From Rikenella microfusus DSM 15922 (GTDB lineage: Bacteria > Bacteroidota > Bacteroidia > Bacteroidales > Rikenellaceae), in contig NZ_KE386488.1 in NCBI RefSeq assembly GCF_000427365.1, forward strand, positions 2,329,882-2,393,881: a stretch of 64,000 nt of DNA, read 5' to 3'. Of this stretch, positions 1 through 64,000 are shown in pieces (the stretch's first letter is position 1; the number at the start of each line of letters is the position of its first letter). The notes under the pieces were generated by a model. The model did no database searches and was not told the DNA's origin. It saw nothing but the letters and a program-made list of their open reading frames with translations. Both the position numbers and the translations under genes were made by a program.

Positions 1-993
1 TTTGACGATAAGGTACATGACGGTCAGCAGCGTGAAGTCCCGGTAGCGGCGGCTGATATTTTTGGTCTCTTGTTCGAAGTCGAATTTGCTGACGTTCTGG
101 TGGGCGAAGGCCAGCTCGGCGCCGAACAGACAGATGAACCACGACAGTTGCAGCCAGAGCAGCAGCAGCGGCAGCGCGGCGAAACTTCCGTAAATGGCGT
201 TGTATTTCGATATCCATATCTGGCCGCCGATGTAGAGCATCTGGAATATCTGGAACGCGATGCCGGTGAACAGACCGGCGAACAACGCGCTGCCGAACCG
301 GACTTTGGTGTTCGGCACGTACATGTACAGGAATACGAACAGCAGGATGGTGATCAGGTAAGGTATGGATTTGGCTATCGGGGCGATGGCCCAGCCGAGG
401 ATATGTTCCTGTCCGGCGGCGGTGCTGAGCAGGATCGAAAAACCGGCGTTGCAGATCAGGAACACGGGGGTGATGACCACCAGGGCGAGGTAGTCGGTGA
501 ATTGGCGTACATAGGGGCGTCCCCGGCGGATTTGCCAGATGTCGTTGAAGTTGCTCTCGATTTTGCTGAGCAGGCTGAACACCGTGTAGAGCAGCAGTAC
601 GATGCCGACGCCTAAGAATACGCCGCCTTTGGCGTATTCGATCGACTGGTCGATGAAGCCCATGGCTTTGCGGAGCAGGTCTTCCTGGCCGGCGAAATAG
701 CGGAACAGCTCGCTCTGGACGATGTTCTGGAATCCGAAGCCTCGGGCGATGGCGAACAGGACGGCGAGGACGGGTACGATGGAGAGCAGGGTGCTGTATG
801 TCAGCGCTCCGGCGCGTATGTTGAGTTGCGCCCCCCGGATGTTGCGGATGGCGAGGATGAAGCTTTTCAACAGGTTGTAGAGGCCGACCCGTTTGACGGA
901 GCTGTCGATGCTGCTGATCCGCCAGATGTCGTAGGTGAAGAACCGGATCGTGTCGATGACGAATTGTTTTATTTTCTGGAATAGCTGTTTCAT
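1..993 (-). CDS. YihY/virulence factor BrkB family membrane protein (3' end outside window)
   Basis: The reading frame starts at the ATG at 993 and stays open to base 1, giving 331 residues with the C-terminus missing. It is an integral inner-membrane protein with several long hydrophobic stretches, and the segment GALTYSTLLSIVPVLAVLFA near residue 55 is the signature of the YihY/BrkB family (once called ribonuclease BN, a role since assigned to another protein). Family members have about six transmembrane helices; the physiological role is unknown, probably transport. Bacteroidota homologues often carry an extra C-terminal cytoplasmic domain, which would lie beyond the left edge. The gene reads away from everything else in the first 3 kb. 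Family assignment is secure, function is not. Confidence 0.88.
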   Translation of the reverse strand, partial: MKQLFQKIKQFVIDTIRFFTYDIWRISSIDSSVKRVGLYNLLKSFILAIRNIRGAQLNIRAGALTYSTLLSIVPVLAVLFAIARGFGFQNIVQSELFRYFAGQEDLLRKAMGFIDQSIEYAKGGVFLGVGIVLLLYTVFSLLSKIESNFNDIWQIRRGRPYVRQFTDYLALVVITPVFLICNAGFSILLSTAAGQEHILGWAIAPIAKSIPYLITILLFVFLYMYVPNTKVRFGSALFAGLFTGIAFQIFQMLYIGGQIWISKYNAIYGSFAALPLLLLWLQLSWFICLFGAELAFAHQNVSKFDFEQETKNISRRYRDFTLLTVMYLIVK

Positions 994-1107
994 GGCCGGA
1001 AGTATGTCCGATAAAGTTATCAAAAATCGGGCAATCGGCGCGGGTGCGGGCGGATTTACCATGCGGGAGGATGATTGGGACGGCTGTATGCGATCGTATT
1101 TCGTTCG

Positions 1108-1279
1108 GTAAGTATATCCGACTTTACCCTATAATTATATGCACGCCTGATTTTCAGTATATTTCGGCCTGCACCCATCCCCTTAAGCAGAGAAAGCCCC
1201 GATCCCCTGTGCCGAGCGGCACCGCAGGGCCGTTTAGGGAGATCGTTGCCCGATTTTGGGTAATGTCGTATATACTTAC
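1108..1279. repeat. Repeat family A, copy 1 (MITE-like, terminal inverted repeats)
   Basis: About 172 bp bounded by GTAAGTATATCCGAC on the left and GTCGTATATACTTAC on the right, an imperfect 15-bp inverted repeat. The interior holds the hairpin motif GTGCCGAGCGGCACCG (1209-1224) and has no plausible gene. Copies at 21636-21812 and 53547-53713 share the ends; the copy at 21.6 kb also shares a 42-base identical interior block. It looks like a small non-autonomous mobile element or a REP-like extragenic palindrome. Confidence 0.75.
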
Positions 1280-1300
1280 CAAATCGTATATATTTACTTC

Positions 1301-1469
1301 CCCGGTTATATACTTTGGTATACCAAATCTATTCGGTGATTATCTCCCTCTATCGGCTCCGCGCCGGACGGCATGAGGCGGTACAAATCCGGGCAAAAGA
1401 CCCGGAGGGTCCGGCGCGAGCCGAGAAACGCCGATGAAGATTAATGGTATATCAAAGGATATAATCGGG
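1301..1469. repeat. Repeat family B, copy 1 (terminal inverted repeats, GGCTCGCGCCGGA core)
   Basis: About 169 bp. The left end CCCGGTTATATACTTTGGTA and the right end, ending TATAATCGGG, form an imperfect inverted repeat of about 25 bp. The interior carries inverted GC blocks (GGCTCCGCGCCGGA and TCCGGCGCGAGCC). It lies directly beside family A copy 1, an arrangement seen again near 53.5 kb. Together the two elements occupy most of the gap 994-1651. Confidence 0.7.
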
Positions 1470-1617
1470 TTTACTTTTTGTTTTTATTCCGGTATTCGAT
1501 TTTCAGGCTGTTTCGGCCCGGCGTCCGAGGGGGGACAGGTATCGGTTTGTTGTAATTTATCGGGTATTCGTGTGGATTTTTATTTAGTTGTAGGTTTTAA
1601 TTTGTGTTAATTTTTAT

Positions 1618-1625
1618 TATATTTG
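1618..1625 (+). promoter_or_regulatory. -7 promoter element TATATTTG for the lipoprotein pair
   Basis: A perfect Bacteroidota -7 box (TAnnTTTG) lies 27 bp before the ATG at 1652. No well-spaced -33 TTTG is evident, so the assignment is tentative. Confidence 0.5.
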
Positions 1626-1651
1626 AGGGTAGTCATTAAGAATATAATGTC

Positions 1652-2569
1652 ATGCACAAATTATTACTATGGATTGTGTCGATTTTGGCGCCCATTGGTG
1701 TCGTGTCCTGTAAAACGCAAGTGAAAAATCCGGTCGAAATGCAAAAAATCGAATTGCGGTCGGAGGAAGACCGGTTTCTGGCGAATTTCGTCGAAGCCGG
1801 GCCGGAGGGGCTTTCCGTGGCGATTTCGCGCGAAGAGGCTTTGTTCGCAGGGGCGACGGCGGCGGGGTATGCCGATTTGGAGCGGCAGGTCGCCCGGATC
1901 AATGCCGGGTATGATGCGGCGTCTTACGATTATTGGAAGCAGGCAGGGCGGCAACAGCAGTCCGCGACTAAAACGAACGCTTCGTTCGAGGGGACTTACG
2001 ACAAGTACAATACTTTGGACCGGGATAAGTTTCTGGAAAACTTCGTTTACGTCGAGAATGGCGAGGTTGTCCTGAAAATCTCGGAAGAGAGGGCCGTGCT
2101 TTGCGGAGCTACTGTCGAAGGCTATCGGGCGGTGCTCGACGGAGTGGCGGACTTGAACCGGATGGTGCAGGCGGGGGACTATGATTGCGACGATGTCCGC
2201 GAGTGTTTCGATGCCAAACGAGAGTATATTTTGTCGCAGTCCGGTAAGTCGTTGCCTGTGAGTAAAGCGGAAATCCAGGAACCACCGGAAACTTATGCCA
2301 CGGTCGAACTCGTGAACGGTGACAGACAACGAAATTGTAGTTTTTACGGCTCCGATTCGATTATATGCGCCGTAACAGGGAACAGTTTTGCTGCTTCAGC
2401 TATAGTGCAAGATTTATATACATTGCAGACTTTGAATCATATGGGATTCTCTTCCCATAAGATGTTCAAGGCGTGCCTGACATATCCGGAAGGCGGGCAT
2501 TATTCGTTTCTTTGTACGAAAACTGTCGATAGTTACGATGTGACGATACGTTTTGTAGAGTACCATTGA
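1652..2569 (+). CDS. Hypothetical lipoprotein with two internal repeats
   Basis: The 305-residue product starts with a lipoprotein signal peptide: a hydrophobic stretch followed by the lipobox VVSC with Cys20, so it is probably a periplasmic or outer-membrane lipoprotein. Two copies of a unit of about 45 residues can be seen (about 42-86 and 123-168). Each runs from a DRFLANFV/DKFLENFV start through an Ile-Ser/Glu-Glu-Ala or Arg-Ala stretch to GAT-GY and a final Asn. The same unit occurs twice more in the next gene, 27 bases downstream on the same strand, so the two probably arose by duplication and share an operon. The last 90 residues hold four cysteines and no recognised domain. No known family is recognised; function is unknown. 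Confidence 0.75.
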   Translation: MHKLLLWIVSILAPIGVVSCKTQVKNPVEMQKIELRSEEDRFLANFVEAGPEGLSVAISREEALFAGATAAGYADLERQVARINAGYDAASYDYWKQAGRQQQSATKTNASFEGTYDKYNTLDRDKFLENFVYVENGEVVLKISEERAVLCGATVEGYRAVLDGVADLNRMVQAGDYDCDDVRECFDAKREYILSQSGKSLPVSKAEIQEPPETYATVELVNGDRQRNCSFYGSDSIICAVTGNSFAASAIVQDLYTLQTLNHMGFSSHKMFKACLTYPEGGHYSFLCTKTVDSYDVTIRFVEYH

Positions 2570-2596
2570 TTTTTCACTTTTAAAATAGCCGTACAG

Positions 2597-3199
2597 ATGA
2601 AAACATGGATATTTTGGGCAGCCGCGATACTGTCCGTCGCCTGGCGACCGGTTGTGCATGCGCAGGATTTCGACGCCAAACTCAAGCGCTTCGTGACGAT
2701 CGCCGACGGGAAATACGCCCCCGAGATCTCGTGCGACGAGGCGGTCAAACTGGGATTCACGGTGAACGATTACAAGCGTTTCGTCCGGTATGTGGAACAG
2801 CTTAACGTCGATGACGGGCAGGCGTTGACGCTGCCGGAAAATCTTTTTTTGGACTCGTTCCTGGAGTTCCACGGCGATACGCTCGTGCTGGCGATCCCGT
2901 TGGAAAAGGCTTTGCGGGCAGGGGCTACGGTCGAAGGGTATTTCCAGCGGCTGGAGGTTGCCCAGGCAACAGATGCGTTTTTTAGAAATGGAACCGACGG
3001 AGTTTTGATGACAAAAGCCGAGCGAGAAGAGATGCGGCAGGGATTCAAGGAGCATTTGGCGAAATACCAGCGGAAATTGCAGGAATTCGCCCGCCGGCAT
3101 CCGGACAGTTGCGCCGTGCGGATCGTCTTCACGCCTCCTAAGGAAAATAAAATCCTGAAGAATACATTTTTTATTCCCGCTCCGAAGAAGGTTGAATAG
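2597..3199 (+). CDS. Hypothetical secreted protein, paralogue of the upstream lipoprotein
   Basis: The 200-residue product has a cleavable signal peptide (hydrophobic residues 4-19, cleavage expected after HAQ near residue 23) but no lipobox, so it should be released into the periplasm. Residues about 27-72 and 83-127 are two more copies of the repeat found in the upstream gene, recognisable by KLKRFV/LFLDSFL, an Ile-x4-Ala stretch, and GFTVNDY/GATVEGY. A charged, probably helical tail follows. The gene follows the lipoprotein gene after 27 bases and ends before a strong hairpin terminator. Function unknown; the shared unit suggests the two proteins act together or are diverged copies. Confidence 0.75.
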   Translation: MKTWIFWAAAILSVAWRPVVHAQDFDAKLKRFVTIADGKYAPEISCDEAVKLGFTVNDYKRFVRYVEQLNVDDGQALTLPENLFLDSFLEFHGDTLVLAIPLEKALRAGATVEGYFQRLEVAQATDAFFRNGTDGVLMTKAEREEMRQGFKEHLAKYQRKLQEFARRHPDSCAVRIVFTPPKENKILKNTFFIPAPKKVE

Positions 3200-3220
3200 A
3201 GCGGGGCGGAGGCGAAATAT

Positions 3221-3261
3221 ACGGGCGGCGTATTTTCCTTTGCAGGAAATACGCCGCCCGT
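3221..3261. terminator. Hairpin terminator between convergent genes
   Basis: Long GC-rich hairpin: ACGGGCGGCGTATTT pairs with AAATACGCCGCCCGT around a short loop. It sits between the plus-strand repeat-protein genes and the minus-strand phosphoesterase gene and may serve both strands, although U-tracts are weak. Confidence 0.7.
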
Positions 3262-3282
3262 CGATGTGCAGGGGGAAGATGT

Positions 3283-5127
3283 TTACAAATCCAGTTTCAG
3301 TTTTTCATCGCCCCGGGTGCCGTACACCGTGAGCGTCATCGCCTCTCCGCGGCGTTCGAGTACCATGACCGTAGCCCCTTCCGGCTTGAAGCCGCCGCCG
3401 ACCACTTGCGGGAAGTTATTGCCCGCGCTGTGTGCGGGATGATAGGCGAACTGATGGGTGTGGGCGTTCAGCGCGACGTCGAACGGGGCTTTTTTCAGCA
3501 ACGGGTCCCACAATTCCAGACAGGGGTTGTACTCGGCCGAACTGCCGTAGATCGGGATATGGTGGATCAGCACTTTTTTCCCCGACTTTTTGAAAACTTT
3601 GGACGACAGCTCCGCCTGAAGGAACCCGACCTGGTCTTTGCGCAGTCCCTCGAAATCGTTGAGGCCGTAATAGACCCAATGGTCGTCCGGTTTGTCTTCG
3701 CCGCAGTCGAGCATCACGAAGCGGGTATCGCCCCAGCTGAATGCCCCGTAAGTCTTGTCCCCCACGTAGTCGAACAGCTCCCGCAGCCCGATCGAGTAGG
3801 CGTTGCGTATTTCGTGGTTGCCGCGCAGGAAAAAGACAGGAATATTTTCCGCTCCGATCCCGGCCGTATAGTGCGACAGGGAGGCCACCGCCTGCTGTTG
3901 CGAGGCGGGGTCGTCGATGCAGTCGCCGTTGAAAACGGCGAAATCGTATCGCACGCCTTTGTCCCGGATGACTTTCAACAGGGCGTCGAACGTACCGAGA
4001 TATTGGTGCAGATCGTTGAAAATCACGGCCGTGAAATCCTCGGTGTCGGCTTCGGGCAGCGTGAAAGAGTAGAGGGGGCTGACGGCCGTGCCGCCGAATA
4101 TCTTTTCATAACCGCCGTAGTACAGCATCTCGCGCGAGTGGATGCGGTAATAGTATTTTTTCCCCGGCTCAAGGTCGCTGAGGCGGATCTTGTTCAGTTC
4201 GTTGCCTGCCATCGCCTGTCCGTCCACCAGCGTGCGGGCCGTCGCGAGGCGGGCCGTGTCGGTTCCGTACTCCACCCAGCTGTATGCCGGGGTGTTGGTC
4301 AGCCAGGTTACGGTAATGCCGTTCCCGGTCGGATTCTGGAGGTACGGGGCGGTGCGGAAAATATCGCCGTAGGTTACGTCCGCGAAAGCCGGCCTGTGGT
4401 CCGACTGGACGGGGGCTTCGATGACTCCGTTGCCGCGTACTTTGTAATAGCGGTCGCCGCCGATGTAACCCCAGATGTAGTCGAGTGTCTCGCGCGGCTT
4501 GTCGGCCGGGAAGCTGGGCTGTTCGGTATCGGTCAGCGGCACGAAACTTTTCCGCATCGCCTTGTACGGTTCCGAACCGGGCGTGAAGTTCAGGTCGCCG
4601 GCCAGATAGACGGCTTTCGCCGGGTAGAGGGCGGCGAGGCTGTCCGCGATGCGTACCGAGGTCAGCTGGTCGGCTTCGGTCAGCGAGAAATGGGTGGCCA
4701 TGAACACGTAGTCCGGAAATTCGGCCACAATCAGGGCGCGGGCCTCTTCGCGGCCCGGCAGGGCGATCCGTTTCACGGCCTGCGGTTCTTCCCGGTAAAG
4801 CAGCCCGATACCGTATGCCCCGCCGTCGTAGTCGATGGCTTTGGCGAATGTGCCGTGCATGTCCGTGCGTTCGGCGAATTCCTGCAAGGCGTACGTTCTG
4901 CCGTTGCGGCCCGTTACGCTGTCCAGTTCCTGGAGCGCGCAGATGTCGGGGCGGTGTGCCCGGATGACGGCCGATGCGCGGTCGTAATCGCGTTTATCGT
5001 CCATACCCATGCCTCCGCGCACGTTGTAGGTCATGATACGCAGTTTGCCGGGGACGTTCTCGGCCCGGGATGCCGACGAGGCCCCCGCCAGTATGAGGGC
5101 CGCCGCCGCGATCAGGGTGAATTTCAT
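3283..5127 (-). CDS. Exported fusion of endonuclease/exonuclease/phosphatase and metallophosphoesterase domains
   Basis: The 614-residue product has a signal peptide (residues 1-22). Residues about 28-253 form an endonuclease/exonuclease/phosphatase (EEP) domain with QELD (Glu67), GDLN (177-180) and SDHRP (242-246). Residues about 258-355 resemble the fibronectin-like N-terminal domain of purple acid phosphatases (ITVTWLTNTP, PGKKYYYRIHS). Residues about 364-590 form a calcineurin-type metallophosphoesterase with NDLH (371-374), NGDC, GNHE (436-439), HHIP and NAHTH (554-558), so both metal centres look intact. Two unrelated phosphoesterase folds are thus joined in one exported protein, which suggests sequential removal of phosphate from one substrate, perhaps a phosphodiester and then a monoester. 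The substrate is unknown. The gene is alone between two terminator or regulatory regions. Confidence 0.85.
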   Translation of the reverse strand: MKFTLIAAAALILAGASSASRAENVPGKLRIMTYNVRGGMGMDDKRDYDRASAVIRAHRPDICALQELDSVTGRNGRTYALQEFAERTDMHGTFAKAIDYDGGAYGIGLLYREEPQAVKRIALPGREEARALIVAEFPDYVFMATHFSLTEADQLTSVRIADSLAALYPAKAVYLAGDLNFTPGSEPYKAMRKSFVPLTDTEQPSFPADKPRETLDYIWGYIGGDRYYKVRGNGVIEAPVQSDHRPAFADVTYGDIFRTAPYLQNPTGNGITVTWLTNTPAYSWVEYGTDTARLATARTLVDGQAMAGNELNKIRLSDLEPGKKYYYRIHSREMLYYGGYEKIFGGTAVSPLYSFTLPEADTEDFTAVIFNDLHQYLGTFDALLKVIRDKGVRYDFAVFNGDCIDDPASQQQAVASLSHYTAGIGAENIPVFFLRGNHEIRNAYSIGLRELFDYVGDKTYGAFSWGDTRFVMLDCGEDKPDDHWVYYGLNDFEGLRKDQVGFLQAELSSKVFKKSGKKVLIHHIPIYGSSAEYNPCLELWDPLLKKAPFDVALNAHTHQFAYHPAHSAGNNFPQVVGGGFKPEGATVMVLERRGEAMTLTVYGTRGDEKLKLDL

Positions 5128-5253
5128 GATAGGAGTATTGATTTGGGGTGTTTTTTATCTTGTTTATTTTTCTTGCCTCCGAAGATCGTTTGGCATGATC
5201 TGTGCGGCCGGACATTCAAAGATAGCGATTTCATTCCGAAACGGAATAAGTTT

Positions 5254-5280
5254 CTTAAAATAGAATTATTCTAATTTAAG
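5254..5280. promoter_or_regulatory. 27-bp palindrome, candidate peroxide/iron regulator operator of katA
   Basis: The core TAGAATTATTCTA (5261-5273) is a perfect 13-bp inverted repeat, extended by CTTAAAA on the left and ATTTAAG on the right to 27 bp with only one mismatched pair. Its form resembles Fur/PerR boxes. It ends 9 bases before the -7 element of catalase, so a bound repressor would cover the -33 region. The identity of the regulator is inferred. Confidence 0.6.
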
Positions 5281-5289
5281 AAATATTAT

Positions 5290-5297
5290 TACATTTG
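5290..5297 (+). promoter_or_regulatory. -7 promoter element TACATTTG of katA
   Basis: Perfect match to TAnnTTTG, 34 bases before the catalase start codon and immediately downstream of the palindrome. No TTTG is found at the -33 position, which is taken up by the palindrome, suggesting an activated or repressed promoter. Confidence 0.6.
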
Positions 5298-5331
5298 TCG
5301 CATCATTCATTCCATATCAATTTCGACCGTT

Positions 5332-6807
5332 ATGAAAACACACGAACAAAGACTGACCGCAGCCAACGGGCGTCCGGTAGCCGACAATCAGAATGTCCAG
5401 ACGGCGGGACAGCCCGGCCCGATGGTGATCCAGGATCCGTGGTTCATCGAGAAACTGGCCCATTTCGACCGGGAGGTGATTCCGGAGCGCCGCATGCACG
5501 CCAAAGGTTCCGGGGCCTACGGTACCTTTACCGTCACGCATGACATTACGAAATACACGCGGGCTTCGATTTTTGCCGAAGTGGGGAAAAAGACCGATTG
5601 TTTCGTCCGTTTCTCGACCGTGGCCGGCGAACGGGGGGCTGCCGACGCGGAGCGCGACATCCGCGGTTTCGCGATCAAATTCTACACGGACGAGGGGAAC
5701 TGGGACCTGGTGGGGAACAACACGCCGGTCTTTTTCCTGCGCGATCCGCTGAAGTTTCCGGACCTGAACCATGTCGTCAAACGCGATCCGCGGACGAACA
5801 TGCACAGCGCCAACTCCAACTGGGACTTCTGGACGCTGCTGCCCGAAGCGCTGCACCAGGTGACCATCACGATGAGCGACCGGGGCATTCCGGCTTCGTA
5901 CCGGCATATGCACGGGTTCGGCAGCCATACGTACAGTTTTTACGACAAGGATAACCGGCGGGTATGGGTCAAGTTCCACTTCGAGACGCAGCAGGGGATC
6001 AGGAACCTGACCGACCAGGAAGCGGCCGAAATCATCGCGCACGACCGCGATTCTCACCAGCGTGATCTTTACAACGCTATCGAACGGGGCGAGTTTCCGC
6101 GCTGGACGTTGCGTATCCAGGTGATGACGGAGGCGGAGGCCGAAACCTACCGTATCCATCCGTTCGACCTGACGAAGGTCTGGCCGCACAGGGATTTTCC
6201 GTTGATCGAGGTGGGGGTGCTGGAGTTGAACCGGAATCCGGAGAATTATTTCGCCGAAGTGGAGCAGGCGGCGTTCAACCCCCAGAATATCGTCGAGGGT
6301 ATCGGTTTCTCGCCGGACAAGATGTTGCAGGGGCGTCTGTTCTCGTATGGCGACGCGCAGCGTTACCGTTTGGGAGTCAATGCGGAGCAGATTCCGGTCA
6401 ATCGGCCGCGCTGCCCGTTCCATGCCTACCATCGCGACGGGGCGATGCGCGTGGACGGCAACTACGGCTCGACGATCGGATACGAACCGAACAGTTACGG
6501 CGAGTGGCAGGATTCTCCGGAAAAGAAGGAGCCGCCGCTGAAATCGGCGGGGGCGGTGTTCAATTACAACGAACGGGAGTACGACGATGACTACTACACC
6601 CAGCCGGGCGATCTGTTCCGCCTGATGACTCCTGCCCAGCAGCAGGTGCTGTGCGAGAACACGGCCCGCAATATGGGACCGGACACCGAGCTGTTCATCA
6701 AGCAGCGTCACGTGCGGAACTGTTACAAGGCCGATCCCGCCTATGGCGAAGGGCTGGCCCGCGCGTTGGGCATCGATCTGAAAGAGGCGTTGGCGGCGAC
6801 GCGGTAA
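5332..6807 (+). CDS. katA: Monofunctional haem catalase
   Basis: The 491-residue protein is a small-subunit (clade 3-type) catalase that breaks hydrogen peroxide down to water and oxygen in the cytoplasm; there is no signal peptide. The distal-side motif [16 protein letters not shown] holds the catalytic His56, Asn129 lies in [10 protein letters not shown], and the proximal haem ligand Tyr339 lies in [14 protein letters not shown] (the family more often has PDTHRHRLG). Length is normal for the clade. It has its own promoter with a long palindromic operator and its own terminator, so it is probably a single-gene transcript induced by peroxide or by oxygen. Family identity is certain. Confidence 0.97.
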
Positions 6808-6835
6808 TTGTCGGTTGGAACCGAATTTATGATTT

Positions 6836-6871
6836 ACCGCGGGGAGGATGTTCCGTCCCGCGGTATTTTTG
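6836..6871 (+). terminator. katA terminator overlapping the -7 element of the next gene
   Basis: The hairpin arms ACCGCGGG (6836-6843) and CCCGCGGT (6857-6864) are followed by ATTTTTG. The last bases form TATTTTTG (6864-6871), a perfect Bacteroidota -7 element 32 bases before the DUF4491 start, so terminator and promoter are packed together. Confidence 0.65.
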
Positions 6872-6902
6872 TACTTTTACGATACTAAAAAAGAGGGATT
6901 TT

Positions 6903-7241
6903 ATGGAATTTTTGCAGGACTACCGGTTGTTGGGGCTGGCGATCGGCGTGTGCACGTTTCTGATTATCGGTCTGTTCCACCCGGTGGTGGTCAAGGCGGA
7001 ATATTATTGGGGAACGCGTTGTTGGTGGATTTTTCTTGTGCTGGGAATCTTGGGTGTCGCCGGCTCGCTGCTGACGGACAATGTGCTGGTGTCGGCCTTG
7101 CTGGGCGTGTTCGCTTTTTCTTCGTTCTGGACGATCAAAGAGATTTTCGAACAGCAGGAGCGGGTGTTGAAGGGATGGTTCCCGATGAATCCGAAGCGTG
7201 CCGCGTATTATGAAAAAGTCCGGACTAACGAAACGAAATAG
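6903..7241 (+). CDS. DUF4491 family small membrane protein
   Basis: The 112-residue product starts at ATG 6903. Three hydrophobic segments (about 10-31, 43-58 and 62-80) suggest an inner-membrane protein, followed by a charged tail with FEQQERVLKGWFPMNPKR, typical of the DUF4491 family found mainly in Bacteroidota and Firmicutes. Function is unknown. It is followed after 3 bases by the DUF2461 gene, so the two are co-transcribed from the TATTTTTG promoter at 6864-6871. Confidence 0.8.
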   Translation: MEFLQDYRLLGLAIGVCTFLIIGLFHPVVVKAEYYWGTRCWWIFLVLGILGVAGSLLTDNVLVSALLGVFAFSSFWTIKEIFEQQERVLKGWFPMNPKRAAYYEKVRTNETK

Positions 7242-7244
7242 GAT

Positions 7245-7922
7245 ATGATCGAAAAATCGACGCTGGAGTTTCTGGACGATCTGCGGCGGAACAATTACAA
7301 GGAGTGGTTCCATGCGAACCGGGCGCGTTACGATGCGGCGCGGGAAAACGTACTGGACAACGCGGCGCGGCTGATCGAGGGGATCAATCGGTTCGACCCG
7401 TCGCTGGGCTATCCGGACGCGGCCAAATCGCTCTACCGGATCAACCGCAATCTGCGTTTTTCGGCGGACAAAAGGCCGTATAAGACCCATTTCGGGCTGG
7501 TGATGAATGCCGACGGCGATCGGCACAGCCCCCTGTCGGGGTATTACATGCACATCGAACCGGGCGGTATGTCGGCTGTTTCGTGCGGGATTTACATCAC
7601 GGAAGAGAAAGCGGCCTCGTTGGGCGCCATCCGCCGGGCGATCGATACGGATTGGGAGGAGTTCAGCGCGATCGTGGACGATCCGGTATTCAGGGAGTAT
7701 ATCGGCGACCTTTGCCGGGAAGACCGGGTGCTCAAGCGGGTGCCGCGCGGTTTCCGTGCTGATTCCCCTGCGGCGGAGTATCTGAAACTGAACCATTTTT
7801 ATGTCTGGCGGCTTTTGCCGGATTCGCTGGTGACCGGTCCCGACTATATATCGGAGGCGTTGAGGCTTTATGAATTGATGAAGCCGCTGAACGATTTTCT
7901 GAACCGGGCCATAAGGCCGTAG
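7245..7922 (+). CDS. DUF2461 domain protein (TIGR02453 family)
   Basis: The 225-residue protein matches the DUF2461/TIGR02453 family along its length, with the N-terminal LEFLDDLRRNNYKEWFHANR, then LYRINRNLRFSADKRPYKTH and GYYMHIEPGG. No signal peptide or membrane segment is seen, so it is cytoplasmic. The biochemical role of the family is not established. It is translationally close to the DUF4491 gene (3-base gap) and ends before a strong bidirectional hairpin. Confidence 0.9.
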   Translation: MIEKSTLEFLDDLRRNNYKEWFHANRARYDAARENVLDNAARLIEGINRFDPSLGYPDAAKSLYRINRNLRFSADKRPYKTHFGLVMNADGDRHSPLSGYYMHIEPGGMSAVSCGIYITEEKAASLGAIRRAIDTDWEEFSAIVDDPVFREYIGDLCREDRVLKRVPRGFRADSPAAEYLKLNHFYVWRLLPDSLVTGPDYISEALRLYELMKPLNDFLNRAIRP

Positions 7923-7954
7923 GCGGACCGGCGGATTGTCCGTCGGAGGCATCG

Positions 7955-7998
7955 AAAAAGCGGTCCGTCCCTCCTTGCCGGAGGAACGGACCGCTTTT
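7955..7998. terminator. Bidirectional terminator between DUF2461 and the histone-like gene
   Basis: The arms AAAAGCGGTCCGT and ACGGACCGCTTTT form a strong hairpin with A and T tracts on both sides, able to stop transcription from either convergent gene. Confidence 0.85.
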
Positions 7999-8019
7999 CA
8001 TATTCGTCGAGGATACGGA

Positions 8020-8196
8020 CTATTTCTTGGACTCTTCGAGCGATACCTGACGGAATTCCTTCATCAGTTTGGTCAGTTCCAGCGTCGCTTTGCGGGCGCG
8101 GGTACCGGCTGCTTTGTTGCCTTTTTCGCACTGCAATGCAGCGTTTTCCTGAAAGTTCGCGATCTCGGCGTTGATTTTCTTGAGTAATTCTTCCAT
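8020..8196 (-). CDS. Histone H1-like small basic protein (Hc1 family)
   Basis: A 58-residue ORF runs from ATG at 8196 to TAG at 8020. The translation opens MEELLKKINAEIANF, continues with QCEKGNKAAGTRARKATLEL and ends VSLEESKK. This strongly resembles the short histone H1/Hc1-type proteins found once per genome in Bacteroidales, including the GNKAAGTRARKA block. Such proteins are lysine/arginine-rich and thought to bind DNA; their role in the nucleoid is not well tested. The gene stands alone, facing the terminator at 7955-7998. Its length and composition match the family. Confidence 0.85.
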   Translation of the reverse strand: MEELLKKINAEIANFQENAALQCEKGNKAAGTRARKATLELTKLMKEFRQVSLEESKK

Positions 8197-8283
8197 AACG
8201 GTTTATTTAAGTTTTCGAATTTCAAAAGTAGTAAAATCCTTGTAAAAACAAGCGTTGCGGAAAGCTGGGGACGAAAAAAACGT

Positions 8284-9240
8284 TTACGGGACCGGTTCGG
8301 CGTTCACGGTTTCGCTCTTTTCTTCCCATTTGTTCACCTCGAATCCTCCGGCCGTCGTTTCCGAGTCGAGTATTTCGCCCATATTGACGGTTACGGTCAG
8401 TTTGGTGTTGGCTTTCAGTTCGTTGTTGAGTACGGTGCGGAAGGTTCGTATGGTCCCGTCTTTCAATTTCAGTACGATGGTCAGTGGAGGATTGGGCGCC
8501 GACGGGAATACGAGGGCGATCGGATTGACCGCGCTCATGTTGTTGTCGTCGATGGTGATCGGGAAACGCACCGTTTTGGTCTGGTTCTGCGGTTCGCCGG
8601 TGGCGAAATCGAGTTCTTCGGCGATGTTGCCGATCAGCACGTCGATCGAAGCGATTTCCGGGTCGAGTTCGGTATGGTCGTCTTTTTGCAGCAGGACAGT
8701 CAGTCCGGCGACTACGCGTTGCAGGGAAACGGAGATGCTTTCGGCTCCGATATCTACTTCTTGTTTGGCGAATACGAAATCGTAAACCGGATAATAGGTC
8801 GTATCGGCTCCGGGGTATTCCCGCAGGCTGTAGTTTTCCCGCGACAGGTCGTTGTTCAGCCCGATGCCCGGCGAATGTATGGCTCCGCTGATGTAGGTCG
8901 GCTCCTGAAGCTGCGATACGCCCCAGTAAATCAGGTTATATTCGCCGATCGGCAATGTGATGGGGCGGGGAGTGCTGTACACGTTCCCTTCGAATATCGT
9001 GTAGAGGGCGTTGAAGAACGACAGCCGGTCGTTGAAATAGTTGCCGAAATAGATCGTGGTTCCGTGTTTGCAGGGAAAAACTTCGAGTGCGCCGGTGAAG
9101 GGCGTTTCGTGTTCGGCGGCTACCAGTCGCGGCGTGATCAGTTGGCCGGGGTTTGTACCGGAGCCGCTCCCGTTGTCTTTTTTGCATCCTGCCAGCAAAA
9201 GGACTGTGCCGGCCAGCAGGGGGAAAATAATTCTGTTCAT
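8284..9240 (-). CDS. Fimbrillin-like lipoprotein
   Basis: The 318-residue product has a lipoprotein signal peptide ending in LLLAGC (Cys19) followed by a low-complexity linker (KKDNGSGSGTN). The remainder is rich in beta-strand patterns, including IGEYNLIYWGVSQL and VSLQRVVAGLTVLLQK, the kind of segment found in FimB/Mfa-type fimbrillin and minor fimbrial lipoproteins of Bacteroidales. It is probably surface-exposed, either as a fimbrial component or as a related adhesin. No neighbouring fimbrial genes are present, so it may be an orphan. The family call is moderate. Confidence 0.6.
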   Translation of the reverse strand: MNRIIFPLLAGTVLLLAGCKKDNGSGSGTNPGQLITPRLVAAEHETPFTGALEVFPCKHGTTIYFGNYFNDRLSFFNALYTIFEGNVYSTPRPITLPIGEYNLIYWGVSQLQEPTYISGAIHSPGIGLNNDLSRENYSLREYPGADTTYYPVYDFVFAKQEVDIGAESISVSLQRVVAGLTVLLQKDDHTELDPEIASIDVLIGNIAEELDFATGEPQNQTKTVRFPITIDDNNMSAVNPIALVFPSAPNPPLTIVLKLKDGTIRTFRTVLNNELKANTKLTVTVNMGEILDSETTAGGFEVNKWEEKSETVNAEPVP

Positions 9241-9700
9241 GATAGATAGCCTCGATAATTAATTGCTCTTCCTCGCTTACTGCAATGAATGTGCCATAAG
9301 AACTTATCGGTTCCGGTTAATTGGAGGAGTGCGCTCTGGTCTCGTATTGAAAACAGGCTTGATCGGATATATCGATCAGGTTTTCTGAATAGTATAAAGG
9401 TACAGGGATGAGAGCGATCATTGTGCAGACGTCGGATTACCATGTATTAAGATATCGGAAGCAAATCGTTTCCCGATAACGGTACTTACAGGATTTTTCA
9501 TTTATATCTATGTCCTACTAAAAACAAAAAAGACAGATAATCAGCTGACTACCTGTCTTCTCTGTACCCCGGGACGGGAACGTCTGGGAAAGATCGACGA
9601 TCCAGGACAGGGCATCTAATCAGTATGCAAATAAATGCATTCACGTTTTCTGTGAATTATTGAAAATTGCATTATCTTTGCATTGTGAATTTCGGGTGCG
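9241..9700. other. Intergenic region with a decayed tRNA-Leu-like 3' end and terminator
   Basis: No gene is seen. At 9531-9558 an imperfect hairpin (AGACAG...CTGTCT) is preceded by an A-tract, so it reads as a terminator on the minus strand. Directly beside it GTACCCCGGG (9564-9573) matches the 3' end of the tRNA-Leu at 10.9 kb, which also has a hairpin in the same relative place. This may be a remnant of a duplicated tRNA 3' end. Confidence 0.45.
9673..9680 (+). promoter_or_regulatory. -7 promoter element TATCTTTG of higBA
   Basis: Perfect TAnnTTTG match 20 bases before the higB start codon; a near-TTTG (TTTC) lies about 22 bases upstream. Confidence 0.6.
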
Positions 9701-10018
9701 ATGGATATAGTATTCGACAAAGAGTATTTGAAAGATTTATACTTCATTGGCAAAAGCAACGATAAAAAACATCGTTTCCAGCCCGAAATTATCAAGGCTT
9801 ACAAACGGTGCATCGACCGGTTGATTGCTGCTCCGGGTATAGAGACATTGTACCGTATCCACGCTTTGAATTATGAAGTATTATCCGGCGATAAGGCGGG
9901 GATTTCGTCCGTGCGTATCAATGATAAATACCGTCTCGAATTCAAAGTGCAGGAGGCGCAGGGACAGGAATTTATCACGGTCTGCCTGATACTGGATATA
10001 AGCAACCATTATCGTTAA
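9701..10018 (+). CDS. higB: HigB/RelE-family toxin of a type II toxin-antitoxin pair
   Basis: The 105-residue product has the RelE/HigB layout: a helical N-terminal half (IIKAYKRCIDRLIAAPGIETL), then strand motifs SSVRINDKYRLEFKV and the C-terminal ILDISNHYR, which corresponds to the conserved end of HigB toxins. Such toxins cleave mRNA at the ribosome. The antitoxin gene follows after 4 bases, the usual toxin-first order of higBA. Base composition is visibly more AT-rich than its neighbours, consistent with transfer. Confidence 0.85.
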   Translation: MDIVFDKEYLKDLYFIGKSNDKKHRFQPEIIKAYKRCIDRLIAAPGIETLYRIHALNYEVLSGDKAGISSVRINDKYRLEFKVQEAQGQEFITVCLILDISNHYR

Positions 10019-10022
10019 AACT

Positions 10023-10358
10023 ATGGAAACGACACGCAGAATATACCGCGCAAACGACCTTATCCCCTTTGAGCCTACTCATCCAGGCGAGGTGTTGAGG
10101 GAGGAGCTGGAAAGCCGGGGGATTTCGCAACGCAAATTCGCAGCGGTAATCGGCATGCAGTCTTCGGCATTGAATGAAATAGTGAACGGGAAACGATCTG
10201 TTTCGATCGACTTTGCTATCATACTGGAGGCGGCATTAGGCATCGACGCTATGTTTTGGGTGAATCTGCAAATCCGATACAATATGCAGACCGCCCGTAA
10301 AGACAGCAAGTTATCGGAGCGTCTGAATCAGATACGCAAAGTCGCCGCAATGCTATAA
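10023..10358 (+). CDS. higA: HigA-family antitoxin, XRE-type helix-turn-helix
   Basis: The 111-residue product opens with HPGEVLREELESRGISQRKFAAVIGMQSSALNEIVNGKRSV, a typical HigA helix-turn-helix region (about residues 18-60), followed by FWVNLQIRYNMQTA, a hallmark of the HigA subfamily. It should neutralise HigB and repress the shared promoter. It is encoded 4 bases after higB. A C-terminal fragment of a second higA lies 230 bases further on. Confidence 0.88.
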   Translation: METTRRIYRANDLIPFEPTHPGEVLREELESRGISQRKFAAVIGMQSSALNEIVNGKRSVSIDFAIILEAALGIDAMFWVNLQIRYNMQTARKDSKLSERLNQIRKVAAML

Positions 10359-10578
10359 GGCGATCCGGCGGGACGTTGTTAGCATCCCCCATCCGGAAGG
10401 CACTTGTATGGATGAGATTAGTGCAAGGTTAGTACAATGCCGGCGAGAATCCGGAACCACAGGGGCGAAACATCCGTCCCTTTTTTATTCCTAACATCCG
10501 CCCATTTTTTATTCCATGAGTTTTCGGAGGCCCTAAAAGGGGCAGACAACTCCAGCGCTGAAACCGACGGCGAAACCG

Positions 10579-10701
10579 ACGGGGATTCCGGCTTATATTT
10601 GGATTAACATGCAATCTGCCTACAACATGCAGACCGCCCACCGCGATACCGGCCTCTCGGTGGTTCTTGACCAAATACGCAAAGCGGTTGTTGTGTTGTA
10701 A
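10579..10701 (+). pseudogene. Truncated second higA antitoxin gene
   Basis: In the frame ending at TAA 10699-10701 the last 38 or so codons read GIPAYIWINMQSAYNMQTA and on to DQIRKAVVVL. This parallels the intact HigA end (FWVNLQIRYNMQTA...LNQIRKVAAML) and the GIPA-x-x-W form common in HigA proteins. Similarity stops at about 10579, and no helix-turn-helix or start is present upstream. It is therefore a decayed antitoxin left from a second TA pair. Confidence 0.75.
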
Positions 10702-10740
10702 CCGTCGCCATCGAAAGTATTACCGGAAAAATACAGAAGC

Positions 10741-10766
10741 AAAGGCCGCCTTATTTGGGCGGCTTT
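10741..10766. terminator. Hairpin terminator after the higA remnant
   Basis: AAAGGCCGCC pairs with GGGCGGCTTT around a 6-base loop, followed by a weak T-tract. Confidence 0.6.
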
Positions 10767-10858
10767 GTTGGTTATATTATCCCCAACTTTACGATTGGGG
10801 GTGTTTATTTTTTCTCACACAGGCAAGTCGCCCTAAATTGCGCCCTATTAAAAATAAA

Positions 10859-10890
10859 AACGAGTAGATAATCCATTGATTATCTACTCG
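10859..10890 (-). terminator. Terminator of tRNA-Leu
   Basis: CGAGTAGATAATC and GATTATCTACTCG form a perfect hairpin; on the minus strand it is followed by a run of T residues. It lies directly after the tRNA-Leu 3' end. Confidence 0.85.
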
Positions 10891-10895
10891 TGTCG

Positions 10896-10978
10896 TACCC
10901 CGGGCGGGACTTGAACCCGCACAGCCAAATGGCCAAAGGATTTTAAGTCCTTCGTGTCTACCATTCCACCACCGGGGC
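10896..10978 (-). tRNA. tRNA-Leu (TAA anticodon)
   Basis: Read on the minus strand, the gene begins GCCCCGGTGGTGGAATGG, has the anticodon loop CTTAAAA (anticodon TAA), a long variable arm, the T-arm GGTTCAAGTCC and the acceptor end CCGGGGT plus discriminator A. CCA is not encoded. The 83-base length and long variable arm fit tRNA-Leu. Its 3' side faces the higBA patch, the position where integrating elements usually enter. Confidence 0.93.
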
Positions 10979-11158
10979 CTGCGGTACAGCCGGCCGAAGC
11001 ACGGCTTCTCCGACCGCGAAGATAACGATTCCGCCCCGAACCCCCAAAAATAAATCGAAGCATAGTTGCCTGCCGCCGAATCGGAACAGGTCCGGGGAAT
11101 GCCGTTTTGGTTTGAAATCATTATCTTTACCAACAGAAAAACCGAATAAATCCGATAT

Positions 11159-13669
11159 ATGAGAAAGAAAACTTATTTGTTTCTGATGCTGGGCCTGCTG
11201 TGCTTCGGCACGCTTTCGGCGCAGGTGCGGCGCGAGTTCCTGCTCGAGAAAGGCTGGAAGTTCACCCGCACGGACGATTCGCTCTTCAGCAGTCCCGGAT
11301 ACGACGACCGGGAGTGGCAGTCGGTCACCGTTCCGCACGACTGGGCGATTTACGGGCCGTTCAATCCGAACAACGACAAACAACATGTGGCCATCGTCCA
11401 GGACGGACAGGTGGAACCGAGCGAACACGCCGGCCGTACCGGCGGCCTGCCGTTCGTGGGGACGGGATGGTACCGTACCGAATTCAGCGTGCCGGAGTTC
11501 GGAGGCGACGCGGAAAAACGCGTTACGCTGTTGTTCGACGGGGCGATGAGCGGCGCTCAGGTCTGGGTCAATGGCCGGAAAGCCGGGGAGTGGCCCTACG
11601 GTTATAATTCGTTCCATTTCGACGTGACGCCGCTGCTGAACGCCGACGGCAGGGACAATGTGCTGGCCGTCCGTCTGGAAAATCTGCCCGAATCGTCGCG
11701 CTGGTATCCGGGGGCGGGGCTTTACCGCAACGTGCATGTGATCGTCAATGAGGCCGCTCATATTCCGGTATGGGGCACCTATGTGACCACGCCGGAGGTG
11801 AACGAGCGTTTCGCCAAAGTGAAAATCCGGACGCAGACGTCGTTGCCGGAGGGAAATGCCTCCGGCCGTTACCGGTTGGCGACTGAGATTCTGGATAGCG
11901 CCGGCCGCACGGTGTCGAGGTCGGTGACCGATCTCGGACCGTACGATGGCGGAGTCTTTACGCAGGAGATGGCGGTGAATAATCCCATATTGTGGAAATT
12001 GGACGCGCCGGTGCTTTATACGGCGGTGTCGAAGTTATACGACGGCGATGAACTGAAAGATGAATACAGCACGCCGTTCGGTATCCGGACGATCGAGGTC
12101 AGGCCGGACGACGGTTTCTATCTGAACGGGGAGAAAACCGTTTTCAAAGGCGTCTGCCTCCACCACGACCTGGGGCCGCTGGGGGCTGCCGTGAACGATG
12201 CGGCTATCCGTCGGCAGATAAAAATCATGAAGGAGATGGGCGCCAATGCGATCCGCACATCGCACAATATGCCGGCGCCGGAGCTGGTGCGGGCCTGCGA
12301 CGAGATGGGGATGATGCTGATGGTCGAGACGTTCGACGAGTGGAAATCGCCGAAATGCCAGAACGGTTATAACCGCCTGTTCGACGACTGGGCGGAAAAG
12401 GATATGGTGAACGTGATCCGCCATTTCCGCAACAATCCCAGCGTGGTGATGTGGTGCATCGGCAACGAGGTGCCGGAACAGGGTATGGAGCACGGGGCCA
12501 AGATCGCCCGCTGGTTGCAGGACATCGTGCACCGCGAAGACCCGACCCGCCCGGCCACGCAGGGGATGGACAATCCGGGAGCGGTCATAAACAACAATTT
12601 CGCGGCGGTCATGGATGTGGCGGGATTCAATTACCGGCCGTTCATGTATCCGGAGAATTACCGCAAGCTGCCGCAGCAGATCATTTTGGGCACCGAGACG
12701 GCCTCGACCGTCAGTTCGCGCGGGGTGTACAAATTTCCGGTGGAGCGGGCGGCCATGAAGACCTATCCGGACCATCAGGCCTCTTCGTACGACGTGGAGC
12801 ATTGCGGGTGGTCGAACCTGCCGGAGGACGATTTCATTCAGCACGAGGATTTGCCGTATGCGATCGGCGAATTTGTCTGGACGGGATTCGATTATCTGGG
12901 CGAACCGACGCCGTATTATACCAACTGGCCGAGCCACAGTTCGCTGTTCGGCATCGTGGACCTGGCGGGGATTCCGAAAGACCGGTATTGGCTCTACCGC
13001 AGCCATTGGAACCCGTCGGAGGAGACGCTGCACGTTTTGCCGCACTGGACATGGCCTGAGGAGCGGATCGGCGATACGATTCCGGTATTCGTCTATACCA
13101 GCTATCCGATGGCCGAACTGTTCATCAACGGCATGAGCCAGGGCATCCGGGCCAAAGCGAAAGACGTGGAGATCGAAGGCTCGTACACCGAGGAGGCGCA
13201 AAAGTCGTTCGAACGCCAGAAACGTTACCGGCTGATGTGGATGGATACGCGGTACGAACCGGGGACGCTGAAGGTCGTGGCCTACGACTCGACGGGCCGG
13301 CCGGTGGCCGAGCGGGAGATCCGCACGGCGGGCAAACCGCATCGGATCGAACTGACGGCGGACCGTACGGTGTTGAATGCGACGGGCAAAGACCTTTCGT
13401 TTATCAATGTCCGGGTGGTGGACAAAGAGGGAAATCTCTGTCCGGACGATACGCGCGAGGTGAAGTTTACGGTCAAGGGGGCCGGGACGTTCCGGGCGGC
13501 GGCGAACGGCAATCCGGCATCGCTGGAACTGTTCCACCTGCCGCATATGCAGCTTTTCAGCGGTCAGCTGACGGCGATCGTGCAGAGTGGGGAAGAGCCA
13601 GGCGAGATCGTGTTCGAAGCGACGGCGCCGGGGGTCAGGGGTGCCGAACTTACGTTGCAGAGCAGGTAG
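11159..13669 (+). CDS. Secreted GH2 beta-galactosidase
   Basis: The 836-residue protein has a signal peptide (1-21) and the full GH2 order: sugar-binding domain (about 28-200), immunoglobulin-like domain (about 205-310), TIM barrel (about 315-600), a DUF4982-like domain with HWTWPEERIGDTIPVFVYTS (about 620-715), and a C-terminal domain beginning RIELTADRTVLNATGKDLSF. The acid/base is Glu437 in CIGNEVPE and the nucleophile Glu513 in GTETAS. It should remove terminal beta-galactose from oligosaccharides in the periplasm. It is transcribed alone, ending at a strong terminator. Beta-galactosidase is the most likely activity; related GH2 specificities cannot be excluded. Confidence 0.9.
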   Translation: MRKKTYLFLMLGLLCFGTLSAQVRREFLLEKGWKFTRTDDSLFSSPGYDDREWQSVTVPHDWAIYGPFNPNNDKQHVAIVQDGQVEPSEHAGRTGGLPFVGTGWYRTEFSVPEFGGDAEKRVTLLFDGAMSGAQVWVNGRKAGEWPYGYNSFHFDVTPLLNADGRDNVLAVRLENLPESSRWYPGAGLYRNVHVIVNEAAHIPVWGTYVTTPEVNERFAKVKIRTQTSLPEGNASGRYRLATEILDSAGRTVSRSVTDLGPYDGGVFTQEMAVNNPILWKLDAPVLYTAVSKLYDGDELKDEYSTPFGIRTIEVRPDDGFYLNGEKTVFKGVCLHHDLGPLGAAVNDAAIRRQIKIMKEMGANAIRTSHNMPAPELVRACDEMGMMLMVETFDEWKSPKCQNGYNRLFDDWAEKDMVNVIRHFRNNPSVVMWCIGNEVPEQGMEHGAKIARWLQDIVHREDPTRPATQGMDNPGAVINNNFAAVMDVAGFNYRPFMYPENYRKLPQQIILGTETASTVSSRGVYKFPVERAAMKTYPDHQASSYDVEHCGWSNLPEDDFIQHEDLPYAIGEFVWTGFDYLGEPTPYYTNWPSHSSLFGIVDLAGIPKDRYWLYRSHWNPSEETLHVLPHWTWPEERIGDTIPVFVYTSYPMAELFINGMSQGIRAKAKDVEIEGSYTEEAQKSFERQKRYRLMWMDTRYEPGTLKVVAYDSTGRPVAEREIRTAGKPHRIELTADRTVLNATGKDLSFINVRVVDKEGNLCPDDTREVKFTVKGAGTFRAAANGNPASLELFHLPHMQLFSGQLTAIVQSGEEPGEIVFEATAPGVRGAELTLQSR

Positions 13670-13713
13670 GGAACGCCGCGCGGCGTTTGGCCGTATCGCT
13701 TCGGCTGCATGTT

Positions 13714-13753
13714 AAAATCCCTGCACGGTACGAAACCGTGCAGGGATTTTTTA
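13714..13753 (+). terminator. Rho-independent terminator of the GH2 gene
   Basis: AAAATCCCTGCACGG pairs with CCGTGCAGGGATTTT, followed by a T-rich tract. Confidence 0.9.
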
Positions 13754-13810
13754 TCGTGTAGCCGGATGTGGATCGTTTCCGCTATCGGATGACAAAACGC
13801 GCGGGCCGGC

Positions 13811-15325
13811 TCAATACCCGCCGCCGGTCAGCTTTAGCCAGCCGTCGAACACGGCGCCGATAGCGTCGGTCGTAGGATCGTCCAAACCGATAAGAGCGTT
13901 GCAGACATAAGCTAAAGCCCGTTTACCCGGCTCTATATCGGACGTATAAGGAGTGACATTGCTGCCGTCCACGATATTCCACATCGAGCGGTAAGAGTAG
14001 AAACCCAGCATGCCTACCCGTGTTTGTACCAATACGTAAGTATCGGCGATCGGATGCAAAGCCTTACCTAAACAATAGTACGAACCGTGGAAAATAAATG
14101 CCTGCGCCCAACTGATAAAATGATTCCGCATGATGGTGTGGGCTTTTCTTCGATCATCATCGGTGCCGGTAAAGTATAGCCCGTGCATATACTCGTAATT
14201 CTCGCTCTGGTAGTTGATGTCTATCGCATAACTGCCGCTTTTCGTATCTTCATATTGGTCTTCGGTCAGCAGGGATTTCAGAGCGGCCTTGAACATCTCC
14301 TCATGTTCTGTTTGAGTAGGGGCAGGAACGATATTCGGACCTCCTGAACCGGTCAGGTGCGGACAAAAATACATGCCGCAAATCGTGCAGAATTTAGGCA
14401 TGTCTATTTTTTCCCCGCATTTGGAACACTCTTCTTGTCCTGCAGGAATCCGTTGTCCGCAACTACCGCATCGCCGGCATTTGCATTGAGAATCTGGATC
14501 ATATGTATAACCGGGATTATCATACTGACGACAAATTGGACAATGCAACGAACTTACGTTTTTTGCACGGCATTCAACATCTTTATTGCAAATTTTACAT
14601 TTGTTATTCGCTGTTTTCGTTTCAATCGCATTTTTGTCGATTCCCGTTTCTACCGGATACAGCACCGCATCGTCCACTATATCGATAATATCCTTTTCAT
14701 TCTCCCCGGTAGGTTCCGCACTGCGGGTCCGCACCCCGTTTTCGTATTCCGCTACCCGTATCAGTTTTCCCGTCAGGTCGTGCCACGACACGAAACCCGA
14801 AAAGCCGTCCAAACCCTCCGCCGAGGAAAATCCGTTCAATTCCGCCGTGCAATCCGTCTCCGGAACGATCGTAGCTATCAGCGATCGCTGCGTACCGTCG
14901 GCATCGGTATGGACCGTCAGTTTCTGTACGGCCTGTACCGGAGAATGGTCGTGACCGCAGCTCTCTCCTGCTTCATGGGCATGGAATCCGTTACGCACGG
15001 CGGTATAAACGACCGTCGCTTCGATGGGCACATCCACCCAGGCCGTCGTTCCGTCCGCAAGAACGGTCGCCGCGGCTTTGTCCCACAGCGGGGTTATTTC
15101 GCCCGGCAGGGGCCTGACAGCTACGCTTTGTCCGCCGATACTTTTGGTCAATGGAACGGCGGTGCGTTCATAGAACGAACGTGCCTGCGCGATTGCTCCT
15201 TCAGACTGGGGACTGCTGTCTCCATACAAATGATCCTCTTTGGTGCACGACCACCCGACAGCGGCCACGGCGGCCAGGCATAACCACATAAAGCGGCACC
15301 CGACGGTAAATAAGGCTCGTTGCAT
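13811..15325 (-). CDS. Lipoprotein with a cysteine-rich zinc-ribbon region and a C-terminal His/Asp-containing domain
   Basis: The 504-residue product has a long signal sequence with hydrophobic residues 11-25 and a lipobox-like GWSC (Cys27). An N-terminal domain (about 60-215) is mostly beta-patterned. Residues about 240-325 contain a dense set of CxxC pairs (CKIC, CPIC, CRRC/CGSC, CSKC, CTIC), like tandem zinc ribbons. This is unusual for a protein expected outside the cytoplasm. The C-terminal 170 residues contain YMHGLYFTGTDDDRRKAHT and ALHPIADTYV, patterns like those in zinc-dependent phospholipase C-like or toxin-type alpha-helical domains; that similarity is a guess. It is the second gene of an operon with the secreted protein encoded at 15375-16034 (49-base gap). 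The protein is not recognised as a characterised family. Confidence 0.7.
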   Translation of the reverse strand: MQRALFTVGCRFMWLCLAAVAAVGWSCTKEDHLYGDSSPQSEGAIAQARSFYERTAVPLTKSIGGQSVAVRPLPGEITPLWDKAAATVLADGTTAWVDVPIEATVVYTAVRNGFHAHEAGESCGHDHSPVQAVQKLTVHTDADGTQRSLIATIVPETDCTAELNGFSSAEGLDGFSGFVSWHDLTGKLIRVAEYENGVRTRSAEPTGENEKDIIDIVDDAVLYPVETGIDKNAIETKTANNKCKICNKDVECRAKNVSSLHCPICRQYDNPGYTYDPDSQCKCRRCGSCGQRIPAGQEECSKCGEKIDMPKFCTICGMYFCPHLTGSGGPNIVPAPTQTEHEEMFKAALKSLLTEDQYEDTKSGSYAIDINYQSENYEYMHGLYFTGTDDDRRKAHTIMRNHFISWAQAFIFHGSYYCLGKALHPIADTYVLVQTRVGMLGFYSYRSMWNIVDGSNVTPYTSDIEPGKRALAYVCNALIGLDDPTTDAIGAVFDGWLKLTGGGY

Positions 15326-15374
15326 AAATCTTGAGTTTTAGGGTTAATAAACTGAAGGGATGATTCAAATTCCC

Positions 15375-16034
15375 TTATTCCGGTTCGTGGATAAAAGCCA
15401 GATAGTACCAAACGCGAGAAGGGTCTGAGTGCCAATAATCCCAAATAGCACCAACTATGCTTCCTCCAGACCCTATAAATAAATTACGTTCTCTTTGTTG
15501 TATGGTTTGTGGCCCTTGGGCAATGCCTGCATTCGTATACCGATCGTCCAATCGATAAAATGGAGCGAATCCGATTTCTCCCGATTCAGGCCATACCCTC
15601 ATTACCGTATCTAACACACACTGATACTCCATCGGGAAAGTAAGAATCAGGGAAGTGTCCTTGCCCTGCATCCCCGCCAGCAGCTCCCGGTCGATACGAA
15701 GTTCTTCGGTCGCCGCGGCGAAAGCCGGAGCGACGTAGTTCGCTATGTGGTTGGCATGGACTTTCGTGAGTTTGTCTTTGACCTTGCCGTTTTTCCCGAC
15801 AGTCAGTTGCAGGTAGATTTCCGCCGGTTCGTCGGCCGGCAGCGAGAGGGCGAAAAGCGTGTCGCGCGTGGAGAAGACCAGCGGAGTCTGCACCCGTTCG
15901 CAGACCGTGCGGTAGAGGGTTTCGTTCAGGGAGGTTTCGGTAACGGGAGAAGATTGCGCATGTGCCGCCCACGTACCGAAAAGTGCGGCTTGCCCGGCCA
16001 GCAGAATGGCGAGCGTTCTGGTTCGTGTTCCCAT
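15375..16034 (-). CDS. Hypothetical secreted protein
   Basis: The 219-residue product has a signal peptide ending AHAQ (about residue 27). The mature part contains LFALSLPADEPAEIYLQLTVGKNGKVKDKLTK, reminiscent of TonB-C-like energy-transfer domains in Bacteroidales (a strand followed by a GKNGKVKD turn), but the similarity is too weak for a name. It is the first gene of a two-gene operon with the zinc-ribbon lipoprotein and is transcribed divergently from pyruvate oxidase. Function unknown. Confidence 0.6.
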   Translation of the reverse strand: MGTRTRTLAILLAGQAALFGTWAAHAQSSPVTETSLNETLYRTVCERVQTPLVFSTRDTLFALSLPADEPAEIYLQLTVGKNGKVKDKLTKVHANHIANYVAPAFAAATEELRIDRELLAGMQGKDTSLILTFPMEYQCVLDTVMRVWPESGEIGFAPFYRLDDRYTNAGIAQGPQTIQQRERNLFIGSGGSIVGAIWDYWHSDPSRVWYYLAFIHEPE

Positions 16035-16161
16035 AGTGATGTCGCTTTATGGGGACAGCTGTCCCTCGGGTGTTAGTAGTTCGATAAATATAATTAATTT
16101 ATGATATCGTAGCAAGCGATAGTTTGTATTTTAATAAAATGCGATTTGTTTTTATAAGAAT

Positions 16162-16173
16162 CTATTCGAATAG
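16162..16173. promoter_or_regulatory. 12-bp perfect palindrome between divergent genes
   Basis: CTATTCGAATAG lies 78 bases before the pyruvate oxidase start and about 130 bases before the divergent secreted-protein gene. It is a candidate repressor or activator site; the regulator is unknown. Confidence 0.4.
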
Positions 16174-16250
16174 GTCGTCGGAGAGACTGGGCCGGATAAG
16201 ATGTGGCATTAATCTTGCAATTAAACCGCGGAAATTATTATCTATCGGTT

Positions 16251-17987
16251 ATGGGGAAAAAAGTGGCCGACCAGTTGGTCGAAACGATCGAAAAAGCAGG
16301 AATCAAACGGATTTATGCGGTTACGGGCGACAGCCTGAATGAAGTGAACGACGCGGTACGCAGACGCGGCACCGTGGAATGGGTCCATGTACGGCACGAA
16401 GAGGTCGGGGCCTATGCCGCCGCGGCTGAAGCGGAGCTAAACGGTATCGCGTGCTGCGCGGGTAGCAGCGGTCCGGGACATGTGCATCTGATAAACGGGC
16501 TGTACGATGCCAACCGGAGCAACGCTTCGGTGTTGGCCATCGCTTCGACCTGTCCCTCTTCGGAGTTCGGTATGCAGTATTTCCAGGAGACCGATACGAT
16601 GAAGTTGTTTGCCGATTGCAGCGGTTATAACCAGTTGGCGGTAACTCCGGTGCAGTTTTCCCGGATGCTCCAGTCCGCATTGCAGCATACGATTCAGCGG
16701 AAAGAGGTGGCCGTGCTCGGATTGCCGGGTGATTTGGCGGCGGAAAAAGCCGAAGAGGGGCCGACGGCCTCTTTCGCATTGCCGACCCGGGGAGTGTACC
16801 GGCCGCAGGATTCCGAATTGCAACGCCTGGCCGGGATGATCGAAGAGGCGGAAAAGATCACGATCTATTGCGGTATCGGTGCCCGCGACGCGCACGACCA
16901 GGTAGTGAAGCTGGCCGAAACGATCAAGGCGCCGGTGGGGTACAGTTTCAAGGCTAAGATGGCCATCCAGCATCATAATCCGTATGAAATCGGGATGACG
17001 GGCCTGTTGGGGTTGCCGTCGGCGTTCGCCAGTATGCACGATTCCGATCTGTTGATTTTGTTGGGTACCGATTTCCCGTACGAATCGTTTATGCCGGACC
17101 GGTGTAAGATAGCGCAGGTGGACATCCGGCCCGAACGGATCGGGCGGCGGGCCAAAGTCGATCTGGCGTTGGGCGGCGATGTGAGGGATACGTTGGAGGC
17201 GTTGTTCCCGTTGATTCGGCCCAAAACGGGCGACGATTTCCTGATGAAACAGTTGCAGGTGTACCGGAAAGTACGCGAGAACATGGCTTCGGTGGCGGAA
17301 AAACGGGGCGGAGAATGTACGATCGCTCCGGAATATGTGGCCTCGCTGATCGACAGGCTGGCGGCGGAGGATGCGATCTTTACGGTCGATACGGGGATGT
17401 GCTGCGTCTGGGGGGCGCGTTTCCTGAACGCTACGGGAAAACGCGAGATGCTGGGGTCGTTCAACCACGGTTCGATGGCCAATGCGATGCCGATGGCGAT
17501 CGGTGCGGCGTTCGCCCGTCCGGGACAGCAGGTGGTGGCCTTGTGCGGTGACGGGGGAATTTCGATGTTGCTGGGCGACCTGGCGACGATCGCTCAATAT
17601 AAGTTGCCGGTCAAATTGATCGTATTCGACAACCGGGCCTTGGGGATGGTGAAGCTGGAGATGGAGGTGGCCGGGCTGCCCGACTGGCAGACGGGCATGT
17701 ACAATCCGGATTTTGCGGCGGTGGCCGAGGCGATGGGGATCAAGGGGTATTCGGTGAGCGACCCGGCGGGGGTTGAAGGGGTGCTGTCGGAGGCATTGGC
17801 GGCGGACGGGCCGGTGTTGGTACGGGTTTGTACGGATCCTAACGCGCTGGCGATGCCGCCGAAGATCGAGTTCGACCAGATGAAAGGTTTTGCCACTTCG
17901 ATGGCCAAGCTGATTCTGGCAGGTCGGGGCGACGAGGTGTGGGAAACGGCCAAGAGCAATATCAAGCATATCTGGGGAATCCTCTGA
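16251..17987 (+). CDS. poxB: Pyruvate oxidase (ubiquinone/menaquinone-type, thiamine diphosphate- and FAD-dependent)
   Basis: The 578-residue protein starts at ATG 16251; an upstream in-frame ATG at 16203 would add 16 residues with no match to the family. The N-terminal pyrimidine-binding domain has the catalytic Glu near residue 50 (VRHEEVGAYAAAAEAEL). A central FAD domain follows, then the diphosphate-binding motif GDG (433-435) with Asn461 (VFDNRALG). The C-terminal stretch KGFATSMAKLILAGRGDEVWE matches the PoxB membrane-activation region. The enzyme oxidatively decarboxylates pyruvate to acetate, passing electrons to membrane quinone. It is divergently transcribed from the zinc-ribbon operon. 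An acetolactate synthase is unlikely given the C-terminus. Confidence 0.9.
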   Translation: MGKKVADQLVETIEKAGIKRIYAVTGDSLNEVNDAVRRRGTVEWVHVRHEEVGAYAAAAEAELNGIACCAGSSGPGHVHLINGLYDANRSNASVLAIASTCPSSEFGMQYFQETDTMKLFADCSGYNQLAVTPVQFSRMLQSALQHTIQRKEVAVLGLPGDLAAEKAEEGPTASFALPTRGVYRPQDSELQRLAGMIEEAEKITIYCGIGARDAHDQVVKLAETIKAPVGYSFKAKMAIQHHNPYEIGMTGLLGLPSAFASMHDSDLLILLGTDFPYESFMPDRCKIAQVDIRPERIGRRAKVDLALGGDVRDTLEALFPLIRPKTGDDFLMKQLQVYRKVRENMASVAEKRGGECTIAPEYVASLIDRLAAEDAIFTVDTGMCCVWGARFLNATGKREMLGSFNHGSMANAMPMAIGAAFARPGQQVVALCGDGGISMLLGDLATIAQYKLPVKLIVFDNRALGMVKLEMEVAGLPDWQTGMYNPDFAAVAEAMGIKGYSVSDPAGVEGVLSEALAADGPVLVRVCTDPNALAMPPKIEFDQMKGFATSMAKLILAGRGDEVWETAKSNIKHIWGIL

Positions 17988-18149
17988 CGCTTTTGCGGGG
18001 TTCGGGTGGAAAACCGCGCGAAAGGGTATTGGTTTGCTGGATGATATGCAGGCTAATGGCTGTTATGGGGCGTTGGCCGGGAAGGTGACCGACCCGGGTT
18101 GCTGCTTTTCACGGGTTTCGGGCTGGTATTGGAAAAACTGAACAGAAAC

Positions 18150-18415
18150 CGTACGGTTAGTTACAAAAATCGGACGCCCGGGAGGGTTCGGGTAGTTACA
18201 GCCCGGCTCGAGTGCCGAGCGGCACCGGGCCTCCCGAGGGGAGGCGTCCGGCCCGCCCGCTGGCGCGGAAACTTGTTTTTAATCATACAGTTTATTACAA
18301 TGTTCTCCTGATGTCAGCCCGGAGCCACCCCCGGCGAAGGGCTGCAACTCGCAAAGCTCGTTTGGCCCTCGCTGGCTCCGGGCTTTAACCTGTAAATTAT
18401 AAGTACGGTTTAAAT
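18150..18415. repeat. Repeat family C, copy 1 (GC-rich, CCGGAGCC core)
   Basis: Two GC-rich inverted blocks. The first holds GTGCCGAGCGGCACCG (18212-18227). The second runs from GCCCGGAGCCACCCCCGGCG to GGCTCCGGGC, joined by CAGTTTATTACAATGTTC. Related copies lie at 29320-29660, 32641-32830 and 33080-33215. No coding sequence is apparent. Confidence 0.7.
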
Positions 18416-18424
18416 GTACTGTCT

Positions 18425-18675
18425 GTTGCCGCCGGGCATTTGTTTTTCCTTCGCCCGCTCATGCCGCGGGGCACCGGCTTCTCCGGACGCCTCATGTCGG
18501 CGGGGCACTTACTTTTTTACCTACGGTTTCCTCCTGGTGCCTCGGCCATTCGTGCAAGCCCGATGGCTCTCGGCTGCTGCGTCGGTTGCGCGACCAAAAA
18601 AGTAAGCAAAAAAGTCGCCGGGAATGCGATTCCCCGCTCCCGACTCCTGTCGGATCGGAAAATCGCACATTCCCG
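18425..18675. repeat. Repeat family D, copy 1
   Basis: A stretch of about 250 bp nearly repeated at 32845-33030, with CGCCCGCTCATGCCGCGG, CTTACTTTTTT, GCGACCAAAAAAGTAAGC and GGAAAATCGCACATTCCC in the same order. The two ACTTTTTT/AAAAAAGT parts can pair. This copy has about 60 bp of extra sequence in the middle. With copy C1 it fills most of the gap 17988-19009; the rest holds nothing recognisable except the terminator at 18854. Confidence 0.7.
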
Positions 18676-18853
18676 GTTGGATGCCCAACGGCATCGCCCC
18701 TTGCGGAGATACCTTGCGATTGTCTGTGCCTGCGTGGATCGCCTTCGGGTATGTATTTGCGTTTCGGGATAAAAGCGGATGAGTACGCGTCCTGAAAAGC
18801 GCAGGCCGTTTCCGGAAAAGAGAGCGTATCGCACGAAAGGCATGAAAAACGAT

Positions 18854-18888
18854 AGGGCCGGATTCCGCATTATGCGGAATCCGGCCCT
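18854..18888. terminator. Palindromic terminator downstream of gdhA
   Basis: AGGGCCGGATTCCGCAT and ATGCGGAATCCGGCCCT form a 35-base nearly perfect palindrome, about 120 bases beyond the gdhA stop. Confidence 0.7.
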
Positions 18889-19009
18889 GAAAAGGTAATC
18901 CGTATCGCCTTTCCGACAGCTGAAAGCTCTCCGACGCCGGAAAGGAGCGGGAATTACGGAAAAATGACCTGCCGGATGCGACGTATGCAGCAGGGAAAAT
19001 AAGGAAACG

Positions 19010-20365
19010 CTATACGATACCCTGCGCCAGCATGGCGTTGGCCACTTTCCGGAAACCGGCGATGTTGGCGCCTTTCACGTAGTTCACGTAACCGTCCGGT
19101 TCGGTACCGTACTCGACGCAAACCGAATGGATGTTCCGCATGATCGAGTGCAGTTTCTCGTCCACCTCTTCGGGACTCCATTTCAGCCGTTCGGAGTTTT
19201 GGGTCATCTCCAGCCCCGAAGTGGCCACCCCGCCCGCGTTCGAAGCCTTGCCCGGCGCGTAAAGGAGCTTGTGCTGCTGGAAAGCGTGCACCGCTTCCGG
19301 GGTCGAAGGCATGTTGGCCCCTTCGGCTACGCAGATACAGCCGTTCGCGATCAGTTTCGCGGCGTCTTCGCCGTTCAGCTCGTTCTGGGTGGCGCACGGC
19401 ATGGCGATGTCGCATTTCACGCCCCACGGCCGTTCCCCTGGATAGTATTTCGCCGTCGGGTAGCGTTCGGCGTATTCGCTGATGCGCCCGCGGTAGATGT
19501 TTTTCAGTTCGAAGATATAGTCCAGTTTTTCGGCGTCGATTCCGTCCGGATCGTAGATATAGCCCGACGAATCCGAGGCGGTGACCACTTTGGCTCCCAG
19601 CTGGGTCATTTTTTGGATGGCGTATTGCGCCACATTGCCGGAACCGGAGATCGCCACGACCTTCCCTGCCGGTGTGTCGCCGCGGGTGGCGAGCATCTCC
19701 TGGGCGAAATAGCTTACGCCGTAACCGGTAGCCTCCGGACGCAGCGGGCTGCCTCCCCAGTCGAGACCCTTACCGGTGAAGGTGCCGGTAAATTCATTGC
19801 GCAGCCGTTTGTACTGGCCGAACATGAATCCGATTTCGCGTGCCCCCACGCCGATATCGCCGGCCGGAACGTCCGTATCGGCTCCGATATGGCGTTGCAG
19901 TTCGGTCACGAAGCTCTGGCAGAAGCGCATCACTTCGTTGTCCGATTTTCCTTTGGGGTTGAAGTCGGAACCGCCTTTGCCGCCGCCCATCGGCAGTGTC
20001 GTCAGGGCGTTTTTGAAAGTCTGTTCGAAAGCGAGGAACTTGAGGATGCTGAGGTTCACCGAAGCATGGAAACGAAGCCCCCCCTTGTAAGGCCCGATGG
20101 CGCTGTTCATCTGCACGCGGAAACCGCGGTTGATTTCCACTTCGCCTTTGTCATTGACCCACGGCACGCGGAAAATGATGACACGCTCCGGTTCGGCGAT
20201 GCGCTCCAGCACTTTCATTTTCATCAGTACGGGGTTTTCGATGATATACGGAGCGAGGCTTTCGACCACTTCGTGCACGGCCTGGTGGAATTCCGGCTCG
20301 TTCGGGTTTTTGGCTTCGATGCGCGACATGAAGTCGCTGATGTACTGCTGTACTTGCTTTTCCAT
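19010..20365 (-). CDS. gdhA: NADP-type glutamate dehydrogenase
   Basis: The 451-residue protein starts at ATG 20365 (MEKQVQQYISDFMSR). The reading frame stays open upstream, but those residues do not resemble the family. It shows the GDH core GGLRFHASVNLSILKFLAFE, the substrate-binding motif LPMGGGKGGSDF, DVPAGDIGVGAREIGFMFGQYK and the dinucleotide-binding VAISGSGNVAQYA. It makes glutamate from 2-oxoglutarate and ammonium (or the reverse) in the cytoplasm. Length fits the hexameric NADP-dependent small GDH class. It is divergently transcribed from the lrgA/cidA-type gene. Cofactor preference is inferred from family. Confidence 0.95.
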   Translation of the reverse strand: MEKQVQQYISDFMSRIEAKNPNEPEFHQAVHEVVESLAPYIIENPVLMKMKVLERIAEPERVIIFRVPWVNDKGEVEINRGFRVQMNSAIGPYKGGLRFHASVNLSILKFLAFEQTFKNALTTLPMGGGKGGSDFNPKGKSDNEVMRFCQSFVTELQRHIGADTDVPAGDIGVGAREIGFMFGQYKRLRNEFTGTFTGKGLDWGGSPLRPEATGYGVSYFAQEMLATRGDTPAGKVVAISGSGNVAQYAIQKMTQLGAKVVTASDSSGYIYDPDGIDAEKLDYIFELKNIYRGRISEYAERYPTAKYYPGERPWGVKCDIAMPCATQNELNGEDAAKLIANGCICVAEGANMPSTPEAVHAFQQHKLLYAPGKASNAGGVATSGLEMTQNSERLKWSPEEVDEKLHSIMRNIHSVCVEYGTEPDGYVNYVKGANIAGFRKVANAMLAQGIV

Positions 20366-20513
20366 CGGTTTTGCTGGTTTACGGTTTGAAAATCTGTCTC
20401 GGAAGTTGCAAAAATAAAATTCCCGGCGGGTTCTGCAATCGAATTGTACGATTTTTAACGTTGCGGACGAAATTCGCACGTATTTTGTCGTTCGCCGTTA
20501 TGCCGCTTTGCCG

Positions 20514-20521
20514 TATCTTTG
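20514..20521 (+). promoter_or_regulatory. -7 promoter element TATCTTTG directly before cidA/lrgA
   Basis: Perfect TAnnTTTG only 4 bases before the ATG at 20526. Transcription would start at or next to the start codon, which implies a leaderless message if this promoter is used. Confidence 0.5.
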
Positions 20522-20525
20522 CGGC

Positions 20526-20909
20526 ATGAAATTCTTGGTGCAGTCGTTCTGGCTGCTGTTTTTCTATCTGTTGGGCCTCGGCCTGAGCGTGCTTATCGGC
20601 GGGATCATTCCCGGCAGCGTGCTGGGTATGGTGTTGCTGTTCATGGCGCTGGCTTTCGGATGGCTTTCGCCCGAAAAGGTGAGTCGGGTGTCGGAACTGC
20701 TGATCGACAACATGGTGCTTTTTTTCCTGCCCGCCGCTGTGGGGCTGGTCACCTCCGTCGGATTGATTTCGGCCAACCTGGTCGCGATTCTGGTAGCCGC
20801 CGGGGTGAGCACCGTGCTGATCGTGGCGGCGGTGGCCGTGACGCAGCAACGGATGGAGATCCGCAAACGCAAACGCAAAATCCGGGAGGGCGGACATGAA
20901 ACTCGATAA
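20526..20909 (+). CDS. CidA/LrgA family holin-like membrane protein
   Basis: The 127-residue product has four hydrophobic segments and the family motif GLGLSVLIGGIIPGSVLGMVLLF in the N-terminal half, with LLIDNMVLFFLPAAVGL later. An in-frame ATG at 20508 would add six unlikely residues. CidA/LrgA proteins work with an LrgB/CidB partner, first described as holin/antiholin-like proteins and later linked to export of metabolites such as pyruvate or glycolate. The stop overlaps the start of the next gene by 14 bases, so the two are translationally coupled. Confidence 0.9.
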   Translation: MKFLVQSFWLLFFYLLGLGLSVLIGGIIPGSVLGMVLLFMALAFGWLSPEKVSRVSELLIDNMVLFFLPAAVGLVTSVGLISANLVAILVAAGVSTVLIVAAVAVTQQRMEIRKRKRKIREGGHETR

Positions 20910-21612
20910 TACGCTGGACGCGCTGGGGGTATTGGTCGGGTCGCAAATTTTTCTGCTGACTTTTACCATCGGTATTTATGTGCTGTCTTTATGGCTGTTC
21001 CGGCGTACGCGGGTCGGACTGCTGCATCCGCTGATCACTTCCGCGGCCGTCATTATCGTTTTTCTGTTGGCGACGGGTATTTCCTACGATCAGTACCACA
21101 GCGCCACGGCGCTGATCGATTTCATGCTGGGGCCGTCGGTGGTGGCGCTGGGTTATGCGCTCTACCGGCAGGTGGAACAGCTCAGGGCCAATGCGGTGTC
21201 GATCGTGACGTCGGTCGTGGTGGGCAGCGTGGTCGGCATCGTGAGTGTGATACTGATTATCCGGCTGTTCGGGGCGGGGCATACCGTCGAAGCGTCGTTG
21301 GTGCCGAAATCGGTCACGACGCCCATTGCGATGTCGATTTCGGAACGTGCGGGCGGTATCGGGTCGCTGACGGCCATCGTGGTGATCCTGACGGGGATTT
21401 TCGGGAGCATCGTGGGGCCGTTCGTGCTGCGTAAACTGAAAATCACGAGCCGGATCGCCAAAGGATTGGCGTTGGGTTCGGCGGCGCACGGCGTGGGGAC
21501 GGCCAAAGCGATGGAGATGGGGGCCGTGGAAGGGGCCGTGAGCGGACTGGCTATCGGCCTGATGGGGCTGATCACGGCTTTGCTGGTGCCGCTGATCGAA
21601 CGGATTTTGTAG
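20896..21612 (+). CDS. LrgB/CidB family membrane protein
   Basis: The 238-residue product has about seven hydrophobic segments and the LrgB signatures LGPSVVALGYALYRQ, PKSVTTPIAMSISERAGGIGSLTA and LGSAAHGVGTAKAMEMG. It overlaps the upstream CidA/LrgA-type gene by 14 bases and forms a two-gene operon. The pair has been linked to control of murein hydrolases and, more recently, to transport of small carboxylates. The presence of poxB and gdhA nearby hints at overflow metabolism but proves nothing. Confidence 0.92.
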   Translation: MKLDNTLDALGVLVGSQIFLLTFTIGIYVLSLWLFRRTRVGLLHPLITSAAVIIVFLLATGISYDQYHSATALIDFMLGPSVVALGYALYRQVEQLRANAVSIVTSVVVGSVVGIVSVILIIRLFGAGHTVEASLVPKSVTTPIAMSISERAGGIGSLTAIVVILTGIFGSIVGPFVLRKLKITSRIAKGLALGSAAHGVGTAKAMEMGAVEGAVSGLAIGLMGLITALLVPLIERIL

Positions 21613-21635
21613 CGTTGAAGTTGAAATAAATTCGG

Positions 21636-21812
21636 GTAAGTATATACGACTTTACCCTATATTATATGCAATGCACATTTGATTTTCAGGATATTTCGGC
21701 CCGCGTCCGCCTCCTTAAGCAGAGCAAAGCCCCGGTCCCCTGTGCCGAGCGGCACCGCAGGGCCGTTTAGGGAGATCGCTCCCCGATTTTGGGTAAAGTC
21801 GTATATACTTAC
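21636..21812. repeat. Repeat family A, copy 2
   Basis: About 177 bp with ends GTAAGTATATACGAC and GTCGTATATACTTAC, a perfect 15-bp inverted repeat. The hairpin motif is at 21742-21757. The right half is almost identical to copy 1 at 1108-1279. It fills the gap between lrgB and the GH95-like gene. Confidence 0.8.
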
Positions 21813-21899
21813 TTAAATGCGTATTGAAATACAACGCGGGCCGACTGGAATATTCCAGTCGGCCCGCGTGCCGTTGGGGGGAATCAGACGAGCGGAGGT

Positions 21900-24209
21900 T
21901 TACAGGGTCATCCGTACCGGACGGCCTTTGCGGGTCGCGATGACCCATACGCCGTCCAGCCGCGATACCGATTCCGCTCCGGCGATCCTGGGCGCGGCGT
22001 CGGTCGGGAAAGGGTCGGCGAGCCGGATGGTGCCGCCCCGGGTCGGGTCGATTCTGACTGCGGTGACTTTTCCCCGTTCGCGGGTGGCCGAGATTAGGAA
22101 AGCGCCCTGCGCCCGGAGCTGCCGGAAAGATACGTCGTGCCACGAGGCCGGGATGGCCGGGAAGATGCGGACGGTTCCGGTGTGGCTCTGGAGCAGCATC
22201 TCCTGGATGCCGGCTGCGAAAGCGAAATTGCCTTCGAGCGTGAACGGGCGATAAGTGAAATTGCTCTTGCCGGTGCCGTTCTGCTGCCCGTTGGCGTGGA
22301 ACGTGTTGGGCAGGCAGAAACAATCGGCGAAATCCCGCAGGGCCGCTGCCGCTCCTTCGCCGTCCAGCGCCCGCGCTTTCAGGTTGCCCAGCCAGCAGAA
22401 CGAATAGCCGACCCACCAGCCGCTGCCGTAACGGTCGATCCGGTCGATCGTGGCCCGGACGATACGGGCCTGTTCCGGGCCTTGCGTCACGTCCAGCAAC
22501 GAAAGCGGGTGAAGGGCCATGGCATTGGAAAAATGCCGGTGGGATTGGTCGTAAGGGTGTCCCCGGGCGAAAGTCAGGGCGCCGGTGGAATCGAGGTCGA
22601 AAGCGGGCAGTTCGTCCTCCAGCCGTTTCCAATGGTCGGCCTCCGCATCCAGTTCCAGAGCGGCGGCCATCTCCGCGGCCTCTTTGAAAGCGCTTTTCAG
22701 CAGGGCCAGGTCGTAGTTGGTGATCGTCGGGAACCAGGCCTGCGGACTGTTGTCGTAAATTTCCGGGCTGGAACTGATGCGCAGCGTCCGTTCGCCCTGT
22801 CCGTTTCGGACGGTGATCTGTTCGAGGAACGTGGCCGCTTCTTTCAGGTAGGGGTACCCCATTTCGCGCAGGAAATCGGGGTCGGCCGAATATTTCCAGT
22901 GCAGGTAGAAGTGGTGGCCCAGCCAGGCCGATACGGTTTGCGACATGGCGTACTGGATCCAGCCGCCCATCGGTTCGCCCGTTATGGTCGCTACGCCCGG
23001 TACGTTGATTCCGTCGCAGCCGAAATACCGGCGGGTGTATTCCCGGTTGGTTTCGCGCTGGTTCCAGAGTGTTTGCAGGTAGCCGAAGCCTTCGTCGAGG
23101 CGGTTGCCCGTGTAACAGGGCCAGTAGCTCAGCTCGGTGTTCAGGTCGTGGTGCACGTCCCCTTTCCACGGGGGAAGCAGGCCGTTGTCGGCCGTCCAGA
23201 CGCCTTGCAGCGGGATGATCGGCGAGTGACGGCGGGTGACGCAACCGAATTTGTACATTTCGTTATCGTATTGCCGTTCCAATACCTTGTCGGGCAGACT
23301 GATCGATGATTGGTCCCAGTATTGCCGCCACCATTGCCGGTGTTCCTTGTAGTCGCGGTTCATGGAGCGGGTAATGGCCGCCGCGGCGAGTTCATGTGCC
23401 TTTTCGGGCACGAGCGACGAGGTGACGGACCATACGCCGGACAGCCGCCCTTTGGAGACGCGGTACTCGATGGCTACGTCGTAGCTGAAGTCGCCGTAAC
23501 CGGGCTGGTGGTAGGTGATCGTACCGCCGTCGGAACGCCGCTGGTGGTCTACCTGACCCTGTTCGTAACCCAGACGGCGCAGATCCTGCCCGCTGACCGG
23601 ATCGGCTCCGGCAATCTCTCCGGTCGATTGATAGCGGGGGGGAATCAGGCGAGGCAGCATGTCGGCCGACACGCCGCTGAACTCGAACCAGCCGATGGGT
23701 TCGACTGCGCTGACGAAACTTTGCATCGAAGCCCCGTTTTCCCACTCCACTTCGGCCAGCGCTCCCGAGAGGATCAGCCGGGCGGAACGCACCGGGCCGA
23801 GTCTGCCGATGTCGAATTCGAGGGTGGCTCCGGGAATCTTCGACGGGGCGGGAAGCCGGTCGTACGGGGCATCGAATTTACGCTGTACGGCATCGTAAGT
23901 CCCGTTTTTCCACTGCCGGTAAACCCAGTCGAAACTGAACCGGTCGCCCGAAAGGCTGTCCGTGGGGCGCAGATCCCACAGGTCGATCCGGTCGAGCGAC
24001 ATGCGCAGCACCGAATCGCGTTGCCAGATCAATGAACCGACGAAAGCGTTGCCCAAAGGCAACGCTTCGTCCCACGAGGGGGCCAGCCGGTCGAAAACCA
24101 GGTCGTGCGGGCCTGGCTCGGCTTTCAGGGATTTCGCCCGGCCGGGCAGGGAACTGCCCAGAACCAGGCCCAGCCCGAACGAGAGGGTGAACAGCGTTTT
24201 GAAAATCAT
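21900..24209 (-). CDS. GH95-like glycosidase (alpha-L-fucosidase/alpha-L-galactosidase type)
   Basis: The 769-residue protein has a signal peptide (about 1-25) and a GH95/GH65-like layout: an N-terminal beta domain with GNAFVGSLIWQRDSVLRMSLDR, a helical barrel with PLQGVWTADNGLLPPWKGD and DLNTELSYWP (355-364), and a small C-terminal beta domain. In GH95 the motif is usually NxNxExNYW with two asparagines positioning water; here the first is Asp355 and the second Asn357, so specificity may differ. It follows the GH2 gene by 3 bases on the same strand and ends the AraC-GH2-GH95 cluster. An alpha-linked fucose or galactose substrate is likely; other GH95-related families are possible. Confidence 0.65.
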   Translation of the reverse strand: MIFKTLFTLSFGLGLVLGSSLPGRAKSLKAEPGPHDLVFDRLAPSWDEALPLGNAFVGSLIWQRDSVLRMSLDRIDLWDLRPTDSLSGDRFSFDWVYRQWKNGTYDAVQRKFDAPYDRLPAPSKIPGATLEFDIGRLGPVRSARLILSGALAEVEWENGASMQSFVSAVEPIGWFEFSGVSADMLPRLIPPRYQSTGEIAGADPVSGQDLRRLGYEQGQVDHQRRSDGGTITYHQPGYGDFSYDVAIEYRVSKGRLSGVWSVTSSLVPEKAHELAAAAITRSMNRDYKEHRQWWRQYWDQSSISLPDKVLERQYDNEMYKFGCVTRRHSPIIPLQGVWTADNGLLPPWKGDVHHDLNTELSYWPCYTGNRLDEGFGYLQTLWNQRETNREYTRRYFGCDGINVPGVATITGEPMGGWIQYAMSQTVSAWLGHHFYLHWKYSADPDFLREMGYPYLKEAATFLEQITVRNGQGERTLRISSSPEIYDNSPQAWFPTITNYDLALLKSAFKEAAEMAAALELDAEADHWKRLEDELPAFDLDSTGALTFARGHPYDQSHRHFSNAMALHPLSLLDVTQGPEQARIVRATIDRIDRYGSGWWVGYSFCWLGNLKARALDGEGAAAALRDFADCFCLPNTFHANGQQNGTGKSNFTYRPFTLEGNFAFAAGIQEMLLQSHTGTVRIFPAIPASWHDVSFRQLRAQGAFLISATRERGKVTAVRIDPTRGGTIRLADPFPTDAAPRIAGAESVSRLDGVWVIATRKGRPVRMTL

Positions 24210-24212
24210 AGC

Positions 24213-27092
24213 TTATCGGAGTTCGAAAGTCAGTTTGCCGGTGAGGGTGTCGCCCTTTTCGATCCGGATGCGGCCGTCGGTGAAGGGGGCGGAGTAGAAA
24301 CGTTCGGAACCGCCGTTGTTGTAGTCGGCCACGAGCATCTGGACGCGGCCGTCCTGGAGCCAGCAGCGCAGGGCCTGGCGGCCGTCGCCGTGCAGGACGA
24401 TGCCGTGTCCCGATGCGTCGGCGAGCGCGGCGGAGAGGATATTCGTGCGGGTCGAACGGAAATCGACCGACCCCATCGCGTTGGCGTCGTCTTTCCAGGC
24501 CCCTTGCGGGACTTCGCGCCATGCTTCCGCTTCGTATTGTTTGCGGGCGTTCAGGCGGGCCGTCCCTTCCGGTCGGGCGATGTCGTCGTCCGGATAGACG
24601 GAAAATTCGGCATCCCGCCGCCACGACAGGTTTTCCATCGCGCGGGGCAATTGCATCACCAGTCCGTACTGGCGCGGATCGGCAGCTTTAGCGGAGGTGA
24701 TTTCATACGTCGTTTCTATTCTCCCGTCCGGCAGGAAACGGTAGGCGATCTTGCCTTTGTCACCGTCCTGATACGAAAGTTCGGTCTCGACCCGGACGCT
24801 TCCGGCGGCGTCGCGTTCGTGCCGGAACGCCGTGGCGAAGAGTACCAGGTACGGATAGCTCTTTTTCGGGTAGAGATTGTTCTGGTATGTTTCGTTCGCC
24901 ACGTTCGGTTTGCCGCCGTTGTCGGCGTCCATCGCGACGAGGCTGAAGGCCGGTCCCTGGAGCAGCAGCGACGTACTGTCGCATGCGGCTTTGGTCATCA
25001 GGCCCGTGATTTTGCTGAAGACGACCGTATAGCGTCGCCCGTCGCCGGCGGTGCCGCGTACGGTCAGCGCGTCGGGCGCCTCTTCGGCAGTCCATTCGAT
25101 CGGACGGGAGGCCGGGGCCGCTTCGCTTTCCGCTTTGAAAAGTTCTTCGGCGCAGACGTAGCCTTGCGGCCCGGTTACCCGCAGGTAAATATCCTGTTGT
25201 TCTCCGGCAGGGATGAAGATGCGGCCTTCGCCGCGTGCCGGGATGCGGGAAGATATGCGACGGAGGGTGCCGCCCGGCTCGCCCGCTTCGATGGTCACGC
25301 GGTCGAAACCGGTGAAATCGTACCGATTTTCGACGGTCAGTTCGATTCCTTCGGGCGTGCGTTTCTGTTCCACGATGCGGAAAGGCGAGTAGGCCCGTTT
25401 CATGGCCGTATATTCCGGTTTTTCGCGCCGCCAGCCGTCGATGGGGCCCCACGGGCCGTAACCGACGATCTGCCCGTCGGGCAGGTGGAAGGTGTCGTCG
25501 ATACCGCTCCACAACGCGCCGCCCAGACAGCCCGGGTGGCGGTACATCGTATCGTAGAGCTGTACCAGCGGAGTGCCGAATGCGGCCCGGATGCCGGGGT
25601 CGGCGACCAGTTCGGTACGGTTGTAGCAGCTCAGGTGGGCGTATTCGCCGAACAGCACGGGGCGCGACATCGTGTCGCAGGCGGCGACGGAACCGATGGA
25701 CGGGTAGTGGTAGTTCCATAGGTCGGCCCGGTTCCCGCCGTTGTTGTAACCGCCCCAGCACTGGTCGTGGAAGCTGTACGGGCGCGACGCGTCGATTTTT
25801 TTGACGGAATCCAGCACTTGCTGCCACAACGGAGACCAGTAGGATTCGTTGCCCAGCGACCAGAGGATGACGGACGGATGCCGGCGGCCGGCCAGTATGT
25901 TGTCCACATTGGCGCGGAGCATGTAAGGCAGGAAACGTTCGTCCCGGTAGTCCCATTTGCCCCAGACCGGGGCCGATCCGTGGGACATCCAGCAGAGCGC
26001 CGCTTCGCTTTCCACGAAGAGACCCAGCTCGTCGCAGGCGTCGAGAAACTCTTCCGACGGCGGATAGTGCGACGTGCGCACGTAATTGCAGTTGCCGGCC
26101 TTGAATATTTCGGCATCGCGGCGGCACAGTTCCGGGGTGAGGCTCCGGCCGCGCAGGGGATGCACTTCGTGGCGGTTCACGCCGTGCAGTTTGACGGGTC
26201 GGCCGTTCACGAGCAACCGGTTGCCCCGGACTTCTACCTGCCGCAGGCCGACGCGCTGTTCATTGGTCTGGACGCTGCCGCCGTCGATTCTCAGTTCGGT
26301 GGAGAGGGTGTACAGGTAGGGCGATTCCGGGTTCCAGAACTCGGCGTTCCTGACCGTGAGGCGGGTCGTGGCGGGATGGCTGCCGGTTATCTTTTGGCGG
26401 GTGGCGGCGACTGTCTTTCCGGCAGCGTCTTTGAGCCGGTATTCGACGGTCGCTTCCTGTCCCGGAGCGTTTTCCAGGGCGGTGGTGATTTCCAGTACGG
26501 CGTGCCGGCCGGAGCGGTCGATGGCGGTGTTGAGGTCGGTGGCGGCGATGTTGGTCTGCGGGAGGGCGAAGAGGGTCGCTTTCCGCAGGATGCCCCCTAC
26601 CGTGTGTGCGGCGTATTGCGACAGGCAGCTGAGCCGGTCGCCGACGGTCAGGGCCTGCGTTTCGACGGTCAGCGTGTTGGTTCCCGGTTCAACGGCGTCG
26701 GTGATGTCGAATTCGAACGGGGCCATGCTGCCTTCATGTTCGCCGACGAGGCGGTCGTTGATACGGACGGCGGCGTGCGAGCTGACACCGTCTAAACGGA
26801 GCTTGATCCGTTTACCTTGCCAGTCGTCGGGTAGCCGGAACGTTCGGGTATAAACGGCGGTTTCCCCTTCGCCCACTTCGAATCCCTGCATCGTCCATTC
26901 GCCGGGAACTTCGATCGGGGCGGAGGGCAGGGTTTCCGTGCGGAAAGTCCAGGTGCCGTTCAGCGTCATGACGGGGGCGGCCACTCCTTCGACAGTGCGG
27001 GGTCGGGGCGAGAGTCGGGGCAGGTGGCCGTTTTGTGAAAATGCGGTCAGGGCGGCCGCGGCCGCCGCGATCAGGCATACGAGTCTTTTCAT
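24213..27092 (-). CDS. Secreted GH2 beta-galactosidase/beta-glycosidase
   Basis: The 959-residue product has a signal peptide (about 1-19) and the GH2 domain order: jelly-roll domain about 40-180, Ig-like about 185-285, barrel about 290-570, and a long C-terminal beta region. The acid/base is Glu416 in LWSLGNESYW and the nucleophile Glu483 in LFGEYAH, with VKLHGVNRHEVHP at the barrel entry as in LacZ-like enzymes. It is co-transcribed with the GH95-like gene (3-base gap) and lies 143 bases downstream of an AraC regulator read in the same direction. The pairing suggests stepwise trimming of fucosylated/galactosylated glycans in the periplasm. Confidence 0.88.
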   Translation of the reverse strand: MKRLVCLIAAAAAALTAFSQNGHLPRLSPRPRTVEGVAAPVMTLNGTWTFRTETLPSAPIEVPGEWTMQGFEVGEGETAVYTRTFRLPDDWQGKRIKLRLDGVSSHAAVRINDRLVGEHEGSMAPFEFDITDAVEPGTNTLTVETQALTVGDRLSCLSQYAAHTVGGILRKATLFALPQTNIAATDLNTAIDRSGRHAVLEITTALENAPGQEATVEYRLKDAAGKTVAATRQKITGSHPATTRLTVRNAEFWNPESPYLYTLSTELRIDGGSVQTNEQRVGLRQVEVRGNRLLVNGRPVKLHGVNRHEVHPLRGRSLTPELCRRDAEIFKAGNCNYVRTSHYPPSEEFLDACDELGLFVESEAALCWMSHGSAPVWGKWDYRDERFLPYMLRANVDNILAGRRHPSVILWSLGNESYWSPLWQQVLDSVKKIDASRPYSFHDQCWGGYNNGGNRADLWNYHYPSIGSVAACDTMSRPVLFGEYAHLSCYNRTELVADPGIRAAFGTPLVQLYDTMYRHPGCLGGALWSGIDDTFHLPDGQIVGYGPWGPIDGWRREKPEYTAMKRAYSPFRIVEQKRTPEGIELTVENRYDFTGFDRVTIEAGEPGGTLRRISSRIPARGEGRIFIPAGEQQDIYLRVTGPQGYVCAEELFKAESEAAPASRPIEWTAEEAPDALTVRGTAGDGRRYTVVFSKITGLMTKAACDSTSLLLQGPAFSLVAMDADNGGKPNVANETYQNNLYPKKSYPYLVLFATAFRHERDAAGSVRVETELSYQDGDKGKIAYRFLPDGRIETTYEITSAKAADPRQYGLVMQLPRAMENLSWRRDAEFSVYPDDDIARPEGTARLNARKQYEAEAWREVPQGAWKDDANAMGSVDFRSTRTNILSAALADASGHGIVLHGDGRQALRCWLQDGRVQMLVADYNNGGSERFYSAPFTDGRIRIEKGDTLTGKLTFELR

Positions 27093-27132
27093 GGATCGTT
27101 CGGTTTGGATTCGGTCTTATCTTTTCGATAGA

Positions 27133-27140
27133 CAAAGGTA
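27133..27140 (-). promoter_or_regulatory. -7 promoter element TACCTTTG of the GH2-GH95 operon
   Basis: Perfect TAnnTTTG on the minus strand, 40 bases before the GH2 start codon, in the gap after the AraC gene. Confidence 0.6.
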
Positions 27141-27235
27141 CGGAGCGAATCCCGGACAATGTGCCTTTTTGCAAGGGATATACGGGTCGGATTGGGAAGA
27201 AGAACGGATAAAAAAGTGTACGAAACGGAACTATC

Positions 27236-28072
27236 TTATCGGGCGATGCTTTTGGGCGGCCTTCCGGTTTGCCGTCGGAATACTTTGGAAAAATACTGGG
27301 GGGACTGGAAACCGCAGGCGAAGCACACCTCCTTGACGGACAGTTCCGTATTGCGGAGCAGTTCGATCGCACGGTCGATCCGGACCTGGGTGAGGTATTC
27401 GAGCGGGGAGAGGTTCAGGTACCGGTCGAACAGCTTACGCAGGTAGCGGCCGCTGACTCCTGCGGCTTCGGCTACTTCCGTCATGGCGATGCGGTCTGCG
27501 AAATGCGTGCGGATGAATGCAAGGGCCGCTTTCATGGCCGGATCGGAACAGAGCGGAAGGTAGGTCCGGTCCAGGTAGCGGCGCAGCAGGATCAACAGCT
27601 CGGTATAATAGAGCAGTACGAGGTGTTGGTAGTGTTCTTTGTGTTGGTTCAGCTCGTTGACGATCCGCTGTACGGCGAGCATGATGCGGACGTTGTTCGT
27701 GATTCGGATCAGGCGGCTTCCGTCGCCGGGGTGCGCGTCGGGAGGGGCGGCGGGCAGGGCGAAAATATCCGGTTGGAATTCGAGCTGGATCAGGGTGGCT
27801 CCTTCCGGCCCCGCTTCGAACCGGTGGTTCGTGTCCGAACCGATGATCATCGTTTCGTGCCGTTTGAAACTCGCGCTTTCGTTGTCTAACCGCAGGATGC
27901 AGTTCCCTTTTTTCACGTAATTGATTTCGATGCGGCGGTGGCTGTGCGGGCCGTAGGTCTCGTAGGGGCTGAATGAAACGATGCGCGAAACTTCGGCCAG
28001 CCGTCCGTAGGCGGGGCTGTCCGCGATCGTTTTCAGCAGCTCCCATACGGACTGCGCCGGTGAAATGTCCAT
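27236..28072 (-). CDS. AraC family transcriptional regulator of the glycosidase operon
   Basis: The 278-residue protein has an N-terminal cupin-type sensor region (ETYGPHSHRRIEINYVKKGNCIL, about 37-60) and a C-terminal double helix-turn-helix (about 180-278) with AMTEVAEAAGVSGRYLRKLFDRY and the conserved VKEVCFACGFQSPQYFSKVFRRQTGRPP. Such regulators bind sugars and usually activate nearby genes. It lies immediately upstream of the GH2-GH95 operon on the same strand with a promoter in between, so it is the obvious candidate regulator. The metallophosphoesterase gene ends 36 bases before its start. Confidence 0.9.
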   Translation of the reverse strand: MDISPAQSVWELLKTIADSPAYGRLAEVSRIVSFSPYETYGPHSHRRIEINYVKKGNCILRLDNESASFKRHETMIIGSDTNHRFEAGPEGATLIQLEFQPDIFALPAAPPDAHPGDGSRLIRITNNVRIMLAVQRIVNELNQHKEHYQHLVLLYYTELLILLRRYLDRTYLPLCSDPAMKAALAFIRTHFADRIAMTEVAEAAGVSGRYLRKLFDRYLNLSPLEYLTQVRIDRAIELLRNTELSVKEVCFACGFQSPQYFSKVFRRQTGRPPKSIAR

Positions 28073-28108
28073 AAGCCGGATGCGTTGCGTTCGTTTTCCG
28101 GTACTAAA

Positions 28109-29269
28109 TTACGGTTTTTGCGGCAATCCGCGCCGCAGGGTGATGACGTCGATTTCGGGCCAGGCGCCGAATCGGAACGGTACCGTCCCGCCTGCGCCGA
28201 TCGAAACGAACAGGGTCTGCCCGTTTTCGCGGTAGATTCCTCCCCATTCCGGATAGCTCCAGCCGGCGGGCGAGAAATCGCCGATCATCAGCTGCATGGC
28301 GTGCGTGTGGCCGGCGAGCATGAGCTGGATGTCTGTCCGGGGGAGGACTTCGCGCCGCCAGTGGGTCGGATCGTGGCTCAACAGTATTTTGAAGGCGTTT
28401 TCGGGCACTTCGCGCATCGCTCGGGGCAAATCGCCGCGCGAGGGGAACGGGGGGCGGCCGTCGTTTTCCACGCCGATCAGGGCGATGCTGTCGCCGCCGA
28501 GCCGGACGATGCGGCTTTCGTTCAGCAGCAGGTCCCAGCCGAAGTTACGCTGGCGGCGTTTTACTTCTGCTAAGTTCCGTGCCGCGCCGTCGGCCGTGTC
28601 GTAATGCCGGTAGGTACAGTAGTCGTGGTTGCCGAGAATGGAGAATACCCCGTCCGGAGCCGAAAGCCGGGGCAGGATTTCCAGATAGGGGTCGAGTTCT
28701 TCGGCCGAATCGTTCACCAGGTCGCCCGTGAAGACGATCATATCGGGATGCAGGGCATTGACTTGTTCCACCAGCTGCCGGAGATAGGTCGTGTCGCTTC
28801 CGAACGTCCCTACGTGCAGGTCGGAGAGTTGCACGATACGGTAACCGTCGAATGCGGCGGGGAGATCGGCCGATGCGATTTCGATCTCTTTTGTTTCGAG
28901 CCGTTTCCAGCCGCGTGTAAAGCCGTAGAAGAAAGCGACGCAGACCACTGCGGCTGCGAGGATTCCGGCTGCGTGGCCCACGGTCGCGGCGTGGGGAACG
29001 GCCAGTCCGATGCCGCGACCGGTCAGCGAGATGACAGCGAAGACCAGTTTGGGTACGGAGACGCACAGCAGCAGGCCGAAAAAGAGCCGGATCATCCAGT
29101 CGGGATGGCTGCCGGCCAGCCAGAGGCCCATCGTGGAGAGCGCGAGCGTCGTCGGTATCCAGTAGGCGATGCTCCAGAGCAGGGGTGCCGTGCCGCGCAC
29201 GAACGAGAACCAGATATAGAGATCGGGCAAGAGCAGGAGCAGGATAAAACAGATCAGGAACAGGATCAT
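28109..29269 (-). CDS. Membrane-anchored metallophosphoesterase (YkuE/YaeI-like)
   Basis: The 386-residue product has four hydrophobic segments in residues 1-118, then a calcineurin-like phosphoesterase domain with LSDLHVG (Asp150, His152), FTGDLVND, ILGNHDYC, LSHDPTHW and LAGHTHAMQ, all metal ligands present. Relatives such as YkuE and YaeI/LpxG-like proteins act on phospholipid or lipid-A precursors at the membrane; the substrate here is unknown. It is upstream of the AraC gene with a 36-base gap and may share its transcript. Confidence 0.85.
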   Translation of the reverse strand: MILFLICFILLLLLPDLYIWFSFVRGTAPLLWSIAYWIPTTLALSTMGLWLAGSHPDWMIRLFFGLLLCVSVPKLVFAVISLTGRGIGLAVPHAATVGHAAGILAAAVVCVAFFYGFTRGWKRLETKEIEIASADLPAAFDGYRIVQLSDLHVGTFGSDTTYLRQLVEQVNALHPDMIVFTGDLVNDSAEELDPYLEILPRLSAPDGVFSILGNHDYCTYRHYDTADGAARNLAEVKRRQRNFGWDLLLNESRIVRLGGDSIALIGVENDGRPPFPSRGDLPRAMREVPENAFKILLSHDPTHWRREVLPRTDIQLMLAGHTHAMQLMIGDFSPAGWSYPEWGGIYRENGQTLFVSIGAGGTVPFRFGAWPEIDVITLRRGLPQKP

Positions 29270-29319
29270 CGTATTTCGGTCGTTTTTGTCGGGGTAATTC
29301 TATCGTGATTTTAGGCTGC

Positions 29320-29660
29320 CGGGTGGGTACCCGGCTCCTCTCGTGGGTAGGTAGGGTGTCCGGCCCGCATAATTTGCGATCGCGACATTTATTTGTAGGT
29401 TAATTGTACGGTTATTTATCCGCGTAGCGGTCAGCCCGGAGCCACCCCCGGCGAAGGGCTGCAACCTGCGGTTTGGCCCTCGCTGGCTCCGGGCGACACC
29501 GTTAGGAATTAAATGTACGGTTATTTGCCAATGGTCGCAGCCTGCGGGGAATAGGGTACTTACAGGCCGGCTTGAGTGCCGAGCGGCACCGAGCCTCCGC
29601 TGCGGGAGGCTGCGGCCCGCGCGACCTGAAGGTCGCAAAACATGTCCCAGGCATTTATCT
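29320..29660. repeat. Repeat family C, copy 2
   Basis: The CCGGAGCC block (GCCCGGAGCCACCCCCGGCG to GGCTCCGGGC) and the hairpin GTGCCGAGCGGCACCG (29576-29591) are both present, in the reverse order to copy 1, with ATTAAATGTACGGTT between. It covers most of the gap 29270-29915; the remainder (29661-29915) shows no gene. Confidence 0.65.
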
Positions 29661-29915
29661 CAAAGTATGTAAATTGAGGGCAAATATATAAGGCTTTGCC
29701 TGAAACCGGGGAATGCTTTCCCGAACCGGTCAGCGGCGGCGCCTGATAAAGCGCCTTCCGAATCCTTGTAAAAGTCCGGGCGGAGCCGCGCCGACCGGGA
29801 ATCATCTCCGCGGAATAGAGCGGGCGCGGACCGAAAATCGAGGATCAGGCACGGAAATAAAACGCGGGGCGCATATAATTATGGGGTTATGCAGACTAAC
29901 GTTCGAAAAGACGAT

Positions 29916-30758
29916 TTATTGGTGTATGCGGAGCAGAAATTTGACCGTTTCGGGGTCGGTATGGTCCAAAAAGAGACTTTTGCCGGTGTCGAGCGCGGCG
30001 ATGGCAGCCAGGTCCGTCTCCTCCAACACGAAATCGAAGATGTCGAAGTTCTCTTTCATACGTTCGATACGGGTCGATTTCGGGATGACCGCCACGCCGC
30101 GTTGGATCAGGAACCGCAGAGCCGTCTGGGCCACCGATTTGCCATGTTTGGCGCCGATGGCCAGCAACGTTTCGTTCGTGAAGAAATCGTTGCGGCCTTC
30201 GGCGAACGGCCCCCACGACATGATTCGGACGCCGTATGCCTCCATGGTCTTGCGGGCCTCGGTCTGCTGGTTGAAAACGTGGGTTTCGACCTGGTTTACC
30301 ATCGGTTTGATTTCGCAGCATTCGGCCAGGTCGGTCAGACGGTCCGGATAGAAATTAGAGACGCCGATGGCTCTGGCTTTTCCGGCCCGGTACGCCTTTT
30401 CCATCGCGCGCCAGGTGCCGTAATAGTCGCCGAACGGCTGGTGGATCAGCAGCAGGTCGGCATAATCGCTTTGCAGTTTTCGCAGGGAGTCGTCGATGGA
30501 GGCCGCGGCCCGTTTTTCTCCGGCGTTGGTGATCCATACTTTGGTGGTGACGAACAGTTCCTGACGGGGCACGCCGCACCGGCGGATCGCCCGACCTACG
30601 CTTTCTTCGTTGAAATAGGCCTGCGCCGTGTCTATCGAACGGTAGCCGACGCCGATGGCGTCCAGCACGCAGCGTTCGCACTCCGACGGAGCGATTTGAT
30701 ATACGCCGTATCCGAGGATCGGCATTTCGATTCCGTTGCTTAATTTCACGTATTCCAT
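29916..30758 (-). CDS. Aldo/keto reductase (2,5-diketo-gluconate reductase-like)
   Basis: The 280-residue TIM-barrel oxidoreductase has the AKR tetrad: Asp and Tyr in [12 protein letters not shown], Lys in TTKVWI and His in LLIHQPF. It also has AIGVSNF and the NADPH-binding [11 protein letters not shown]. It reduces aldehydes or ketones with NADPH in the cytoplasm; the natural substrate is unknown. It lies 219 bases downstream of a second aldo/keto reductase gene on the same strand, with a family B repeat between them. Confidence 0.93.
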
Positions 30759-30781
30759 GGATGATTCCGATTTTTATGAAG

Positions 30782-30893
30782 GCGACTGTATACGACTTTA
30801 CACAAACCTGGTTTCGGTTTGGCGCCGGACGGCTTTCAGCCGTCGGGGAGCGGCGCGAGCCGAAAAATCATACAGTGTAAATATATAATTGCC
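30782..30893. repeat. Repeat family B, short subtype
   Basis: Ends of the type GTATACGACTTTAC and GTAAATATATAATTGCC flank an inverted GC core (TTTGGCGCCGGACGG and GGCGCGAGCCGAAA). It is the same subtype as the copies at 51961-52089 and 53404-53540, in the opposite orientation. Confidence 0.6.
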
Positions 30894-30977
30894 TTTATGA
30901 ATTGTCGTTCTGTTTCGTAAAGATATGTGGTTTTTCGTGAATCGCCTCTGTCTAAGACCGTTGTCCCGCGGAGATCG

Positions 30978-32532
<1,555 letters not shown>

Positions 32533-32640
32533 AACTGTTCTTTTGGTGTTAAGTATGTTTCTGTCCGAAAGCGATACGGAATCTGTTGATGCGTTCCCGT
32601 TCTCCGCAGGCCTGCGCCTTTGGGCGAATAACCGTACTTT

Positions 32641-32830
32641 TAATTTGCAGGCTTAAGGCCGGAGCCAGCGAAGGCGCGGCCGCAGGTTGCAGCCGTTAAC
32701 TTCGCTTCGCTCGTTGTCCTCCTCGCCGCTCGGCCATTCGTGCGAGCCCGATGGCTCTCGCTGGCAGCGTCGGTTCGCCGGGGGTGGCTCCGGGCTGACC
32801 GCTTACGCGGAAATTTATTTTTAACCCTAG
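32641..32830. repeat. Repeat family C, copy 3
   Basis: Starts near GGCCGGAGCCAGCG and ends with GGGGGTGGCTCCGGGC followed by CTTACGCGGAAATTTATTTT, the same pieces as copies 1 and 2. Confidence 0.6.
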
Positions 32831-32844
32831 GTTTAATTGTAATG

Positions 32845-33030
32845 TCTATCGCCGACGGGCGTTTGTTTTTCTTCGCCCGCTCATGCCGCGAGGGCACCGG
32901 CTTCTCTGGACGCCTCATGCCGGCGGGGCACTTACTTTTTTGCGCGACCAAAAAAGTAAGCAAAAAAGTCGCCGGGAATGCGATTCCCCGTTCCTACCTC
33001 CCGTCGGAACGGAAAATCGCACATTCCCGG
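32845..33030. repeat. Repeat family D, copy 2
   Basis: Nearly the same sequence as 18425-18675 but without the 60-bp middle insertion; CTTACTTTTTT and AAAAAAGTAAG flank GCGCGACC and form a perfect hairpin. Confidence 0.7.
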
Positions 33031-33079
33031 GCCAGCAGTTTTTACGCGTACTGCGACACCAAATGTAAGTCATCGGGAG

Positions 33080-33215
33080 TACTTTTTAACCGTACAGTTT
33101 ATTACAATGTTCTTCCGATGTCAGGCCGGAGCCACCCCGGGCGGCGGCCTGCAACTGCGCAGTGCTTGTTGCGGCTCCGCTGGCTCCGGCCATAAAATTA
33201 ACCCTACATTTTCTA
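33080..33215. repeat. Repeat family C, copy 4
   Basis: Begins with ACAGTTTATTACAATGTTC as in copy 1, then GGCCGGAGCCACCCCGGGCG and GGCTCCGGCC. With copies C3 and D2 it fills nearly all of the gap 32533-33300. Confidence 0.65.
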
Positions 33216-33313
33216 CCCGTCTCTTTTTGTCGGCCCGGAGCCGCTTCCTGCGAAGAGTGCCGTTCGGTTTGCAAAGGCAAAATTACCGGACCGCGGCCGG
33301 TGGGCCGATAGAC

Positions 33314-33450
33314 GGATTACGGGTTGTTTTACCCGAATTACAGATTGTCGTTCCCCCCGGAGAACCGTACTATCCCGCAAAACGTCCGACGGAGTCTCCC
33401 GGCGGGGATATGGATTACGGGTTCTTTTACCTCGATTACGGATTCTTGCG
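33314..33450. promoter_or_regulatory. Two direct repeats upstream of an AraC gene, candidate autoregulatory sites
   Basis: The pattern GGATTACGGGTTGTTTTACC (33314-33333) recurs as GGATTACGGGTTCTTTTACC (33412-33431), 98 bases apart, each followed by CGA-ATTAC/CGATTACGGATT. Both lie within 200 bases before the start of the AraC gene at 33513. Repeated half-sites in this position are usual for AraC-type autoregulation. Confidence 0.5.
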
Positions 33451-33512
33451 GACGGTATGCGGCAAGGTGCCCGAAAGCGTTTATTTTTGCAGGAAACGAT
33501 GAAAACTGCGTT

Positions 33513-34415
33513 ATGGAAAAGAAAATACTCGATATCGCTACGGTCGATGCTTACAACAAGCTGATCGGCGTAGAGACGCTTCATCCGCTGGTGAGCGTCA
33601 TCGACATGTCCCAGGCGCCCCGTATGCGCCACATGCGCCATACGTTCGGCCTTTACGCCGTCTTTCTGAAAGAGGTCAAGTGCGGCGATCTGCGGTACGG
33701 ACGGCATTATTACGACTATCAGGAAGGCACGGTGGTCTGCATCGCTCCCGGACAGGTGGTGGGCGTGGAAGACAACGGAGAAGTGTTCCAGCCCAAAGGA
33801 TGGGTGTTGCTGTTCCACCCCGACCTGATCCGGGGAACCGCGCTCGGACAGCATATCAAGGAGTACACCTTCTTTTCTTATGAATCGAACGAAGCGCTCC
33901 ACCTCTCCGAACGGGAACGCGAGATGGTGATCGAATGCTTCCGCAAAATCCGCCATGAGCTGGAACATGCCATCGACCGCCACAGCAAACGGCTGATTAC
34001 GATCAATATCGAGATGCTGCTCGATTACTGTCTGCGGTTCTATGAACGGCAGTTCGTCACCCGTTCGGAGGTCAATCGCGACGTGCTGACCCGTTTCGAG
34101 CGATTGCTCGACGATTATTTCGCCGGCGAGCGTGCGCAGCGCGAAGGATTGCCCACCGTGAGGTACTGCGCGGGCGAACTCTGCCTGTCGCCCAACTATT
34201 TCGGCGACCTGGTCAAGAAAGAGACGGGCAAGACGGCCCAGGAATACATCCAGCTCAAACTGATCGGGATGGCCAAGGAGCGCGTGATGGATCCGCAGAA
34301 GACGATCAGTCAGGTGGCTTACGAAATGGGATTCCAATATCCGCAGCATTTTACCCGTTTGTTCAAGAAAGTGACGGGTTACACCCCGAATGAATACCGG
34401 ATGCGGGCGAATTGA
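33513..34415 (+). CDS. AraC family transcriptional regulator
   Basis: The 300-residue protein starts at ATG 33513 (MEKKILDIATVDAYNKL); the frame is open upstream, but that stretch reads through repeats and is unlike the family. It has an N-terminal cupin-like sensor (about 20-130) and a C-terminal AraC DNA-binding domain with CAGELCLSPNYFGDLVKKETGKTAQEYIQ and ISQVAYEMGFQYPQHFTRLFKKVTGYTPNEYR. It is divergent from the FMN reductase/aldo-keto reductase operon, which similar regulators often control. Two direct repeats in its upstream region may be its own binding sites. Confidence 0.92.
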   Translation: MEKKILDIATVDAYNKLIGVETLHPLVSVIDMSQAPRMRHMRHTFGLYAVFLKEVKCGDLRYGRHYYDYQEGTVVCIAPGQVVGVEDNGEVFQPKGWVLLFHPDLIRGTALGQHIKEYTFFSYESNEALHLSEREREMVIECFRKIRHELEHAIDRHSKRLITINIEMLLDYCLRFYERQFVTRSEVNRDVLTRFERLLDDYFAGERAQREGLPTVRYCAGELCLSPNYFGDLVKKETGKTAQEYIQLKLIGMAKERVMDPQKTISQVAYEMGFQYPQHFTRLFKKVTGYTPNEYRMRAN

Positions 34416-34466
34416 AACCGGCCGTCCGCCGTTTTTCCGTTCCGTAATGGATCATGACGCGTCGGG

Positions 34467-36197
34467 TTATTCCGCTGTTTGCCGTTCGACCATGCGGGCG
34501 AAAAGGCCGTTCCGTCTTTTCAGCTCTTCGGGCGTCCCCGTTTCGGCTACGCGGCCGTTTTCCAGTACGATTACTTTGTCGGCATTGGCTACCGTCCTCA
34601 TGCGGTGGGCGATGATCAGCACCGTTTTGTCGCGTACCAATTCGGCGATGGCCGCCTGTATCCGTGTCTCGTTCTCCACGTCGAGCGAAGCGGTCGCTTC
34701 GTCCAGCAGTACGATCGGGGCGTCTTTCAGCAGGGCGCGGGCGATGGAGATGCGCTGGCGTTCGCCGCCCGACAGCGTTTCGCCGTTTTCGCCGATGACC
34801 GTATCGTACCCCTGCGGCATCCGTTCCACGAACGTGTCGCATTGCGCCAGTCGGGCTGCCCGCACCACCTCTTCGTCGGAAGCGTCCCGCCGGCCGATGC
34901 GGATGTTGTCCTTAACCGACGCGTTGAATAGCACCACGTCCTGAAAAACGACCGAATAATTTTTCAGCAGGGTCTCCGGGTCGGTTCGGCCGATATCCCG
35001 GCCGCCGAGCCGGATTTGTCCCGACTGAATATCCCAGAACCGGGCGGCCAGCCGGGCGGCCGTGCTTTTGCCGCTTCCCGATGGGCCGACCAGCGCGGTG
35101 ATTTCGCCCTGGCGGGCCGTGAACGAAACGTCTTTCAGCACTTGTTTGCCCGACTCGTACGCAAAGGATACATGGTCGAATTCGATGTCGAATCCGTCCG
35201 GAGCGAACTCTGTCGTTCCCTGCTGGGCGGGGAGCGCTTCCATTTCGTTCATCCGGTCGATGCGTTTGTCAAGGTAGAACAGCGCGGCCAGGTTATTCAG
35301 CACTTCGTTTACCGGGCCGTAGATGCGCGAACCGATCACCATGAAAACCAGCCAGACGAACAGCTCCGTCTTCCCGGAGGCCAGCAGTCCGGCGCCGACG
35401 ATAACGACCGTGGCGAGGCCCAGTTTCAGGAAACTTTGCGCCCCGTTCACCAGTACGCCGGTCAGCAATTCGCCGCGCGTCAGCTCTTTTTCGTAGCGGT
35501 TGATGGCCGAGTCCAGTCCCGACAGGAAAGCCTCTTCCCGATTGTAGGATTTGATTTCCTGTACGGTGTCCAGCCCCTCCTGGATACATTCGGTCACGGC
35601 GCGTCTGTTCCGGTAGTTCGTGTCCACGTCGCGGCGCATCTTCTTTTTCGACAGCAGGATAGCCGCCAGAGCTAGCGGGACGACCCAGAAAAGGGCCAGA
35701 GACAACCGCCAGTCGTAGATGAACATCCCGGCAGCGATCAGCGCGATGCCGGCCAGCGAGGCGAACAATTGGGGAACGGCGTGCGAAAAGGTGTGCTCCA
35801 GGTCGGTACAGTCGTCCATGATCGTGGCCGTGAGGTCGGAAAGGTTCTTTTCGCCGAAAAAGGCCAGCGGCAGTTTGCGCAGCTTTTCGGCCAGCGAGAT
35901 GCGCCGTGCGGCGCTTTCGTCGTACACGGTCGTATAGGTGCTGCGGTACTGGAGAACGGCCGCGGCATACATGACCAGCATGAACGCGAGTCCGAGAAGC
36001 AGGTAGAAGACCGCGCCGTGCACGACGGAAGCGTCCGGGTCAAATACCGGGCGCAGGTAGTCGTCCAGGAAAAGGAATACGAACACGGCGGGCAGCATCA
36101 GCGCGAGGTCGAGCAGGGTGGTGAAAAATACCCCTTTGCAGAAATCCCTGGCCCCTTTTTCCGAAAGGGCGAAGCGTCGTTGTATCGTTTTAGGCAT
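34467..36197 (-). CDS. ABC exporter half-transporter (type IV, YbtQ/IrtB-like)
   Basis: The 576-residue protein has a six-helix membrane domain (about 20-310) and an ATPase domain with Walker A GPSGSGKST, signature LSGGERQR, and Walker B IVLLDEATASLD. Its start overlaps the end of the upstream ABC gene by 8 bases, so the two are translationally coupled and should form a heterodimer. Pairs of this sort resemble YbtPQ/IrtAB, which handle siderophores, but with a methyltransferase and TetR regulator next door export of a small molecule is equally possible. Confidence 0.9.
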   Translation of the reverse strand: MPKTIQRRFALSEKGARDFCKGVFFTTLLDLALMLPAVFVFLFLDDYLRPVFDPDASVVHGAVFYLLLGLAFMLVMYAAAVLQYRSTYTTVYDESAARRISLAEKLRKLPLAFFGEKNLSDLTATIMDDCTDLEHTFSHAVPQLFASLAGIALIAAGMFIYDWRLSLALFWVVPLALAAILLSKKKMRRDVDTNYRNRRAVTECIQEGLDTVQEIKSYNREEAFLSGLDSAINRYEKELTRGELLTGVLVNGAQSFLKLGLATVVIVGAGLLASGKTELFVWLVFMVIGSRIYGPVNEVLNNLAALFYLDKRIDRMNEMEALPAQQGTTEFAPDGFDIEFDHVSFAYESGKQVLKDVSFTARQGEITALVGPSGSGKSTAARLAARFWDIQSGQIRLGGRDIGRTDPETLLKNYSVVFQDVVLFNASVKDNIRIGRRDASDEEVVRAARLAQCDTFVERMPQGYDTVIGENGETLSGGERQRISIARALLKDAPIVLLDEATASLDVENETRIQAAIAELVRDKTVLIIAHRMRTVANADKVIVLENGRVAETGTPEELKRRNGLFARMVERQTAE

Positions 36198-37965
36198 GAC
36201 AGGCCTCCTTTCCGATGGTCCAGCGGGCCGATTGCCGGTATTCGTTCCACATATGGCTGTAAATTCCGTTTCGCTGCGATAGTTCTTTGTGCGTGCCCTG
36301 TTCGGCGATGCGTCCCTTGTCGATCACGAGGATGCGGTCGGCATCGGTGACGCTTGTCAGCCTGTGCGCGATCATCAGTACGGTTTTCCCCTTGGTCAGT
36401 TCGCTGAGGGCGCGGTGGAGCAGGTGTTCGTTTTCGGGATCGGCGAAAGCCGTAGCCTCGTCCAGCACCACGATCGGCGCGTTTTTCAGAATGGCCCGCG
36501 CCAGGACGATGCGTTGCTGTTCGCCTCCCGACAGATAGATCCCCTCCGTGCCGATGCGGGTATTCAGTCCTTGCGGCAGTTTGTCGATGATCTCCCGGCA
36601 CTGGGCGAGGTCTGCGGCCCGTTCTACCGCTTCCAGGGTAGCGTCGGGGCTGCCGTAACGGATATTCTCGAACAGGGTGGTTTTGAAGAGTTTCGTGTTC
36701 TGGAATACGAAAGAGACGTGCCGCATCAGTTGCTGCGGGTCGATGTCGCGTACGTCCGTGCCGCCGATCCTCACCGTGCCTTCGTCCGCGTCCCAGAAAC
36801 GGGGGATGAGCCGGGCGATGGTCGTTTTGCCGCTGCCGGAGGCTCCGACCAGAGCGAAGGTGGCGCCTTGCGGGATACTGAAACTTACCCCGTCCACCGC
36901 TTTCTGGGCAGTGCCGGGATAGCGGAACGAGACGTTGTCGAACCGGATGTCGAAACCGCATACCGGTTTCGGCACGGAGGGGGAGGGCAGTGCGGCGAAT
37001 TCGGTCAGTTCGTCGAGCCGTCCGATCGCTTCGCCGGCCTGGCCGAGGGCCTGGTTCAGATACATGCTTTTCATGATGCTTTGCGAAAATACGGGGGTCA
37101 CGAGGACGAACAGGAAAAAGTCGAGCAACACCGGCACATAGTCGCCCGACCGTCCGATCGTGAGGATCGCCACGGGGACCAGTACGAACACGAAACTATT
37201 GATAATGACCGTATAGGCGGACATCGGCTTTTCCCACAGACGGGTATAACCGAACACCATTTCGTTGTAGTTCATGATGCTCCGGTGGAAATTCTTGAAC
37301 GAGAAGATGGTCTGCTGGAATACCTTGACCACCGGAATACCCCGCACGTATTCGACGGCTTCGGTGTTCATTTCTTCGAGGGCGGTCATGTAGCTTTTCA
37401 TGAATTGCCGTCCTTTGTTTCCCATCATGAAGGCCATCAGCGCCATCGAGACGATGACCGGGACGAGGCTGGCCAGGCCCAGCCGCCAGTCGAATACGAA
37501 GATCAGCACGAGGGCCGTCAGCGGTACGAGAAAAGCGGCGGCCAGGTCGGGCATCTGGTGGGCGAGGAAACTGTGCGTGATGCCGGCGTTGTCGTCGATG
37601 ACTTTGCGGATGCGGCCGCTGGTAACGGTATCGAAGAATCCGAGCGGCATTCGCACGATTTTCCGCATGGCTTCGCGCCGCAGGTTCGATTCGACTCGGA
37701 AGGCGGCCAGGTGCGAGCACATCAGCGCCGCGAAGTAGAGAGCGACGCTTCCGACGGCAGTCCCGGCCGTCCACCAGGCGAGCCTGACGGTCAAGTCCGG
37801 ATCGGCGGGCAGGCCGCCGGAGGCGAACAGTCCGCGCACGATCAGCCAGATCAGGACGAACGGAGCCATACCGGTCAGCGCGCTGAGCGCCGACAGGAAC
37901 ATGGACAACGGAATGAGCGCCTGGCGTTCGCCGGCGTATTGCCGTAATCGTTTGAGTGTGTACAT
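36190..37965 (-). CDS. ABC exporter half-transporter (type IV, YbtP/IrtA-like)
   Basis: The 591-residue protein has six membrane helices (about 15-320) and an ATPase domain with GASGSGKTT, LSGGEQQR and IVVLDEATAFADPENE; the FADPENE form after Walker B is typical of the YbtP/IrtA side of heterodimers. Catalytic Glu is present. It overlaps the partner gene by 8 bases and starts 65 bases after the methyltransferase gene, forming a methyltransferase-ABC-ABC operon. The substrate is unknown. Confidence 0.9.
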   Translation of the reverse strand: MYTLKRLRQYAGERQALIPLSMFLSALSALTGMAPFVLIWLIVRGLFASGGLPADPDLTVRLAWWTAGTAVGSVALYFAALMCSHLAAFRVESNLRREAMRKIVRMPLGFFDTVTSGRIRKVIDDNAGITHSFLAHQMPDLAAAFLVPLTALVLIFVFDWRLGLASLVPVIVSMALMAFMMGNKGRQFMKSYMTALEEMNTEAVEYVRGIPVVKVFQQTIFSFKNFHRSIMNYNEMVFGYTRLWEKPMSAYTVIINSFVFVLVPVAILTIGRSGDYVPVLLDFFLFVLVTPVFSQSIMKSMYLNQALGQAGEAIGRLDELTEFAALPSPSVPKPVCGFDIRFDNVSFRYPGTAQKAVDGVSFSIPQGATFALVGASGSGKTTIARLIPRFWDADEGTVRIGGTDVRDIDPQQLMRHVSFVFQNTKLFKTTLFENIRYGSPDATLEAVERAADLAQCREIIDKLPQGLNTRIGTEGIYLSGGEQQRIVLARAILKNAPIVVLDEATAFADPENEHLLHRALSELTKGKTVLMIAHRLTSVTDADRILVIDKGRIAEQGTHKELSQRNGIYSHMWNEYRQSARWTIGKEACHA

Positions 37966-38030
37966 GGGTTTGTTTTTTTAGGGTTATTCCAGTGGTGTTC
38001 CGGTTCGGCAAGTGCGTTCCGGGAAGAAGG

Positions 38031-38852
38031 TCATTCCCGTATTCGATAACCCAGCATCGAACTGAATTGTTTGCTCAGACCGGGCAGCAGGCCCAGCAGT
38101 CTGCCGCCGATGCCCCACCGCCGGGGGAAAAATCTTTGGTAGATGCCCTGTTCGATCAGTGTCAGCCGGGGTTCGCGGCGTTCGATATCGTGCCCGTCGC
38201 CGATGCCGGAGCGGATGCGGGCTTCGTGCCCTCTCAGCGAGTCGGGCTTGAGGTGTTTCGAGCGGGCGAGCATCGGGCCGCAGACGTCGAACCAGACCTC
38301 TCCGCCTCCGAACCGGTCGGCCAGCCGACCGAGCAGTTGCCAGACCTGCTCTTCGCGGAAATACATGAGCACGCCTTCGATGACGAAGATGAATTCGCCG
38401 TCCGGGTATTGTTCCCGCAGATCGTCCATCCATCCGGTGTCGAGCAGCGATCCGGCCAGATAGCGGTCTGCGTCGGGTTCCGGGAGCAGCTCGCGGCGCA
38501 GGTCGATCACCTCCGGCAAATCCATTTCGACGAAGAGCGCGTTGCCGCGCTCCGCGATGCGCTGGTAGCGGGTATCCAGCCCGCAGCCGACGTTTACGAC
38601 GACGGGACGTCGTCGCTCTGCGATGAAACGGCGGACGGCGTCGTCGAAATATCGCCCCCGTACGACGCATCCGACAGCGCTCAGCTTCGCGCCGTCGAGA
38701 CGCGAGAAGTCGTAGTCGATACGTTCCACCAGCCGTCCGGCTTCGGGGTCGCGCAGGATGGCATCTTTGCGGCCGCTCTCTTTCGCCCGCATGTAGAGCG
38801 GAATCAGGAGGGTCTCGGCCACGATGTTTTCGAATGTGTATTTCTTTTTCAT
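38031..38852 (-). CDS. Class I SAM-dependent methyltransferase (TcmP/leucine carboxyl methyltransferase-like)
   Basis: The 273-residue protein has the SAM-binding VVVNVGCGLDTRYQRI (about 84-99), ALFVEMDLPEVIDLRRELL and FVIEGVLMYFREEQV, matching the LCMT/PPM1/TcmP family that O-methylates carboxyl or hydroxyl groups of small molecules and proteins. It is cytoplasmic. It lies between a TetR gene and two ABC exporter genes on the same strand, suggesting that a methylated compound is exported or that resistance by modification is involved. A candidate TetR operator lies 29 bases before its start. Confidence 0.88.
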   Translation of the reverse strand: MKKKYTFENIVAETLLIPLYMRAKESGRKDAILRDPEAGRLVERIDYDFSRLDGAKLSAVGCVVRGRYFDDAVRRFIAERRRPVVVNVGCGLDTRYQRIAERGNALFVEMDLPEVIDLRRELLPEPDADRYLAGSLLDTGWMDDLREQYPDGEFIFVIEGVLMYFREEQVWQLLGRLADRFGGGEVWFDVCGPMLARSKHLKPDSLRGHEARIRSGIGDGHDIERREPRLTLIEQGIYQRFFPRRWGIGGRLLGLLPGLSKQFSSMLGYRIRE

Positions 38853-38880
38853 GATCGGTTGAATTGAAGCGTTTCAATAG

Positions 38881-38893
38881 CGAACGATGTTCG
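38881..38893. promoter_or_regulatory. Candidate TetR operator before the methyltransferase-ABC operon
   Basis: CGAACGATGTTCG has perfect 5-base arms (CGAAC/GTTCG) and matches GCGAACATTGTTC in front of tetR (39554-39566). It lies between a TTTG and a TATTGAAA on the minus strand, the expected place for a repressor. Confidence 0.6.
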
Positions 38894-38900
38894 GGTTTGT

Positions 38901-38936
38901 TCAAAAAAAGAGGGAGGCGTTCGCCTCCCTCTTTTT
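38901..38936. terminator. Terminator between tetR and the methyltransferase gene
   Basis: GAGGGAGGCG and CGCCTCCCTC pair around TT with A and T tracts on both sides. It overlaps the tetR stop region, so tetR and the methyltransferase operon have separate transcripts. Confidence 0.85.
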
Positions 38937-39544
38937 CAGGTTCCGGTCAGGCACCGCCAGCCGGCGAACTCGAACCGGAAGTATTCTCCGAAGAACTCCC
39001 GTACTTCTTTCCGGCTGAGGTCGTGGGTGACGATCTCGCCCAGCACGCTGACCGTCCAGGAACACAGGACGTGGAGGAAAAAGGGGGAAATGTCGTTGGC
39101 GCCGGGATAATGTTTTTTCTCGATTTCCATGTAGTTGCGGCTTACGCGGGTCAGATAGTCGGCGAAAGCGTCGCGGAATCCGGCGGCCGACGATCCTTCG
39201 GAATGGCAGAGCAACAGTTTCAGTTCCGTCCTGTACCGGTCGATCAGGTCGATATACCGGTCGATGACCGTTTCGTCGTGCCCGAAAGGGGAGAGGCGGT
39301 TGAGGGCGACTTTGTCTTCGGTGTGCTGCCGGGCGATGAAATCGAACAACTCTTCCTGGGCGGGGATGACGACGGCCCGGTAGAGTTCGTCTTTGTTCCG
39401 GAAGTAGTTGTATATGTTGCTCAGGCCTACGCCGGCCCTGCGGGCGATGCCCCGCATCGAGGCGTCTTTGAAACCCCGTCCGGAGAATTCCCGTCGCGCC
39501 GCTTGCAGGATCGCCTGGTATTTATCGTCTTTGAGCATCCGCAT
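38936..39544 (-). CDS. TetR family transcriptional repressor
   Basis: The 202-residue protein has an N-terminal TetR helix-turn-helix (about 8-55: AILQAARREFSGRGFKDASMRGIARRAGVGLSNIYNYFRNKDELY) and a helical ligand-binding C-terminus. It is followed by a terminator and then the methyltransferase-ABC-ABC operon, which it probably represses until its ligand (perhaps the exported compound) binds. The palindrome GAACATTGTTC just upstream of its own start and the related one before the methyltransferase gene are likely binding sites. A second in-frame ATG two codons in (39538) is possible. Confidence 0.92.
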   Translation of the reverse strand: MRMLKDDKYQAILQAARREFSGRGFKDASMRGIARRAGVGLSNIYNYFRNKDELYRAVVIPAQEELFDFIARQHTEDKVALNRLSPFGHDETVIDRYIDLIDRYRTELKLLLCHSEGSSAAGFRDAFADYLTRVSRNYMEIEKKHYPGANDISPFFLHVLCSWTVSVLGEIVTHDLSRKEVREFFGEYFRFEFAGWRCLTGT

Positions 39545-39554
39545 GTCTTATGGC

Positions 39555-39565
39555 GAACATTGTTC
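39555..39565. promoter_or_regulatory. Candidate TetR operator before tetR
   Basis: GAACATTGTTC is a perfect 11-bp inverted repeat with central T, lying 10 bases before the tetR start and 11 bases after a perfect minus-strand -7 element TACATTTG (39577-39584). It shares GCGAAC-x2-TGTTC with the palindrome at 38881-38893. Confidence 0.6.
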
Positions 39566-39576
39566 TTTAATCGATA

Positions 39577-39584
39577 CAAATGTA
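39577..39584 (-). promoter_or_regulatory. -7 promoter element TACATTTG of tetR
   Basis: Perfect TAnnTTTG on the minus strand, 32 bases before the tetR start, with the candidate operator just downstream. Confidence 0.6.
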
Positions 39585-39724
39585 TGGCGGGCCACGGGCG
39601 CCGGCAATCCCCATTATTGGGGATTTTCCGGTCTGCGGCTCATCACCGGTACGATGCGCGGGATCTGTTCCGGCCGAGCAGCTGCTGATACGGAAGCTGA
39701 TCGGAGCGGATAACGATTAATTGT

Positions 39725-39732
39725 TATCTTTG
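39725..39732 (+). promoter_or_regulatory. -7 promoter element TATCTTTG of the first cobalamin riboswitch transcript
   Basis: Perfect TAnnTTTG just before the riboswitch; the same box occurs at 41749-41756 before the second riboswitch. Confidence 0.7.
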
Positions 39733-39740
39733 CGCCCGAA

Positions 39741-39918
39741 TCGGTTCCGGAAGGGACATTCGTCCCCGACGGATGAAAAGGGAACCGGGTGCGACTCCCG
39801 GACAGTCCCGCTGCTGTGAAGCTCCGTTCGACTTTTCCGTCCGGTCTTTTCGCCACTGGCTTCCGCACGGGCCGGGAAGGCGTCGGGAAAGGGAGTCAGT
39901 CAGAAGACCTGCCGTTCA
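39741..39918 (+). ncRNA. Cobalamin riboswitch controlling the ThrE-type exporter
   Basis: The element shows the standard order of B12 aptamer landmarks: GGAAGGGAC, ACCGGGTGCGACTCCCGGAC, AGTCCCGCTGCTGTGAA, the B12-box-like CGCCACTGGC, GGGAAGGCGTCGGGAAAGG, and AGTCAGAAGACCTGCC at the 3' side. It begins directly after a TATCTTTG promoter and lies about 180 bases before the ThrE-like gene with no other gene between. Bound adenosylcobalamin would be expected to lower expression. Confidence 0.92.
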
Positions 39919-40099
39919 TCAAAGGCCGTTCTTTGCTCGTGGATTAAGCGGGGACGGAGCGAAGACATTTGATTTTCAGTTTTGCAAAAAGAAAGACAGA
40001 CCGGAGGCGGAGGAGCGCCGGTGTACCGTTCGTGTCCGCCGGCTTTTCCGGAAACGGGTGCCTGTACGGCCTCCGTACCTTGGGCCTGAATAAAAAGAG

Positions 40100-41503
40100 A
40101 TGGCGATGGAGATTACGCAACAAGATTCCGAAAAACTTCTGCACCGCAAGCTCGACCTGTTGCTCAGGACGGGCAAACTGTTGATGGAAAGCGCCGCGGA
40201 CACGAGCCGCATCATGCGCAACATGAAACGCACGGCCGCTTATCTGGGTCTGCCGGAAGAACACCTGCATATCTACATCAATTACAACATGCTGATGGTC
40301 AATCTGGGGGACGAGGAGCACTCGTTTTCCAAGTTCCAGCGTTGCGAGAAGCACGGCATCAACATGACTGCCATCTCGGCGATCAGCAAACTCTCCTGGA
40401 GGGCGATCCGCGAGGATTATTCGCTCGAAAGATACGAAGAGGAGCTGGAAAATATCCGTACCCGCAAGCGTAACTATACGCCGTGGCAGGTGGCGGTCGG
40501 GGCCGGGTTCGCCTGCGGCGGTTTCTGCATCCAGTTCGGTTGCGACTGGCCGGCCTTTTTTTACGCTTCGATAGCCGCCATTCTGGGATTCCGTGTGCGG
40601 GCCGTGCTCAACGATTTGGGTTCCAACCATTATGTGAATATCGCGGCCGCCGCTTTCGTCGCCACGCTGCTGGCATGGGCCTCGGCATTCCTCTCGACGG
40701 CCCAGTGGCCGGGAGCGCTGGGAGCTGTGCTCCATTCCGACACGCCGTGGCATCCGTTGCTCGCCTGCGCCCTGTTTATCGTCCCCGGCGTGCCGCTGAT
40801 CAATTTCGTCAGCGACATGCTCGACAACTATGTGCAGGTGGGGATTACGCGGGCGGTCAATACGTTGTTGATCGTCGTGGCGATGGCTTTCGGCATCGCG
40901 TTGGCCATCCGGGTCTGCGGTATCGACAACTTCGTGAAAGACCTGAGCATCACCCCTCATCATACGTACCTCGAATTCGCTGTGGCGGCCGCTATATCGG
41001 CCATGGGTTTCTCCATGATATTCAATATCCCCCGACGTCTGCTCTGGGTGGTCGCCATCGGCGGGATCATCGCCGTTTGTACGCGGAATTTCGTGAACCT
41101 CGGACCCAGCAACAACAATATCGGCCTGGACTGGGGGCCGGTGATCGGTTCTTTGGTCGGTTCGGCCCTGATCAGTATCATCGTGACGCGGCTGGTCCAT
41201 CAGTTCCGCACGCCGCACCATTGCCTGTCCATCCCCAGCGTCATCCCAATGATTCCCGGCGTGCTGATGTACCGCGCGCTGTTCGCTTTTATCGATATGC
41301 GCGGCGTGGTGGGCGAAGTGACCGTGGCCATGAACAATGCCATCCAGGCGTCGCTGATGATTCTCTGCATCGCGATCGGCGTGGCGATTCCGAATATTTT
41401 CGCCCGCCGCTGGATTACGCCCAAACGCCGGAAACAACTGAAGCAAATGATCGAAGAGAGGCGCCTGCGCGGCAAGTTCGTCGATCTGACGAATATCGGT
41501 TAA
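40100..41503 (+). CDS. Threonine/serine exporter (ThrE) family protein under cobalamin control
   Basis: The 467-residue protein has a hydrophilic N-terminal region (1-130) of the DUF1212 part (LMESAADTSRIMRNMKRTAAYLG), followed by about ten membrane helices split into two five-helix blocks (about 135-280 and 305-440), the ThrE plus ThrE_2 arrangement in one chain. The second block has HHCLSIPSVIPMIPGVLMYRALF, a strong ThrE_2 signature. ThrE exports threonine and serine with proton antiport. The cobalamin riboswitch upstream suggests that B12 or a B12-derived need controls it, which is not a usual setting for this family. The start ATGGCGATGG could be either ATG. Confidence 0.9.
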   Translation: MAMEITQQDSEKLLHRKLDLLLRTGKLLMESAADTSRIMRNMKRTAAYLGLPEEHLHIYINYNMLMVNLGDEEHSFSKFQRCEKHGINMTAISAISKLSWRAIREDYSLERYEEELENIRTRKRNYTPWQVAVGAGFACGGFCIQFGCDWPAFFYASIAAILGFRVRAVLNDLGSNHYVNIAAAAFVATLLAWASAFLSTAQWPGALGAVLHSDTPWHPLLACALFIVPGVPLINFVSDMLDNYVQVGITRAVNTLLIVVAMAFGIALAIRVCGIDNFVKDLSITPHHTYLEFAVAAAISAMGFSMIFNIPRRLLWVVAIGGIIAVCTRNFVNLGPSNNNIGLDWGPVIGSLVGSALISIIVTRLVHQFRTPHHCLSIPSVIPMIPGVLMYRALFAFIDMRGVVGEVTVAMNNAIQASLMILCIAIGVAIPNIFARRWITPKRRKQLKQMIEERRLRGKFVDLTNIG

Positions 41504-41568
41504 AGGGCCGGTTTCGGTGCGGTCGTTGCGCCGGACAAAACGTCGGACTGTATTCCTTTTCGGCTGTC

Positions 41569-41603
41569 GCTCCGGTACGGTTTTCGTGCCGGAGCGTTCT
41601 TTT
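41569..41603 (+). terminator. Terminator of the ThrE-like gene
   Basis: GCTCCGGTACG pairs with CGTGCCGGAGC, followed by GTTCTTTTT. Confidence 0.8.
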
Positions 41604-41748
41604 TCCGCGATTGCTGCGATTTTAGGTGTCGTGTCCTTTGCGGCCTGGGATCCGTCGGGGCTGTTGCCGGATGCCGCGCTCGGATCGGTTTTGCGGGGCC
41701 GGTCGAGTTTTGTGTAAAATCGTATGGCAGGTGCCGATGTTTTTTACC

Positions 41749-41756
41749 TATCTTTG
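41749..41756 (+). promoter_or_regulatory. -7 promoter element TATCTTTG of the second riboswitch transcript
   Basis: Perfect TAnnTTTG, at nearly the same distance from the riboswitch start as at 39725-39732. Confidence 0.7.
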
Positions 41757-41762
41757 CACCCG

Positions 41763-41945
41763 AACTGGTTCCGGAAGGGATATTTCGTCCCCGACGGATG
41801 AAAAGGGAACCGGGTGCGACTCCCGGACAGTCCCGCTGCTGTGAAACTCCGTTCGACTTTTCCGTCCGATCTTTTCGCCACTGGCTCCCGATGAGCCGGG
41901 AAGGCGTCGGGAAAGGGAGTCAGTCAGAAGACCTGCCGTTCATCA
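41763..41945 (+). ncRNA. Cobalamin riboswitch controlling nrdAB
   Basis: Same landmarks as the element at 39741-39918: ACCGGGTGCGACTCCCGGAC, AGTCCCGCTGCTGTGAA, CGCCACTGGC, GGGAAGGCGTCGGGAAAGG, AGTCAGAAGACCTGCC. Long stretches are identical between the two, with differences mainly in one peripheral helix (CTTCCGCACGGGCC versus CTCCCGATGAGCC). It ends about 65 bases before nrdA. B12-dependent repression of a B12-independent ribonucleotide reductase is known from other bacteria. Confidence 0.93.
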
Positions 41946-42011
41946 AAGGCCGTCGCCGCTCGTGGGTTAGGGCGATGGTTCGAAACGATTGTTACCGTTA
42001 AAATACACCCG

Positions 42012-44531
42012 ATGGTTATTACCAAAAGGAACGGGTCTGTCGAGCCTTACGACCGGGAGAAAATCGCCGTCGCCGTGAGGAAAAGTTTCGCCAGTACCGG
42101 ACGTGAAGCCCCCGACGAAGCGATTTACGCCATGGTCGGCGAGGTGGAGCTTTTCGTGAACAGCGACCCGTCCAACCGCCATGTGGAACGTATCCAGGAC
42201 GAAGTGGAACGTACCTTGATGGAGCACGGTTTTTATGCCGAAGCGAAAAACTACATCCTTTACCGATGGCAGCGTACCGAACGCCGCCGAGTGATCGGAG
42301 GCATCGTCCGCGACGTCGGCGACGAGGCGATCGCCGAAACCCTCCGCGAAATTCAGCAGGATTTTCCGCGTAATGAATACAGCCTGTCGATACTCGCCGA
42401 GAAATTCGCCGGTTTCGGAAAACCGGGCATGAAACCGGACGAAAGCCTTGCGGCCTTGATCAAGGCCGCCGTCGAACTGACCACCCAGGAGGCTCCCGAG
42501 TGGGAATTCATCGCCGCCCGTCTGTCGGGATTCCGGCTGGCCCGGCGCCTCGAAGCCCAGGCCGAAAGGGCCGGGTGGAACACCTTTTACGACAAGTTGC
42601 GTTACCTGACGGACGAAGGGTTGTACGGCGATTATATCCTCGCTTCCTATTCCCGCGGGGAGATCGACGATGCGGCCGGTTTCATCCGTCCCGAACGGGA
42701 TAAGCTGTTCAACTATTCGGGGCTGGACCTGCTCGTGAAACGTTACCTGATCCGCAACCGTTCGCACGAACCGGTCGAGTCGGTACAGGAGATGTTTCTC
42801 GGTATCGCCCTGCATCTGGCGATGCCGGAAAAAAACGACCGTATGGGGTGGGTACGGAGGTTTTACGACCTGCTGAGCCGTCTGGAGGCGACTATGGCTA
42901 CGCCGACGCTGGCCAATGCCCGTAAACCGTACCACCAATTGTCGAGTTGTTTCATCGACACGGTGCCCGACAGCCTCGAAGGGATTTACCGCAGCATCGA
43001 CAATTTCGCGATGGTGAGCAAATTCGGAGGCGGAATGGGGCTGTATTTCGGTAAAGTGAGGGCGGCCGGCGGTTCGATCAGGGGGTTCAAAGGGGTGGCC
43101 GGAGGCGTCATCCGGTGGATGAAGCTGGTGAACGATACGGCCGTGGCGGTCGATCAGCTGGGGATGCGGCAGGGGGCCGTGGCGGTCTATCTGGATGCGT
43201 GGCACAAGGACTTGCCCGAATTTCTGCAATTGCGTACCAACAACGGCGACGACCGCATGAAGGCCCACGATATTTTTCCGGCCGTCTGTTATCCCGATCT
43301 TTTCTGGCGTATGGCCCGCGAGGACATGGAACAACCGTGGCATCTGTTCTGTCCGAACGAGATACTGGCGGTCAAGGGTTATTCGCTGGAGGATTGTTAC
43401 GGGGAGGAGTGGGAGAAACGTTATCTGGAATGCGTGAACGATGCCCGGATTTCACGGCGCACGATCAGTGTCAAAGACGTCGTGCGCCTGGTGCTGCGTT
43501 CCGCCGTCGAAACGGGCACTCCGTTCGCTTTCAACCGCGATACGGTGAACCGGGCCAATCCGAACGGCCACAGGGGAATGATTTACTGTTCGAACCTCTG
43601 TACCGAAATCGCGCAGAACATGTCGCCCATCGAGACCCTTTCGACCGAAATCCGTACCGAAGAGGGCGACACGGTGGTGGTGGAGACCGTCCGCCCCGGC
43701 GATTTCGTGGTCTGCAACCTCGCCAGCCTGTCGCTGGGCCATCTGCCGCTGGAAGACGAAGCGCAGATGAAAGAAAAAGTGGCCACGCTCGTGCGGGCGC
43801 TGGACAATGTGATCGACCTGAATTTCTACGCCATTCCCTATGCCCGCATCACGAACCGCCGTTACCGCAGTATCGGATTGGGTGTGAGTGGTTATCATCA
43901 TGCGTTGGCCGTGCGGGGTATCCGCTGGGAGAGCGAAGAGCATCTGCGCTTTATGGACGAAGTGTTCGAGCGGATCAATTATGCCGCTATCGAGGCCAGT
44001 GCGGAACTCTCTGCCGAGAAAGGAAGTTACGATTATTTCGAGGGCAGCGACTGGCAGACGGGAGCCTATTTCGCAAAACGCGGCTACGATTCGCCCGCGT
44101 GGCAGCGACTGGCGGACAAAATCCGGACCGGCGGGATGCGCAACGCCTACCTGCTGGCCGTCGCGCCCACCAGCAGTACGGGGATCATTGCGGGAACTAC
44201 GGCCGGAGTCGATCCGGTCATGCAGCGTTTTTTCCTGGAGGAGAAAAAGGGATCGATGCTTCCGCGCGTGGCTCCGGCCCTGTCGGACAAGACGTTCTGG
44301 CAATACAAAGGGGCTTATCTGATCGACCAGCGGTGGAGCGTCCGTGCGGCGGGTATCCGTCAGCGGCATATCGACCAGGCGCAGAGCATGAACCTGTATA
44401 TCACCAACGATTACTCGATGCGGCAGGTGCTCGATCTGTATCTGCTGGCTTGGGAGTGCGGCGTGAAAACGGTCTATTATGTCCGCAGCAAGTCGCTTGA
44501 AGTGGAAGAGTGCGAGAGCTGCGCTTCCTGA
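42012..44531 (+). CDS. nrdA: Class Ia ribonucleoside-diphosphate reductase, alpha subunit
   Basis: The 839-residue protein begins with an ATP-cone (about 1-90, MVITKRNGSVEPYDREKI), giving allosteric activity control. The active site shows Cys313 (LSSCFID) and Cys568 (FVVCNL) as the redox pair and Asn528/Cys530/Glu532 (SNLCTE) as the radical cysteine set. The C-terminus ends in the swinging pair CESC, and YYVRS carries tyrosines of the radical path. It reduces ribonucleotides to deoxyribonucleotides with the NrdB radical subunit and oxygen. A B12 riboswitch precedes it, implying a B12-dependent class II enzyme elsewhere in the genome. nrdB follows after 31 bases. Confidence 0.96.
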   Translation: MVITKRNGSVEPYDREKIAVAVRKSFASTGREAPDEAIYAMVGEVELFVNSDPSNRHVERIQDEVERTLMEHGFYAEAKNYILYRWQRTERRRVIGGIVRDVGDEAIAETLREIQQDFPRNEYSLSILAEKFAGFGKPGMKPDESLAALIKAAVELTTQEAPEWEFIAARLSGFRLARRLEAQAERAGWNTFYDKLRYLTDEGLYGDYILASYSRGEIDDAAGFIRPERDKLFNYSGLDLLVKRYLIRNRSHEPVESVQEMFLGIALHLAMPEKNDRMGWVRRFYDLLSRLEATMATPTLANARKPYHQLSSCFIDTVPDSLEGIYRSIDNFAMVSKFGGGMGLYFGKVRAAGGSIRGFKGVAGGVIRWMKLVNDTAVAVDQLGMRQGAVAVYLDAWHKDLPEFLQLRTNNGDDRMKAHDIFPAVCYPDLFWRMAREDMEQPWHLFCPNEILAVKGYSLEDCYGEEWEKRYLECVNDARISRRTISVKDVVRLVLRSAVETGTPFAFNRDTVNRANPNGHRGMIYCSNLCTEIAQNMSPIETLSTEIRTEEGDTVVVETVRPGDFVVCNLASLSLGHLPLEDEAQMKEKVATLVRALDNVIDLNFYAIPYARITNRRYRSIGLGVSGYHHALAVRGIRWESEEHLRFMDEVFERINYAAIEASAELSAEKGSYDYFEGSDWQTGAYFAKRGYDSPAWQRLADKIRTGGMRNAYLLAVAPTSSTGIIAGTTAGVDPVMQRFFLEEKKGSMLPRVAPALSDKTFWQYKGAYLIDQRWSVRAAGIRQRHIDQAQSMNLYITNDYSMRQVLDLYLLAWECGVKTVYYVRSKSLEVEECESCAS

Positions 44532-44562
44532 CATTCCGTGTAACGACAACAAATCGACAAGA

Positions 44563-45612
44563 ATGGAAACGAAAACATTGAAGAAAAACGCCCTGTTCAA
44601 TCCGGAGGGCGATACGGACCTGGCGTTGCGGCGCATGATCGGCGGCAATACGACCAATTTGAACGATTTCAACAACATGCGGTACAAATGGGTCAGCGAC
44701 TGGTACCGTCAGGCGATGAATAATTTCTGGATACCGGAAGAGATCAACCTCACGCAGGACACGAAGGATTACCCGCTGCTCACGCGGGCCGAACGGACGG
44801 CTTACGACAAGATTCTGAGTTTTCTGGTTTTTCTGGATTCCCTGCAAAGCAACAACCTGCCGACCGTGAGCGAATACGTGACGGCCAACGAGGTGAACCT
44901 CTGCCTGCACATCCAGGCTTTCCAGGAGTGTGTCCACAGCCAGAGTTACAGCTATATGCTCGATACGATATGCAGCCCTGAAGAGCGCAACGACATTCTG
45001 TATCAGTGGAAGACGGACGGGCATCTGCTGCGCCGCAACCAGTTTATCGGCGATTGTTACAACGATTTCCAGCGGCACCAGACCGGTTCCACGCTGATGA
45101 AGACGGTCATCGCCAATTATATTCTGGAGGGGATCTATTTTTACAGCGGTTTCATGTTTTTCTATAATCTGAGCCGCAACGGAAAGATGCCGGGGTCGGC
45201 GCAGGAGATCCGCTATATCAATCGGGACGAGAATACCCACCTGTGGTTGTTCCGCAATATGATCCTGGAGTTGAAGAAGGAGGAGCCGGAACTGTTCACG
45301 CCGGACCGGGTGGCGGTTTACGAGGAGATGATGCGCGAGGGGGTCCGGCAGGAGATCGAATGGGGACAGTATGTGATCGGGGACGACATACCGGGGCTGA
45401 CGCGGCAGATGGTCTCCGATTATATCCGTTATCTGGGCAATTTGCGCTGGAACAGCCTCGGATTCGGAGACCTGTTCGAGGACAACCGTACCGAACCGGA
45501 AAGCATGCGGTGGGTATCGCAGTATGCCAATGCCAATATGGTCAAAACCGATTTTTTCGAGGCCAAAAGCACCGCTTATGCCAAAAGTACGGCGCTGAAG
45601 GATGATTTATAG
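44563..45612 (+). CDS. nrdB: Class Ia ribonucleoside-diphosphate reductase, beta (radical) subunit
   Basis: The 349-residue protein starts at ATG 44563 (METKTLKKNALFNPEG); an in-frame ATG 28 codons upstream lies within the nrdA end and adds unlike sequence. Di-iron ligands can be seen: Asp92 (FLDSLQSN), Glu122 and His125 (QECVHSQSY), and the later Glu/His set in NYILEGIYFYSGF and NRDENTHLW. Tyr129, seven residues after Glu122, is in the place of the E. coli radical tyrosine, so the enzyme is the normal oxygen-dependent type. It is co-transcribed with nrdA. Confidence 0.96.
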   Translation: METKTLKKNALFNPEGDTDLALRRMIGGNTTNLNDFNNMRYKWVSDWYRQAMNNFWIPEEINLTQDTKDYPLLTRAERTAYDKILSFLVFLDSLQSNNLPTVSEYVTANEVNLCLHIQAFQECVHSQSYSYMLDTICSPEERNDILYQWKTDGHLLRRNQFIGDCYNDFQRHQTGSTLMKTVIANYILEGIYFYSGFMFFYNLSRNGKMPGSAQEIRYINRDENTHLWLFRNMILELKKEEPELFTPDRVAVYEEMMREGVRQEIEWGQYVIGDDIPGLTRQMVSDYIRYLGNLRWNSLGFGDLFEDNRTEPESMRWVSQYANANMVKTDFFEAKSTAYAKSTALKDDL

Positions 45613-45681
45613 CCCGGTGAGGCCGGGAACATGCGAGGACGCTGTGCGGCGGGGAACGGTTTGAGACTGGAGACATGAATT

Positions 45682-45711
45682 GCCTGACAGACCGGTTCCG
45701 GTCTGTCAGGC
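45682..45711 (+). terminator. Perfect palindrome terminating nrdAB
   Basis: GCCTGACAGACCGG TT CCGGTCTGTCAGGC is a 30-base perfect palindrome 70 bases after the nrdB stop. The following T-tract is weak. Confidence 0.7.
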
Positions 45712-45784
45712 TTCGGTCCCGAATTTTGCTGCATGTCGGGTCCGCCGCCGTATCCGGCTCGTTTTCTCCCCGGAGGCGGAATTT

Positions 45785-45892
45785 TTATTCGTATTTATAT
45801 AATGCATTTTCTTCTTTCTGTAGAAGTCGAAGCTCGGCTAGTGTCGGAGTTTCATGTGTAATAAACTTACTTTGCAATTCTTGGATGTCCCA
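45785..45892 (-). pseudogene. Possible C-terminal coding remnant next to a family B repeat
   Basis: On the minus strand one frame reads DIQELQSKFITHETPTLAEL and on to NALYKYE before TAA at 45785-45787, protein-like in composition. Upstream in that frame it runs straight into the end of a family B repeat and a stop. It may be the tail of a gene cut by the element. No family is recognised. Confidence 0.35.
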
Positions 45893-45983
45893 TTATATAC
45901 TTTGATCTATCAACTATTTTCACCGGCGTTGAGAGGAAATTACCGCCGCATAGGTTGGGGTATATCAAAGTATGTAATCGGGC
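45893..45983. repeat. Repeat family B, short degenerate copy
   Basis: TTATATACTTTGATCTATCA and GGTATATCAAAGTATGTAA form the terminal inverted repeat; the interior is only about 50 bp with CACCGGCG. Between here and 46304 nothing further is recognised. Confidence 0.55.
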
Positions 45984-46304
45984 TTTGATGATATCCTTTG
46001 TAAAAGGAATATAGTCTATTTTTTATCTTTTGCACTGTCAGTTCCAGAGCTGGTCTTGGATACTAAACTTAAGATTGGTCTCAATAATGGCTTACGGGAG
46101 AAGCTTTATTCCCGACCGGTCGCATTCGATAAGGCCTATTCTCGACGATTCCTTTTCTAAATTGTGGTACGATGTTGTTTTGAAAACGCAGTTTTTCTCG
46201 TAAAGCTCAGCTGAACAGTATACATGAATCTATTGTATTTGGTTTTATACCGTTTAGGCTGCCGTTTGTATCCAATTATTACAGCCTCTTTCTCAAGGCG
46301 TCTG

Positions 46305-46622
46305 GAGCGGAAAACGAGACTCGAACCCACGCTCCGCGTGGGTGTCTCGCGCCGTTGTCCGCATCCCCGCTCCCCCTCATAGGGGGCCCTGGGTCGCTCG
46401 CCGAAGTCTCCGTTTTCCGAAAACAAGAAAGCCGGCAATCTTTTGATTACCGGCTTTTCCTATGAGCGGAAAACGAGACTCGAACCCACGCTCCGCATGG
46501 GTGTCTCGCGCCGTTGTCTGCACCCCTGCTCCCCCTCATAGGGGGCCCTGGGTCGCTCGCCGAAGTCTCCGTTTTCCGAGAACAAAAAAGCCGGCAATCG
46601 CTTGATTACCGACTTCCCTCAT
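46305..46622 (-). repeat. Two tandem 159-bp direct repeats carrying copies of the tRNA-Gly 3' end
   Basis: The string GAGCGGAAAACGAGACTCGA occurs at 46305 and 46464 and again as the real tRNA 3' end at 46623, exactly 159 bases apart each time. Each 159-bp unit holds the T-arm/acceptor end of tRNA-Gly, about 100 bp of unrelated GC-rich sequence with GGGGGCCCTGGGTCGCTCGC, and a terminator hairpin (AAGCCGGCAATC/GATTACCGGCTT). The units differ at few positions. They look like repeated attachment-site or duplication scars behind the tRNA gene. Confidence 0.85.
46584..46613 (-). terminator. Terminator of tRNA-Gly
   Basis: On the minus strand GTCGGTAATC pairs with GATTGCCGGC, followed by TTTTTTGTT, 10 bases after the tRNA 3' end. 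The same hairpin is duplicated in the repeat near 46430-46457. Confidence 0.8.
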
Positions 46623-46623
46623 G

Positions 46624-46696
46624 AGCGGAAAACGAGACTCGAACTCGCGACCCCAACCTTGGCAAGGTTGTGCTCTACCAACTGAGCTATTTCCGC
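46624..46696 (-). tRNA. tRNA-Gly (GCC anticodon)
   Basis: The minus strand reads GCGGAAATAGCTCAGTTGG, the anticodon loop TTGCCAA (GCC), the T-arm GAGTTCGAGTCTC and the acceptor TTTCCGC. All four stems pair; length 73 bases; CCA is not encoded. Confidence 0.95.
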
Positions 46697-46740
46697 AGTA
46701 AATATTTGTACGGTGGTGTGTCTCGTGCGGCAACTTGCCA

Positions 46741-46822
46741 AGGTCGGGGATCCCGTTTCTCTTGAAACGCCGTCCCGCCGTTTCGGGCAAGGTTGTGCTC
46801 TACTTGCCTGAGCTATTTCCGC
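46741..46822 (-). pseudogene. Broken tRNA-Gly copy
   Basis: On the minus strand GCGGAAATAGCTCAG (from 46822), then GTAGAGCACAACCTTGCC, repeats the first half of tRNA-Gly with an altered D-loop. After that the sequence departs and no matching acceptor 3' strand is found, so it cannot fold as a tRNA. It lies 45 bases before the intact gene in the same direction. Confidence 0.75.
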
Positions 46823-47024
46823 AGTAATATCTTACTCCTTTGGCGGATAAGACGATTCCCATTGATAAGGCGCCCTATCCCCCTTTCCGGATACAAAAGT
46901 AGAATGAAAATTTGAATTTGCAAAACATTTTTCGAACAGGGATATGAAAGAGCGAGGTAAAATATTCAGGATGAATACGCTGAAGTGACTTATTTTTCGT
47001 ATATTCGTCGGAAAAACGATCGAT

Positions 47025-47453
47025 ATGGAACAAGTTAAACTGGAATGGAAAGGCGGGATGCAATTCGACGCGCAGGTGGGGGAGCATACGATTACGCTCG
47101 ATGGGCCGGAAGAACTCGGGGGAATGAATATCGGGGCGCGGCCGAAACCCTTGCTGTTGGTTGCGTTGGCCGGCTGTACCGGGATGGACATCGCGTCGCT
47201 CGCCCGGAAGATGCGGGTGGAGTTCGAACGGATCGAAATCGAGGCCGACGCGGAAAAAAGCGATGAGATACCGGTCGTTTATACTGCCATGACACTTAAA
47301 TACCGTTTCGAAGGGAAAGGGATCGATCCCTCCAAACCGTTGAAAATGGTCAGCCTCTCGCAGGAGCGGTATTGCGGGGTGGCCGATATGTTGCGGAAAG
47401 TCGCGCCGATCGCGTTCGAGGTATATCTTAACGGCGAACGGATCGACCGATGA
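47025..47453 (+). CDS. OsmC family peroxide-detoxifying protein
   Basis: The 142-residue protein has the two reactive cysteines of the OsmC/Ohr fold in GCTGMD (Cys51) and YCGVADML (Cys118), with the family strand GARPKPLLLVALAGC between. It is close to the YhfA branch. OsmC proteins reduce organic hydroperoxides in the cytoplasm; the substrate here is not known. It stands alone between tRNA-Gly and a family B repeat. Confidence 0.92.
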   Translation: MEQVKLEWKGGMQFDAQVGEHTITLDGPEELGGMNIGARPKPLLLVALAGCTGMDIASLARKMRVEFERIEIEADAEKSDEIPVVYTAMTLKYRFEGKGIDPSKPLKMVSLSQERYCGVADMLRKVAPIAFEVYLNGERIDR

Positions 47454-47568
47454 ACGGATAAAGCGCTCCATACGACGTTGGCCGGAACGTCGGTATTCCT
47501 CCTTGCCCGGCTGTGCACCCTGCCTGCGGGGTTACGGTTCGAGGGGGCATAAGCGATAATTACGGATA

Positions 47569-47776
47569 CCTGATTGTATGTGGTATACTAAACTTATTCG
47601 GCGGTAATTTCCCGCTATCGGCTCCGCAGTGCCACAGGGCGCTCCGGCCGGAAGTTCTTTTTGTCGAAAGAGTCCGGCGCGAGGCGATGCAACCTCCGGT
47701 AAAAGTCCCGGAGGGTCCGGCGCGAGCCGAGAAAACGCCGGTAAAAATTATCGGTATATCAAAGTATATGATCGGG
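47569..47776. repeat. Repeat family B, copy at 47.6 kb
   Basis: Ends near CCTGATTGTATGTGGTATAC and CGGTATATCAAAGTATATGA, with the core CCGGAGGGTCCGGCGCGAGC (47708-47727) that also occurs in the copy at 1301-1469. It occupies most of the gap before the GH89 gene. Confidence 0.65.
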
Positions 47777-47864
47777 TACGGATAAACAGGTCTTAGGGCC
47801 GGGGCTGTTTATGACCAACGAAAAAATCGTTATCTTAGGCGATATTGGCACCAAACCCGGATCG

Positions 47865-50144
47865 ATGAAAAAAATCATTTTATCATGTTTATGGGGGATG
47901 GGAATGTTTTTCCTGTCCCTTTCGCTTTTCGCTTCGCCCCGCCCGGAAGAGGTACTGGAACGACTGGTCGGGCGGGTCGTGCCGGACTTGCGGCACAAAA
48001 TCGTATTCAGGGTGGATTCCACGCGCAAAAGCGATTTTTTCCGTATTTCGAAGATGGAGGGATCTCCGGCCTGTACCGTCCTGATCGAAGGCGATAGTCC
48101 GGTGAGTGCCGCCAGCGGCTTGAACTGGTACCTGAAGTATTACTGCGGCAGCTCGCTCTCTTTCTGCGGCGACCGGATCGCAGTTCCGGACTCCTTGCCG
48201 CTACCCCGCACGCCGGTCGAAATAGATGCGCCGCATCGTCATAGTTTCTATATGAACTATTGTACTTTCGGATACAGTACGGCTTATTGGGACTGGGAAC
48301 GGTGGGAACGGGAAATCGACCTGATGGCTCTGAACGGAGTTACGACACCGATGGCGATGGTCGGGGCGGAAGCGGTCTGGCGCAACACACTCCGCCGGTT
48401 CGGATACTCGGACGACGAAATCGGGCGGTTCCTGCCCGGGCCTCCTTTCCTGGCTTGGTTTCTGATGGGCAATCTGGAAGGGCAGGGCGGGCCGCTGCCA
48501 GACGAATGGTTCGGCCGCCAGGAGGCGTTGCAGAAAAAGATCGTGGCCCGGATGCGGGAATACGGGATGAAACCCGTCTTTCAAGGCTTTTTCGGTATGG
48601 TGCCGTCGGATTTGAAAGACAAGTATCCGGATGCGCACCTGATTTCTCAGGGCCGGTGGAACGGGCTGACGCGGCCTCCGGTACTCGATCCGTCCGATCC
48701 GTTATTCGATCGGATGGCGGCCGTGTGGTACGAGGAGTATGAAAAACTGTTCGGAAAGGCCGACTATTTCGGCGGGGATTTGTTTCATGAAGGCGGTCTG
48801 ACCGGAGGGCTGGATGTGGCGATGGCGGCCGGCCGGGTGCAACGGGCCATGCGGACGGCCAATCCGGACGCTGTGTGGATGATTCAGGCGTGGGGCGAAA
48901 ATCCGAAAGAATCTTTGTTGAAAGGACTCGATCCGTCACATACGATCGTCGTCGATATTTGCGCCGAATATTGGAGCCGATGGCAGGAGCGCGGGGCGTT
49001 CGGCGGATTTCCGTGGATATGGGCTCATCTGACCAATTACGGCGGCAATGTCGGTTTGCACGGACGTTTGCAGGCGATTGCGGAGGGGCCGGTGAGGGGA
49101 TTGAAAGATTTGGCGGCCGGCCATTGGATGGCCGGCGTGGGGACTGCGCCGGAAGGCATAGAGGTCAATCCGGTAGCCTTCGAGCTCGGTTTCGAGATGC
49201 GCTGGCGCGACACGGTGCCGGATGTGGAGCGCTGGATATCCGATTATGCCCGGCGGCGTTACGGTTCCTCTTCGGAAGTCGTGGACAGCGCCTGGCGGAT
49301 ATTCCTGCGGACGGCTTACGGGACTTATGACGGATCGCGCCGTCCGTCCGAATCGGTTTTTTGCGCGCAGCCGAGCCTCAAAGGACAAAATATCACGGCT
49401 TCGGCCTGGAGTCAGTGCAAAATTTATTACGATCCGGCGCTTTTCGCCCGGGGCGTCGCCCTGTTTCTACAGGCCGCTCCTGAGTTGAAAGATTGTGCGA
49501 CCTACTGTTACGATGCGGTGGATTTCGTCAGGCAATACCTGGCCGATCAGGGGCGGGAGGCTTATTACGGGCTGACCGAGGCTTTCCGCAGCGGCGACCG
49601 GCAGCGGTTCGACAGCCTTTCCGGCCGTTTCTTGGGGTTGATTGCGGATCAGGACAGCCTGCTCACGGCGCACCCCGGATTCCATGTCGCGCATTGGCTG
49701 GAGCAGGCACGAGCGGCGTCCGACGATCCCCGGATACAGGATTTGTACGAATACAACGCCCGGCTGTTGATCGGTACCTGGACGCCTTTCCGGTCTTCGG
49801 TGCGGGATTATGCCCATAAGGAGTGGGGCGGTATGCTGCGGGATTATTACCTGCCGCGCTGGAAAGGTTATCTGGATTACCTGGCCCGGCATTGGAACGA
49901 CCGAAATACGGTGTTGCTGCGCGAGGGGCGTTCCGCTCTTCGGCAGGGAGACGGCGAGGGGAGGGTACACGGTACGCCGGCCCTGCCGGTGAAACCTGTC
50001 GCGCTGCCGCCGGACGACCGGCCCGATTCATTTCCGCAGGAAACGGAGTGGGTGAGAGCGAACAATCGTTATGTTCCGGACACGACCGGAAATCCGGCGG
50101 ACCGGGCGGTCGCGTTGTTCGCGAAATACGAGTCGCAGCAATAA
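47865..50144 (+). CDS. GH89 alpha-N-acetylglucosaminidase
   Basis: The 759-residue protein is taken to start at ATG 47865, giving a clean signal peptide (MKKIILSCLWGMGMFFLSLS, cleavage near residue 23); an in-frame ATG 18 codons upstream would place non-hydrophobic residues before it. After an N-terminal domain, the GH89 barrel shows MNYCTFGYSTAYWDWERWER, DLFHEGG with Glu309, and GTAPEGIEVNP with Glu430. These correspond to the catalytic acid/base and nucleophile regions of human NAGLU. It removes terminal alpha-1,4-linked N-acetylglucosamine, as found on gastric mucin and heparan sulfate. It is transcribed alone. Confidence 0.93.
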   Translation: MKKIILSCLWGMGMFFLSLSLFASPRPEEVLERLVGRVVPDLRHKIVFRVDSTRKSDFFRISKMEGSPACTVLIEGDSPVSAASGLNWYLKYYCGSSLSFCGDRIAVPDSLPLPRTPVEIDAPHRHSFYMNYCTFGYSTAYWDWERWEREIDLMALNGVTTPMAMVGAEAVWRNTLRRFGYSDDEIGRFLPGPPFLAWFLMGNLEGQGGPLPDEWFGRQEALQKKIVARMREYGMKPVFQGFFGMVPSDLKDKYPDAHLISQGRWNGLTRPPVLDPSDPLFDRMAAVWYEEYEKLFGKADYFGGDLFHEGGLTGGLDVAMAAGRVQRAMRTANPDAVWMIQAWGENPKESLLKGLDPSHTIVVDICAEYWSRWQERGAFGGFPWIWAHLTNYGGNVGLHGRLQAIAEGPVRGLKDLAAGHWMAGVGTAPEGIEVNPVAFELGFEMRWRDTVPDVERWISDYARRRYGSSSEVVDSAWRIFLRTAYGTYDGSRRPSESVFCAQPSLKGQNITASAWSQCKIYYDPALFARGVALFLQAAPELKDCATYCYDAVDFVRQYLADQGREAYYGLTEAFRSGDRQRFDSLSGRFLGLIADQDSLLTAHPGFHVAHWLEQARAASDDPRIQDLYEYNARLLIGTWTPFRSSVRDYAHKEWGGMLRDYYLPRWKGYLDYLARHWNDRNTVLLREGRSALRQGDGEGRVHGTPALPVKPVALPPDDRPDSFPQETEWVRANNRYVPDTTGNPADRAVALFAKYESQQ

Positions 50145-50452
50145 AGGATGATTATATAGGGTTTTCCGGCCATGTCCGATATACCCGGATACGGCAGGAG
50201 GAGGGGTATTTTGCGCCTTGCCGCACGAGGCGGGGCGAATCCGGACGAAAGGACTGTCGTGTAAAATTGCGTATGAATCAGGTGCGTTCCGGAATGTGCG
50301 ATCCGCCGTTTCGGGAATCTCCCGGTTTCACGGGTTTTCTTCTGCTTCCGGTGGAATGGCATAGTATTTGAAACATTTCATCCGTGTCCGCAAGCATGGC
50401 TGCGTACGACTTATCGAAAAACAATCAATCGGAAAACCTAAAACCAAAAGCT
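50145..50452. other. Intergenic region before gadB
   Basis: No gene is seen. ATTATATAGGG (50152-50162) and GTGTAAAATTGCGTATG (50259-50275) may be the ends of a very decayed family B repeat with a GC-rich interior. The gadB promoter should lie in the last 150 bases, but no perfect TAnnTTTG box is found. Confidence 0.3.
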
Positions 50453-51877
50453 ATGAAAAAAATCCCTATGCTTAAAAAAGACATTGTCGATACCCCGATC
50501 TTCGGTTCGAACGAAGAACAGCGCGTCGCTCCCAAAACCGAAATGACCAAAGAGGGCACCGCGGAAGACATTGCCTATCAGATCGTACATGACGAAGCCA
50601 TGCTCGACGGGAACGCCCGTCTGAATCTTGCGACCTTCGTCACCACCTGGATGGACGACAGCGCCCGCCGGATCATGGCCGAGACCATGGACAAAAACAT
50701 GATCGACAAGACCGAGTATCCGCAGACCGCCGAAATCGAACGCCGTTGCGTCAATATCATAGCGAAGCTCTGGAACTCGCCCGAAGCCGTGAACGGCCAG
50801 TATTGTATGGGTACCAGCACCGTCGGTTCGTCGGAAGCGTGCATGCTCGGCGGTATCGCCGCGCTGTTCCGCTGGAAAAAACGGCGCAAAGCCGCCGGTA
50901 AGCCGACCGACAAACCGAACTTCGTCATTTCGTCCTGTTTTCAGGTCGTGTGGGAAAAATTCGCCATTTACTGGGACGTCGAGATGCGTACGGTGCCCGT
51001 AACCGCCGAGCATATCACCCTCGATCCGGAACAGGCCGTCAAACTTTGCGACGAAAACACCATCTGCGTGGTGCCGATCGAAGGCGTGACCATTACCGGG
51101 CTGAATGACGACGTGAAAGCTCTCGATGCCGCCCTCGACAAACTGAACGCTAAAACCGGTTGGGAAATCTGCATCCATGTGGATGCCGCTACGGGCGGTT
51201 TCATCCTGCCGTTCATCTATCCCGAAGTGGAATGGGACTTCCGCCTGAAATGGGTGCTCTCGATCAGCACGTCGGGCCATAAGTTCGGCCTCGTATATCC
51301 GGGCGTGGGCTGGGTGATTTGGAAGGACAAATCCTATTTGCCCAAAGAGATGAACTTCGCCGTCAATTACCTGGGGGCCGAGGTGCCGAGCATTTCGATC
51401 AATTTCTCGCGGCCGGGCAATCAGGTGCTCGCCCAATACTATCAGTTGATCCGTCTGGGCTGGAACGGTTACCACGATGTACAGGCCAGTTCGCTCAACG
51501 TCTGCCTCTACCTGCGCGACGAATTGAAAAAGATGGGGATCTTCGAATTTTTCACCGATGAAATGCCCAATCCGCTCTTTATCTGGAAACTGAAAGACGA
51601 TCCGAAGCGGAAATGGACGTTGTACGACCTCTCCGACCGGCTGCATATCCAGGGTTGGCAGGTTCCTGCCTATACCATGCCGGCCGATATGGAGGATGTG
51701 ATCATCATGCGTATCGTAGCCCGCCAGGGGGTCGGTATCGACCTGGCCGACCTGCTGATGAAGGACATCAAGGCTTGTGTCGCAGAACTCGACGCGCTCG
51801 AAAACCCGACCAACAGCGCGGAAAAATGGAATAAGAAACAACCGCAATCGCAGCGGTGTTTCAATCACGTCAGATAG
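50453..51877 (+). CDS. gadB: Glutamate decarboxylase
   Basis: The 474-residue PLP enzyme converts glutamate to GABA, consuming a proton. The PLP lysine is Lys277 in STSGHKFG, with HVDAA (242-246) and GTSTVGSSEACMLGG upstream. The C-terminus ends FNHVR; E. coli GadB ends with FKHT, whose His closes the active site at neutral pH, so this pH switch may be kept. The start at 50453 (MKKIPMLKKD) was chosen because the 23 residues from the upstream ATG at 50384 do not resemble the family, though they are possible. No glutamate/GABA antiporter gene is adjacent. A strong terminator follows. Confidence 0.95.
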   Translation: MKKIPMLKKDIVDTPIFGSNEEQRVAPKTEMTKEGTAEDIAYQIVHDEAMLDGNARLNLATFVTTWMDDSARRIMAETMDKNMIDKTEYPQTAEIERRCVNIIAKLWNSPEAVNGQYCMGTSTVGSSEACMLGGIAALFRWKKRRKAAGKPTDKPNFVISSCFQVVWEKFAIYWDVEMRTVPVTAEHITLDPEQAVKLCDENTICVVPIEGVTITGLNDDVKALDAALDKLNAKTGWEICIHVDAATGGFILPFIYPEVEWDFRLKWVLSISTSGHKFGLVYPGVGWVIWKDKSYLPKEMNFAVNYLGAEVPSISINFSRPGNQVLAQYYQLIRLGWNGYHDVQASSLNVCLYLRDELKKMGIFEFFTDEMPNPLFIWKLKDDPKRKWTLYDLSDRLHIQGWQVPAYTMPADMEDVIIMRIVARQGVGIDLADLLMKDIKACVAELDALENPTNSAEKWNKKQPQSQRCFNHVR

Positions 51878-51900
51878 TCCGGAACGTCTGTCATCCGATT

Positions 51901-51944
51901 ACCCGCCATACTTGCGACTGTACGACGCAAGTATGGCGGGTTTT
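51901..51944 (+). terminator. Rho-independent terminator of gadB
   Basis: ACCCGCCATACTTGCG pairs with CGCAAGTATGGCGGGT, then TTTTATTATTTTT. Confidence 0.92.
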
Positions 51945-51960
51945 ATTATTTTTGCAAAGG

Positions 51961-52089
51961 AATTATATACTATTTGCACAGCATTATTTTTTCGGCCCGC
52001 GCCGCCGCTCCCCCGACGGCCGGAAGCTGTCCGGCGCCGAGCCGAAACGGGGGCGTCGGGAAGCCGGTGCAAAACTGTATATAGTTACC
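51961..52089. repeat. Repeat family B, short subtype, in front of the NlpE-like gene
   Basis: AATTATATACTATTTGCAC and GTGCAAAACTGTATATAGTT are inverted ends around a GC core (TTCGGCCCGCGCC and GGCGCCGAGCCGAA). It ends 35 bases before the start of the NlpE-like gene, and a TATTTTTG box (51947-51954) lies just before it, so the element would be in the mRNA leader. Confidence 0.6.
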
Positions 52090-52124
52090 TGTTACAACTG
52101 AATGAACTATCCGGTAGTCCCGTT

Positions 52125-52778
52125 ATGAAAAAGTTTATCGTCTTATTTTTATTTCCGTTGCTGGCCGGTTGCGGAGGCACGCCCACGAACAACAGTACGA
52201 GCAACAAAATCATCGATCCGATGCTCGCCTCCAAGGATTTCTTTTTCAGCGGCGATTACGTTTATTACGCCGATGCGGCCGTATTGACCGATTGCGCGAC
52301 CGGGCTTACGTTGCCGATAGCTTCTGCGGGAGACAATCTCAATGCCGAACGGCGCTATACGGCTTTGCCCGGCCCGGAGATGCTGCCCTGTTACGCCGTC
52401 ATGGAGGGCTATTTGCGTCCCAGAGAGGAGGGGGCGGAGGGACATCCCGTCGAACTGGTCATCACGCGTTTCGGTTCGTTCGACACCACCCGTCATTGCA
52501 CGCCGGCGCAACGGCTTGCCGGCCGCTATATCGACAGGTTGGCGGATACCGTTTCGAGCCGGATCGTCCTGGAGCTGTATGACGATTACACGTATAAAAT
52601 CACGACGCATGATATTCCGGCCGATTCGTACGGTGTTTCCGAAGGCCAGTGGGGACGGCTGAGCGAGTCGGTTGTCGTTTTTATCGTACCGAACAGTGCG
52701 GATATGCTGGCGACCGTGAATTGGAACGGTCCGGAATTGGTCTTGTCCGAAACATCGTCTTTTATTAAAATCAAGTAG
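52125..52778 (+). CDS. NlpE-like lipoprotein
   Basis: The 217-residue product starts at ATG 52125, giving a lipoprotein signal (MKKFIVLFLFPLLAGC, Cys16) and a short linker. Residues about 42-110 (GDYVYYADAAVLTDCATGLTL and beyond) match the OB-like C-terminal domain of NlpE/copper-resistance lipoproteins. Residues about 140-215 (LELYDDYTYKITTHD, WGRLSESVVVFIVPNS) match the NlpE N-terminal barrel, so the two domains appear in swapped order. The CxxC of E. coli NlpE, used in copper sensing, is not seen. It probably senses or buffers envelope stress; function is inferred. Confidence 0.65.
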   Translation: MKKFIVLFLFPLLAGCGGTPTNNSTSNKIIDPMLASKDFFFSGDYVYYADAAVLTDCATGLTLPIASAGDNLNAERRYTALPGPEMLPCYAVMEGYLRPREEGAEGHPVELVITRFGSFDTTRHCTPAQRLAGRYIDRLADTVSSRIVLELYDDYTYKITTHDIPADSYGVSEGQWGRLSESVVVFIVPNSADMLATVNWNGPELVLSETSSFIKIK

Positions 52779-53065
52779 ATACGGACAGTTGTCCGTTGTC
52801 CGATGCGGTTTTTCCGCCCGCTGGCCCGGCTCCTGCCCGTTGATTCGTGAGGTGCTGTCGGGGATGTCGTTGTCCGGTTCCGGCCCTATATCTTTGCTTT
52901 TCCGGTTATGTACGTGTCGATGTATCGACAATTTTAGCCGATGGCTATTTTGTCCCGTCCCGCCTTTGGACGGGAAAGAACTACTGAACGGTCCGTCGCT
53001 TTCGGTTTTCGGGGTATGCTGTTCAAGCGGCACGGCGGAGCGGATCGGAAATATTTCGATCACTC

Positions 53066-53227
53066 GATTATATACACCGATATCTCAAATTATGAAGATG
53101 CGGCCTCCGGTCGGCTCAGCGGTGCTGCCTGAGTCGAGTATGGGAAACTTAGGCAAAAGACCCGGAGGATCCGGCGCGAGCCGAAAAAGGGTCGATGAAG
53201 ACTTCATGGTGTATCGAAATATGTAAG
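53066..53227. repeat. Repeat family B, copy at 53.1 kb
   Basis: GATTATATACACCGATATC and GGTGTATCGAAATATGTAAG are the ends; the core ATCCGGCGCGAGCCGAAAAA is shared with other copies. The sequence 52779-53065 before it shows nothing recognisable. Confidence 0.6.
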
Positions 53228-53403
53228 TTCGCTATCTTGGTGTATCCCGGGGCTGCCTTATTTTATCGCGATTTTATTCCGTTTTGCCGATTCCGGACGA
53301 GGCGCAGGGCGGGCTGTGGGACGAATCCGCTTCCGGCGGAACGGGAGAAAGGTAAGGAAATATTGTACAGGTTCTTATCGTAAGGGGGAGTGTAAAAGGT
53401 AAG

Positions 53404-53540
53404 GGTAATTATATACTATTTTACGCTGCATGATTTTTTCGGCTCGCGCCGGACCCTCCGGGTCTTTTGCCCGGGTTTGCACCGCCTCGTGCCGTCCGGC
53501 GCCGAGCCGAAACAGGGCTTGTGTAAAGTCGTATATAGTC
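53404..53540. repeat. Repeat family B, short subtype
   Basis: Ends TAATTATATACTATTTTAC and GTAAAGTCGTATATAG, core TTCGGCTCGCGCCGGACCC and GTCCGGCGCCGAGCCGAAA. It lies 6 bases before a family A copy. Confidence 0.7.
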
Positions 53541-53546
53541 GCCAAG

Positions 53547-53713
53547 GCAAGTATATACGGCTTGCCCCTGTTTGATACGTATGCTTGTTTTTCAATTTGT
53601 TTCGACCGCGGCCCCTTTTCTTGGAGGAAACTCCCGCTTCCCTGTACCGGGCGATACCGCGGGCCGTTCGGGAAGATCATTGTACGGTTTTGGGGAAAGC
53701 TGTATATACTTAC
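53547..53713. repeat. Repeat family A, copy 3
   Basis: Ends GCAAGTATATACGGC and GCTGTATATACTTAC, with a degenerate interior hairpin GTACCGGGCGATACC. About 167 bp. A fourth half-copy with ACCGGGCTGTTCGGGAGG lies at about 53865-53945. Confidence 0.7.
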
Positions 53714-53720
53714 CTTATAA

Positions 53721-53755
53721 AAAAGCGTTTCCCGAAAAATCGGGAAACGCTTTTT
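53721..53755. terminator. Strong hairpin terminator downstream of guaB
   Basis: AAAAGCGTTTCCCGA and TCGGGAAACGCTTTTT form a perfect hairpin with flanking A and T tracts; about 210 bases beyond the guaB stop on the minus strand. Confidence 0.7.
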
Positions 53756-53963
53756 GAGGGAGTGGGAAGGTGAAAATAGCTGATTATCTGCAATTTTACC
53801 TTTTTGCATATGTTTGGTTTTCATTGCGCTCCGGGCCGTTTCCGTTCGTTTGGGAGGCGGCGGCTCCGGCCGGGAGTGCCCGGCGGTACCACCGGGCTGT
53901 TCGGGAGGAACTTGTTACCCGGTTCGGGGTATCGTAATACTTGCCGGACTGTTTCCGGTCGAA

Positions 53964-55436
53964 TCAGTCCTGCCGGCTGTAATTCGGAGCCTCGCGGGTG
54001 ATGGTCACGTCGTGCGGATGGCTCTCCTGCATCCCCGAAGCGGTGATGCGGACGAATTTGGCCCCTTTCAGCGCTTCGATGTCTTTCGCTCCGCAGTAAC
54101 CCATGCCGGCCCGCAGCCCGCCGACGATCTGGTAAATGACTTCGGCCAGCTGCCCTTTGTACGGTACCCGCGCCGCTATCCCTTCCGGCACCAGTTTCTT
54201 GATGTCGTCTTCTGCATCCTGGAAGTAACGGTCTTTCGAGCCTTTCTGCATGGCTTCCAGCGACCCCATTCCCCGATAGGTTTTGAATTTACGGCCGTTG
54301 AAGATCACGGTTTCTCCCGGCGACTCTTCGACGCCGGCGAACATGGAGCCTGCCATCACGCAGTCCGCACCCGCCGCGATCGCCTTGACCACGTCGCCCG
54401 TGTAGCGGATGCCGCCGTCGGCGATGACCGGCACGCCGGTACCTTTGAGCGCCGAGGCCACGTCGTACACGGCGTTGAGCTGGGGCACGCCTACCCCCGC
54501 GATGATGCGGGTGGTGCAGATCGAGCCCGGCCCGATACCGACCTTTACGCCGTCGGCTCCGGCTTCGACCAGCATCCGGGCCGCCGCCGCCGTCGCCACG
54601 TTCCCCACGACTACGTCCAGTTCGGGATATTTGGCTTTGACCTCTTTGAGTTTTTCGATCACGCCCCGCGAGTGCCCGTGGGCCGTGTCGATTACGATGG
54701 CGTCGGCTCCGGCTTCATAGAGGGCCGCCACGCGTTCCATCGTGTCGTGCGTGACGCCCACGCCGGCCGCCACGCGCAGGCGGCCTTTGGAATCTTTGGC
54801 CGCGTTCGGGTTGTCTTTGACTTTCGTGATGTCCTTGTAGGTGAGCAACCCGACGAGTTTGCCGTCGCCGTCGATGACCGGCAGCTTTTCGATTTTATTG
54901 TTGAGCAGGATTTTGGCCGCTTCGTTCAGATCCGGATTATGGGTGGTGACCAGGTTGTCTTTGGTCATCACTTCGCTGATCTTCTTGGCGGCGTCGGTCT
55001 GGAACCGCAGGTCGCGGTTGGTGACGATCCCGATAAGTTTGCCGTCGTCGTCGATTACGGGTATCCCGCCGATCTTGTTTTCGTGCATCAGGGCTTTGGC
55101 GTCGCCTACCGTTCCGTCGGCCTTGATGGTGATCGGGTCGTATATCATTCCGTTTTCGGCGCGTTTGACTTTGCGCACCTGGTGGGCCTGGGCTTCGATC
55201 GGCATGTTTTTGTGGATGACGCCGATGCCGCCCTGGCGGGCCATGGCGATCGCGAGTTCGGCTTCGGTCACGGTATCCATGGCGGCCGAGACGATCGGGG
55301 TGTTGATGGGTACGTTGCGGGAGAAACGCGAAGCTACGGACACCTCGCGCGGAAGAACTTCGGAATAGGCGGGGACGAGCAGGACATCGTCGAAAGTCAG
55401 CCCTTCGGCTACGATTTTTTCATCTATGAACGACAT
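53964..55436 (-). CDS. guaB: IMP dehydrogenase
   Basis: The 490-residue protein has the catalytic loop GPGSICTTR with Cys307, two CBS domains inserted at about 95-205, the NAD-site region [22 protein letters not shown], and the flap sequence [20 protein letters not shown]. It oxidises IMP to XMP, the committed step to GMP, in the cytoplasm. It has its own minus-strand -7 element TACCTTTG (55463-55470), 27 bases before the start. The YbgC-like gene lies upstream on the same strand but has a separate promoter. Confidence 0.97.
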
Positions 55437-55462
55437 AATGGCTACCGGTTAATAAATTTGGG

Positions 55463-55470
55463 CAAAGGTA
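55463..55470 (-). promoter_or_regulatory. -7 promoter element TACCTTTG of guaB
   Basis: Perfect TAnnTTTG on the minus strand, 27 bases before the guaB start. Confidence 0.65.
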
Positions 55471-55496
55471 AGGCTTTTTCCGGGAAAACGGATGGC

Positions 55497-55904
55497 TCAT
55501 GCGAAAAACGGGGCGAGTTTTTCGAGCAGAGCGCGCGGCGGGCGGCAGGCGGTTTTGGTATCGGCGTGCATGAAGGCCAGCGTGACGGCTCCGACGGTGA
55601 TCCGTTCGCCGTTTTCCCGGAACACTTCGTAGTCGAATTTTATTTTTACGCCCGGCATCTCGCGCAGGGTCGTGCGCACGGTGAGCAGGTCGTCGTAGTA
55701 GGCCGGATTCTTGTAATCGACCTCTACTTTCAAAACGGGCAGCATCACGCCGTTCGCCTCGATTTCGACGTTCGGAAGCCCGACGCTGCGCATCAGTTCG
55801 GTGCGTCCCATATCGAAGAGTTCGACGTAATGGGAATGGTAGAAAAAGCCCATGCGGTCCACGTCGCCGTAGGGCACCCGGAATTGCGTGTCGTATGTAA
55901 TCAT
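55497..55904 (-). CDS. YbgC/FadM-like acyl-CoA thioesterase (hotdog fold)
   Basis: The 135-residue product starts at ATG 55904 (MITYDTQFRVPYGDVDRMG); the open frame upstream to 55940 is not like the family. The hotdog signature DVDRMGFFYHSHYVELFDMGRTE holds the catalytic Asp. A -7 box TATCTTTG (55938-55945, minus) lies 34 bases upstream, supporting this start. It should cleave an acyl-CoA thioester; the natural substrate is unknown. guaB follows on the same strand after 60 bases. Confidence 0.9.
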   Translation of the reverse strand: MITYDTQFRVPYGDVDRMGFFYHSHYVELFDMGRTELMRSVGLPNVEIEANGVMLPVLKVEVDYKNPAYYDDLLTVRTTLREMPGVKIKFDYEVFRENGERITVGAVTLAFMHADTKTACRPPRALLEKLAPFFA

Positions 55905-55937
55905 GGTTCGGAATACGGATTTTCGGTTCGGTCTGAA

Positions 55938-55945
55938 CAAAGATA
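55938..55945 (-). promoter_or_regulatory. -7 promoter element TATCTTTG of the thioesterase gene
   Basis: Perfect TAnnTTTG on the minus strand; decides the start at 55904, since the frame's earlier ATG would lie within the promoter. Confidence 0.6.
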
Positions 55946-56031
55946 GTTAAAAATACAGTGCCGGGACATCCGAAACGGCTTTTCGATGCGTCTGTAATCA
56001 AAGATGTTTCATTTTAATCTTGAACGGAACG

Positions 56032-57222
56032 ATGATAAAAGATTGGGTTTGTGCTTTGTTGGCGGGTTGCGCATGCGGCGGAGCGGCTGCCGAACGGGTG
56101 GAGGCCGAACTGAAAAACGCGGGGGACAGCGTGGCGGCGGTTTATTACGCTATCGGCGGCTCGGTGCCGAGGGATGGGGATATAAGAGCGACGACGATGC
56201 GCGGAGGGCGGTTTTCGCTCGATGTCCCGGATTCCGATTCGGTTTACGAAGTGCTTTTCTTTCCCACTGAGGCAGCGGAACGAATCGACCCTAAAAGGCC
56301 GGGCCGCGGGTGGGTGCCGGAGACGAAAGTATGCCGGTTTTATCTTTTTCCCGGCGAACGCGTCCGTGTGAAAGGCGTTTTGAGCGATTCCATGCTGGTC
56401 TGGAATGTCGATACGCCGTTATACGAGCGCAAACATAAGGCGGAACGAGGAGAATATACGAATTACCGGCTGCGGGAGTATCGGGCCGCACGTGAGGCGG
56501 AGCGGGTATTCGCGGGCGGCGCCTCTGAAGATACGATTCGGGCGGCGTTCGACCGGTCGCGGCGCTGGAGGCAGGCTCAGCGGGGCTGGGAACGGGCGTG
56601 GATAGAGGAGCATCCGGACGACGAACTGGCAGGGCTTTACCTGTTGCGGGCGAGTGCGTACGACGATCTCGATTCGCTTTATGGCCTGCTCGGAGCAAAT
56701 GTCCGCAACGGGCGTCTCAAGCCTTTACTGGACGACCGGATGGCTTCGTACCGCGAGGTGCTGGCCACCGAAAAGGCCCGGGAACGGATGCGCACGTCGG
56801 CCGATATTCAGGCTCCGGATTTTACGCTGCCGGATGTGCAGGGCGAGCCGTTCACGCTCTCCGCGCTGTTCGGAAAGGGGCGATATGTCGTATTGGATTT
56901 TTGGGGTACGTGGTGCGGCTGGTGCGTGAAAGGCATTCCGCGGATGAAAACGTATTATTCGAAATACGAAAGCCGGGTCGAGTTTGTCGGAGTGGATTGT
57001 AACGAATCGGAGCAGGACTGGCGCGAGGGGCTGGAAAAGTACCGGATGCCGTGGCCCGGCGTATGGGCCGGGGACGACCGCAGCGTTCAGACGGCCTACG
57101 GCGTCGAGGCGTTCCCGACCAAAATCGTCATTGCCCCGTCGGGCCGGATTCTCAAACGGTTCGAGGGCGAAAGCGAAGAATTTTACCGCTATCTGGATTC
57201 GCTGCCGGATGGTGTCCGGTAA
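56032..57222 (+). CDS. TlpA-like thioredoxin-fold lipoprotein
   Basis: The 396-residue product probably starts at ATG 56032 (MIKDWVCALLAGCACGG), which places a short lipobox LLAGC early; the ATG at 56020 adds four residues. The N-terminal 120 residues resemble DUF4369-type domains of Bacteroidales, a helical middle follows, and residues about 255-390 form a TlpA/ResA-type thioredoxin domain with WGTWCGWC (CxxC) and GVEAFPTKIVIAPSG (cis-Pro). It should reduce or form disulfides in the periplasm. The signal peptide is short, so export is likely but not certain. It faces surE, 6 bases away. Confidence 0.85.
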   Translation: MIKDWVCALLAGCACGGAAAERVEAELKNAGDSVAAVYYAIGGSVPRDGDIRATTMRGGRFSLDVPDSDSVYEVLFFPTEAAERIDPKRPGRGWVPETKVCRFYLFPGERVRVKGVLSDSMLVWNVDTPLYERKHKAERGEYTNYRLREYRAAREAERVFAGGASEDTIRAAFDRSRRWRQAQRGWERAWIEEHPDDELAGLYLLRASAYDDLDSLYGLLGANVRNGRLKPLLDDRMASYREVLATEKARERMRTSADIQAPDFTLPDVQGEPFTLSALFGKGRYVVLDFWGTWCGWCVKGIPRMKTYYSKYESRVEFVGVDCNESEQDWREGLEKYRMPWPGVWAGDDRSVQTAYGVEAFPTKIVIAPSGRILKRFEGESEEFYRYLDSLPDGVR

Positions 57223-57228
57223 CGGGGT

Positions 57229-58017
57229 CTATCGTTCCATATGGCCGCGCAGCAGGTCGAGCCGTTCGTAATCGGTCAGGTCCATCTGCACCGGTACGAC
57301 CGCCACGTAACCGTGCCGCAAGGCCCATTCGTCGCTCTCTTCGGCGTCGTGTTCGAAGTTGTAGAACCGGCCCGACATCCAGTAATAGTCGCGGTTGTTG
57401 GGGTCGGTGCGGTGCACGAAATCTTCGCGCCAGTTGCCTCGCGTCTGGCGGCAGATCCGGATACCCCGGATCTCGTCCTGCGGGAGGTCGGGGATATTGA
57501 CGTTGAGGCAAAGCCCGGCCAGCCGCTCGGCGGGCAATTCCAGTACCTGCGCGATGATTCTCCGCGCATAGTGTACCGATGCGGTGAAATCGGCCGTCGG
57601 GGAATGGTCGGTCAGCGAAAAGCCGATCGAGGGAATGCCGTACAGGGCCGCTTCGGTCGCCGCGCCCATCGTGCCGGAATAGATCACGCTGATGTTGGCG
57701 TTCGATCCGTGGTTGATGCCCGACAAGACCAGATCGGGCAGACGGCTCCCCAGGATTTCGTCGAATCCGATTTTAACGCAGTCCACGGGGGTTCCGGTGC
57801 AGGAGTAAACCTCTTGCCCGGGCTGGCGGCTGACGGCGCTGACGAACAGGGGGCGGTGCATGGTGATGGAGTGCGACATCCCCGAATAGCTTTCGTTCGG
57901 GGCTACGGCCACTACGTCGCCGAATTCGGCGGCCAGTTTGATGAGCGCGGCGATGCCTGCGGCCTGCACGCCGTCGTCGTTGGTCACGAATATGAGGGGT
58001 TTTCCGGATGTTGCCAT
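57229..58017 (-). CDS. surE: 5'/3'-nucleotidase SurE
   Basis: The 262-residue protein has the metal-binding NDDGVQAAGI (Asp14, Asp15), NESYSGMSHSIT and LVLSGINHGSN, the SurE signatures. It removes phosphate from nucleoside monophosphates in the cytoplasm and is linked to stationary-phase survival. It is convergent with the TlpA-like gene and divergent from rplS. Confidence 0.96.
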   Translation of the reverse strand: MATSGKPLIFVTNDDGVQAAGIAALIKLAAEFGDVVAVAPNESYSGMSHSITMHRPLFVSAVSRQPGQEVYSCTGTPVDCVKIGFDEILGSRLPDLVLSGINHGSNANISVIYSGTMGAATEAALYGIPSIGFSLTDHSPTADFTASVHYARRIIAQVLELPAERLAGLCLNVNIPDLPQDEIRGIRICRQTRGNWREDFVHRTDPNNRDYYWMSGRFYNFEHDAEESDEWALRHGYVAVVPVQMDLTDYERLDLLRGHMER

Positions 58018-58091
58018 AAAATGTCGCTTCTTGGTTTGCGTTTACGGAAGACAAAATTATCCAAATATTTTGCCCGTTGTGATATTATCGT

Positions 58092-58099
58092 TACTTTTG
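58092..58099 (+). promoter_or_regulatory. -7 promoter element TACTTTTG of rplS
   Basis: Perfect TAnnTTTG with TTTG at 58070-58073, 18 bases upstream, close to the consensus spacing. Confidence 0.65.
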
Positions 58100-58103
58100 C
58101 GTC

Positions 58104-58245
58104 GCTTTTGTGCAGGAATCTCTTATGGAGGGCGCGGGGGATAATGGGGCAGTGGCCCCGTTTGTTTTCCGGAAACGGAAAACCCCGGACCCGTCGGACA
58201 CCGTAACATTCCGCATGTTAACACCTTTTAGATTCAGTTCCAGCA
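58104..58245 (+). promoter_or_regulatory. Structured 5' leader of rplS
   Basis: A leader of about 140 bases contains two small hairpins, GGGGC-AGTG-GCCCC (58144-58157) and TTTTCCGGAAACGGAAAA (58164-58181). L19 mRNA leaders that bind ribosomal protein are known in some bacteria, so this could be autoregulatory, but no known consensus is recognised. Confidence 0.35.
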
Positions 58246-58605
58246 ATGAACAATCTGATCGCAGTAGCCCAGCAGGCTTTCAAACAGGAGACCGCCGAAG
58301 TCCCCGCATTCAAGGCCGGTGACACCATCACCGTAACCATCAAAATCCGCGAAGGCAACAAGGAACGCCTCCAGAATTTCCGCGGCGTGGTGCTTCAGCG
58401 CCGGGGTTCGGGCGCGACCGAGACTTTCACCGTCCGCAAGATTTCCGACGGGATCGGCGTAGAACGTATTTTCCCGGTGAACTCGCCCACCATCAGCAAA
58501 ATCGAGCTGAACAAGGTCGGCGTGGTGCGCCGCGCACGTATCTACTACCTGCGTAACCTGACCGGCAAGAAAGCACGTATCAAGGAAAAGAAACTGACCA
58601 AATAG
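58246..58605 (+). CDS. rplS: 50S ribosomal protein L19
   Basis: The 119-residue protein matches L19 throughout, with [54 protein letters not shown] and [21 protein letters not shown]. It sits at the 30S-50S interface. It is transcribed alone, not with trmD/rimM as in Proteobacteria, from the promoter at 58092. Confidence 0.97.
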
Positions 58606-58632
58606 GTTTCTTTAGTTGGGAAGCTTTTTCGT

Positions 58633-58671
58633 AAAAGCCTCGTATCTTCCGCCGAAGATGCGAGGCTTTTC
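58633..58671 (+). terminator. Rho-independent terminator of rplS
   Basis: AAAAGCCTCGTATCTTC pairs with GAAGATGCGAGGCTTTT, flanked by A and T tracts so it may also serve the convergent helicase gene. Confidence 0.88.
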
Positions 58672-58699
58672 GTTTCCGGGGGGGGGAGGACTGAGCGGA

Positions 58700-60151
58700 T
58701 CATTCGTTGGCGGGGAAAAAACGGTCGTCGTAATTGACTAGATAAAGGCGCTCGGTGGCCCGGGTTACGGCCGTATAGAGCCATCGCAGCAGTTCGATGG
58801 TCATCGGCTCGTTGCCGAACAGCGCTACGTCCAGAAAAATCGCCGACCACTGACCGCCCTGCGCCTTGTGGCACGTGATCGCATAGGCGAATTTGACCTG
58901 GAGGGCGCAGAAAAATTCGTCGCCCATCACCGCCTTGTAGCGTTTCCCTTTCTGTTTGATCTCCGCATAATCCTCTTCCACGGCGAGGAACAGCTGTGAC
59001 TGCTGCTCGCGGCTGAGGCCCGGCGCGTCGCTATGCAAGGCGTCGAGCAGCAGCCAGCATTCCAGGCTGTAGTCGTCGTAATCCGGAAATTCCAGTTCCG
59101 CGTAAGCGAAACGGAAGCCGTATTTTTCCCGCGTTTTGTAAATCCGGTGCACCCGCGCGATGTCCCCGTTGGCGATGAAATCCATTGCTGCGTTCGGGTC
59201 CCGTTCCACGTAGTGGTAATTATTCTTGACCACCATCAGCATGTCTCCCGAGGCGATCTCTTCGTCGTAATCCAGTATCGTGCGCCGTATTCCCTGATTG
59301 TAGTGGTTCGCCCGCTTGTTCGAGCGTGTGATGATCGCCGTCTCGGACTGCCCGTAACGGCCGTAGCAGGAGTCGATTTCGTCGATCAGTTCGCGGCCGT
59401 CGATGCGCGCGATGTCCGGGAAACCCGGGTCGAATGGCGGAATGTCGGCCAGCCGGGCCTCGATCATGGCCCGGATCGTGGTGGCGTTGTGCAGGATGCC
59501 CGAATCGTTCTGCTGGCGCACGACCTCGGAGAGGGTGAAGTACCATACGGTGCCGTATTTGGCCATATATTCCGGATCCAGAGCCGGCGAACGGTCGTAG
59601 CCGACCGGAGGCAGCTGGGCCTGGTCGCCGACCAGAATCACTTTGTTGTTGCGTCCCAGCCGGATATAGTCGAACATGTCTTCGAGCAGGTCGCCCGTGC
59701 CGAAAACGGCGCTTTCGCCGTTGAAGGATGCGGCGCGGCCGGTCAGCATCGAGGCTTCGTCGATGATATAGAGGGTGTCGTGCGATTTGTTGAAATTCAG
59801 GTCGAACCGGGAATCTTCCGCGCCGCCTGCCCTGCGTTCCCGGTAAATGGTCTTATGGACGGTATAGGCGTCGGCTCCGGCATAGCGGCTCATCACTTTG
59901 GCCGCGCGGCCCGTGGGGGCCATGAGCACGCAGGGCAACTCCATCCGTTGCAGGGTGCGTACCAGCGCCCCGATCACCGTGGTTTTTCCGGTGCCGGCGT
60001 AACCGTTGATCAGGAAAACGGCGCTCTGGTCTTCTGTGGTGAGATATTGGCCCAGCGCGTCGATCAATTTTTTTTGCTCTGCTGTTGGTGTGAATGAGAA
60101 ATTGCCGTATATTTGGGTCGCAATATGGCTGCTCAGGGACATGGATTCCAT
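58700..60151 (-). CDS. RecD-like ATP-dependent DNA helicase (superfamily 1)
   Basis: The 483-residue protein has Walker A GYAGTGKT (about 50-57), Walker B IIDEASML, motif III ILVGDQAQLPPVG and the UvrD_C_2 region FAYAITCHKAQGGQW near the C-terminus, followed by YTAVTRATERLYLV. It is the compact form common in Bacteroidales, related to RecD/Dda, without the N-terminal domains of RecD2. It unwinds DNA 5' to 3' in repair or replication; the exact role is not known. The second ATG three codons in (60142) could also be used. Confidence 0.92.
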   Translation of the reverse strand: MESMSLSSHIATQIYGNFSFTPTAEQKKLIDALGQYLTTEDQSAVFLINGYAGTGKTTVIGALVRTLQRMELPCVLMAPTGRAAKVMSRYAGADAYTVHKTIYRERRAGGAEDSRFDLNFNKSHDTLYIIDEASMLTGRAASFNGESAVFGTGDLLEDMFDYIRLGRNNKVILVGDQAQLPPVGYDRSPALDPEYMAKYGTVWYFTLSEVVRQQNDSGILHNATTIRAMIEARLADIPPFDPGFPDIARIDGRELIDEIDSCYGRYGQSETAIITRSNKRANHYNQGIRRTILDYDEEIASGDMLMVVKNNYHYVERDPNAAMDFIANGDIARVHRIYKTREKYGFRFAYAELEFPDYDDYSLECWLLLDALHSDAPGLSREQQSQLFLAVEEDYAEIKQKGKRYKAVMGDEFFCALQVKFAYAITCHKAQGGQWSAIFLDVALFGNEPMTIELLRWLYTAVTRATERLYLVNYDDRFFPANE

Positions 60152-60219
60152 CGGGATTTTTTGAGTCGGACGGCTCGCTGTTGCTGCTAACCGCTAACAA
60201 ACTTAACTAAAATCATAAG

Positions 60220-60855
60220 ATGAAAAAAATTCTTCTTCAAATCATTTTGCTTGTGGCGATCGGGGCATTGGTGTGGTGGCTCTACTCGTTGTTCAATACG
60301 CCGCTGGAGTTCGAGCGGATCCGCAAGGAGCGCGAAGCGAAGGTGGTCGAACGGCTCAAGGATATTCGTACGGCACAGCGTGCTTACCGGAATAAATACC
60401 TGAAATTCACGCCGAGTTTCGATTCGCTGATCGCTTTCGTGCAGAAAGACTCGCTGACTTTCGAACGGGCCATCGGGTCGGAAGACGACTCGGTAGCCGT
60501 CGCCGAAGGGCGGGTGCACCGCGAACAGTTCCACGTGGCGGTGAAGGATACCATCGAACTGTTCAGCCTGGGCGGGGATATCAACAACCTGCGTTATATT
60601 CCGGGGTCGGTCGAGGCTACCGGTTCGCTCCAGCAGTTCCAAATGGATACCGCGTCGATCGAAACCGAATCGCGCGTGGTGGTGCCGGTGCTCGAAGTGT
60701 TCGCCAAATATCCGACTTTCTTGGGCGATCTGGACAAACAGGAACTGATTAATTTCCGCGACTATCAGGTAAATACCCTGAACCGGGCGGACGGCCTGAA
60801 GGTCGGTTCGCTGACCGCCACCACCAACGAGGCGGGTAACTGGGACGGAGAATAA
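60220..60855 (+). CDS. Hypothetical membrane-anchored protein conserved next to DUF3822
   Basis: The 211-residue product has one N-terminal membrane helix (residues 5-23) followed by a basic stretch (RIRKEREAKVVERLKDIRTAQRAYRNKYLKFTPSFDSLIAF), much like a pilin-type helix followed by a periplasmic domain. The rest shows no known motif. Position before the DUF3822 and rsmD genes is a common Bacteroidales order. Function unknown. Confidence 0.75.
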   Translation: MKKILLQIILLVAIGALVWWLYSLFNTPLEFERIRKEREAKVVERLKDIRTAQRAYRNKYLKFTPSFDSLIAFVQKDSLTFERAIGSEDDSVAVAEGRVHREQFHVAVKDTIELFSLGGDINNLRYIPGSVEATGSLQQFQMDTASIETESRVVVPVLEVFAKYPTFLGDLDKQELINFRDYQVNTLNRADGLKVGSLTATTNEAGNWDGE

Positions 60856-61099
60856 CGACCCGCTGGGGCGGGGCCGTTCCGGGAGGGGAGAGAGGAGAAG
60901 GCGGTTCCATGGAGGATAGATGTGTGTGGGGGGGAGGAGAGAAGGAGGCGCCGTGTCGGGAGGAGGCTCGCTCCGCTGTGAGAGAAGAGGGGGTCGGGAG
61001 CATGACTGAGGCCCGTTACGTAGGGAGAAGGCGGACGCGGAGACTGTCCCGGGAATGGGACGAAGGAACGCGCTCCGGAAAAACGATAAACGAGGAAAG

Positions 61100-61840
61100 A
61101 TGCAGGAAATAACCCAGCATTATACCAGAAGCAGAGAATTATCCATTCAGGTCGGCCTGAATGGATTTTCTTTTGTCGTGTTCGATATCTCGCCGGGGAT
61201 GGGCGGCGAAGCGATCCTGCGTTCGGTGGCCTACCGGGATACCGACATGGCTTCGATCCTGGCTCGGGAACCGATGCTGACAGCGACCGATCCCCCTCTG
61301 AACCGAGTGTTCGTGGGCAGTTCCACCGACGACGTGTTGTTGGTGCCGCAGCCGCTGTTCGAGCCGGAACGGGCCGAACAATACCTGGTAGCCGCCAATA
61401 TGTACGTACCCGGAATGACGACACTGTCCAACAACCTGCTGTCGTCCCAGGCAGCCGCGGTCTGGCAGGCCGACTCCGGATTGGTCGCGGGATTGTTGCA
61501 ACTCTATCCCGGAGCTTTGTTCTATCATCCCCTGTTGCTGGAACTCGACACGACGCCGACGAATCATGTGCACGCCGTGCTGGACGGGGATCTGGTACAC
61601 CTGACCGTTTGCCACAGCGGACTGTACGCGGCGGAAACGTTGCGGGCCGATACGCCGGAAGAACTGCTGTATTATATCCAGAAACTCGTGAAACACGACG
61701 GTTTCACCTCTTACCGGCTGATACTGACGGGCGAGGGAGCCGAACAGTTGCGCGGATTCTTTATCCGGTATTTCAATGAGGTGGATGCTCGTGAAATCCG
61801 TTTCTACAATCATCAACGGGTCAGGGAAATATGCGTATAG
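61100..61840 (+). CDS. DUF3822 family protein
   Basis: The 246-residue product starts at ATG 61100 (MQEITQHYTRSRELSIQVGL). The frame is open upstream through a purine-rich stretch that is not like the family. It contains an actin/ASKHA-like pattern (LSIQVGLNGFSFVVFD, VHAVLDGDLVHLTVCHSG) seen in the DUF3822 family of Bacteroidota. Function is unknown; the steady link to rsmD suggests a part in ribosome assembly. The stop overlaps the rsmD start by 10 bases. Confidence 0.85.
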   Translation: MQEITQHYTRSRELSIQVGLNGFSFVVFDISPGMGGEAILRSVAYRDTDMASILAREPMLTATDPPLNRVFVGSSTDDVLLVPQPLFEPERAEQYLVAANMYVPGMTTLSNNLLSSQAAAVWQADSGLVAGLLQLYPGALFYHPLLLELDTTPTNHVHAVLDGDLVHLTVCHSGLYAAETLRADTPEELLYYIQKLVKHDGFTSYRLILTGEGAEQLRGFFIRYFNEVDAREIRFYNHQRVREICV

Positions 61841-62370
61841 TAGGAGGAACGCGCAGGCGGAAACAGATCGTTCCGCCGCGCAATTTCAGAGCCAGGCCGA
61901 CGACGGATTTCGCCAAAGAAAATCTGTTCAATGTGCTTCAGAACCTGTATGACTTGGAAGAAGTCGAGGTATTGGACCTGTTTTCCGGTACCGGGTCGAT
62001 CAGTTACGAGTTCGGTTCCCGAGGAGCGCGGCGGGTGGTTTCGGTCGAGATGAACCCCGTCCATCAGCGTTTCATCGCTGTGACGGCGAAAGAATTGGGT
62101 TTCGACCGGATCCGGAGCGTCAAGACCAATGTGTTCGTTTATTTGAAAAGCATGGCGGGAGCAGAGAGCTTCGATATCGTTTTCGCCGATCCGCCGTATG
62201 ATATGGAAGGAGTCGAAATGTTGCCGGAAGCGGTGTTGGGGGGAGGATTTGTCCGGGAAGGGGGGATTTTTATTCTGGAGCATTCGGCGGAGAAAGATTT
62301 TTCCGGTTATCCAAATTTTTATGAACGAAGAAGTTACGGAAGCGTGCAATTCTCGGTCTTCAAAAAATAA
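61831..62370 (+). CDS. rsmD: 16S rRNA (guanine(966)-N2)-methyltransferase RsmD
   Basis: The 179-residue protein opens MRIVGGTRRRKQIVPP, typical of RsmD, followed by the SAM-binding VLDLFSGTGSISYEFGSRGA and the catalytic FADPPYD. It methylates G966 of 16S rRNA during small-subunit assembly. It overlaps the DUF3822 gene by 10 bases. Confidence 0.95.
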   Translation: MRIVGGTRRRKQIVPPRNFRARPTTDFAKENLFNVLQNLYDLEEVEVLDLFSGTGSISYEFGSRGARRVVSVEMNPVHQRFIAVTAKELGFDRIRSVKTNVFVYLKSMAGAESFDIVFADPPYDMEGVEMLPEAVLGGGFVREGGIFILEHSAEKDFSGYPNFYERRSYGSVQFSVFKK

Positions 62371-62390
62371 GTGAAAAAACGATATCCGGG

Positions 62391-62421
62391 TTTGCAGAAA
62401 CCGAAGTTTTGATTACCTTTG
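62391..62421 (+). promoter_or_regulatory. Promoter of tRNA-Asp
   Basis: TTTG (62391-62394), a 19-base spacer and TACCTTTG (62414-62421) match the complete Bacteroidota consensus. Confidence 0.85.
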
Positions 62422-62441
62422 CACTGCAATAAAGGAAATCC

Positions 62442-62515
62442 GGTGCGGTAGTTCAGCTGGTTAGAATACCTGCCTGTCACGCAGGGGGTCGCGAGTTCGA
62501 GTCTCGTCCGCACCG
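62442..62515 (+). tRNA. tRNA-Asp (GTC anticodon)
   Basis: Begins GGTGCGGTAGTTCAGCTGG, anticodon loop CTGTCAC (GTC), T-arm GAGTTCGAGTCTC, acceptor CCGCACC with discriminator G, as expected for tRNA-Asp. CCA is not encoded. Confidence 0.96.
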
Positions 62516-62525
62516 CTCCTTTTCG

Positions 62526-62553
62526 AAAAGCCTCTTGAAAAAGAGGCTTTTTT
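62526..62553 (+). terminator. Terminator of tRNA-Asp
   Basis: AAAAGCCTCTT pairs with AAGAGGCTTTTTT around GAAA. Confidence 0.9.
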
Positions 62554-62602
62554 CTTTGGCTAAGCATATAATCGTCGATATACCGGTAGTTTTAACCGAT
62601 GC

Positions 62603-63637
62603 TTATTCTTTGTCCGCCGGCGGTTCGGCCAGTTTATATTCGAAGTAGTAGATTTTGATAAGCAGCAGGAAGCCGGAGATCAGAAGCGGGCCGAAAATGA
62701 TGCCCCAGAAACCGAAGAGCGGAATGCCCAGAATCACGCCGAAAATGACGATCAGCGGATGGGTGTCGGCCGCCTTCTTCATCAGGAATATCCGGCAGAC
62801 GTTGTCCACGTTGGCGATCACGAGTATCGCCCCTCCCAGAAGTACGATCCCTTGCCAGACGGCGCCCGTGGAGAGCAGATAGATGCTCAGCGGTACGGTG
62901 ACCAGTGCCGTGCCCAGCATCGGCACGAGGCCGAAGATGCCGGTCAGGAATGCCCAGAACAGCACGTTGTGTATGCCGACGATCCAATAGAAAACGGCTG
63001 CGGTGGCTGCTTGTGCGACCATGATCACCGGAATGCCGACGGCATTGCTGAAGATCATGTTTTTCGCCTCCCGCTGGATTAGGTTCAGGCTCTTGCCGCT
63101 GAAAGGGGCGTAGCGGAGCAGGTTCGTCTCCATCCTTCGCCCGGCGGCCAGCATGAAATAGAGAATAACCAGCATCAGGAAAATATTGGCTGCGAAGCTG
63201 TACGTGGTGTTGATCAGCATCGAGGCGAAACGGGTGATGAAATCCCTGGATTCGGCCAGCAGTTTGCCGGAGATGACCCGGTAACCGACGAGGTCGTTGA
63301 TCTTGTCGATGAGCCGGTAGAAACCTTCGACCAGCTGGGTGGTATTGACGTTCGGAATTTCGGAGGCGATGACTTCGAAAATCAGGTAGCCGATTCCCAG
63401 CAGGACGATGCTGGCCGCCGTTACCAATGCGGCCGAAGCGATCCAGGGTTTCCAGCGCCTCTTTTCGGTCAGCCGGAACAAAGCGCCGCGCAGGACGACG
63501 TAGAGCGTCGTGGCGCCGAGGAAGGCTCCTACGAAAAAGTCGAGTTGCCGGAAAATGACCAGTCCGATCACTACCAGTACGCTAAGGAAAAGCAACTGGC
63601 GGAAGAACGGATTGTAGCGGTCGGTCGGGTGCTGCAT
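62603..63637 (-). CDS. AI-2E family transporter (PerM/TqsA-like permease)
   Basis: The 344-residue integral membrane protein has about eight helices and the family end motifs FWAFLTGIFGLVPMLGTALVTVPLSIYLL and FGFWGIIFGPLLISGFLLL. Family members include TqsA (export of autoinducer-2) and PerM; some act as sodium/proton antiporters. Substrate unknown. It reads towards tRNA-Asp and lies downstream of the antiporter gene on the same strand (31-base gap). Confidence 0.93.
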   Translation of the reverse strand: MQHPTDRYNPFFRQLLFLSVLVVIGLVIFRQLDFFVGAFLGATTLYVVLRGALFRLTEKRRWKPWIASAALVTAASIVLLGIGYLIFEVIASEIPNVNTTQLVEGFYRLIDKINDLVGYRVISGKLLAESRDFITRFASMLINTTYSFAANIFLMLVILYFMLAAGRRMETNLLRYAPFSGKSLNLIQREAKNMIFSNAVGIPVIMVAQAATAAVFYWIVGIHNVLFWAFLTGIFGLVPMLGTALVTVPLSIYLLSTGAVWQGIVLLGGAILVIANVDNVCRIFLMKKAADTHPLIVIFGVILGIPLFGFWGIIFGPLLISGFLLLIKIYYFEYKLAEPPADKE

Positions 63638-63668
63638 AAGGCGGCGAAGTTAAATGGGCGGGATACGG

Positions 63669-64000
63669 TCAGCCGAGCAGCAGCGACGGATTGTTCAGAT
63701 CGCCTCCCCTCGGGTCGTTCTGCTGGAGCGGATAGATCAGGATGAAACTGTTGGCGCGGGCGTATTTGCTCAGGTAGGACGGCACCTGGTTCATGCTCTT
63801 GTGGTAGGACGGGCCTCCTTTGCGGCTCAGCACGGCCAGCAGGATGTCGTTGGCCCTGACCTCGCGCAGCAGGATCAGGAAATCGTCCCATTCGCTGAAT
63901 TCGTGGAATTCGGCTTCGATCGGGTTTTTGGCATGGATGGCCTTGATGCGTTCCAGCGTGTGGGCGGAGGCATAGAAGACGACCTTCGTGCTGGTGTTGC
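63669..64000 (-). CDS. Cation:proton antiporter, C-terminal part (5' end outside window)
   Basis: The frame ending at TGA 63671-63669 is open to the right edge, about 110 residues. It includes YASAHTLERIKAIHAKNPIEAEF, DDFLILLREVRANDILLAVLSRKGG and KYARANSFILIYPLQQNDPR. These resemble the cytoplasmic USP-like tail that follows the membrane domain in Bacteroidota CPA2/Kef-type sodium or potassium:proton antiporters. The membrane part lies outside the window, so the call rests on the tail alone. Confidence 0.7.
   Translation of the reverse strand, partial: NTSTKVVFYASAHTLERIKAIHAKNPIEAEFHEFSEWDDFLILLREVRANDILLAVLSRKGGPSYHKSMNQVPSYLSKYARANSFILIYPLQQNDPRGGDLNNPSLLLG

Follow-up and report, generated by a model that had tools for sequence, protein, structure and literature searches.

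A cobalamin riboswitch precedes a ThrE-family exporter gene in Rikenella microfusus and some of its relatives and may control an exit for succinate

Why should a B12 riboswitch stand in front of a gene for a metabolite exporter? The question is raised by a 64,000-nucleotide stretch of the Rikenella microfusus DSM 15922 genome, here called the window. A preliminary description of this stretch had noticed a full B12 aptamer with its own promoter and no other gene before a ThrE-like open reading frame (ORF). From this it had placed the transporter in the B12 regulon, perhaps moving threonine, an aminopropanol precursor or a cobamide-related compound, with a substrate that may differ from that of classical ThrE. 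The locus contains the following features, all on the forward (+) strand:

39725-39930 (+): cobalamin riboswitch aptamer on the exporter side (RF00174, full length, 94.8 bits)
39725-39732 (+): Bacteroidota-type −7 promoter box, TATCTTTG, the opening eight bases of the aptamer match
39931-40099 (+): leader or expression platform of about 170 nt, between the aptamer and the exporter gene
40100-41503 (+): fused ThrE-family exporter gene, 467 aa, with PF06738 and PF12821 domains
41568-41596 (+): terminator-like hairpin with a 13-pair stem and a T-rich tail, 3' of the exporter gene
41749-41954 (+): second cobalamin riboswitch, before nrdAB (RF00174, 94.8 bits)
42012-44531 (+): nrdA, large subunit of class I (B12-independent) ribonucleotide reductase (family matches)
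44479-45612 (+): nrdB, small subunit of class I ribonucleotide reductase (PF00268)

The aptamer passed the covariance check, with model positions 1-189 of RF00174 all covered and an E value of 2.6e-22 in Rfam, its 94.8 bits comparing with a gathering cut-off of 31.5 bits. Its opening bases were labelled with the motif TAnnTTTG, which we take to be the Bacteroidota-type −7 box, and TAnCTTTG is the consensus at this position in an alignment of 26 riboswitches, which agrees with the proposal that the element has its own promoter. A sigma-70-type scan found no promoter, which is what a Bacteroidota-type promoter would lead one to expect. In its full-length match, its position in the 5' leader and the promoter box at its start, the element is like other members of RF00174; it differs in its target, which is a metabolite exporter and not a gene for B12 uptake, synthesis or an isoenzyme. 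There is no credible gene between the aptamer and the exporter gene, as had been noticed, the only ORFs in the leader also overlapping one or the other, and scanning of the leader detected no terminator-like site. With a terminator-like hairpin behind it, the exporter gene looks monocistronic.

The deduced protein matched both ThrE families above their gathering scores (PF06738 ThrE, 211.7 bits; PF12821 ThrE_2, 92.2 bits). Against NF047720, the equivalog model of the threonine/serine exporter ThrE, it scored 91.2 bits with a cut-off of 550, so that the suggestion of a substrate other than that of classical ThrE may well be right. C. glutamicum ThrE has the same Pfam families and fused architecture; the window protein is set apart by this score and by the riboswitch in front of its gene. 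Likewise, the YjjB-type model NF007391 gave 44.1 bits (cut-off 249), as compared with 324.8 for E. coli YjjB. The window protein has the same two domain types as E. coli YjjPB, and split forms of the family occur in B12 riboswitch operons of relatives (split homologues are found in genomes G004, G030, G032 and others), whereas the window protein is a single fused chain instead of two subunits, distant in sequence and below the YjjB cut-off. YjjPB of E. coli is a succinate exporter (Fukui 2017 as cited in PMC10717943; PMC7236211), and the window protein may work like YjjPB. We file the locus under RF00174 and the ThrE superfamily, and neither under the curated ThrE threonine/serine exporter nor under YjjPB. 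Because the protein stays below the cut-offs of both the curated ThrE and YjjB models, its sequence does not tell threonine from succinate as the substrate. Nor did structure give a hint, since a predicted model (pLDDT 77.8) had no Foldseek match at E ≤ 0.001; a search by sequence for relatives with solved structures returned none that was convincing (best E 0.09).

To place the locus among its relatives, we surveyed 150 genomes of the Rikenellaceae and inspected all 47 ThrE loci over the Pfam cut-off (G000 is the window genome; G003, Millionella massiliensis, and G014, Alistipes sp. dk3624, both belong to this family). Neighbours were called by family matches and tblastn, because calls from long ORFs alone gave wrong-strand frames in these G+C-rich genomes. 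Ten of the 47 loci have a same-strand B12 riboswitch upstream, one of them decayed. The riboswitch directly precedes a fused ThrE gene in G000, G003, G014 and G083, and a split, YjjPB-like one in G030 and G032; G004, G081 and G110 contain a riboswitch-nrdD-nrdG-ThrE operon, and G017 a riboswitch-TonB-dependent receptor-DUF5074-ThrE operon, the receptor of which is possibly for B12. The decayed element is that of G083 (L141, 7254-7457), which reaches 35.9 bits and lacks several bases that are invariant elsewhere, and in G086 the riboswitch is directed away from ThrE. No same-strand riboswitch was found upstream of the remaining 37 loci within the stretches fetched, four of which lie on cut contigs (G002, G005 and G009, with less than 1 kb upstream, and G173, where the contig ends inside nrdD); the gene order nrdG-ThrE-carboxyltransferase, as in G004, is retained in G002 and G005, and G173 is arranged like G110 (nrdD-nrdG-ThrE). 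A regular expression for the riboswitch 3' core was also tried and recovered 35 of 35 known elements, but its hits in G158 and G068 were confirmed by neither of two covariance models and it missed the decayed G083 element, and it was replaced by the models.

Nine ThrE loci from other families of the order had no riboswitch in the stretches fetched, some of them short. The survey of ThrE homologues that the preliminary description had proposed had a divided outcome: among 34 named fused loci, a riboswitch accompanies those of Millionella massiliensis and Alistipes sp. dk3624, and the other 32 (mostly Prevotella, Hoylesella, Alloprevotella, Phocaeicola and kin) show no Rfam riboswitch in the stretch examined, which for two of the 34 extends less than 1.5 kb upstream. 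Since 32 of the 34 are without one, the riboswitch is a trait of some Rikenellaceae and not of the protein family. The phylogeny of the ThrE domain (n = 77; L112 was left out as too short, and L097-L099 and L128 as the same contigs as those of G003, G014, G015 and G027) separates deeply a fused clade and two split clades, each with riboswitch-linked members, and the riboswitch label needs seven changes on this tree, in which long branches are flagged and the root is unsure. In 37 family genomes with 122 riboswitches, and under strict filters, ThrE came first after the riboswitch for 5 of 19 genes, as compared with an expectation of 0.034 that assumes one gene per 1.1 kb. Three of these five form one clade; the probability of at least two such events is 5.5e-4.

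The riboswitch-nrdD-nrdG-carboxyltransferase locus is shared within the genus of the window and in G004 includes a split ThrE gene, whereas in G000 and G003 it contains no ThrE and the fused gene lies elsewhere under its own riboswitch; no ThrE remnant was found in this locus of G000. Thus, two different arrangements keep a ThrE-type exporter behind a B12 riboswitch. Together with the relatives that have the same arrangement as the window and the riboswitch-linked members of two further ThrE clades, this comparative genomic evidence supports well the earlier assignment of the exporter to the B12 regulon, to which it very probably belongs.

A second exporter family takes the same position. Genes of the AAEx family (PF06826) lie directly behind a B12 riboswitch in G086, G027 and G022, and in G019 (L179, 1479-6167) an AAEx gene is found within a riboswitch operon, flanked by nrdD and by a short gene resembling nrdG (Fer4_12, 23.6 bits vs 22). 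AAEx genes are common (131 of the 150 family genomes); for the 37-genome set, to which G086 does not belong, around 0.09 direct placements would be expected and at least two were seen among the matches listed. Additionally, an AAEx gene from either of two subfamilies adjoins fused ThrE in 9 of the 30 named loci outside the family of the window, that is, the 34 fused loci minus four. From the names of their models, the ThrE family includes threonine/serine exporters and AAEx includes aspartate:alanine exchangers; SucE1, a member of the AAEx family, exports succinate (PMC7419537, PMC10717943). The overlap between the substrates cited for the two families is succinate. The window protein belongs to a different Pfam family from SucE1, yet in relatives the B12 riboswitches that precede AAEx genes belong to the same subgroup as the one before the exporter gene.

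The window genome contains five B12 riboswitches, located before the exporter gene, before nrdAB, before nrdD-nrdG (followed by carboxyltransferase and biotin carboxylase genes) and before two DUF5074 proteins, one of which is followed by a stretch resembling the TonB-dependent receptor of G017 (25% identity). It also encodes the B12-dependent reductase NrdJ, the methionine synthase MetH and two matches to methylmalonyl-CoA mutase. Riboswitch-controlled answers can plausibly be assigned to two of the three B12-dependent functions searched, namely NrdAB and NrdDG for NrdJ and the exporter for the mutase, and none was found in this genome for MetH. The presence of the mutase was considered as a discriminating test among relatives and discarded, being near universal (56 of 61 genomes).

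Methylmalonyl-CoA mutase, which uses B12 as its cofactor, acts after succinate on the way to propionate. From the riboswitch, the recurrence of two exporter families behind it and the B12-dependent enzymes of the genome, we infer that the exporter is probably repressed by B12, works outwards and carries succinate or a close C4-dicarboxylate. When B12 is present, the riboswitch would shut the exporter gene and the mutase would pass succinyl-CoA on to propionate; when it is absent, the mutase would stall, the riboswitch would permit expression and the exporter would act as an overflow valve, letting out the succinate whose conversion is blocked. By the same logic at the RNA level, the B12-independent NrdAB and NrdDG of this genome would be switched on when NrdJ fails. 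The exporter would share with B12-independent isoenzymes (NrdAB and NrdDG here, MetE elsewhere) the logic of being made when B12 is missing, although it would remove the substrate of the blocked pathway and not bypass the blocked enzyme. Bound B12 lowers expression in most cobalamin riboswitches (PMC11575231), and B12-depleted Prevotella ruminicola accumulates succinate (Strobel 1992, as cited in PMC7568257).

The family name ThrE favours a different cargo, in which threonine, serine, homoserine or another amino acid would be exported when MetH stalls. Some gene neighbourhoods fit this reading and count against succinate: in G018 and G024, split ThrE is immediately preceded by a gene for O-acetylhomoserine sulfhydrylase, and in G004, where ThrE is riboswitch-linked, and in G005 such a gene occurs on the same strand about 5.5 kb downstream of ThrE; lysC-lysA is found upstream of the fused ThrE gene of G027. 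This last genome also has a B12 riboswitch (L184, 3420-3639, −), outside the exporter set, before a gene of the Na:alanine symporter family (PF01235), and the window genome, which has MetH, gave no match to MetE at E 0.001. However, amino-acid genes directly adjoin ThrE only at loci free of riboswitches, whereas the neighbours of riboswitch-linked ThrE genes are reductases, a TonB-dependent receptor and carboxylase-like genes, and the window protein falls below the ThrE equivalog cut-off. We consider amino-acid export rather unlikely.

The grouping of the riboswitches themselves relates the exporters to carboxylases. Two trees were built, one of 86 riboswitches and one of 83. In these, the eight intact elements that directly precede ThrE or AAEx genes group with three carboxylase riboswitches, two riboswitches of G028 and the nrdA copy. 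A set of 14 rows is the smallest to contain all exporter and carboxylase rows, with support of 82/93 in the second tree, where the bootstrap had not settled; in the first tree, the starred set comprises 20 rows. A shortened joint is present in all eight exporter riboswitches and in 8 of the 78 others of the 86-riboswitch set (Fisher p 2.4e-7, a value that ignores relatedness and the choice of rows). The 86 rows are a non-random sample: they cover part of the 122 riboswitches, and the rows before ThrE genes, with one before an AAEx gene, were added for their targets; the decayed G083 element was left out of the set, and three long rows out of the second tree. A further riboswitch of the subgroup, in L193, stands before a stretch with masked bases and was assigned no target. 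Separately, the riboswitches of L203 (3137-3334, −) and L190 (194-399, +) have as targets cupin (PF07883) and diphthamide-synthase-like (PF01902) proteins.

In G014, G033 and G034, a riboswitch of the same subgroup lies directly upstream of an operon for a biotin carboxylase, a carrier and a carboxyltransferase:

L169, 295-5195: riboswitch-biotin carboxylase-carrier-carboxyltransferase operon, followed by a carbonic anhydrase gene (PF00484)
L241, 4721-8853: riboswitch-biotin carboxylase-carrier-carboxyltransferase operon
L242, 8243-12185: riboswitch-biotin carboxylase-carrier-carboxyltransferase operon

In G032, a decayed propionyl-CoA-carboxylase-like carboxyltransferase gene is located between the riboswitch and ThrE, and its main piece is 70% identical to the carboxyltransferase of the G014 carboxylase operon, suggesting that both types of target were linked in one ancestral operon. 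Carboxyltransferase genes also lie behind riboswitch-nrdDG(-ThrE) in G000, G003 and G004. The one beside ThrE in G004 was examined as a methylmalonyl-CoA decarboxylase (mmdA) and rejected, with 725.7 bits against a cut-off of 998.8; because of this score and of the adjoining biotin carboxylase gene, we describe it as propionyl-CoA-carboxylase-like and give it less weight as evidence. We tentatively propose that this riboswitch subgroup could mark, in the Rikenellaceae, a module that responds to mutase failure and pairs a propionyl-CoA-carboxylase-like operon with a dicarboxylate exporter, for which fused ThrE, split YjjPB-like and AAEx proteins would be interchangeable. B12 might then set the output of succinate relative to propionate both by controlling the gene of the exit valve and by loading the mutase with its cofactor.

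The same carboxylases allow for methylmalonate as the exported compound. In B12 starvation, riboswitch-controlled carboxylation of propionyl-CoA would make methylmalonyl-CoA pile up, to be hydrolysed and released. The three carboxylase operons, the decayed gene of G032 and the carboxyltransferases behind riboswitch-nrdDG(-ThrE) are consistent with this sequence of events, but the substrate of the carboxylases is putative, the best model for the G004 gene is mmdA at a score below its cut-off, and we know of no methylmalonate exporter in the ThrE or AAEx families, all of which makes this reading improbable. Even less probable, in our estimation, is the movement of threonine, aminopropanol phosphate or another building block or intermediate of cobamides, the link originally put forward. 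It would accord with riboswitch control itself and with the G017 operon and its TonB-dependent receptor. However, an unsystematic look recognised no cobamide-building gene among the identified neighbours of riboswitch-linked ThrE loci, and the same riboswitch subgroup precedes AAEx and carboxylase genes; both the neighbouring genes and the AAEx genes found at the equivalent place speak for export of a C4-dicarboxylate where the pathway branches at methylmalonyl-CoA mutase. Finally, it is equally improbable that the exporter riboswitch is a functionless accidental copy of the nrdAB riboswitch, as the 94% identity between the two and the decay of the related G083 element might suggest, given that G003 and G014 have an exporter riboswitch and no nrdA or nrdB match in the surrounding 16 kb, that the nrdA copy branches from within the exporter riboswitches (support 99/91, second tree) and that there are independent cases elsewhere.

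B12 decides between the release of succinate and of propionate in many Bacteroidales, and these two gut metabolites differ in their effects on the host and on neighbouring bacteria. If the preferred reading of a B12-repressed succinate exporter holds, a B12 riboswitch on the likely exit of succinate would mean that this branch is also controlled through gene expression at its other end, and would help to identify the succinate exporters of these bacteria. The targets of B12 riboswitches would then extend beyond uptake and isoenzymes to the relief of a blocked pathway. Among the matches listed from the open-access literature, we found no link between a B12 riboswitch and ThrE, AAEx, succinate or Bacteroidota targets. 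Evidence to the contrary comes from Xylanibacter ruminicola, for which none of four riboswitches was reported in 2024 at propionate-pathway genes, and control was ascribed for the most part to the mutase together with its cofactor (PMC11575231); neither "exporter" nor "threonine" occurs in the main text of that article.

Two minor observations concern the neighbours of the exporters. As the nrdA copy of the riboswitch, to which the preliminary description makes no reference, nests among those of exporters, copying most likely proceeded from the exporter to nrdAB, and nrdAB may have entered the B12 regulon through local duplication of the exporter riboswitch. In many family loci, a DUF6064 membrane protein (PF19540; L140, 9070-9804) or a homologue is encoded 3' of split ThrE, possibly as an additional partner of the exporter.
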